31,253 nt of DNA from a virus. Shown piece by piece: positions 1 through 31,253 of the stretch. The stretch is taken from IMG/VR virus record IMGVR_UViG_3300049098_000048, positions 1 through 31,253 of that record. One strand, 5' to 3'. Both the position numbers and the translations under genes were made by a program. How positions within the stretch are numbered: position 1 is the stretch's first letter; each line of letters starts with the position of its first letter. The notes below the pieces were generated by a model that saw only the letters and a list, made by a program, of their open reading frames with translations, was not told the origin of the DNA and ran no database searches.

Positions 1-179
1 ATGCTTACAAGACCAACCAGCCTTGCCAACTGGTTGGGTACACAACCCAGCGTGGCTTACTCACTAAAGCATGGTTCCGTTGTCGTGATGGACGGACTTT
101 CGCTCTTTCCAAAGAAGAACTCCTCTCATATGACCCTGATCTAAAGGTCTCCAAAACATACAAAAAACCCAAGAAATAA
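1..179 (+). CDS. C-terminal fragment of an unidentified protein
   Basis: The frame reading from base 3 is open to a TAA at 177-179 and gives about 58 residues ending in the Lys-rich tail SKTYKKPKK. The start lies left of the window. The composition (Cys, aromatics, charged residues, RDGRTFALSKEELLSYD) looks more protein-like than the alternative frame from ATG at base 1, which would end at 144. It is followed after 38 bases by the plus-strand discoidin gene, so it probably belongs to the same transcription unit. No family was recognised. Confidence 0.5.
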   Translation, partial: AYKTNQPCQLVGYTTQRGLLTKAWFRCRDGRTFALSKEELLSYDPDLKVSKTYKKPKK

Positions 180-217
180 TGTAGACTCTTCGCTGGTTCG
201 AATATAGGGGAATAGCT

Positions 218-1003
218 ATGAATGGGTTCAGCCGTTTTCTAATCACCTTTGTGGTGGTTCTTTTGTTCTTCACTGTTTCGAAGTGGGCTTCCGCTTGGGA
301 CCACACAGTCATCATGTCCCCATTCGAAGGGTCTACCTATACGGTCCCATTGCCACAAGGACGAGCGTGCATTTACGTCACAGACTGTACCGAGAACATC
401 CTCACTCAGCCCACCGTCCCCTCCGCAGCCCCTCCCCCTCCCAGCCCTCCCCAAGAAGTTAGCGAAATCCCAACCCCCGGAGCTTACGGCTGGTCGTTTT
501 TTGATCCGATAGACCGGACAGAGTGGGCTTTGGAGGTTAGTGCTACGGAGGAGTCAGACTCTACTAAAGCAGAGCTGTATAAGACAGAACACGCCATCGA
601 CGGAGATCCCAACACGATCTGGCACGCCCCTTGGGTGACGCCTACGGGATACCCACACTGGATTATCGTGGATATGAAGACCCAGCACTGGGTTGATGGG
701 ATGATTATTACGCCCCGTCCGTATGATGAGACCAAAGAATACACGGTCAAAAGCAATCCATCTGAGTACGAAGTCTGGGTGAGCAACGACAAGAATGCTT
801 GGTCGCAGGTAGCCAGCGGCACACTAACGTACGAGCCTCTGGGTAGCCCCCAAAAGATTGAATTCCTCATTCCTAACCTAGTTCAATACGTCAAACTCGT
901 AATACTGAACTCCACCGGAGAGACAGAGTCAGTGACCATCAGCGAGATTGAAATCACTGAATCGACCAAAGATCTGGTCATAACTGGAGGAGGAGTATCG
1001 TGA
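218..1003 (+). CDS. Secreted or membrane-anchored discoidin (F5/8 type C) domain protein
   Basis: The protein is 261 aa. Residues 1-26 form a signal peptide or anchor: basic start, hydrophobic core at 7-21, then an ASA-like cleavage site near 24-26. Residues 62-87 are a Pro-rich linker with two nearby Cys (51 and 57). Residues 98-247 read as a discoidin-type galactose-binding-like beta-sandwich, with the typical AIDGDPNTIWHA loop, then PHWIIVDM, YEVWVSND and VKLVILNS strands. Such domains bind carbohydrate or other surface ligands, so this is likely an exported surface or periplasmic binding protein made by the phage. AGGGG at 206-210 supports the ATG at 218. The next small gene overlaps its stop. 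The tail fibre at 22661-27139 also has a discoidin-like domain. The ligand is unknown; a moron or receptor-masking role is inference only. Confidence 0.8.
   Translation: MNGFSRFLITFVVVLLFFTVSKWASAWDHTVIMSPFEGSTYTVPLPQGRACIYVTDCTENILTQPTVPSAAPPPPSPPQEVSEIPTPGAYGWSFFDPIDRTEWALEVSATEESDSTKAELYKTEHAIDGDPNTIWHAPWVTPTGYPHWIIVDMKTQHWVDGMIITPRPYDETKEYTVKSNPSEYEVWVSNDKNAWSQVASGTLTYEPLGSPQKIEFLIPNLVQYVKLVILNSTGETESVTISEIEITESTKDLVITGGGVS
986..995 (+). promoter_or_regulatory. Ribosome-binding site for the 34-codon membrane protein
   Basis: GGAGGAGGAG lies inside the end of the discoidin gene and is correctly spaced for the GTG at 1000. It is much stronger than needed by chance and is the main reason to accept the tiny gene that follows. 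Confidence 0.65.
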
Positions 1004-1104
1004 CGGCAGCTTTTGATTTCTGGATTAATGTTACGCAGACGTTGTTGATCCTGCAGGCTGTTATTCTGCTATGGATGACAGACCTAGCCAGACGAGGTTT
1101 GTAA
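1000..1104 (+). CDS. 34-aa single-pass membrane protein
   Basis: The GTG at 1000-1002 overlaps the TGA of the discoidin gene (GTGA) and is preceded by GGAGGAGGAG. The product has one hydrophobic segment, about residues 8-26 (WINVTQTLLILQAVILLWM), followed by the basic end TDLARRGL, which predicts an N-out/C-in single-pass inner-membrane peptide. Its TAA at 1102-1104 overlaps a following ATG (TAATG) in a frame that runs into the sigma factor region. No family was recognised. A partner for the secreted discoidin protein, a small membrane toxin or a holin-like peptide are all possible; none can be shown from the sequence. Confidence 0.6.
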   Translation: MTAAFDFWINVTQTLLILQAVILLWMTDLARRGL

Positions 1105-1418
1105 TGCCCAGAGAACTGAACTGGCCGCAAGAAACTTATTATTGTGAAGAAGAACGAAGGGAACTGCTCCGGCGCAGAGACTTGGAGAGGCAATCGGAAT
1201 CTGAGCAAAAGCGTACAAACGTACGCAGACGCAAGTCACTGGACGGAAGAGGAAGTCCTGATTCGCTACGAAGCTTGGATGACGTTTGTTATCGACAGGG
1301 CCACCGTAAACTTACCGCCACACTACAAAGCAAACTGGAAAGAAGATCTAGAGCAAGAAGCCCGCATCGCCTTGCTGTTGTGTTGGAGAGATTATCAGAA
1401 GCAGAAGGCACTGTGTAA
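1104..1418 (+). other. Open frame overlapping the sigma gene start; possible true N-terminus or small gene
   Basis: An ATG at 1104 overlaps the preceding TAA (TAATG) and opens a frame that runs to TAA at 1416-1418. Its first ~40 codons look protein-like (MPRELNWPQETYYCEEE, then an Arg/Glu-rich helix), while the rest is a shadow of the sigma factor in the neighbouring frame. It could be a short leader gene that couples translation to the sigma gene. It could also be the real N-terminus of the sigma factor, joined by a +1 frameshift near 1205-1215 or by a sequencing error. The sigma frame itself has a TGA at 1117-1119 and only a GTG at 1144 without a clear ribosome-binding site. Confidence 0.3.
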
Positions 1419-1812
1419 ATTCAGTACTTTCTCTTTTCTTCGTATCCGTGGCGCTGTAATCGACTACTTCCGTGATCGGAAGAGCGTTACGAACCCGACC
1501 CCCTATGCAACCTATGTCTCTGTAGATTTCTCAAACGAAGAGAGCAGAGTTATTTCTGGGCTGGAGCAGCAGTCTTTGGACCACCAGTTTGAACCCGCCT
1601 TGCACAATAGCATGGATCTTAACCACGCCATACAAGCTCTTGAAGTGTGGGAACGAAAACTGCTGGAACTCTATTACAGCAGAGATGAGACTCTGAAAGA
1701 GATTGGGGAACGGGCAGATGTTACAGAAGGCAGGGTGTGCCAGATACACGCCGAAGTCATAGCACGACTCCGGCGATGTATGGACACAGAACCAGACCTA
1801 GAGCTGATCTAA
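1144..1812 (+). CDS. Phage sigma-70 family (FliA-like) RNA polymerase sigma factor
   Basis: The product (222 aa) should bind host core RNA polymerase and direct it to phage promoters. Residues ~40-112 match sigma region 2, including FSTFSFLRIRGAVIDYFRD, which parallels the FliA region 2.3-2.4 sequence. Residues ~160-212 match region 4, with the helix-turn-helix TLKEIGERADVTEGRVCQIH very close to the FliA type. Only about 45 residues separate the two, too few for a full region 3. GTG 1144 is the first usable start after an in-frame TGA at 1117-1119, but it lacks a good Shine-Dalgarno, so the N-terminus is uncertain (an overlapping frame from 1104 may contribute). It is on the opposite strand from the late genes and converges on them, as expected for a regulator. 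The family call is strong; promoter specificity is inferred. Confidence 0.9.
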   Translation: MKKNEGNCSGAETWRGNRNLSKSVQTYADASHWTEEEVLIRYEAWMTFVIDRATVNLPPHYKANWKEDLEQEARIALLLCWRDYQKQKALCKFSTFSFLRIRGAVIDYFRDRKSVTNPTPYATYVSVDFSNEESRVISGLEQQSLDHQFEPALHNSMDLNHAIQALEVWERKLLELYYSRDETLKEIGERADVTEGRVCQIHAEVIARLRRCMDTEPDLELI

Positions 1813-1977
1813 AATATCCTTTCGGCGTTGATAGCCCTGCCGGATAGAACGCACTCCGTCGTAAACGCTGACACCCGGCTTGTTCGGGTCCAGCTTCTTC
1901 TTGATTTTCTTTTTCTTGTTTATCGGTTTGGTAGTAGGTAGAGGGCGACGTAGCCCCTTCATTTCTTTCGGTTGCAT
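1798..1977 (-). CDS. 59-aa Lys/Arg-rich small protein
   Basis: ATG at 1975-1977 is preceded by GAGGAG (reverse strand, spacing 6) and the frame stops with TAG at 1798-1800. The product begins MQPKEMKGLRRPLP, contains a block of seven lysines around NKKKKIKKK, and ends VYDGVRSIRQGYQRRKDIL plus DQL. It is strongly basic with no membrane segment or Cys, which suggests nucleic-acid or virion binding, but no family was recognised. It is the last gene of the minus-strand unit and converges on the sigma gene, overlapping its 3' end by 15 bases. Confidence 0.65.
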   Translation of the reverse strand: MQPKEMKGLRRPLPTTKPINKKKKIKKKLDPNKPGVSVYDGVRSIRQGYQRRKDILDQL

Positions 1978-1980
1978 AAG

Positions 1981-2118
1981 TCACTCCTCACACAGTAATC
2001 GGCAAAGCCGGTTGCAATTCCCCTTCACTTTTAGTTCGCGACAGCGTCTCTTACAGTCTTTTAACGTACCATTACCGGGGCAGCTGGAGGCATCACCGTC
2101 ACGAACGAGGAAAAAGGG
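1981..2118 (-). other. Possible -1 frameshift extension: Cys-rich tail after a CCCTTTT heptamer
   Basis: In the upstream gene's reading frame the heptamer C CCT TTT (2112-2118, reverse strand) fits the X XXY YYZ slippery pattern, so both tRNAs can re-pair after slipping back one base. The -1 frame is then open for 45 codons to TGA at 1981-1983. It encodes a tail with six Cys in a C-x8-C-x3-C-x8-C-x3-C-x3-C spacing (for example KDCKRRCREL and NCNRLCRLLC). This frame has no ATG and no plausible upstream start, so recoding would be the only obvious way to express it. It fills the otherwise empty gap between two genes and ends in the ribosome-binding site of the next gene. Expression is unproven. 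Confidence 0.3.
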
Positions 2119-2510
2119 CCACCTTTCAAGCTGATCTCACTCTCGCGCCCCTCCGTGTCAGTGATCGTTGCAAAGACGTAATACTGATCGGCTGGGTAGT
2201 TATCCACGCTCCAGCTATGGTTACAGAAGATGTCAGTCTGGACTGGACCCTCTACCAGTGTCGCTGCTGTGAACAAATCACCCCCGGAATACAGCGTGAC
2301 ATCCGCATGATCCAGCTCTGCCTCTGTAATCGGTAGCTGCTCACCGTCTGCATTCGGAGCGCGAGTTGTCGGAGGGGTACAAGATGTGTTGTGTACCAGC
2401 CCCTGCCCCTTTTCATACTCAGGGCCTTCGGCCATGACACCGAATGAAACTAAACCAGAAACCAGAAAAATCAGTGTTGTTAAAACTACTACTCTACATG
2501 TATCAGTCAT
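2061..2510 (-). CDS. Secreted protein with fibronectin-III-like fold
   Basis: The ATG at 2508-2510 is chosen because GGAGGAGAG (2516-2524) sits five bases upstream; an earlier in-frame ATG at 2553-2555 lies inside the nuclease gene. The product is 149 aa and starts with a signal peptide (MTDTCRVVVLTTLIFLVSG, hydrophobic to about residue 23, VMA-like cleavage near 25). The mature part has Fn3-like beta-strand features: LDHADVTLYSGG, WSVDNYPADQYYVFATITD, and the closing FVTVMPPAAPVMVR. Two Cys in the mature part could form a disulphide, fitting a periplasmic location. It overlaps the nuclease gene by 8 bases. Function is unknown. A -1 slippery heptamer near the end may give a longer Cys-rich form. 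Confidence 0.75.
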   Translation of the reverse strand: MTDTCRVVVLTTLIFLVSGLVSFGVMAEGPEYEKGQGLVHNTSCTPPTTRAPNADGEQLPITEAELDHADVTLYSGGDLFTAATLVEGPVQTDIFCNHSWSVDNYPADQYYVFATITDTEGRESEISLKGGPFSSFVTVMPPAAPVMVR

Positions 2511-2910
2511 TACTACTCTCCTCCATTGGAAACCACGGTTTGCGTTTGCCCCCATAATACTCTCTCGCTAGTCCCTGCGCTAACATATATTCGCCTAAAG
2601 AATCCCCATCAACATAAATAGACCCCAGAACACGACCAGCGTACTTGCCATATACAACATTATCCACCGACACAATTCCCGCTTTGAGAAACTCCTCTGC
2701 TGTTCTGGTTGCGGCGATTCCAAGCTCTTTTTCCTTTTTGTTTCGTGTCCTTGTCTCTGGGGTGTCAATCCCAAACTCTCTGACGGAAATGAGCACACGA
2801 GTGCTGGGCCATGTGCGAATATAAAGCAATGCGGTGTCGCCATCTTTTGCTCTAACCAGTTCTGCTGCGTACGGTCCATAAACAATCCCACTATTTGGTA
2901 AAACAATCAT
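2503..2910 (-). CDS. Staphylococcal nuclease-like (thermonuclease family) protein
   Basis: This 135-aa protein is the size of a minimal SNase fold. Active-site residues known for the family are visible: the DGDT loop (Asp23, Asp25), Arg44 and Asp49/Glu52 in VREFGIDTPE, and Arg93 in YGKYAGRVLG. The family hydrolyses DNA and RNA with Ca2+. No signal peptide is present, so it acts in the cytoplasm or is released at lysis; degradation of host nucleic acid or of viscous DNA at lysis are plausible roles. ATG overlaps the TGA of the DUF1353 gene (ATGA) and CGGAG precedes it. It lies in the lysis block, next to last before the secreted protein. Confidence 0.88.
   Translation of the reverse strand: MIVLPNSGIVYGPYAAELVRAKDGDTALLYIRTWPSTRVLISVREFGIDTPETRTRNKKEKELGIAATRTAEEFLKAGIVSVDNVVYGKYAGRVLGSIYVDGDSLGEYMLAQGLAREYYGGKRKPWFPMEESSND
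2516..2524 (-). promoter_or_regulatory. Ribosome-binding site fixing the start of the secreted Fn3-like protein
   Basis: GGAGGAGAG on the minus strand, five bases before the ATG at 2510, sets the start after the signal-peptide-less 15-residue upstream extension and favours the shorter, secreted form. Confidence 0.6.
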
Positions 2911-3353
2911 TGGTCATAATACTCCGGAAGTTCTTTGATAATGTTAGATGCCAGTTTCTCTTCCGGAGTCATCCAAGAGCGACTTGCCCCAAGACGTACA
3001 CCTGTATAAATAAGCTCTGCCAGTTCCTGTGAAACTCCTGCGTGCAAGTGGACTTCCATCATAGCTAGGTCTGCATCCTTGCGTGTGAATGAATCGCTGA
3101 CTATAACCAGTTGCGAGCTGTCTCTGTGCCATGAGTACAACGCATCATGTAAGGCGAATCCCCAATCTGCAGCAGTTCCCATTGGTGGCACAAATGCCCA
3201 CAGTGCCTGCGGTACGGAGCCACCATCGAATACGAATCCGCGCTTAATTGTGACGAGACGTCCGTCATTAAGGAGGAATTTAATAAGACGCAGAATAAAC
3301 CAGTGAGTATCATCTTCCTTTCTTATTTCCAGTTTGCCAGTTATTTTGCTCAT
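2907..3353 (-). CDS. DUF1353 family phage protein
   Basis: The 148-aa product carries the family's hallmark features: the central GFVFDGGSVPQALWAF, then FALHDALYSW with a conserved His-Asp, then RKDADLAMMEVHLHAGV and IYTGVRLGASRSW. DUF1353 proteins are common near phage lysis and tail genes; their activity is not established. Its ATG overlaps a possible upstream stop (ATGA), and it overlaps the nuclease gene by four bases. No strong Shine-Dalgarno precedes it (TAAGAA only), which suggests coupling to a small upstream frame (3350-3472). Confidence 0.8.
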   Translation of the reverse strand: MSKITGKLEIRKEDDTHWFILRLIKFLLNDGRLVTIKRGFVFDGGSVPQALWAFVPPMGTAADWGFALHDALYSWHRDSSQLVIVSDSFTRKDADLAMMEVHLHAGVSQELAELIYTGVRLGASRSWMTPEEKLASNIIKELPEYYDQ

Positions 3354-3472
3354 TTCTTAGGACAGAAAATCGCACACATAAATTTCCAAAACTGCGAGCT
3401 AATCCAAACCCAGATTCGGATCAGCCCGCGAGCTATAGGATTACTTCTTGTTTGGGACAACGTACTGGGCAA
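3350..3472 (-). CDS. Possible small hydrophobic/aromatic peptide coupled to the DUF1353 gene
   Basis: A frame runs across the gap between the holin-like gene and the DUF1353 gene and ends in a TGA whose last bases overlap the next ATG (ATGA), as for its real neighbours. Its C-terminal part is hydrophobic and aromatic (GLIRIWVWISSQFWKFMC, then AIFCPKK), like a short membrane or amphipathic peptide. The start is unclear: TTG at 3470-3472 inside the holin-like gene, CTG at 3422-3424, or ATG at 3377-3379 (only 9 codons) are possible and none has a good ribosome-binding site. It could instead be a +1-shifted extension of the holin-like protein, or non-coding. Confidence 0.3.
   Translation of the reverse strand: MPSTLSQTRSNPIARGLIRIWVWISSQFWKFMCAIFCPKK
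3394..3429 (-). terminator. Stem-loop between the holin-like and DUF1353 genes
   Basis: On the minus strand, GCGGGCTGATCC pairs with GGATTAGCTCGC across a 12-base loop: 12 base pairs including two G-U pairs. It is followed by CAGTTTTGG, so the T run is only four bases. This is one of the few gaps in the gene block. It may be a partial terminator, an mRNA-stability or processing element, or a structure controlling translation of the DUF1353 gene. Confidence 0.4.
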
Positions 3473-3632
3473 CGTAAGTTGCGAACCCGGCGAATGCAAT
3501 ACCGACTTCTGCCGGAATCGTTACGCCGCCAAATTCTCCTACGCCCCATGCAACCATGGTTGATAAGAAGGTCATTGCACCACCAACATTAACTTTGCGT
3601 TCTGGTGCGTAGGTCTTCACTTCGTCGTTCAT
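3441..3632 (-). CDS. Holin-like two-TM membrane protein
   Basis: The 63-aa product has a polar N-terminus, two hydrophobic segments (about 17-36 and 42-59) separated by a short turn with the motif VTIPAEVGIAFAGF, and a basic end VPNKK. This is the size and layout of class II phage holins, which open the inner membrane so that the lysozyme reaches the peptidoglycan. AGAGGT precedes the ATG. The lysozyme gene lies immediately upstream, with three bases between its TAA and this ATG. No sequence-level match to a named holin is claimed. Confidence 0.7.
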   Translation of the reverse strand: MNDEVKTYAPERKVNVGGAMTFLSTMVAWGVGEFGGVTIPAEVGIAFAGFATYVAQYVVPNKK

Positions 3633-3635
3633 AAT

Positions 3636-4073
3636 TTATACCTCTGCTGTCCCACTCTCCATTTCACGAGCCAGTTCTTGAGCACGAATGCCTACCTGTC
3701 TCGCCCATTTGCTCTTCAACATATTACGAGCTGCTAGATCATACTGTCCTTCTTCGATATACCCAATAGTATTTCTGAACTGGTTGAATGTGGGTACGCC
3801 CATATTGAAAGCCATATTTATAACTACTTCTCTGCGAACACTGTCCAAACTGTCGAACCAGAAATACTTCTTTTTTAATTCTTCAATAGTGTCCTGAATA
3901 TCGTTGTGCAGTAAGTACAGTGCTTCTTCTTCGCTTATGCCCCGGTCACTGAGATTGCGCCCGTACCCAATCGTGAGTTTCCCAACACTGTCTTTATAAA
4001 TCTTGTGGTACCCATCTCGAAACACGCGCCCCTCGTGCCTCTTAAAATCCTCAACCATACGTTCAAAACTCAT
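3636..4073 (-). CDS. T4-type lysozyme endolysin (GH24)
   Basis: The 145-aa product hydrolyses the MurNAc-GlcNAc bond of peptidoglycan. The catalytic triad of the family is visible: Glu14 in KRHEG, Asp28 in KIYKD and Thr34 in KLTIGYG, with the Asp-Thr spacing of six identical to T4 lysozyme. A five-residue insertion lies between Glu and Asp. NMAFNMGV and the later helices also fit the family. No signal peptide or SAR anchor is present, so export depends on a holin, consistent with the adjacent holin-like gene. AAGGAG precedes the ATG, and the gene overlaps the previous one by four bases. Confidence 0.93.
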   Translation of the reverse strand: MSFERMVEDFKRHEGRVFRDGYHKIYKDSVGKLTIGYGRNLSDRGISEEEALYLLHNDIQDTIEELKKKYFWFDSLDSVRREVVINMAFNMGVPTFNQFRNTIGYIEEGQYDLAARNMLKSKWARQVGIRAQELAREMESGTAEV

Positions 4074-4318
4074 ACCCCAAGTCTCCTTATCTGCTGTTGC
4101 AAGTTGTTTATTTCTTGCTCTTCGAAGGGGGTTAAATCCCGGTCTTCGTACTTGGCTTTCCCACGGATACGGTCAATACGATCTTGTAATTCCCAACTGC
4201 GCTGTTGTTTTACAGCGTTTTCGAATGTCTCTTGCTTGACGTAACGGGTATCCCCTACGTACAGAGCACCAGTTCCCGCCCCGCCAATTAAGACGGTTAT
4301 GATTGCTTCTTTGATCAT
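4070..4318 (-). CDS. N-terminal TM plus coiled-coil protein, inner-membrane spanin (Rz-like) candidate
   Basis: The 82-aa product has a Gly-rich hydrophobic segment at about residues 4-22 followed by a highly charged helix (29-80) predicted to form a coiled coil (KQQRSWELQDRIDRIRGKAK). This N-in, C-periplasmic layout, size and position directly before the lysozyme fit an i-spanin, which connects the inner and outer membranes in the last step of lysis. No lipobox protein (the Rz1 partner) was found embedded in or after it, so the call is tentative. It could also be a small tail or lysis accessory membrane protein. Start ATG overlaps the previous TGA (ATGA) with no Shine-Dalgarno, so translation is coupled. 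Confidence 0.55.
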   Translation of the reverse strand: MIKEAIITVLIGGAGTGALYVGDTRYVKQETFENAVKQQRSWELQDRIDRIRGKAKYEDRDLTPFEEQEINNLQQQIRRLGV

Positions 4319-4725
4319 TCAGAATTTATTTCGTGTGATACAGCGTTGATCTTGTCGTAGATAATCACTGTGGCACCGATACCTGAAACCAGAATACTAG
4401 CTGCTAGTCCCATGGCTATGATGAGTGCTCTGGGAGTTACGACCTCATGCTTCTTTGCGTAATTCTCTCCGACTTCTTTGCGAACTGATGCCTGACATGC
4501 AGCCAGCTTGTTACTGACCATTTCTGGAATGCGGTACACGTTCCCGCTGATTTCATCCAGTCTTGCATGGATACCAGCTTCTTCTCGGGCTGATCGTCCT
4601 AGGAATTCTACAGACGCCTGTTCAAAGTTGTGCTGTTGCTGCTCCAGAATACCGAGTCGTACTGAGTGTTCATCGACTCGTTGATCCAGTTCCTTCAGCT
4701 CGGCGTGGATTGTTTCCTCGGACAT
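4315..4725 (-). CDS. Coiled-coil protein with C-terminal membrane anchor
   Basis: In this 136-aa product, residues 1-90 are helical and charged with heptad-like hydrophobics (ELKELDQRVDEHSVRLGILE), and residues 100-122 form one TM segment (LIIAMGLAASILVSGIGATV), leaving a short polar tail. This tail-anchored layout resembles XhlA-type lysis accessory proteins and other phage membrane coiled coils. AAGGAG precedes the ATG. It heads the four-base-overlap chain leading to the lysozyme, so a lysis role is likely; a specific function cannot be assigned. Confidence 0.6.
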   Translation of the reverse strand: MSEETIHAELKELDQRVDEHSVRLGILEQQQHNFEQASVEFLGRSAREEAGIHARLDEISGNVYRIPEMVSNKLAACQASVRKEVGENYAKKHEVVTPRALIIAMGLAASILVSGIGATVIIYDKINAVSHEINSE

Positions 4726-4734
4726 TACGGCTCC

Positions 4735-5046
4735 TTAAACTAAGTTTGCATAAACCTTAAATTTAGAGATGTCAGATTTCCACGAACCTGTAGGAAGTAC
4801 AACGTGCGCTTGCACCTTCCAGTTCCCAACTGGTGTGAGGTCATCCAAAATCGTTACGTATTGCAAAATTCCATCTGTGCCATCCGTTTTGTGCACTGCC
4901 GTTTTTGTCAGGGTTGTACCGTCTGCTTTCTCGAAGAGAATGTACATCTCTGAAGCAGCAGAGATATCAACAATAGCATCCCCATCTTGCAGGGTAACCT
5001 CAAAGATGGTTCCGATGTCTCCTTCATGTATCTCTCGTGCTGCCAT
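4735..5046 (-). CDS. BppU N-terminal-like beta-sandwich structural protein
   Basis: The 103-aa product resembles the immunoglobulin-like N-terminal domain of phage baseplate upper proteins (BppU type): GDIGTIFEVTLQDGDAIVDIS, then MYILFEKADGT, a GILQYVTILDDLTPVGNWKV segment and a closing KFKVYANLV strand. Such domains attach to the tail tip or baseplate and hold fibres. Here it stands alone as a single domain, so it may be a small tail adaptor. TGGAG precedes the ATG. It lies at the junction between the structural and lysis blocks. Confidence 0.65.
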   Translation of the reverse strand: MAAREIHEGDIGTIFEVTLQDGDAIVDISAASEMYILFEKADGTTLTKTAVHKTDGTDGILQYVTILDDLTPVGNWKVQAHVVLPTGSWKSDISKFKVYANLV

Positions 5047-5047
5047 G

Positions 5048-5233
5048 TTATAACTCCACAGAATGTTGTGAATCAGTATCTATAAAATTACTACCCGTAT
5101 AAACCTGATCTATATATCCAGTCACTGGTTCCAATTGATGGATATACAATCTATGCGGTTCGATTTGGTGGATGGACTGAGTACTGTCCGCCACCTGATC
5201 GATATGTGCTGTTATCTCTATAATATCAGGCAT
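5048..5233 (-). CDS. 61-aa protein made of 10-residue repeats
   Basis: No known family was recognised. Residues 11-54 form a regular 10-residue repeat: Ile at 11, 21, 31, 41 and 51, followed by Asp or His, then Gln (13, 23, 33, 43) and an aliphatic residue. Examples are IDQVADSTQS, IHQIEPHRLY, IHQLEPVTGY and IDQVYTGSNF. This suggests a short stacked beta structure, perhaps a trimeric fibre segment or solenoid. Ribosome-binding support is weak (GAGCGGTGA region), and the gene probably relies on coupling to the upstream small gene. It sits among tail adaptor genes. Confidence 0.6.
   Translation of the reverse strand: MPDIIEITAHIDQVADSTQSIHQIEPHRLYIHQLEPVTGYIDQVYTGSNFIDTDSQHSVEL
5072..5203 (-). 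repeat. Decapeptide repeat region
   Basis: About 4.4 units of a 30-base in-frame repeat encode I-(D/H)-Q-(V/I/L) at the start of each 10-residue unit. The DNA copies have diverged in synonymous and non-synonymous positions while the residue register is exact, which indicates selection on the protein. Confidence 0.55.
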
Positions 5234-5239
5234 AACTAA

Positions 5240-5380
5240 TCACCGCTCTAATGGAAATGCGATCATTTTTTGGATTTTGAGACTGAACCGAACAATTTCT
5301 TGCCACGCAGCCGCTCCAAAGTTATAAAGTAAACCAAGTCCAAAACTGTAGACCGGTCGCCCCATTCCTAACCTGTTCAT
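5240..5380 (-). CDS. 46-aa small protein coupled to the preceding structural gene
   Basis: ATG at 5378-5380 overlaps the previous gene's TGA (ATGA) and the frame ends at TGA 5240-5242, seven bases before the next ATG. The product starts MNRLGMGRPVYSFGLGLLYN and contains a mildly hydrophobic stretch and a basic C-terminal half (FSLKIQKM, ending PLER). There is no separate ribosome-binding site, so translation would be coupled. It fills the whole gap between two genes. No family was recognised; a small virion or membrane-associated protein is possible. Confidence 0.6.
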   Translation of the reverse strand: MNRLGMGRPVYSFGLGLLYNFGAAAWQEIVRFSLKIQKMIAFPLER

Positions 5381-5931
5381 TGCGGTGTGATGTCGCTCAG
5401 ATCAGAGTTAGTGTCGAATACATAGAGTGGGGTCAGATCATCGCTATCATAGATCGTAATCGTACTACCTACCTTGTCCCACACTCTGCGGTTGTAATGT
5501 GCTTGTTCGATCTTGACTAAACGATCATGTTGCTCAGGCGTCAGCCCAGACCCGCTGGTGACTGCTTGCAAACCAGCTGAGTTCGATACAGATAGAGACA
5601 CGCTGTTATATGTACGAACGTCTAGAATATTGTGATTGGCGCTGTTGTCAGCGATAACTGAGTAGATTCCGTCTTCAAAGGTTATGAAATACGGAGCGAT
5701 GATTGTGAACTTACGAGCATACACAACGCCGGAGAGTGTCTCCTGCGTTGAGTGAATGTGTGTTTTGGGCCAAGGACGACCGTCAAGGTCGTCCTCAAGA
5801 TCCCGTAGCTCTAACCTCAGAGCATTAACATCCAGCCCCCGAATCTCTGGGGAAGCTTGGAGCAGGGTCATACCTGTCCGAGAGATAGTAATCTCCCCAG
5901 AGATCCAGTTTACTGAAGCAACGATTGCCAT
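5377..5931 (-). CDS. Phage structural (tail/adaptor) protein of a widespread unnamed type
   Basis: The 184-aa product begins with a short beta-rich segment (VNWISGEITISRTGMTLLQ), then LDVNALRLELRDLEDDLDGRPWP and THIHSTQETLSGVVYARKF, followed by a repetitive beta region (SVSLSVSNSAGLQAVTSGSG) and a C-terminal helix (EQHDRLVKIEQAHY). This layout is familiar from tail-region proteins encoded beside fibres in many phages, where the Asn-rich strands form a trimerising stalk. The exact role is not established. The ATG overlaps the previous TAA by one base (TAATG), so it is translated by coupling. Confidence 0.6.
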   Translation of the reverse strand: MAIVASVNWISGEITISRTGMTLLQASPEIRGLDVNALRLELRDLEDDLDGRPWPKTHIHSTQETLSGVVYARKFTIIAPYFITFEDGIYSVIADNSANHNILDVRTYNSVSLSVSNSAGLQAVTSGSGLTPEQHDRLVKIEQAHYNRRVWDKVGSTITIYDSDDLTPLYVFDTNSDLSDITPQ

Positions 5932-8315
5932 TAGGCGTCACTATTTCGAACCGCACCCACTTCGAAACCAGTAGCGCCGAAGGTTGCCGTAGCTGGGAAT
6001 GGTTTGATGGGGCCATTCTTAACAGCGTCGTAACCGTTCTTGACTACGATAGCCACCTGCGTGTTACTGGCACCCTTAACTGCGGTATAGGAAACTTCTG
6101 TACCAGAAGTGACTTCCTCGTCAACGAAAGCCCGCATACAGTTGTTACCAATGGCAGCTGCACTGGGAGCAGTACCGACCAGTGTGTACGTCAAACCAGA
6201 GTATGATGCGTACTCAATCAGGTCGTAGTTTCCATCACTGTCACGCTCAATCCGCAGGAACCCCGCAGCTGGAGTGTTATCAGGAATAGCAGTCACGACT
6301 GCCGTGGTGGACACACCTGAAACCAGTGCTGTGGTTAAAGTCGCTTCTGCAAATGTTGGCAGGGCGTCTCCGTTGGCATCAGTAGCGACACCGTTCCATG
6401 GGTAGATCGTAACAGTGTCACCGATTTCCAGCTTGGTAACCTTACCAGTCTGGTTATTCGGCGGCTGCTGCTGTACACCGGCCAAGTTGGTCAACAGGTC
6501 GCCAACGATAGCGTCAGTGCTATCCAGACCAATACCGAAGTTGGTTTGGAAATTCGTACCCGTGTAAACACCGACGAACTGGTTATTGATAGTACGGTTA
6601 GAAATCGTACCGTTCACAGCTACAGTGTTATTTGAAGTGACACCGTAGAGTAACTGACCATCAACAGGGTCAAGGCCAGTCAAGCCCTGCAGGTACAGAT
6701 TACCTGTTGTGCCATCGTCATCTAGACCAAGTAACAGAGCAGAACCAGCATTGGTGTTCGATACAATAGTGCCAGTAGAACCGTCACCACCAGAGTCCAG
6801 ACCAGTCATTGTTTCCGCTGCTCCGGGGGCTGGGTTGCCGTTCATATCGAATACGCAGGTACCAGTAGCACCAGCATCGTTCTGATAGATCAGGCGACCA
6901 CGACTACCACCAGAGAACGTTACAACCTCACCAACAGTGAAGCTAGTTGTCTGCCCGGTATAAGTAACTGAGGTACCCCAGACCAACAACTCAGCTGCAG
7001 TCAGGTTAGCTGACTCAGTGTCGTAGGCAAAGTTCTTGTTAACACCCGTGAACAACTGAGCATTACGGGCGAACAGAGTTTCAGCAGTACCACGACGCTG
7101 GACGTACTTGGTACGCTCGTATGACTGCAGCGAACTGGCCGAGCCATAATCCAGTTTCAGGTAATACTCAGTTGCACCGTTACCATTGTTGTAATCGATG
7201 GTTGTGAAACCTTCAGTCAGTACGATGGTGTTGTACGGAGCACCCGCTACAGTTCCAACAGCAGTCAGGTTGTTACCGTCTGCGCTGGAGAACAATGCCA
7301 GAGCGGTGGTACCAGTAGACAGTGTAGTGCCACCCTCGAAGTACGAGTGACCGAACTCAAGCAGCTTACCCTTGATACGCTTACCGTCGATATCAACATC
7401 GTTTTCACGAGTCAGGATGAGCATACGAACGTTACCGTCGATGGAGTGCGGCATGAAAGCGTTGCCCCAGTAATCAGTAACAATGCTGTCGTCCTGAATC
7501 AGGACAGGCTGGGTGTCAGCATTCGGCGTCGTAACCTGCAGGTTCAAACCAGAGTACAATTCTGCAGTTCCGTTCTGCTGGATACTACCATCGTACATGT
7601 GCTGGGCAATGGTGTTGTCGATAACCATGTTGCTCAACAGACGAACAATCTTGTTCGTATCCTTACCAGAAGGAACCGGGTCGATACGAGACAGGTCGTC
7701 GTTACCGTAGATGTCTTCGTTATCGTTCAGGTCAGACAGCAGACGATGCATGTGCAATGGGGTGTAGGCACGGTCATGGATCACACCGTTTACAGTTCCG
7801 TCACCACCACTATCACCTGTGAAAGTATCGTTATCAGCAGGCAGACTAATGTCAACTGGGCTAATGAATCGAACAGACAATTCGCCCGACACACCTGCAT
7901 CGGATTCAACTGTGATGACTTCACAAGTCTCACCACCACTGAAGGTAAGGATCTCCCCGGCTACTACGTTGGAAGTTTGTCCATCGAAGAAGAAGGAGTG
8001 AGTGGCCCCCAACGCAGGACCAGCCCACACCATGATGCCAGTTGATGGGACTGTGATGTCATCCCGCATATATGCGGGATACAACATTGGGTCAGGAGTT
8101 CCGACTGTATCTGCAGTTGTAGAACCCTGCGTCAACACGTCGTTATCAGAAGGAGCGGGCCCAGAGACGATTGCAACTTTCAGCTTTCCAGTAGCGCCGT
8201 CATCGAATACACCCACGATGAATCCAACACCTCCAGTCCACGTCAGGTTTGCGCCCTCTGCGACAAAAGGACCGGAAGCCTCGTTGTCGTAGTTAACGTT
8301 ATAATAAGCAGTCAT
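5931..8315 (-). CDS. Large beta-rich virion protein with internal repeats
   Basis: This 794-aa product is dominated by Gly/Thr/Ser/Asp-rich beta sequence without Cys-rich or enzymatic motifs. A beta module recurs at about residues 25-70, 110-180, 447-520 and 526-575, with hallmark phrases VAGEILTFSGG / VGEVVTFSGG and GDSGGDGTVNG / LDSGGDGSTGT. The region between, about 180-440, includes the His-rich PLHMHRLLSDLNDNEDIYG and a conserved-looking IDGKRIKGKLLEFGHSYFEGG. It is probably an abundant virion surface or tail protein. GAGGA precedes the ATG. Enzymatic activity cannot be excluded. Confidence 0.65.
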   Translation of the reverse strand: MTAYYNVNYDNEASGPFVAEGANLTWTGGVGFIVGVFDDGATGKLKVAIVSGPAPSDNDVLTQGSTTADTVGTPDPMLYPAYMRDDITVPSTGIMVWAGPALGATHSFFFDGQTSNVVAGEILTFSGGETCEVITVESDAGVSGELSVRFISPVDISLPADNDTFTGDSGGDGTVNGVIHDRAYTPLHMHRLLSDLNDNEDIYGNDDLSRIDPVPSGKDTNKIVRLLSNMVIDNTIAQHMYDGSIQQNGTAELYSGLNLQVTTPNADTQPVLIQDDSIVTDYWGNAFMPHSIDGNVRMLILTRENDVDIDGKRIKGKLLEFGHSYFEGGTTLSTGTTALALFSSADGNNLTAVGTVAGAPYNTIVLTEGFTTIDYNNGNGATEYYLKLDYGSASSLQSYERTKYVQRRGTAETLFARNAQLFTGVNKNFAYDTESANLTAAELLVWGTSVTYTGQTTSFTVGEVVTFSGGSRGRLIYQNDAGATGTCVFDMNGNPAPGAAETMTGLDSGGDGSTGTIVSNTNAGSALLLGLDDDGTTGNLYLQGLTGLDPVDGQLLYGVTSNNTVAVNGTISNRTINNQFVGVYTGTNFQTNFGIGLDSTDAIVGDLLTNLAGVQQQPPNNQTGKVTKLEIGDTVTIYPWNGVATDANGDALPTFAEATLTTALVSGVSTTAVVTAIPDNTPAAGFLRIERDSDGNYDLIEYASYSGLTYTLVGTAPSAAAIGNNCMRAFVDEEVTSGTEVSYTAVKGASNTQVAIVVKNGYDAVKNGPIKPFPATATFGATGFEVGAVRNSDA

Positions 8316-8326
8316 AGTAATAGTCC

Positions 8327-10171
8327 TCAGTCAGGTATTAATAAAGTAGAAACAGATAGACCGTTAGCTGAGTCTACCGTGCCGGTTATAGAGCCGGGAA
8401 CATACACTGGCTCCTGAGACCCCTTTTTCACACTCCCAGACACGGGCTGATCTGATCCATAAGCCCGTGTATCTGAAATCACACCACTCGCATTTGTAAG
8501 CCCATCGATGATGACTGCAGTGGCTTTAATCGTACCAGTCGCGGGGGTTGTAGGAGTTCCCGAAACTGTGAACGTATAAGCATTAGCACCAGTTACTGTA
8601 ATAGTCTTTATTCTGTTGTACTCATTTTGCACAGCGCCGTCGATTGCCACCTTCTGCCCAGTAACCATGCCATGCGCTGTATGGGCTACTGTAGCTGTAG
8701 AGCCAGACCGGGTGATGGTAACTGTCTCATTCCACGGAAATGGACCCGTGTTATCAGCGGCAGTCACTGTGACTGCTGCTCCCTCAACGACAGCATTAGT
8801 TTGCTGGTCCTTCACAGTTACAGTAAAAGTTGCTTGCCCACTGACTACTGTCACAGTAGCCCCAGCAGTTCTGATCGTTGGGGTGGAGTACCCGGAGCCC
8901 ACGTTAATCGTCAGGGTTCCAGAGCCTACATTTACATAAATCGCTTCTGTACCGGCTGAACCATCAACAGTTGCGTAGGAAGTCAGATCCAGATAATTGT
9001 TCCAAGTCATAGCGCCAGTACCCAGCGAGGTCAGTTCAACTGCGTGGTTACTGCTGCCAATAAAGGTATTGTCCTGCAGGTCAGCGAGATCATCCGTCAC
9101 GGCTGCGGCGCTGGAAGTAGCTACGGAACTCTTATCAATCAGACAATTATCAAGCGTTGCTGAGTTCAGAGTAATGGCAGCACACCCACGCCACGTCGCA
9201 CCATCTGCTGTGCACGCAGCCCGGAGGGTAGTAATACCCAGACCTGTGAAAGTGCCACCCACGATATCGAACACTGTGCTGGCATTATTCACTACCAACC
9301 TGCCGGGGTTGTTCGTCCCCTGCGCAGTAATACTCACATTCGTCCAGTACACCTCAGTTGAGGCGTGATCTAAAATGATCTGCGTAAAGTCTGTCGTTGA
9401 ATGAACTGTGTCTACAAGGGTAATGTTTACATCACTGTCATCAAAGTAAGCCAGTGTCGCCACCTTGGAATTGTTCTGCCCAATGACAAAGCGGCCCTGC
9501 AATTCGTAAGCTGATCCTACCTTGGTCAGTATGCCCCAGCGATTGTTTATACTGTCGTTCTGGGCGTTGAATCCTGCGAAGGTTGCCGGGGTTCCAGAGT
9601 CACCTGCGGTGATATACGCCCCGGTGCCGTAACGTATCGCGTCACAGCCGATATTAGAGCCTTTAACTGTTGCTAATGTCTTTAGGCCGAATCCGAAGTA
9701 TGTGGGGGTCGCTCCGGGACTACCGTTCACTGTCCGGTAGGGGATACTGCCCGTGTTGGAAGTGGTCACATAGTCAACCACGTAACACTTAGCTACGCGG
9801 CCCGCCGCACCATAGGTATCGCTACCCTCGACGTGGAACTGCATGAAGTTGGCAGTGCTGGTGCCGATAATGACATACGCCCCACGAGTTGCGAGGTTGT
9901 CTGAGAGACCGGGGGTGGCGTTGAATCCCCATACAAAGATGTGTACTCCAGCGGCTACTGTGCCTGCGCCCGGAGTCTTGTTGACAGCGAGACCACGTTC
10001 CGCATTGGAGCACGGCTTATCCCAACAACCTGCTCCTTGCATGCCAAGGTCAGCACCAAAGGCTGGAGCGCCACCACCACCACCTGATATATTGAACGCA
10101 GTCCAGCCGGTGGACGCTGACTCAGCAAGGTCGATATCAGTCAGATCTTCTGTGTAACTGGGAGCAGCCAT
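8327..10171 (-). CDS. Beta-helix/Ig-like virion protein
   Basis: The 614-aa product has three recognisable parts. The N-terminal ~200 residues are Gly/Ala-rich with several Cys. The middle (~200-420) has short strand repeats such as FDIVGGTFTGLGITTL and ITLNSATLDNCLIDKSS that look like right-handed beta-helix coils. At ~485-550 is a phage beta-barrel-like module (TVAHTAHGMVTGQKVAIDG, then YTFTVSGTPTTPATGTIKA), and Ig-like strands flank it. This points to a tail spike or fibre-like structural protein; no catalytic residues were identified. It starts two bases after the end of a small basic gene. Confidence 0.6.
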   Translation of the reverse strand: MAAPSYTEDLTDIDLAESASTGWTAFNISGGGGGAPAFGADLGMQGAGCWDKPCSNAERGLAVNKTPGAGTVAAGVHIFVWGFNATPGLSDNLATRGAYVIIGTSTANFMQFHVEGSDTYGAAGRVAKCYVVDYVTTSNTGSIPYRTVNGSPGATPTYFGFGLKTLATVKGSNIGCDAIRYGTGAYITAGDSGTPATFAGFNAQNDSINNRWGILTKVGSAYELQGRFVIGQNNSKVATLAYFDDSDVNITLVDTVHSTTDFTQIILDHASTEVYWTNVSITAQGTNNPGRLVVNNASTVFDIVGGTFTGLGITTLRAACTADGATWRGCAAITLNSATLDNCLIDKSSVATSSAAAVTDDLADLQDNTFIGSSNHAVELTSLGTGAMTWNNYLDLTSYATVDGSAGTEAIYVNVGSGTLTINVGSGYSTPTIRTAGATVTVVSGQATFTVTVKDQQTNAVVEGAAVTVTAADNTGPFPWNETVTITRSGSTATVAHTAHGMVTGQKVAIDGAVQNEYNRIKTITVTGANAYTFTVSGTPTTPATGTIKATAVIIDGLTNASGVISDTRAYGSDQPVSGSVKKGSQEPVYVPGSITGTVDSANGLSVSTLLIPD

Positions 10172-10172
10172 C

Positions 10173-10346
10173 TTATACTCGTTTCAATCTGGGGTTACGT
10201 TTCTTTGCAGCAGAAGACGCTTTGCGAGAAGATGCAGCCAGTATTGCCCCAGCTGACTTCCTGCTCAGTCCTTGTTTCTTTGCGATCTTGTTCTGAACGG
10301 ATTTGAATCCGGGATGAGCAGCTCTCAATCCTTTTCCGCACGCCAT
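10173..10346 (-). CDS. 57-aa basic small virion-region protein
   Basis: A strong AGGAGG (10354-10359 on the minus strand) precedes the ATG at 10344-10346, and the TAA is one base from the next gene. The product starts MACGKGLRAAHPGFKSV, continues with AKKQGLSRKSAGAILAASS and ends KKRNPRLKRV. Small Lys/Arg/Ala proteins of this kind, with a SRKSAGAIL-like motif, are often encoded among the structural genes of tailed phages. A DNA-packaging or virion-assembly role is plausible but not known. Confidence 0.7.
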   Translation of the reverse strand: MACGKGLRAAHPGFKSVQNKIAKKQGLSRKSAGAILAASSRKASSAAKKRNPRLKRV

Positions 10347-10358
10347 ATTCGTATCCTC

Positions 10359-13300
10359 CTAGTCGAACCACTTCCCAAAGACAGTCTGTCCGGGGAGTGC
10401 TTTTGTCACTGCTCCGGGCTGCATAGTAACCAGATCCGGAATGCTGGCTATGGTATCAAACGTAGCGGCCATACCACTAACTCCGTAACCACCCCATTTC
10501 AGGTCTTTGTGTATGTCCACACCTTGTTGGGCGTACCCAAGTAAACCCCCTCGAACAGCTCCATGCTGAATGTAATCCCCGGCAGACCAGTTGGCCTTGC
10601 GTGGGTCACCCGCAGAGCCATACTGAATCAGTTCTCGAAGTAGGTCTGCGGCGATCATCGCAGGAATGTAACTGAGCAACCCAATAAAAACTGCGTAGTT
10701 TCCTTCCATCGCTTCATGTCCTACACGCTTCAAGATTCGTTCGTGGAACGTATACATGAAGCTCTTCAGGTACTGAAAAAGCTGAAAATGTGGATCAGAT
10801 CCCCATAGCGTACGCATAGAAGGGTTAGGTCGCAGAATCGCCTCATCTGTCCACTGCACCAGTGCTGACCGGATGCGGTCGTCACGGGCTACCTCTGCTT
10901 CACTGGCACGTAGTCTTTCCGCGTGTGAGAACACCCGCAGCGAGCCGTCCTTACGCAGCTTCACGTCGTCCTTGGTCAGGTTCAGCTCATTCATCCATCG
11001 CTGGGAATGCTTGCCGGGGCGCTGGGAGTGCTTGACGATGAACGCCTCGGCAGCTGCCAGTCCCATCAGGCGGGTAGTACGAGTCCATGCCTGCAGGCCG
11101 ATCACCCGGAAGAACCCATCATTAAACTTCCTCAGCTTGCCTGTAAGGTGCATACCGTCGTAGCGCCACCCAAGGGCATCTGCGACCTGAGAATGCTCGA
11201 TAATGCCCAGCATCTCGCCCAGATCGTTCAAATTCGTCTTGTTCCGCTGCATGAATGCCTTGGTAGCCCGGACAATGCTGCCCATCTCGCTTGAGCGGAC
11301 TGCTATGCCCATTACATCAGCCAGTGAGGTCAGCGTAGACAGAGCGAGGTAACGCAGGTTCTGGTACACGATAGCCACGCCCATGGCTTTATTCAGCCCC
11401 GCGTTGATCGGAGAGAACTGATGCTCCGGTAGAGCCATGCCTGTCCACCTGTGGAGCCACTCAGCTGTGTGGCGTCCGTAAGTACCCATCGACGCCTTGA
11501 CGTAGTTCACAGTCGCCTTACGCTGCATTGGGGTAGCGCCCTGTGTCTCTGCCTGCTGCAACAGGTTTTCTAAATTCTGCCCATTCTCACCAAAGCGACG
11601 GGTGTACTCTGCGTGCTTCACAGCCTGACTGATATACATACCGGTAACCTCACCGATATTGTTATTCAGGAAGGGGCGCATCTCGACGGGATCGACGAAT
11701 TTGAACAGGCGCGGGTTATTAAACCGCATTACAGGTACCTGTCGGTCTTCCGATATCTCGAAGTCCATGGAACCTTCGGACATAGCACTGCGAACCATGT
11801 AGTCCACCATGGTGTCACTATCCAGCAAGTTCTCCGGCTGGGTTATGTTTAACGTAACTCCAGCGTCTTCATCCCGGTAGGACAGACTCCACTCCCCGGT
11901 CTTGGCCAGTTTCTTAAAGGCATCTTCCAGTGCTTTTTCACCCAACCCATCATATTGCTTAATCATCCACCGTTTATGCTGGCGGAAATTCATAAACGCA
12001 GCCAGATCTTCCCGCTTACTCTTGTACTTGTCCTGAGCCAAAACTGTACGGAACTCATCTGTCTTGGATGACAGAGCATCTTGATTCAGCATCCACGGGA
12101 AGTAATTCTTGATATGGGAGCGTGTATCCACACCAGCATCGCGCTGGTACTTACGCATCTCAGCAAACAGGTCACGCACCTGCTGGACTACACGCTGAAC
12201 TCCCGGAGGAGCCTCGGACAGGGGCTTGGACTGGTACAGGTAATCCAGAGCCTCGTTACCGAACTTGGCATCCTTACCGTCGAAGATACGGCGCATACGG
12301 TTCTCAAACCGAACACCCAGTTGCTTACCAGCTTGAAAAGTGGGGTTGCCTCGCATCTCACCGGGTCTGTTATGGAACTGGTTGGCTATCTCAGATAATG
12401 CCGGGATCTCAAAAGCGTGGACGCGGTTATCCACAGTAAGGAACAACGGCCTGACTAGTTTCATCGCCAACTCGTAACTGGGCTGGAATGTCTCAATAAC
12501 GTTCTCAGCGATAGAGTTAGGCAAGATCTTAGCTACAGCAGACCGATGTACAGCTGCATCGAATGGGGTCATGGACTGCTCAATAGCACGGAACAAATTT
12601 ACAGCTCGCTCTGACTGCGCCACGATACCCATAACCTTGCGGAAGAACGTACGGATACGCTGGAAGATCGTATCCGTACGTGGTCCGAGATTAATAAGTC
12701 CTGCTCGCCATAACTGGTACATATAAGCGGTAGCGTCGAACGGGTTATCCAGTTGCTCCAGTGCCTGCCGGTCATGCTGGAACAGCGTACGCATCTGGTT
12801 TTGGACGTGCTTAGTCTTGGCCGCGTTAAACAGAACATTCGAAGTAGCTGACTTTACCCGCTCATCCAACAAGAACTCATAGAAAGCGTTATGAAAAACG
12901 TGACCATACGGATCTTGGTCTTCGAGCGTTGCCACGTAGACACCGTACTCTACATCTTCCTTGGTCATCAGGTCAGCCAGCTTGGCATCCGGAGCCAATT
13001 TCTTGATCAGTTCTATATCCTTCGTTGGTATTGGCAAACTGGCAGATGCAGCCATACCTACTTGTGGAGAGAACGGTAAATCCCACGAACGGCGTCCACC
13101 AGCCAAGGCATCCATCAGGCTGTTAATGTTCCCCTTTGGCGCAATACCAACCATGCTGCGGAGTGTGTCGGCAATAGCCTTGAAGAAACGTTCGATACCA
13201 GTTCTGGGCTGGCGGGTCTCGGTGAACCACCGGCTGGCGCTGTCAGCGAACCACTCCTCGAAGTCGAGCATGTAGTCCCGCACCTTGTCCGTAAGCTGAT

Positions 13301-16300
13301 CGAGGCGAGCATTACCATCAGCTCCAGCCAGCGTCAGCAGCACTGACTTGGGCTGCTTCTTGGAGCGCAGCAGCTCCTCAATAGTGGTGTTGTCCTTGCC
13401 GTACTTCTTGCGCCAAGACAGGTACTCCTGCATGACCTTGCGAGCCATGGAGTCGTTCAGTGTGTGAACGTAACCACCGTACACGGCGTGACCGATCTCG
13501 TGAGCCAGCACTTCACGGGTAAGCTGCTCTGACAGGCCGGGGCGGACATACACACCGATGCGTCCGTTCTCGACCGGGGTGGCGAATCCGTGCAATGTGC
13601 CGGTAGCAAGATTCTGCAGCCAGTCCAGCTTCATTTCCTTGGTCAGGTACTTCGATGCCTGCCCTGACGACATGAGGTAGACACTTTGGGGAGCACGGAT
13701 CTTCTTGAAATACTCCTTGGCGATATTCTCGGCGTACTCGTTCTTGTTCTCCAGAAGCTGCTTGGTGTTCTCATAGGTCTGACGAATACTGGTACTGGCT
13801 TTGGGCCCCGGCTTCTCAACGAATGCCTTGGCTGCAGCTTCGCTGAGCTTCTTGTGCTCAGCCTTCATTTTCTTCAGGCGCTTGAGCTTGTCAGCACGCA
13901 CGGCAGCTTCTTTCGTGACAGCTATGTCAGCCGTCAGATCTGATATGGCATCCCTGCGCTTCTGATATTGTTCGACAGTGCTGAGCTTAGGCTTTGTTAC
14001 GGGTCTTACTTTGGGCTGTGGCGCACCTTTCTTCAGCCCTTTCTTCTCCCTAGTTGTAGTAACTGTAGGCTCACGGGTAGCGGGAGCAGCTGGCTGCTTC
14101 TGCACCTTGGTTACTGCCTCGATAGGAATTGCTACTAGCCCGGATGCCTTTTGTTTTGTCTTCGGAGTTTTTGGCGGCATCAAGCTGGAGTTACTAGCGG
14201 CCAGCATCTCATCGAGTTTATTAACTGGAATACCAGAAGAACGAGCCAAGTTAGCCTTGTCCTTTTCAAACTGCGCCCGCTGCTTAGGAGTAATCTTGAA
14301 CTTGCTGGTGCTCCACAACACCTTGCCCTTGCCTTTAGGTCTGACGACTACGCTTCCACCATCCCCACGTAGCTCGAAGGTATCGGCTTCTTCTATAGAC
14401 TTGGCGTCACGGAGATTGAGCACAGCGAATTTCGGTACCCCTTTCTCCGTAAAATTTATGTATGGGTAATAGAAACTACGTCGCTCAAGCAAAGTCTCCA
14501 GTCGTGCCCACTCCTCACGAGCTACCTTTGCGATATTTTTCGCTGTAGTAACGTCAGCAGTAGCCCGTGCGATGACTTCTGGTTCTGCCCCGGCTTTCTG
14601 TAGGGTATCGAGTGTTTTAACCAACCCATCCCGTCGCTTGTCTGCTTCGATGGATATTTCCCTAGCAGCGTAACGATCTTTACTTAATTGCTTCTTGGGG
14701 TTTGGGGCGACATTCGGGCGATCCAGTTCCATGCGCTTTTTACGCAGTTCGCTTTCTTCCTGCATAAGCTCAGGTTCTACATTTTGCTTAGCTTGATCTG
14801 CTTCGAATTCTGCAAAATCGAATGGAGCCACGCCCCTTCTGAAGCGGTCAGTTATCTTGGCTCCCTGTAAAACCTGCAGGAAAGTCTTGGCTGTATTGTT
14901 CTTTTTATCACCAGCCACAACAGTGTCAGCACCAATAATTTTTACTAACTCATTCAGCGCAAGCTGCGACTCCTGTCTCTCAGCTGTACCCTTTTCAGCT
15001 GCTGCTTTCAGTGCACCGGGGGCAAGGATCGCCTGTATATTTGATGCTTTAGGTAGCTGAATGATGCCCTGCTCTGCTGCCATCTCCAGTCCGAGCATCA
15101 CGTCATTGAACAGACGCATTGCTGAAGTGCGCTCCCCCGTAGCTTCCCGTGGGCGTCCTGTGACTGCTTGTGGGGTGGTTAGCTCCTCACGCTGACGTTC
15201 CTTGCGGGCGAAGCTAGTCAGATTCCTCATGTTGAGGACGTTGTTGCCAATTCGCACTTGCCCCGGATACTGCTTGGCGTTGTAATTGTCAGTAACTTGA
15301 AAAAAGATATGCTTGGGATTCTGCCCCTGCCTGCCGATGTTCGCACCAGCCAGAGACTCCCCAGCGTTTTCATCCCGGTTGTTCTGCAGTAACTTATTAA
15401 ACTGCGTACGTACCTCGGGGGCCAGATCCTGTGTTTCAAGGATGTCCCGTACTTCAGTGAGCGCAGGTGACTTGATGCTTTCATAGTTCGCAAGAAAAGA
15501 ACCGGGATTAGCTGGGTCGTAAATCCAAGAAACCCCAGTACGCTTAGCGATACGCTCTTTACTGCGGAGAGACTCCAGCTGGTCTTCAATTCGTTTTAAT
15601 CTGGCGTTTGCTGTTTGCTTCTTTACTGGATCAAGTATCTGGTGCGGTCTTATCTTTCCTTGTTCCTTCAGTAAATCAATTATTTTAAGATTGGTATTTG
15701 CTCCGGACTCCTCCGCAAAAAGTTCTTCGCCGCGTTGGTTAATGAGACTCTGCTGTAGTTCCACGTCATCCGGGAACTGGGCTAGGGCTTCGCGCTCTGT
15801 ACGCTGTAGCAACGTCTCTCGTTCGAACGGGCCACGAAACTCAGGGGCGGTCTCGTCGATACCACCTAAATCAGCTTCAGCAAGCTGCTTCTCAGCATTG
15901 TCGAGGCGCTGCAGCAAGGTCCGCATGGGAACCTGCTCACCGGCCTTCTCCGGTACTAAGATTCTATTCAGCATATCCGGAAGCTCAGTTTCGAGTCCCT
16001 CCAGATCACCGGTCTTAGCTACAGTGAAAACCTCGTTGATCTTGCGATCCTGTAAACCCTCGCGCAGAGCACCTACACTAGCGAGCATATCCGGTACAGA
16101 TGGCTGATTTGCCCGTTCGACATCGTAAGCAGCCTGCTGCTGGTCGATGAAAGGCTGGTTCAGGACGCCAAGCTGGTCTTCCAGATTCCCGGCGTACTCG
16201 TCTGCGGGCATACCCAGTAGCTCACGAGCTGAGCCACTAAGTCTTTTTGTCGTGGTTACTGGGACATCCAGCTGCAGTTCTCTTGGCTCAAATCCAAGGT

Positions 16301-17279
16301 CGTCAAGAGCTTTCAGCTCCTGATCGGTAGCAGACAGTTCAGTTCCGGGGAGTTCGTCTGGTGCAAAATTACCCAGATCGGAGATTAAACCCTGACTGGC
16401 AGCGATAGCCGGTTCTGGAAGCCCCTGCACCTGTTCCCGCTGGAGTCCGCCCCGGATGCCGCCACCCACGCCACCGGCAAAGCCGCCGCCCAGCGCACCC
16501 AGAGAACCGGCCTCGATCAGTTCCCGGATCAGGTTGGGGTTGTCATAACCGGGAATCAGAGAACTGCGGAACGCCTCGCTGACGCCTTCTTGACCAGCCT
16601 CAGTGATCGCTTCCCGTGGAGCCTGATCCAGCACGCCTCGGGCCACGCCGCGCAGGACGCCACGTTTTGGAACGGCTGTACCCAGCACATTAAGAAGGTG
16701 GGCCTGTGGAGCCACGTCCAGCAGGCCGATAATGCCACCTTCCAGAGCCGCCATACCGGGATTCTCAACACCCTCTGCTTGCATCTCCTTGTAAGCTGAG
16801 CCTGTCTGGGGGACGGCAGACCCACTGAAAGCACCTATAGCTGCGCCCGCACGAGCTGCCTTCATAGCACCACCAACAAGCGCACCAGCACCACCAGTAC
16901 CAGCCATGGTCAGCGCACTGGGAGCAAGCTGACCTAGCCCATGAGCAGCCCAGTCTAGGAAAGTATGGACAGAGTCAATATCGAATACGGACTCAACATT
17001 AGCGGGCGGAACGGCAGAGGCTTCCTCGATATTGCGTTGGTAGCCCTCAGCACCGAATTCCTGCAGGTAATCAGAGTCGATGGCCTTTCCGGCAGCTTCA
17101 ACAGCTCCATAGGCATCAGCCTGCAGAGTATTGATCCCGCGCTCCAAGCCCTTCTCGAATTCAGAACGAGGTTTGGGCATAGGACGTTCTGGCCTACCAC
17201 CGGGGAGCACATCGGGCTCATTGGTAGAAGGCGGGACATAGTCCGGATCGTAAACATTATCACTACGGAGTCCAGCCAT
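10359..17279 (-). CDS. Giant internal virion (ejection) protein with zinc metallopeptidase motif
   Basis: At 2306 aa this is the largest gene here. Residues ~115-280 are Gly/Ala-rich and hydrophobic, suited to membrane insertion on ejection. Long helical, charged stretches follow. A gluzincin-type site is present: LAHEIGHAVYGGYV with the HEIGH motif at 1260-1264 and a likely third ligand in DFEEWFADSASRW (Glu1341/1342). The last ~150 residues (RTLWGSDPHFQLFQYLKSF, then a hydrophobic YIPAMIAADLL segment) resemble a C-terminal domain of large polyvalent phage proteins. In podophages such proteins enter the host with the DNA, open a channel and cut the cell wall or host proteins. The substrate is unknown. 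It starts four bases after the 988-aa gene. Confidence 0.8.
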   Translation of the reverse strand: MAGLRSDNVYDPDYVPPSTNEPDVLPGGRPERPMPKPRSEFEKGLERGINTLQADAYGAVEAAGKAIDSDYLQEFGAEGYQRNIEEASAVPPANVESVFDIDSVHTFLDWAAHGLGQLAPSALTMAGTGGAGALVGGAMKAARAGAAIGAFSGSAVPQTGSAYKEMQAEGVENPGMAALEGGIIGLLDVAPQAHLLNVLGTAVPKRGVLRGVARGVLDQAPREAITEAGQEGVSEAFRSSLIPGYDNPNLIRELIEAGSLGALGGGFAGGVGGGIRGGLQREQVQGLPEPAIAASQGLISDLGNFAPDELPGTELSATDQELKALDDLGFEPRELQLDVPVTTTKRLSGSARELLGMPADEYAGNLEDQLGVLNQPFIDQQQAAYDVERANQPSVPDMLASVGALREGLQDRKINEVFTVAKTGDLEGLETELPDMLNRILVPEKAGEQVPMRTLLQRLDNAEKQLAEADLGGIDETAPEFRGPFERETLLQRTEREALAQFPDDVELQQSLINQRGEELFAEESGANTNLKIIDLLKEQGKIRPHQILDPVKKQTANARLKRIEDQLESLRSKERIAKRTGVSWIYDPANPGSFLANYESIKSPALTEVRDILETQDLAPEVRTQFNKLLQNNRDENAGESLAGANIGRQGQNPKHIFFQVTDNYNAKQYPGQVRIGNNVLNMRNLTSFARKERQREELTTPQAVTGRPREATGERTSAMRLFNDVMLGLEMAAEQGIIQLPKASNIQAILAPGALKAAAEKGTAERQESQLALNELVKIIGADTVVAGDKKNNTAKTFLQVLQGAKITDRFRRGVAPFDFAEFEADQAKQNVEPELMQEESELRKKRMELDRPNVAPNPKKQLSKDRYAAREISIEADKRRDGLVKTLDTLQKAGAEPEVIARATADVTTAKNIAKVAREEWARLETLLERRSFYYPYINFTEKGVPKFAVLNLRDAKSIEEADTFELRGDGGSVVVRPKGKGKVLWSTSKFKITPKQRAQFEKDKANLARSSGIPVNKLDEMLAASNSSLMPPKTPKTKQKASGLVAIPIEAVTKVQKQPAAPATREPTVTTTREKKGLKKGAPQPKVRPVTKPKLSTVEQYQKRRDAISDLTADIAVTKEAAVRADKLKRLKKMKAEHKKLSEAAAKAFVEKPGPKASTSIRQTYENTKQLLENKNEYAENIAKEYFKKIRAPQSVYLMSSGQASKYLTKEMKLDWLQNLATGTLHGFATPVENGRIGVYVRPGLSEQLTREVLAHEIGHAVYGGYVHTLNDSMARKVMQEYLSWRKKYGKDNTTIEELLRSKKQPKSVLLTLAGADGNARLDQLTDKVRDYMLDFEEWFADSASRWFTETRQPRTGIERFFKAIADTLRSMVGIAPKGNINSLMDALAGGRRSWDLPFSPQVGMAASASLPIPTKDIELIKKLAPDAKLADLMTKEDVEYGVYVATLEDQDPYGHVFHNAFYEFLLDERVKSATSNVLFNAAKTKHVQNQMRTLFQHDRQALEQLDNPFDATAYMYQLWRAGLINLGPRTDTIFQRIRTFFRKVMGIVAQSERAVNLFRAIEQSMTPFDAAVHRSAVAKILPNSIAENVIETFQPSYELAMKLVRPLFLTVDNRVHAFEIPALSEIANQFHNRPGEMRGNPTFQAGKQLGVRFENRMRRIFDGKDAKFGNEALDYLYQSKPLSEAPPGVQRVVQQVRDLFAEMRKYQRDAGVDTRSHIKNYFPWMLNQDALSSKTDEFRTVLAQDKYKSKREDLAAFMNFRQHKRWMIKQYDGLGEKALEDAFKKLAKTGEWSLSYRDEDAGVTLNITQPENLLDSDTMVDYMVRSAMSEGSMDFEISEDRQVPVMRFNNPRLFKFVDPVEMRPFLNNNIGEVTGMYISQAVKHAEYTRRFGENGQNLENLLQQAETQGATPMQRKATVNYVKASMGTYGRHTAEWLHRWTGMALPEHQFSPINAGLNKAMGVAIVYQNLRYLALSTLTSLADVMGIAVRSSEMGSIVRATKAFMQRNKTNLNDLGEMLGIIEHSQVADALGWRYDGMHLTGKLRKFNDGFFRVIGLQAWTRTTRLMGLAAAEAFIVKHSQRPGKHSQRWMNELNLTKDDVKLRKDGSLRVFSHAERLRASEAEVARDDRIRSALVQWTDEAILRPNPSMRTLWGSDPHFQLFQYLKSFMYTFHERILKRVGHEAMEGNYAVFIGLLSYIPAMIAADLLRELIQYGSAGDPRKANWSAGDYIQHGAVRGGLLGYAQQGVDIHKDLKWGGYGVSGMAATFDTIASIPDLVTMQPGAVTKALPGQTVFGKWFD

Positions 17280-17283
17280 GCCG

Positions 17284-20250
17284 TTATCTCAATCCACGCT
17301 GAAACCTATCAGGATTTTGCGACATAAAATCAGTTATGACCAACTGCGCGGCTTCTGGGAAATCACCAAGGGGTATTTCAAATTCCCGCCACTCCCCTGC
17401 TTCATTCTGACCTTTGAACAAGAGGTTGTTATCCCTGATATCAAAAAGGGTGCCATCACGGAGCATCGAATTAAGAATTGATTCTCCGGGCTGAGTCAGC
17501 GTTGCTACAGTAACTCTCGGTGAAAAAGGATTCCATTTAGCAAAGAATCCCTGCCCTGCCCGAGCAATCGTGGTAAGCACCTCGTATTCACCCATGACTG
17601 TACCAAGCTGCTGGTCGTTGAGGTCTGCCCAATTTGCATTGGATAACCTGTTAGCAGCCCAGAGCTTAAAGTTACGCGACAACTCTGCTTGCTCTCTTTC
17701 ATCATCTGAATTAGCTGCAGCAAAATCATCGCCAATACCAGTAATAACTTCTCTGTCCGCTGCATTAACTTCCTGCCTAAACTTGTACTGGTCACGCAGT
17801 TCCTGTGATTGAGCACGTAGTTCCTTATTAGCAGCATAGGGATCACTGGGCTTAGCATTACGCAACCCAAGTGCACCGAGTTTACTAGCTTGGCTTCTTG
17901 TGAGCGAACCATTACGAACATCATCTAAGTATTGTTCTGGTACGCCCTTGTTAGTAGCGGCCAGATCACGGATGCCTCGGATACCAGCACGTACACGTTC
18001 CAGATCTTCTTCCGCTGTATCACGACGAGCTTGTGAAACTTGTTCATAAGCACCCGCCAAACGAGACTCTTCGACCCGACGGTCAAAACCTGCAGGCCCA
18101 CCAACTGCATTAGTAGCATCGATAACCCCAGCACCAGAGCCACGCAACCCCTGCACCTGAAACTCACCGGGGAATCGGCCCGGACGTAGGAACTGCTGTT
18201 GCGTTACTGCACCGGGGATACCACCGAGCCCCCCTTTAGCAGGCGCAACACGTAATCCAGACTGGGTAGTTGTAGCAAGGTCTCTTGGCCCAACGAACTC
18301 CTGTGAAGCAGGTTCTTTACCTTCTTCTATCGGTTGTACACCAACAAATTCACCAACTCTCTGTCCTTCTGGAGTTGCGTCGTATCCTTGTGGTGTAGGA
18401 GTAACAGCAGAGAGAGGACGAGGTGCTTCGGGGCCCGCTGGAGTGCGATAAGGCATCTCCGCAGCTCCGGGGATCTCTTGGTTCAGATTCCATCCGTACA
18501 GGGATTCGCGTGCATATCTAAAATCAGTAACATCGATACCAAGCGCATCTGCGGCGTCAGCCGTCCAGTTAGCGCCTTTCTTTATAGAAGCTGGGATAAG
18601 TGACAAAGCCCCGGTAACGATGCCACCAAGTATGTCTCCCATGACATCACCAACATCTTTCTCTCCAGCCATGACCTCATCTACTGTCTCCCCACCAGCA
18701 GCTATGATCCCCTCTACACCCGCAAAGGCAGTATCCAACGCGCCGACAAACCCAAGTTCGCGCCAGTTATAAATAAAGTCTTCGGCTAAGTTGATCGTAC
18801 CTACTCCAGTTGTTAATTTAGTCAGAGTTTTCAACCCAGCAGCTGCCTTGGATTTAGCGGAAGCAGGCATATCCGCAGGCAGGTCATCAACCATGGCATC
18901 TACTGACTGCGCTGCAGACGGTTGCCCACCACCACCCAGACCGGGAATTTTGGAAGTAATTTTTTTGCGGACGGTGTTGCCCTTTTCAGCGACCTTCTTC
19001 CAAATCGGTTTGGCTTTCTTATCGACTGCATCTACTGTTTCTTTCGCTTTCTGCTTGATGGCTTCCCCACTACGATCAATAGCAGCTCCCGGATCTTTCC
19101 TCAAATTTGCAGTTTCTTCCTGAACTGCCCTCGTAACAGACTCCGTCCTACGGGCGCGGGCATTGATTTCTGTTTGCAGATCCCCAGCAGCTTTTACATC
19201 AGCCTTGGCAGCATCAACACGAGCCTGAGCAGCAGCAATATGTTCCGGATTAGGGTTCGCTGCACCCTTTAATTGATTCAGCTCCTTGGCAGCTCTGCGC
19301 TGCTGTTCAATAGCGGAATTCTGCATATCAATAGCAGTCCGCATTTCTTGTTTATTAGTGCGAGTCATAACCCGCTCTTCCGGATCAACAAATTGCGGCT
19401 CCGATCCGGGGGTAGCAGTACCGGGGACATCCCCAGCTTGTGTAACCTTACGCTGTTGCTGACGCAGCTCGCGGTTTCGGCGTTCTACTTCCGCGCCTTC
19501 CATGTCACCCATTTCAACAGCAGTAGCTTCCCGCCTATACGACGCTTTGTCTTCCCTGCGATTAGTAATTGTGTTCTTGACCTTCTTTGCACCAGCAGCA
19601 ATCTGATCCTTACCAGCAATGGCACCGGCTACACCGAGACCAACACCAGCTTGAAGTGGAGTTATACCTTCACCATCAGAAGTGAGATAACCAACACCAC
19701 CGACAATAGCTCCGGCTGCACCCAGTCGTCCAAGATTCCTGTTACGGATAACTTTTCTGGCACCCTTAGACACGTCGTCCGTACCCTGAAGCGGTTTAGA
19801 GACATCACGACCAATTACCTGACCTTCTCGTAACCCACGACCTGCTGTATTGTTCCTGCGTACATCCTGATCGCGGAGGGTACTCGCAACCTTCTCTGTA
19901 TCCGCACGAGAAGCGTAGTTCGTTTCCATGCGCACAGCATCTAACCCACCGGGGGGAATATGCAGATTGGGCGGAGCAGAGAACCGTCCAGTACCAGCCA
20001 TGCGGTAGCGTTTTGGCTTTGGCGGAGTCTCACCAGAATTAGGCTGTGCGCGTTTTAATGGGCGTTTTGAGTTGATATCAGCTTGCTTTTGACGGATCTT
20101 AGCATCCTGCTCTTTAGCACGCTGATGTGCTTCACGTTTATCTGCTCCAGACTCGCGTTCCCGTTGGGCCTGTTTAATTTGCTCAGGAGTTAGATCCTCG
20201 AACTGTAATGGATCATTCGGATCTTCAACCCTAGATCTAATAGTCGCCAT
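17284..20250 (-). CDS. Large internal virion protein with Gly/Ala hydrophobic segments
   Basis: The 988-aa product starts very charged (residues 1-85), followed by a Gly/Ala hydrophobic segment at ~173-213 (LGAAGAIVGGVGYL and GVGLGVAGAIAG). A charged helical region at ~250-420 is likely a coiled coil (ELRQQQRKVTQ, AAQARVDAAKADVKAAG). A second hydrophobic stretch lies at ~500-555 (FVGALDTAFAGVEGIIAAGG, LGGIVTGALSLIP). The rest is polar with DNA- or assembly-like Arg/Asp content. The combination and its place next to the giant protein fit a T7 gp15/gp16-like ejection component, by layout rather than sequence. GGGGAT precedes the ATG. No enzymatic motif was seen. Confidence 0.6.
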   Translation of the reverse strand: MATIRSRVEDPNDPLQFEDLTPEQIKQAQRERESGADKREAHQRAKEQDAKIRQKQADINSKRPLKRAQPNSGETPPKPKRYRMAGTGRFSAPPNLHIPPGGLDAVRMETNYASRADTEKVASTLRDQDVRRNNTAGRGLREGQVIGRDVSKPLQGTDDVSKGARKVIRNRNLGRLGAAGAIVGGVGYLTSDGEGITPLQAGVGLGVAGAIAGKDQIAAGAKKVKNTITNRREDKASYRREATAVEMGDMEGAEVERRNRELRQQQRKVTQAGDVPGTATPGSEPQFVDPEERVMTRTNKQEMRTAIDMQNSAIEQQRRAAKELNQLKGAANPNPEHIAAAQARVDAAKADVKAAGDLQTEINARARRTESVTRAVQEETANLRKDPGAAIDRSGEAIKQKAKETVDAVDKKAKPIWKKVAEKGNTVRKKITSKIPGLGGGGQPSAAQSVDAMVDDLPADMPASAKSKAAAGLKTLTKLTTGVGTINLAEDFIYNWRELGFVGALDTAFAGVEGIIAAGGETVDEVMAGEKDVGDVMGDILGGIVTGALSLIPASIKKGANWTADAADALGIDVTDFRYARESLYGWNLNQEIPGAAEMPYRTPAGPEAPRPLSAVTPTPQGYDATPEGQRVGEFVGVQPIEEGKEPASQEFVGPRDLATTTQSGLRVAPAKGGLGGIPGAVTQQQFLRPGRFPGEFQVQGLRGSGAGVIDATNAVGGPAGFDRRVEESRLAGAYEQVSQARRDTAEEDLERVRAGIRGIRDLAATNKGVPEQYLDDVRNGSLTRSQASKLGALGLRNAKPSDPYAANKELRAQSQELRDQYKFRQEVNAADREVITGIGDDFAAANSDDEREQAELSRNFKLWAANRLSNANWADLNDQQLGTVMGEYEVLTTIARAGQGFFAKWNPFSPRVTVATLTQPGESILNSMLRDGTLFDIRDNNLLFKGQNEAGEWREFEIPLGDFPEAAQLVITDFMSQNPDRFQRGLR

Positions 20251-20252
20251 GT

Positions 20253-20786
20253 TTAAATCCCCAACTTCTTATCAAGCATTTCATCAAATGTAAGTGGTCT
20301 GTCTTCTTCATAACCAAGTGTGTCACTGAGTAATTCCGATGCTGCTGCCCCCTGCAAACGACGCTGTAACCCGGAAAGCCCTCGTTCATTAGCGGCATCC
20401 CCAAGTCCTCTTATAGCTACAGCGCGAGGATCATCATCTGCGACCCCAGCAGATCGTAGCTTGAAAGAGCGTTCTAACGAACCCAATTGTGACCGGCGCT
20501 GCGCCCCCGTAAGACCGCGCTTGGTTGCCAGTGCCTTGGCTTCGCGGGCAAAGTCCTCAGCGAACTTGGCATTCTTCTGACTCAATGGAACTGTTCGATT
20601 GGTACTACGCAATCCACGGGATACCGGTGTCTGAGCAGGGATATTAGCCTGCACAGCCGCCAGTTTCTCCGCCCGAGATGGGATAGGAGCTTCAGACCCA
20701 AGCCTTGAGAAATTACGCTTGGTTTCTGACCCAGCGATAGGTTTTGGAGCTGAGCGAAAACCCCCACTGAAGAATTTATCTGGCAT
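20253..20786 (-). CDS. Ser/Arg/Ala-rich virion-region protein
   Basis: The 177-aa product is basic in its first half (FSRLGSEAPIPSRAEKLA) and helical in its second (NAKFAEDFAREAKALATKRG), then becomes acidic near the end (TLGYEEDRPLTFDEMLDKK). It contains two similar Gly-Leu turns, RGLTGAQRRSQLGSLERS and RGLSGLQRRLQGAA, which look like a short internal duplication. Placed between the coiled-coil protein and the ejection proteins, it may be a small core or scaffold component; no family was recognised. CGGAGAT precedes the ATG. Confidence 0.55.
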   Translation of the reverse strand: MPDKFFSGGFRSAPKPIAGSETKRNFSRLGSEAPIPSRAEKLAAVQANIPAQTPVSRGLRSTNRTVPLSQKNAKFAEDFAREAKALATKRGLTGAQRRSQLGSLERSFKLRSAGVADDDPRAVAIRGLGDAANERGLSGLQRRLQGAAASELLSDTLGYEEDRPLTFDEMLDKKLGI

Positions 20787-20787
20787 C

Positions 20788-22656
20788 TTAAATCTCCGTT
20801 GTTGTCGTAGTGCTGCAGCTTGAAGAGTTCTGAACAGCTTCGCTTACTGAAGCACTCAGGTTCACAGCTGTCATGGCAGCGGCTGCGAGCTGGGCCTGTA
20901 CAGTCATGATGGTCTTGCTCTTTTCGATATCCAGAGTCAGCAGGCGCAGCATCTGTTCAATATTAAGCTGGGCTTCCTTCAACTCCACATCGGTTGAAAT
21001 CTTGCCTTCTTCCAGAGCTAATTCGAACTGTCTGGAATCAGCGATAATCCGCGCCTGTTCTGCACTCAGCTCAGCTGAATAGATCTGAGCCTGTCCGTTG
21101 TAAATATCTACCCCGGCAGCAATGCGCTTGGCTTCAGCGTCCACCTCAACCCCGTACTGCTGCACGCGAGCCTTGTGCTGATCGATAAGTAGTGTGCTGT
21201 TCTGGATCTCAAGCTGAGACTGCTGGATCAACGAGTCATTGCCTGACTTGTAAGCTTCTACGAGACTAGCGAATGCATCCACCTCAGTCTTGTAGATATT
21301 GACCTTACTCTCCTCGGCGCGGACACGTTCAGCGAACAGTTTTACCTCAGTCTCCTTGGCCCCGACTTCAGCAGTGAATGCCTGCACCTGAGCTACGAAG
21401 GCATCGATCTCATTCTTATTGACCTCGACCAATGCATTTACACCATCAAGCTGACCCTTGTAGATCTCGATCTGGGTCAGCAGTGCCTGCACCCGTGAGG
21501 TGTACAGGGTGATGTATTGCTGGTTGATGTCACCAACCAATTTCTGGCCTTCGAGCTGAGCCTTGTAAATCTCGATCTCAGCCATCTCTGCTTCAATGAG
21601 CAGGCGATACACCTGAACATCAGCCAAATAGGTTTGCAGCTGAATGTTCTGGTAAGCGATCTGGGCGTTGAATATGTTAATGGAGGCGTCGATGGCATAT
21701 TTCGCAGCTTCCAGCAGGATCTGCATCTTCTGGTTGTGCAGCCCGATGTACATGTTCTCGATAGCAACGCCCTGAGCAACAGCGAAGCGGATATTCTCCA
21801 CTTCCATCTGTGCCTGCTGAATCGCAATTTCGCGGGACAGTGTATTGGAGGCGTCCTGTACTTCCTGTCTGGCTGCTGTGATCTTCTTGTCCAGCACGCC
21901 ACCCGGCAAACTGAAGCCACGCGAGGCCCAGTCGTCGGTCAGTTCCTGTACGAGTTTGGAGCCGGTGATGTCTTCGCGGGTGCGGGCCTTCTCCCAAAGA
22001 GCATCCCAAATCGCATCTGGCAGGCCAGTGCCACCAGCCATCATCTCGTTGACCTTGGCGATCAGAGTCGGCATCTGCTCGTTGTAATCCTCGTAGGTAT
22101 ACGAGAACGTATTGTCCGGAGCATCCAGATCCAGAGTGGGGGCCACACCATCGAAAGTAGGCAGCGTAGTCGTGGGGACTGCTGGGAGCGTTATGGACTC
22201 CAGAGTCGGCTCATCCGGGAGCGTGATCACCGGGGCATCTGGAATTACGATGTCAACGGAATCTGGTGGCCCCTCGGGCGCTACAGCTGTCAGGCCACCG
22301 GGGGCCGGGATAGCGGCTACATCTGGAGGAGTTGCATCCAGCGTCGGGGCAGTTCCGAAGTCCGGGGCAACCACACTTGGAACGATGACACCCCCCGGTT
22401 TATTCGGGGAGGAGAATGTCAGGTCGGGTTCATCAGGAGCATCTGGCTTGGCAAACGGAGTTCCGAGACCTTCCGGGATACTTGGAAAATCAATATCTGT
22501 GCGGATCGGGGTCAGGGAGATTTCAGACAGGTCGTCAAAAAACCCGGAAGTGGCATTTACTGCCTCGTCTGCGTACTTCTGCCAAGTAATCCAGCCATCA
22601 TTGACGATGTCACCAGCTATGTGGTCAATTAAAGCGCATTCGTTATCGATGGACAT
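20788..22656 (-). CDS. Pro-rich N-terminus plus long coiled-coil virion protein
   Basis: In this 622-aa product, residues 50-180 are rich in Pro, Asp and Thr (PDAPDEPDLTFSSPNKPGG; PAVPTTTLPTFDGVAP). Residues ~185-260 form a linker with GGTGLPDAIWDALWEKAR, and 250-605 are almost entirely helix with heptad-like hydrophobics. Aromatics fall on one heptad position from 329 to 469. The C-terminus ends in a Ser/Cys/Thr tail. Proteins of this layout (Pro-rich head, RARxREDI-like motif, GFSLPPG-like turn, long coil) recur in phage structural regions and are usually unnamed; they may form a fibrous or tail-needle-like part. AGGAGGGTG precedes the ATG. Confidence 0.65.
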   Translation of the reverse strand: MSIDNECALIDHIAGDIVNDGWITWQKYADEAVNATSGFFDDLSEISLTPIRTDIDFPSIPEGLGTPFAKPDAPDEPDLTFSSPNKPGGVIVPSVVAPDFGTAPTLDATPPDVAAIPAPGGLTAVAPEGPPDSVDIVIPDAPVITLPDEPTLESITLPAVPTTTLPTFDGVAPTLDLDAPDNTFSYTYEDYNEQMPTLIAKVNEMMAGGTGLPDAIWDALWEKARTREDITGSKLVQELTDDWASRGFSLPGGVLDKKITAARQEVQDASNTLSREIAIQQAQMEVENIRFAVAQGVAIENMYIGLHNQKMQILLEAAKYAIDASINIFNAQIAYQNIQLQTYLADVQVYRLLIEAEMAEIEIYKAQLEGQKLVGDINQQYITLYTSRVQALLTQIEIYKGQLDGVNALVEVNKNEIDAFVAQVQAFTAEVGAKETEVKLFAERVRAEESKVNIYKTEVDAFASLVEAYKSGNDSLIQQSQLEIQNSTLLIDQHKARVQQYGVEVDAEAKRIAAGVDIYNGQAQIYSAELSAEQARIIADSRQFELALEEGKISTDVELKEAQLNIEQMLRLLTLDIEKSKTIMTVQAQLAAAAMTAVNLSASVSEAVQNSSSCSTTTTTEI

Positions 22657-22660
22657 CCAC

Positions 22661-25600
22661 TTACACCCTCCTGTTCAATATCATCGGAAGCAGCTGCAGA
22701 CTACTGATGTCAAAGTCCGCTCCAGACTTGTTTACGAGTTCAAACTGCCAATAAGTAGCCTTGATCCCTCTACCAAGTTGTATTCTCGCTGCCGTGGGTG
22801 CATCCGCAGTCCTCGGGGTCAATTCGTACCAACGCTCTGTTTTTACGCCCCCTGATGTGCTGAGCGTCTTCATGATTAACGCACCCGTACTAGTATATCC
22901 CAAATATGCCCTTGGAACTCTCTTAAAGATGTTCGTTCCGAAGTTCGTCATGCCAGATCTGATAACTGCGTCAATGTTTGCGCCGTCATCAGTATCACCT
23001 GCGAGGGAATATATGGCTGAATCCGTAGCACCCAGATATGTCTGCCCCAGCTTCCCGAAGGAGTTGAAGGGGTAGTTGTCGTATTCAGAAATACCCAGTG
23101 ACTCCGTATTCAGAACCATGGCTGTGTACACGCCGTCTGGGAGAACCAGTGATCCGCCGAAGACCACACCATCCTGCAGAGCCTCGATAATCGCCCAGTT
23201 CACGTCGATGCTGTCGGAAATCTCAGTGGTATCAGACAGAATCACGTTCAACCGGGGGGTGAGTACTGAGGCATCTGCAAACAGGGTAGAATCCAACTGA
23301 GAGACTATAGCGTTGTAAACTGCCCCTACGGTCTCCGCTACCTGCACAGCATCCGTAGCTTCTGCGCCCTTGCCAGAAGTCGCTATATCGACAAGAACGA
23401 TAGTTTCAGCAGCGATTATGGCTGCTTTCAACTCGTTTGTTACTAACCCAGATACAACTAATGTGTCTGTTAGGATTGCCCCGCGTACTTGTTTTTCAAT
23501 AGTCGCATCAGCAAAAATCGACCCTTCAGTAACTGCTAGGTTAAAGGCAAGTTTTACAAGCCCGCTGACCCGCATGCTATCGATCTGGGTTTCATATGCT
23601 TTGATCTCACTTAACAGGTCGCCGTTTGTGAGTAGATATTCAAATATATGCTTACCAACGACTGAAGCAACGGTATCCGCTCCAATAACTCCTTCAGTAA
23701 CGGTACCACTGGTATATCGCTTGCTAAAAACCTCATCTAGGAAATTAATCGCTTCGGCAATGATTTCCTGTTGTCCGGGCACATCGGACATCACCAGCTC
23801 ATCAACAAAAGAAGCTCCAAGCTGAATAAGCAATGCTTCTGATCCGATAAACTCATCCCCAAGTATCTGGTCAGAAACCAGCGGTACCAAGTCCTCAGTC
23901 AGGAGAGACTCAGAATAGGCTTTCTGTATTTCAGCTTCTGAAAGAGCGTAGTTAAAAACGGTAAGTCCATCCAGCCATCCGTCAAAATATGCAGACCCAT
24001 CATACCCACCGTACACAGCTGTAATTGTATCAACTGGCACGTTTGTACTGGCGTCGGTTCCATCTAATAACCCGTCGATGTAAACCTTCATACCAGTAGA
24101 AGCGTGCAAAGTCGCACAAATAAAATAAACCTTTCCGGGCAGGACTGTTCCTGTACTGGTAGCAACGTGGTTGGTTAAGTTCTCATACACCCGAAACTCA
24201 ACTGTATTATCTGCCAATATTTTCAAACTAAGCACATTGGTAGCACTAGCTCGTTCTGTGTATATGGGGATCACAGCACCAGATGTAGTGATATCTACCA
24301 AACACATTATGGAAAAGGCAGAACCACTTAAAACAGCAGATGACCCGAGTGAAATGTACTGGTTAGACCCACGATAGAATCTGATGGAATATGTATCAGG
24401 GCGAGATCGCACAAGACTGGGTTGTTCGAATGTAGGTGAACCTACAGCTGTACCGTTGAGTGTACCGACTGAATCAACAATCGTTGTTGGGCCAGCATCA
24501 TTCAAAGACCATACATGCTGAGCATCAAGCATGAGGCCAATAAGACTAAAACCAAACCAACCAAGTCTTGCCCAGTGCAGACGTTTTAGTTCCTCAGCTC
24601 CAAGCTCGTAGTTATAAAGTAATACCTCGTCGATAGTACCAACGAAATTTTGTGACCCAGAATCCAAACTACCAATACATAGACTAGCCGTATTAAGGAT
24701 AGAATTCGTACCAAGCAAATCACTGGAACTGGAATTAGTTTGGGCTACGTTGTCAACGTAGATAGTCATGCCCGCTGTTACATTAGAACCATCGTAAGTA
24801 ACGCATACTTCATGGATATTTCCATCATTTATGGCAGAACCAGTAGAAGTGATAGAGATACCAGTACCAGCTCCAGCAGAATAGATTTGGAACGTGATGA
24901 TGCCATTGGCCATCTCAACATTGATACCTTGGTTGGAACCAGCTGTATCCATCTTACTGACAAGCGTGTATGTGCCAGCACCAGATGTCTGGATGAGCAG
25001 GTATATACTAAACGCATGGTAATAATCGACAGTCCATACGCTAGTAAGATCTGCGTAATTAGAACCAGTAAAGGTGACGCACTTGTTATTATCGTTTACA
25101 AGCAGCCCCTCTACGTTCAGGGTTGGTGATCCCACATACGAACCGTTGTACCGACCCATGAAGTCGCCACAGACAGTGCCGCCATCTTCTCCCAACCTGA
25201 AATATGCGGCAGGAGCTAAATACAGCGCATGAAAACTAAATCCACCTTTTGATTCTACTCTACCGTGTGTGTGGTGCCGTCTAAATAACTGTCGCTGTTC
25301 ATCTGGAGTAAACCCAGTATGGTGTAAAACGGCTAATTCATCCATTACACCATTTAAATATTTATTACCCCCAGCACCGTTACGATAAGAAGCTCCAAAA
25401 TATAAGTTATCTACAAGAGACCACGCCAAAGCCCACGTTACGTTTTGGGCAGGTACCTTTAAACCATCGATATATGCTTCTATATTACTGTTTTGATATG
25501 ACCCACCAATGTCATAAATAACTACGTGGTGTACTTTTCCATCATTTAATTGGCTTAGCTCTGGGTTGCCAGTACCAAGGCGCAAATTTACAGTGTGGTC

Positions 25601-27139
25601 ATGGTTTCCAACAGAAAGCTCACCAGTAGCACTTTCATTGATGTGTACCGTTAAATACGAAGTGTTACCATGATCCATTGCAGACCACAGCCCGCTCGCA
25701 GAAGTAGTCGTAGTAACGAACCAAAACTCAAACGCAATTCTGCCATTAGAACCAAACTGTAAAAAACGGAAAGAGTTGCGACCAAGATGATCTACACCGT
25801 CAAACGCCCATGACTGCCCCGCAGGATCTAACACTAATGAACTTGCATTATTACCATTAGCAGTACCAAACAACGAACCGGGACACAAACCTTGGTTGTA
25901 AGGAATTGCTTTATTCGGTTCTACATCTGTCAGGGGTGGTGTAGAGGCAATACTTTCATTAAGCCTGAGATAGTCGTGTGGGTTACTAAGTAAAACGTCC
26001 ATAGCATAGCCAGTATTACTTTCACTGGCATAATACATTTCCTTCACTTCCTCTACAGATAGCTCATAATCAAACACCGTTATTTCAGTCAATTCACCAT
26101 CAAAATATGTTCCAGCTGCATTTATAGCACCAATGCAGGGGGTACCAGTGTTTGATACTGTACCCACAGTACCAGTAGCAACATTTGTCACGCCTCTAGG
26201 AAAACCATCGACGTATATTTTCATCCCAGCAACGGTGCCAGTACCGCTATACGTTACAACTGCGTGGTACCACGCATCATCGTTCCTTGCTGTCGTAGTT
26301 TCATAGACTTCAATAGCGTTGCCTACAACGGTACCGCCAACAATACGAAATGCCAGTTTGCCATCACTCCGCATATATACTTCCCATCCTCGGGAATATG
26401 CTGAGCCTTCTTTCTTACTGATGATACAACCATCAGCAACCATGGCGGTTTTGAAGCAGAACGAAAAACTAAACGTGTCTGATGCCCCAAAATCAAAAAT
26501 TCCAGCGTCTGGGAGTGTTACATGCTGATCCACACCATCGAATGTTACCGCGTCACTACCATCTACATGCCCAGTAACTTCACGAGTGGGGTCATTTACA
26601 TAAGTTCCGTGGTTACGAAAAGTTTCATCAAAACACAGATCTACGATATCAAAAACTTTAACTTCTGAATTAGTCCATGTGAGAGAGTCAAAAGTAGCAA
26701 CTGGTGTGTACACAATGCCATCTTCTGAGTGTTCTACAACGAAAGAACCGGGAGAATTAGATACGCCTGCAGTGGAACTAGCGGTAATAGCAATTTCTGC
26801 TACAACAACACCCGGAATAAATTCATACCCAATACTTTCATTTTCGAAGTAACTGGCGTCTGAAGTCCAGTTCGTCGCTGTTTGCCCATCAAAAGCGTTA
26901 TCGACAGAACCAGCTCCGGACGTAGCAAAGGCAGTACCACCAGTACACTGATCTGCGCCGCTGACAGTGGCACGCATTTCAATGTTAGCGATCTTAATAT
27001 CGTTGCCACCACCACTTAAACTGGTAACACGTATGCGCCAATATGGATACGAATTCGAACTAGGCTGAGATACATCAGATAGTCGCCAATACCCAAGCGG
27101 GTACTTCTGCATAGATACAAATCTAGAATTTAATGGCAT
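22661..27139 (-). CDS. Tail fibre with discoidin-like and four LamG domains
   Basis: The 1492-aa product contains four concanavalin-like LamG modules, about 170-370, 380-620, 637-855 and 870-1075. They open with YWRLSD, DYLRLNES, AYFRLGED and HVWSLNDA and close with phrases such as FDGELTEITVFDYELSVEEV. A discoidin-like domain (about 23-165; DNAFDGQTATNWTSD) lies between the first YWRLSD strand and the rest of module 1. Residues 1085-1335 are an acidic Val/Asp/Thr linker (ILTDTLVVSGLV; ILSDTTEISDSI). The C-terminus (1336-1492; FGKLGQTYLGATDSAIYSL to ATYWQFELVNKSGADF) resembles a conserved phage fibre end. LamG and discoidin folds bind sugars, so this is the best candidate for receptor recognition. 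It begins six bases after the 781-aa gene. Confidence 0.85.
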   Translation of the reverse strand: MPLNSRFVSMQKYPLGYWRLSDVSQPSSNSYPYWRIRVTSLSGGGNDIKIANIEMRATVSGADQCTGGTAFATSGAGSVDNAFDGQTATNWTSDASYFENESIGYEFIPGVVVAEIAITASSTAGVSNSPGSFVVEHSEDGIVYTPVATFDSLTWTNSEVKVFDIVDLCFDETFRNHGTYVNDPTREVTGHVDGSDAVTFDGVDQHVTLPDAGIFDFGASDTFSFSFCFKTAMVADGCIISKKEGSAYSRGWEVYMRSDGKLAFRIVGGTVVGNAIEVYETTTARNDDAWYHAVVTYSGTGTVAGMKIYVDGFPRGVTNVATGTVGTVSNTGTPCIGAINAAGTYFDGELTEITVFDYELSVEEVKEMYYASESNTGYAMDVLLSNPHDYLRLNESIASTPPLTDVEPNKAIPYNQGLCPGSLFGTANGNNASSLVLDPAGQSWAFDGVDHLGRNSFRFLQFGSNGRIAFEFWFVTTTTSASGLWSAMDHGNTSYLTVHINESATGELSVGNHDHTVNLRLGTGNPELSQLNDGKVHHVVIYDIGGSYQNSNIEAYIDGLKVPAQNVTWALAWSLVDNLYFGASYRNGAGGNKYLNGVMDELAVLHHTGFTPDEQRQLFRRHHTHGRVESKGGFSFHALYLAPAAYFRLGEDGGTVCGDFMGRYNGSYVGSPTLNVEGLLVNDNNKCVTFTGSNYADLTSVWTVDYYHAFSIYLLIQTSGAGTYTLVSKMDTAGSNQGINVEMANGIITFQIYSAGAGTGISITSTGSAINDGNIHEVCVTYDGSNVTAGMTIYVDNVAQTNSSSSDLLGTNSILNTASLCIGSLDSGSQNFVGTIDEVLLYNYELGAEELKRLHWARLGWFGFSLIGLMLDAQHVWSLNDAGPTTIVDSVGTLNGTAVGSPTFEQPSLVRSRPDTYSIRFYRGSNQYISLGSSAVLSGSAFSIMCLVDITTSGAVIPIYTERASATNVLSLKILADNTVEFRVYENLTNHVATSTGTVLPGKVYFICATLHASTGMKVYIDGLLDGTDASTNVPVDTITAVYGGYDGSAYFDGWLDGLTVFNYALSEAEIQKAYSESLLTEDLVPLVSDQILGDEFIGSEALLIQLGASFVDELVMSDVPGQQEIIAEAINFLDEVFSKRYTSGTVTEGVIGADTVASVVGKHIFEYLLTNGDLLSEIKAYETQIDSMRVSGLVKLAFNLAVTEGSIFADATIEKQVRGAILTDTLVVSGLVTNELKAAIIAAETIVLVDIATSGKGAEATDAVQVAETVGAVYNAIVSQLDSTLFADASVLTPRLNVILSDTTEISDSIDVNWAIIEALQDGVVFGGSLVLPDGVYTAMVLNTESLGISEYDNYPFNSFGKLGQTYLGATDSAIYSLAGDTDDGANIDAVIRSGMTNFGTNIFKRVPRAYLGYTSTGALIMKTLSTSGGVKTERWYELTPRTADAPTAARIQLGRGIKATYWQFELVNKSGADFDISSLQLLPMILNRRV
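23135..23887 (-). repeat. Acidic Val/Asp/Thr linker repeats in the tail fibre
   Basis: Residues 1085-1335 of the fibre hold degenerate repeats of short Asp/Thr/Ser phrases after hydrophobic helices or strands, for example LTDTLVVSGLV, LVDIATSG, VLTPRLNVILSD and DTTEISDSIDV. They connect the LamG array to the conserved C-terminal domain and are probably an extended spacer. Confidence 0.45.
26636..27073 (-). other. Discoidin-like domain inserted in the first LamG module of the fibre
   Basis: Residues 23-168 of the fibre interrupt what would otherwise be a continuous LamG N-terminus: YWRLSD at 17-22 should lead directly to a DETFRNHGTYVNDPT-like segment, which appears at 171-185. The inserted part has discoidin strands (YWRIRVTSLSGGG; NAFDGQTATNWTSD; SFVVEHSEDGIVYTPVATF). 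The nesting is inferred from comparing the four modules by eye. Confidence 0.5.
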
Positions 27140-27145
27140 TGGACT

Positions 27146-29491
27146 CTACCTGTAGTAAGGCGCACCCAGAAATCCAACTGGGTATTTAAGAAATTCATTG
27201 GTGAACTCTCCATCGAGATTATCATTCATAACTGTGATACCCACATCAGGGAGCGAAAACGCCCAGTGATCTGTAAAAGTATCGAACGCAGACACGACTC
27301 CCTGAATTCCAAAGTTCTCACTACTCTGGCGGAACGGATTAGAATCATTCATTTCTGCGTCTGAAAACATGACCAGAGTACCATGCGGAGTAATGAGTCC
27401 ACCAACCTGAGAGTAATTAGTCTCCTCATACGGATCTTCATTAGCCGGTATAGTTGGAACGAAGTCTCCAAGATTCCCCGCATCAATCCAGCATGGTGAT
27501 GGCGTAGTATTTGGTGGATCACCCTGATTACCACAGTCTACAGGCGGACTCTTCTCAAAGCTGGTAGCACTCGGGATCTCAGTCCCCCAGTACAGTACAT
27601 TGGCAGAAATACCAGTTACCGTTGCGTCAATGCCAGATCCTTCTGGACAACTACTAATACCGGGATCACACGGACCGATCACACCATCGCCATAAGCTCT
27701 GGTCGTGGTTCCACGATACACATAATTGCGGTACCAGTTGAGCGTACCTTCCGTTATGGAATTTATATAATTTTTAAAATGATAAAACGCACACCGTTCA
27801 AAACTGGGGATGACCAGAACCGAATCAGTATCCGCTGACATGGTACCTGCGTAAACAGCAACGAACTGGTTATCAATCGGGGTCATATAAGGGCGTCCCC
27901 CACCCGGAGTACTACGCTGCAACCAGAATCCCGTAGCCATGAACCCACTGATCGGTGTCGGAGATTGCTGACGAAATATACTACCGACGTATGAGTATTT
28001 CTCCTCGGTTGGGGTTGTAATATCAGATGAAAACCCGTGAAACCCGCCCATCGACCCAGTGCCAGTACGCCCTGTTGTGCACAAGGAATAATCGAAAGAA
28101 GTGGGGTAGCCATTAGTCGTAATATACGAATACCGTCTACAGGCAATGGCATCAGCCCAAGTAGTCCAAGCCCCACCCTCATCAGTCGTCACTTCCCAAG
28201 CCGTGTAGTTATAGTTCACTACACGCTCATTCCCATCGAGCGTGAAAATTGCATACATGGGAGCTGTGTAATTATCTGAAGGCTGCGTACCAATAAAGCC
28301 ATCATCTGCCCGGAAGAAGTAATGACTCTCCAAGTTACCAAACTCATCTGGTGCTTTGATGTGGTCATTATCCCCATCAAACAGAAACGGTTTTTCACCT
28401 TCTGTACCGATGTTAACCACGTACTCCTGAAAGAACAGGCGAAACAACTGGGACTTAAAATTACGCCCCTCTGGGTAATTCGTCGTTATGCCGACGAAGA
28501 TAGCCTTGTTACCGTCTGGATGGAATGACCAACCATAGTCACCTAATGCTGCGAAACTACCAATACTTGATTGGTACGTCGAAGCATCCATGAGCGTAAA
28601 CGTGACTTCGTAAATAGATGGCTGGGGTTCCAGTGCATCATACTCAGCCTTGGTGTACTCAGCGCGAGCTTCACTGAACGATGTCTGGTAGGAGAAAAAC
28701 CCAGCCTCTTCAACTTCCGGGGGCATACTACCGGGTTTTAAGTCATTTGCTCTTTCAAAAACACTAACCTCGTAGTCACCCATAACCTGCATACGAATGC
28801 CAGTAGAAGCAGACACATCGTATAACCAGATACGTATTTTATCGTTAGCTAGTGTTTCCAGCCGAATACCATTGCGCTTATGATCGAACTGGGGGTACAA
28901 CCCCATGCCCAGCTGCAGCTGCACCAGCTCACGCAATTTGCCTGAAAACTTACCTGCGGAGAAACCGAGAATCCAGCGTTCCGGGACACCTTCTCCCTTG
29001 GTGAACCACGGAGCTTCTGTTAGGCCAGTCTCAGTGTCGGGATCATAAGCCTCGTAGTTGTTGTATAACCACCGTAGGGGTGGCATTGCAGGATCGACTT
29101 TAGCACCGTCAATAGAAGAACCCAGCCCCTTGTCGAGGTTTTGGTCTGGGTTATACACCTCGTAAATAGAAGGCCAGTAACGTAAGTACCAATCAGTCTG
29201 GGCTGCGCTGTAACGCGGCTCGAACAAACCGCTGTACAGTTTGTTGGTCTTGGGTAATTCTTCCTCCCCCTCCAGAGGGACGAAGATTTCTATGATGTCG
29301 TAACCGGGGAGAGCCGTAACCTTAATGGTCTTTTCGCGGTCCCGATATTGGTATGAGGGATTTTTGTACTGCCCCAGCTTCTCGTTTCGCTCAATCGTCT
29401 GGGCGAGCAACTTACGAGCGAATTTCAGGTAATGAACGCCCTTGTCCCTATCACCCCTGTAAATAATCTGAGATGGTTTGAATTCATTCAT
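27146..29491 (-). CDS. Large virion structural protein of unknown fold
   Basis: ATG at 29489-29491 is used (781 aa); a TTG five codons earlier is less likely, and neither has a clear ribosome-binding site. The start overlaps the upstream gene by 8 bases, so coupling is likely. The N-terminal ~400 residues include WYLRYWPSIYEVYNPDQN and WFTKGEGVPERWILGFS, and the protein is rich in aromatic and Gly/Asp/Asn residues without signal peptide or membrane segment. The C-terminal third has a Cys-containing insert (DPGISSCPEGS; PPVDCGNQGD). It lies directly before the fibre gene, so it is probably a tail component, but no family was recognised. Confidence 0.6.
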   Translation of the reverse strand: MNEFKPSQIIYRGDRDKGVHYLKFARKLLAQTIERNEKLGQYKNPSYQYRDREKTIKVTALPGYDIIEIFVPLEGEEELPKTNKLYSGLFEPRYSAAQTDWYLRYWPSIYEVYNPDQNLDKGLGSSIDGAKVDPAMPPLRWLYNNYEAYDPDTETGLTEAPWFTKGEGVPERWILGFSAGKFSGKLRELVQLQLGMGLYPQFDHKRNGIRLETLANDKIRIWLYDVSASTGIRMQVMGDYEVSVFERANDLKPGSMPPEVEEAGFFSYQTSFSEARAEYTKAEYDALEPQPSIYEVTFTLMDASTYQSSIGSFAALGDYGWSFHPDGNKAIFVGITTNYPEGRNFKSQLFRLFFQEYVVNIGTEGEKPFLFDGDNDHIKAPDEFGNLESHYFFRADDGFIGTQPSDNYTAPMYAIFTLDGNERVVNYNYTAWEVTTDEGGAWTTWADAIACRRYSYITTNGYPTSFDYSLCTTGRTGTGSMGGFHGFSSDITTPTEEKYSYVGSIFRQQSPTPISGFMATGFWLQRSTPGGGRPYMTPIDNQFVAVYAGTMSADTDSVLVIPSFERCAFYHFKNYINSITEGTLNWYRNYVYRGTTTRAYGDGVIGPCDPGISSCPEGSGIDATVTGISANVLYWGTEIPSATSFEKSPPVDCGNQGDPPNTTPSPCWIDAGNLGDFVPTIPANEDPYEETNYSQVGGLITPHGTLVMFSDAEMNDSNPFRQSSENFGIQGVVSAFDTFTDHWAFSLPDVGITVMNDNLDGEFTNEFLKYPVGFLGAPYYR

Positions 29492-30095
29492 CGAAGAAAT
29501 CGACAAAGCCAGAGTCGATCATCGCAGCTACTTCAAGATCAGAAGCGTTGCTGATCGCTTTTAAGCCTTCCTCGACTTTACGCATGACAAAGTTATATGC
29601 CATAACGGAGTCCTCGATCAGGCGTGGCAATCCCTCGTACGGAATTGTAACGGAAATGTAAACGCCTTCTATCGTCCGGGCTGTACTGACACAGTTCTGC
29701 TGCAATGCGTGGCAATTAAGCCGATGGATCTGGTCGAGGTGAGAATTGGAAAAGAACATGACCTCACCCATCACAGCGGATGAAAAGTCACGTTCAGCAA
29801 ACATCTTGGCAAACGCACGGAGCTGGCCCATAGCGTATTGCCGTTTACCAGCTATATGCCCACCATGATGGACTTTGATAACGACACTACGTTCTGGCAG
29901 GAACATGTAACCGTACGGTGTAGGCACCGTAGTAGCCATGTCTACTGGGAACCAGTTATAACGTCGAACGTCCTTGGGCTGGAGGTTATGAAAGCCAACG
30001 ACGTTGCCCCAGCTATGGGGCAACGTCCTCGGACCATCAAGAATATCACCGGTTTTCGGGTCTACCCGGCAATACAGCCTGTCGTCATTAGCCAC
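29484..30095 (-). CDS. Phage structural protein, 203 aa
   Basis: GTG at 30093-30095 is preferred: it gives an N-terminus MANDDRLYCRVDPKTGDILD, placed five bases after the upstream TAA. An upstream ATG at 30144-30146 or 30153-30155 would extend 17-20 residues into the preceding gene. The product contains LPHSWGNVVGFHNLQPKDV and NWFPVDMATTV, a pattern seen in short proteins linked to tail fibres, then VVIKVHHGGHIAGKRQYAMG with several His, and a C-terminal helix. No ribosome-binding site stands out. The role is unknown, and fibre assembly or adaptor is only a guess. Confidence 0.55.
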   Translation of the reverse strand: MANDDRLYCRVDPKTGDILDGPRTLPHSWGNVVGFHNLQPKDVRRYNWFPVDMATTVPTPYGYMFLPERSVVIKVHHGGHIAGKRQYAMGQLRAFAKMFAERDFSSAVMGEVMFFSNSHLDQIHRLNCHALQQNCVSTARTIEGVYISVTIPYEGLPRLIEDSVMAYNFVMRKVEEGLKAISNASDLEVAAMIDSGFVDFFDE

Positions 30096-30099
30096 ACTA

Positions 30100-30720
30100 T
30101 TACGTGGAGCTGCTGGCGTTGATCGTATAAGTAACCAGCAAGTCATCACCTGCACTCAAAGCACGAGCTGTGGTGAACAACGACGCTGCCAGCAAGCGAC
30201 CAGCAGCGTTGCTAGTCTCGCCAAGCGTTGACACAGACAGGACAGCTGCACCATAGACAGTTGCAGATTGACCAGTGTCAATCGTGAACGTAGCTTTTGA
30301 GTTGGAGTTACTGATGCTCTGGGTAGTACTCGGGCCATTCACTGTATAGGCAGGACGGGATGAACCAGTGATCTGAGCAGCAGTGATCTCAGTAGCGTTG
30401 GTGGGGTAGTTCTCATAGTCCCACGAAGCCGCTGGAGCTTGGTTAGCTGTATATACAGACACGAACCATGGGTAGACCGGAGTTTCCGAGTTCTGGCCAA
30501 AGATCGCGTCAAGGAATACTTTGTTCAGCGCCTCATCCACAATCTTGTTGTGGCTGGGTTCCGGTGGGGCAATACACTCACCGTTGCGCCATACTTCAGA
30601 TTCGAAGACACCACCGATGGAGACTCTCTGTCTCGGCAGGTATAGTCCACCTTGGTCGTCCTGCTCGTACTGCCCATTACCAATGGCACGGGCGAATTCT
30701 CTTTCATGTTTAGGGTTCAC
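30100..30720 (-). CDS. Phage virion protein with conserved beta region
   Basis: The 206-aa product starts at GTG 30718-30720 after a strong GAGGAGGT. The N-terminal 55 residues are charged (HEREFARAIGNGQYEQDDQ). The remainder matches a pattern seen in many phage structural proteins: VDEALNKVFLDAIFG, PWFVSVYTAN, a Ser/Asn-rich stretch ending ATFTIDTG, then VYGAAVLSVSTLGET and LVTYTINASSST. It is likely a small head-fibre, neck or tail protein; exact position in the virion is unknown. Confidence 0.6.
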   Translation of the reverse strand: MNPKHEREFARAIGNGQYEQDDQGGLYLPRQRVSIGGVFESEVWRNGECIAPPEPSHNKIVDEALNKVFLDAIFGQNSETPVYPWFVSVYTANQAPAASWDYENYPTNATEITAAQITGSSRPAYTVNGPSTTQSISNSNSKATFTIDTGQSATVYGAAVLSVSTLGETSNAAGRLLAASLFTTARALSAGDDLLVTYTINASSST

Positions 30721-30726
30721 TTGAAC

Positions 30727-30734
30727 ACCTCCTC
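30727..30734 (-). promoter_or_regulatory. Ribosome-binding site for the 206-aa GTG-start gene
   Basis: GAGGAGGT on the minus strand, six bases before GTG at 30720, overlaps the TGA of the preceding gene. It is strong and supports the unusual GTG start. Confidence 0.6.
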
Positions 30735-31253
30735 AGTTGATTAAAACACCATTCCTACGAACTTCTGCAGTTGCATAATCCGTAACACCAAAGCCGTTAT
30801 CATCCCCCTTGTCTGTCAGGGATGTAACCAGCTGCCTGATGCCGTCCTCTTCTCTGAGAAGCGAAGCACCCTTACCATATTCGGCTATTGCCACTCGATC
30901 TTCAGTAAGCGGGTGGATATTCCCCCTCGGATAGCCAACTACTGCACCGTGCGTGGAGTACCAAAAGGCCACGTCTTCCTTGGCAGAATCGGATATCAGG
31001 TCGTTTTCAGCGACGAATTTACTGTGGGGTACTGCCATGCCTGTTCCGCGCACCCCCGGATATGGGTATACCACTTCCTGCTTCATTTCCATTGGGTCAG
31101 TGCCAGCCAAGAAGTACGTCTTGTCAGCAATGACGTAAATACCATCCTCTATGGGCTGAACGATATCGATGGTTTTCGGGAACCGAAAATAGGTAAACCG
31201 TGGGTCAAATAGACCATAACGCAGAGCCGGGGAGAAAATCAGCAGATCATCGA
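30733..31253 (-). CDS. C-terminal part of a phage virion structural protein
   Basis: The frame is open through the right edge of the window (about 172 residues seen), so the start lies outside; an in-frame TTG at 31108-31110 is not the real start. The visible part contains LIFSPALRYGLFDP, TYFRFPKTIDIVQPIEDG, IYVIADKTYFLAGTDPMEM, then GVRGTGMAVPHSKFVAE and AFWYSTHGAVVGYP. The alternating strands and GIYV-xx-DKTYFL pattern suggest a beta-propeller-like structural protein common near tail genes in podophages. No enzymatic residues were recognised. Confidence 0.7.
   Translation of the reverse strand, partial: DDLLIFSPALRYGLFDPRFTYFRFPKTIDIVQPIEDGIYVIADKTYFLAGTDPMEMKQEVVYPYPGVRGTGMAVPHSKFVAENDLISDSAKEDVAFWYSTHGAVVGYPRGNIHPLTEDRVAIAEYGKGASLLREEDGIRQLVTSLTDKGDDNGFGVTDYATAEVRRNGVLIN

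What the first reader, a model, noticed from the sequence alone, without database searches (positions are those of the whole stretch)
1981..2118. Slippery heptamer CCCTTTT leading into a six-cysteine tail
In the frame of the secreted Fn3-like gene, C CCT TTT allows clean -1 slippage, and the -1 frame is open for 45 codons with six Cys in a regular spacing. The frame has no ATG of its own and fills the only gap before the next gene. If real, the phage would make a minor secreted form with a disulphide-rich end. I did not see an obvious stimulatory pseudoknot, and chance cannot be excluded.
Basis: partly seen in the sequence, partly recalled or inferred. Interest (0 to 1): 0.55.

Follow-up and report, generated by a model that had tools for sequence, protein, structure and literature searches.

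The report
Frameshift adds cysteine-rich tail to phage protein
A bacteriophage gene for an apparently exported protein carries a slippery site where some ribosomes probably slip back one base and add a six-cysteine tail, and a diverged relative keeps both the slip site and the cysteine pattern, so it looks selected rather than accidental.

Summary
The gene is on the minus strand (2061-2510). Its in-frame heptamer C CCT TTT (2112-2118) enters a -1 frame open for 45 codons with six Cys.

The decisive evidence is the one relative found (L002, a 67-kb IMG/VR record). Its syntenic gene is only about 34% identical. At the aligned Pro-Phe it has C CCT TTC, and its -1 frame is open with the same framework (Cx6Cx3Cx7Cx3Cx3C against Cx8Cx3Cx8Cx3Cx3C). 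Four of six Cys codons differ synonymously; the nine gapless linker codons are at chance identity. These are the only two C_CCU_UUY heptamers in frame in 11,895 codons of 33 genes. Neither -1 frame has a start codon that could make the whole tail. Both tails run to the next gene.

I conclude that -1 frameshifting very probably makes a minor form with a disulphide-braced helical-hairpin tail. It rests on two genomes, sequence searches alone do not link the two genes strongly, and there is no expression data. Function is unknown; the 'Fn3' label has no profile support.

The parts
2061..2510 (-). 0-frame gene: 149 aa, hydrophobic N-terminal stretch that looks like a signal peptide, ending ...GGPFSSFVTVMPPAAPVMVR
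   Evidence: ORF; homologue L002:7477-7860 (BLASTP E 1e-5 as a single comparison; about 34% in the alignment); same place after the SNase gene in both records
2112..2118 (-). slippery heptamer C CCT TTT (P-site CCT, A-site TTT); in the relative C CCT TTC
   Evidence: with its L002 counterpart the only C_CCU_UUY in frame in 11,895 codons of 33 genes; both heptamers named among shift-prone motifs in E. coli (PMC4066793)
1981..2118 (-). -1 frame: 45 codons PFFLVRDGDASSCPGNGTLKDCKRRCRELKVKGNCNRLCRLLCEE and stop; framework Cx8Cx3Cx8Cx3Cx3C
   Evidence: counterpart L002:7806-7967; AlphaFold2 two-helix hairpin, mean pLDDT 66
2094..2106 (-). 5' arm of a 13-bp stem, 5 nt after the heptamer (GUUCGUGACGGUG)
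2034..2046 (-). 3' arm of the stem (CGCUGUCGCGAAC), beyond the 0-frame stop
2061..2063 (-). 0-frame stop TAA that ends the unshifted product
1984..1989 (-). GAGGAG, last two codons of the tail and Shine-Dalgarno-like site of the next gene
   Evidence: read from sequence
1798..1977 (-). next gene, 59 aa basic protein, 71% identical to its L002 counterpart in the alignment
2503..2910 (-). upstream neighbour, staphylococcal-nuclease-like gene, 88% identical in L002; overlaps the 0-frame gene by 8 nt

Best explanation
Ribosomes that translate the protein at 2061-2510 (minus strand) reach C CCU UUU. There a minority of the peptidyl-tRNA(Pro) and aminoacyl-tRNA(Phe) pairs re-pair one base back (CCC UUU), helped in this phage by a 13-bp stem 5 nt downstream. 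Unshifted ribosomes read 16 more codons, a stretch with a proline-rich end, and stop at UAA. Shifted ribosomes read 43 more codons and append a six-Cys segment that, after export, probably folds as a disulphide-braced helical hairpin. The phage would thus make two exported forms in a set ratio from one gene. Shown by sequence: heptamer, open -1 frame, lack of a start codon for the whole tail, conservation of heptamer and Cys framework in a diverged relative, and the stem. Inferred: that slippage happens, how often, export, the disulphides and the function. My guess for function is a fast-evolving binding or inhibitory module aimed at the cell envelope or at competitors.
For: (1) L002 has C CCT TTC at the aligned G-x-P-F-x-S and an open -1 frame with the same six-Cys framework. 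(2) 4 of 6 Cys codons differ synonymously, while the nine gapless linker codons share 7 of 27 bases, which is chance level (codons). (3) Framework: 0 hits in 60 million random codons and 0 in 1,399,734 unselected real codons. (4) The two C_CCU_UUY heptamers are the only ones in frame in 11,895 codons (22 window and 11 L002 genes, my gene calls). Of 27 in-frame X_XXY_YYZ heptamers in 24 window genes, 2 give a -1 product that passes the 0-frame stop: this one by 80 nt, the other by 8 nt. (5) No table-11 start codon up to the end of Cys3 in the window (first: GTG between Cys3 and Cys4) or up to the end of Cys2 in L002 (first: ATT). (6) Both tails reach the next gene: a 3-nt gap here, an ATGA overlap in L002, in place of 83- and 103-nt gaps. 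(7) Window stem: -19.7 kcal/mol, 7 of 6,223 positions as good, possibly counting the stem itself; 16 of 2,000 shuffles. (8) C_CC.U_UU.U and C_CC.U_UU.C are shift-prone in E. coli (PMC4066793).
Against: Only two genomes. The homology of the two genes rests on synteny, one pairwise BLASTP (E 1e-5, N-terminal half) and a DNA alignment z of 3.6; P0001 searched against the relative's own record did not find that gene at E <= 1, nor did the collection scan. Tail against tail by BLASTP is not significant (E 0.83); the similarity is mainly the Cys spacing (1 of 1,000 shuffles reached the BLOSUM alignment score). The stem: folding a longer stretch (1981-2106) is ordinary (z -0.53, 59 of 200 shuffles as good) and so is 2051-2106 (z 1.37); only 2030-2106 stands out (z -3.1, 2 of 200). 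The best closed fold near the site is a different one and is matched at 15% of 60 positions. The L002 stem (6+4+2 bp) is not exceptional (5.8% of positions, 183 of 2,000 shuffles). The first 60 nt after the spacer are not unusually structured in either phage. No upstream SD-like stimulator was evident. The tail's charge is not conserved (+3.9 against -1.1). The AlphaFold2 tail model is of modest confidence with no PDB match at E <= 0.001. No expression data.
Confidence: 0.82

Rival explanations
1. Chance: a random slippery heptamer beside a random open frame with cysteines; nothing is made.
For: In-frame X_XXY_YYZ heptamers are not rare (29 in 11,895 codons). The first 60 nt after the spacer are not unusually folded. 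Only two genomes; tail-tail BLASTP E 0.83.
Against: Same heptamer class at the aligned codons and same Cys framework in a gene diverged to about 34% identity; strict framework 0 hits in 60 million random and 1.4 million unselected real codons.
Confidence: 0.05
2. The Cys part is a separate small protein made by re-initiation after the 0-frame stop, from GTG (MKGNCNRLCRLLCEE in the window) or ATG (MRGIQFCEPRCNLFCTPDWQWDKLKQL in L002).
For: Both records have a start-like codon between Cys3 and Cys4 followed by [K/R]-G, and re-initiation near a stop codon is common in packed phage operons (general knowledge).
Against: It leaves Cys1-Cys3, the conserved heptamer and the open -1 frame upstream of the stop unexplained. 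No convincing Shine-Dalgarno site stands before either codon (read). It would make a three-Cys peptide without a signal sequence.
Confidence: 0.05
3. Frameshifting matters mainly for translational coupling: shifted ribosomes end at the next gene's start and feed it; the tail sequence is a by-product.
For: The tail ends 3 nt before the next ATG in the window and overlaps it (ATGA) in L002.
Against: A by-product would not keep six Cys at matching spacing while the linkers are randomised. The window's next gene has its own GAGGAG site. The downstream genes differ: a 59-aa protein here, an inserted F5/8-type gene in L002.
Confidence: 0.05
4. Transcriptional slippage on the T run, not ribosomal slippage, gives access to the -1 frame.
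For: The window has a run of five T after CCC.
Against: The relative has only TTT followed by CG at the same place.
Confidence: 0.02

Closest known systems
C-terminal Ig-like extensions of phage structural proteins made by programmed frameshifting (reviewed in PMC5009743, passages seen; Fraser et al. 2006 cited there, not read)
   Same: One phage gene gives a main product and a minor C-terminally extended form through a slip near the 3' end.
   Different: The extension is a short six-Cys segment, not an Ig-like domain; the base protein looks exported and matches no known coat or tail protein family; the gene lies after the lysozyme gene.
Phage tail assembly chaperone G/GT frameshift (lambda type; PMC5009743, passages seen)
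   Same: -1 slippage on a heptamer close to the 3' end of the first frame.
   Different: The next genes are a 59-aa gene and a convergent sigma-factor gene, not a tape measure; the product appears exported; the heptamer is C CCU UUY. A neighbour two genes upstream (2907-3353) does match a PHROG labelled 'tail assembly chaperone', but this gene does not.
Alpha-hairpinins, plant CX3C-Xn-CX3C peptides (PMC7191063, passages seen)
   Same: Cys2-Cys5 of the tail form CX3C-X7/8-CX3C; AlphaFold2 gives two helices joined by a turn.
   Different: Six Cys rather than four, no sequence relationship found, phage origin; likely convergent.
Ole e 6 pollen allergen (1ss3)
   Same: Best but insignificant PDB sequence match of the L002 tail, E 0.35, with aligned Cx3C...Cx3Cx3C.
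   Different: Not significant, and not among the matches of the window's tail; plant protein; no homology claimed.

Membership tests
-1 programmed ribosomal frameshift signal | X_XXY_YYZ heptamer in the 0 frame | tested here: met
   C CCT TTT at 2112-2118; C CCT TTC in L002
-1 programmed ribosomal frameshift signal | site and -1 product conserved in homologues | tested here: met
   1 of 1 homologous genes found (L002); no further homologues were found
-1 programmed ribosomal frameshift signal | -1 frame cannot be reached by ordinary initiation | tested here: met
   for the whole tail: first table-11 start is GTG between Cys3 and Cys4 (window) or ATT just after Cys2 (L002)
-1 programmed ribosomal frameshift signal | downstream structure a few nt after the site | tested here: inconclusive
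   perfect 13-bp stem, 5-nt spacer in the window, but ordinary energies in other fold windows; weak in L002
-1 programmed ribosomal frameshift signal | upstream Shine-Dalgarno-like stimulator | tested here: not met
   best anti-SD pairing about -3 kcal/mol in both; an optional feature
-1 programmed ribosomal frameshift signal | frameshift product detected | not testable with these tools
   needs a reporter or mass spectrometry
Frameshift-encoded Ig-like phage extensions | extension is an Ig-like domain on a virion protein | tested here: not met
   extension is a short Cys-rich helical segment without an Ig-like match; virion presence of the base protein was not tested
Alpha-hairpinin | CX3C-Xn-CX3C, four Cys only | tested here: not met
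   motif present but six Cys
Alpha-hairpinin | helix-loop-helix fold | tested here: inconclusive
   AlphaFold2 helices 19-28 and 35-43, mean pLDDT 66; no PDB fold match at E <= 0.001
   0 Pfam and 0 NCBIfam families at E <= 1 for both homologues; model of the base protein unusable, mean pLDDT 41
Phage tail assembly chaperone G/GT | lies just before the tape-measure gene | tested here: not met
   lies between an SNase-like gene and a 59-aa gene that is followed by a convergent sigma-factor gene

The most novel reading that the evidence does not exclude
A phage exports a fast-evolving protein in two forms, with a conserved -1 frameshift setting the share that carries a disulphide-braced mini-domain in which little but the cysteines is conserved. 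This would be a frameshift-dosed, exported scaffold module (binder, inhibitor or toxin-like) rather than a virion or tail-assembly extension.
Probability: 0.45. Interest if true: 0.75.

Novelty: new variant of a known kind. Interest (0 to 1): 0.62.

Why it matters
Well-known phage frameshifts serve tail assembly or decorate virion proteins (PMC5009743, passages). Here the comparison points to a frameshift that sets the dose of a Cys-rich module on an apparently exported, rapidly diverging protein. It would widen what phages use recoding for. It also shows how coding sequence without a start codon is easily missed by gene callers, and it gives a small signal (about 90 nt) that can be tested in E. 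coli.

Tried and rejected
Homologue searches that found nothing new: P0001 in viral contigs and phages and, at E <= 1, in the relative's own record; the L002 homologue in viral contigs (itself only) and phages (none); SNase, sigma and 59-aa neighbours in viral contigs (only the L002 record); sigma and SNase in genome contigs (none); sigma in phages (none). SNase in phages gave 451 records, all below 60% identity, 20 of them listed, none followed up for this gene. The tail sequences in phages gave only insignificant hits (E 3, E 2). Of 34 loci with a relative of the 614-aa neighbour protein, one is the L002 record; the other 33 records gave 0 matches to the two-row profile and one weak sigma match. 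Two annotated phages related through the 622-aa protein, MW202615 and MT152150 (first 50,000 bases of each), list other genes around their lysis functions.

Rejected or left open: the 'Fn3' label (no profile support). A pseudoknot: loop-downstream pairing exists on paper but was not tested against a null. Terminator or promoter in the gap: 0 found. A closed-segment energy test over 60 positions per source did not discriminate (15% and 17%). GASA (E 0.054, 14.1 bits against a cut-off of 27) and Ole e 6 (E 0.35) are too weak to name a family.

One search examined 80 of the 120 stretches; one search examined all 120. My note says wrongly that no start codon precedes Cys4 in the window; a GTG does, and the report is corrected for it.

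Full report
What was checked. The window is a 31,253-base IMG/VR virus record. The gene in question runs on the minus strand from 2510 to 2061 and makes 149 aa. CCCTTTT lies at 2112-2118, read C CCT TTT in the gene's frame, and the -1 frame from there is open for 45 codons to TGA at 1981-1983. It holds six Cys spaced Cx8Cx3Cx8Cx3Cx3C. Upstream, the -1 frame is closed by TGA six codons before the heptamer. From that stop through Cys3 it contains none of the seven table-11 start codons; the first is a GTG between Cys3 and Cys4. The complete tail can therefore be made only by ribosomes that arrive in the 0 frame.

Context. The gene follows, on the same strand, genes with matches to a phage lysozyme, a DUF1353 protein (which also matches a PHROG labelled 'tail assembly chaperone') and a staphylococcal nuclease, and overlaps the last by 8 nt. 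It has a hydrophobic N-terminus that looks like a signal peptide (hydropathy; no signal-peptide program was run). Its body has no Pfam or NCBIfam match at E <= 1 and one weak PHROG match (E 0.1), and the AlphaFold2 model is unusable (mean pLDDT 41). The 'Fn3-like' label is therefore a reading by eye. A weak resemblance to the N-terminal part of a second L002 protein (BLASTP E 0.18; hhalign E 0.0024 but probability 12%) does not settle it.

The relative. A search with the lysozyme found a 67,281-base record (IMGVR_UViG_3300028844_003150, locus L002) that shares the gene order. Protein identities are 90% for the lysozyme, 88% for SNase, 71% for the 59-aa gene and 65% for the sigma factor. The gene in question is the outlier: about 34% in the alignment and BLASTP E 1e-5 over the N-terminal half as a single comparison. 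It was not recovered when P0001 was searched against the whole record at E <= 1 or against the collection, so the link rests on position, that pairwise match, and the shared ends of the protein. At the aligned motif (G-G-P-F-S-S here, G-V-P-F-E-S there) L002 has C CCT TTC. Its -1 frame is open through and past the 0-frame stop and reads PFRVEVSSTTQTPCYSGVGTCIQDCEMRGIQFCEPRCNLFCTPDWQWDKLKQL, with framework Cx6Cx3Cx7Cx3Cx3C. The first table-11 start codon there is the ATT just after Cys2.

Is it selected? At the six Cys codons both records have TGY, and the third base differs in 4 of 6. The nine codons in the three linkers that align without gaps agree at 7 of 27 bases, which is chance. Whole-region DNA alignment is barely above shuffles (z 2.4 from the heptamer on, 1.6 after the 0-frame stop), while the SNase gene stands at 81% DNA identity. 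The pattern is thus held at protein level. BLASTP of the two tails alone is not significant (E 0.83); a global BLOSUM alignment score was reached by 1 of 1,000 shuffles. A strict regex for the framework had 0 hits in 60 million random codons and 0 in 1,399,734 six-frame codons from loci that had not been selected for it. With the 120 Cys-pattern-selected loci included, there were 29 hits in 3,562,276 codons, all in those loci.

The heptamer. In 22 window genes and 11 L002 genes (11,895 codons, my own gene calls) there are 29 in-frame X_XXY_YYZ heptamers but only two C_CCU_UUY, and these are the two aligned ones, their CCT codons being the 18th and 17th before the 0-frame stop. In 24 window genes, 27 in-frame heptamers were listed; a shift on 2 of them would pass the 0-frame stop, this one by 80 nt and CCCAAAC near the end of 3441-3632 by 8 nt. 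In E. coli, C_CC.U_UU.U is listed with more than 0.10% frameshifting without stimulators, C_CC.U_UU.C with 'high level frameshifting', and H_HH.U_UU.Y among the most efficient classes (PMC4066793; sections 17 and 20 read whole, other passages by term search).

The stimulator. In the window a perfect 13-bp stem (GUUCGUGACGGUG with CGCUGUCGCGAAC, 47-nt loop) starts 5 nt after the heptamer. Its stacking energy is -19.7 kcal/mol, reached at 7 of 6,223 tested positions of the strand, which may include the stem itself. With a looser duplex score it is matched at 1.0% of positions and in 16 of 2,000 shuffles. Against it: 2030-2106 folds better than its shuffles (z -3.1, 2 of 200), but 1981-2106 (z -0.53, 59 of 200) and 2051-2106 (z 1.37) do not, and the best closed fold found near the site is another one. 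In L002 a 6+4+2-bp stem begins 4 nt after the heptamer but is ordinary (5.8% of positions; 183 of 2,000 shuffles). The first 60 nt after the spacer are not unusual in either. No Shine-Dalgarno-like stimulator stands out.

Packing. Without the tail there are gaps of 83 nt (window) and 103 nt (L002) before the next gene. With it the gap is 3 nt here, and in L002 the tail's TGA overlaps the next gene's ATG as ATGA. Other gaps of 87, 143 and 187 nt exist in the window's operon, so this is only supporting evidence.

The tail. AlphaFold2 on the two-row alignment gives two short helices (residues 19-28 and 35-43) at mean pLDDT 66, with no PDB fold match at E <= 0.001. A CX3C on each helix is the alpha-hairpinin motif (PMC7191063, passages), but those have four Cys and no relationship in sequence was found. 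Charge is not conserved (+3.9 against -1.1). The domain thus appears to be a disulphide scaffold whose surface varies.

Mechanism, with likelihoods. That the -1 frame is selected protein-coding sequence: about 0.92. That it is reached by -1 ribosomal slippage at the heptamer: about 0.85. That the product is exported and disulphide-bonded: about 0.7. Function is a guess: a module for binding or blocking something at the cell envelope or a competitor, suggested by rapid divergence and by neighbouring proteins with F5/8-type domains.

What weakens the case. Two genomes only. All eight viral scans and both genome scans are spent, and no third homologue was found. No product has been observed.

Novelty. 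Frameshift-made C-terminal extensions are known in phages, chiefly Ig-like domains on coat and tail proteins and the tail chaperone (PMC5009743, passages; PMC10885494, passages; PMC3711429, one passage). The phage examples in the passages I saw were structural, assembly, regulatory, enzyme or lysis genes. I saw no Cys-rich extension on an exported phage protein in the rows shown for searches, a limited library. I therefore rate it a new variant of a known kind.

Noticed in passing
L002:7964-8800: The relative carries an extra gene with an F5/8 type C domain and a signal-like N-terminus, inserted exactly after the Cys tail (ATGA overlap), absent from this place in the window.
   Followed up: partly
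window 2907-3353 and L002:6632-7084: The DUF1353 gene sits in the same place in both phages but is nearly unrelated in sequence (about 22%, E 0.009), although its neighbours are 84-88% identical: a second fast-changing or swapped gene.
   Followed up: no
L002:11010-11954 (minus strand): The relative's record encodes a glutaminase-family protein that covers the whole Pfam profile (PF04960, E 8.4e-93); in my judgement unusual cargo for a phage.
   Followed up: partly
window 20788-22656: A 622-aa protein is about 30% identical to structural or hypothetical proteins of F116/LKA5-like Pseudomonas phages (37 of 41 records).
   Followed up: partly
window 3441-3632 (minus strand): CCCAAAC lies in frame at codon 60 of 64; a -1 shift would end 8 nt beyond the normal stop.
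   Followed up: no
window 218-1003: F5/8 type C (discoidin-like) protein with a signal-like N-terminus on the plus strand, 58% identical in L002.
   Followed up: no
window 27146-29506: The listed TTG start is probably wrong; an ATG that overlaps the end of the upstream gene is present here and in the relative.
   Followed up: partly
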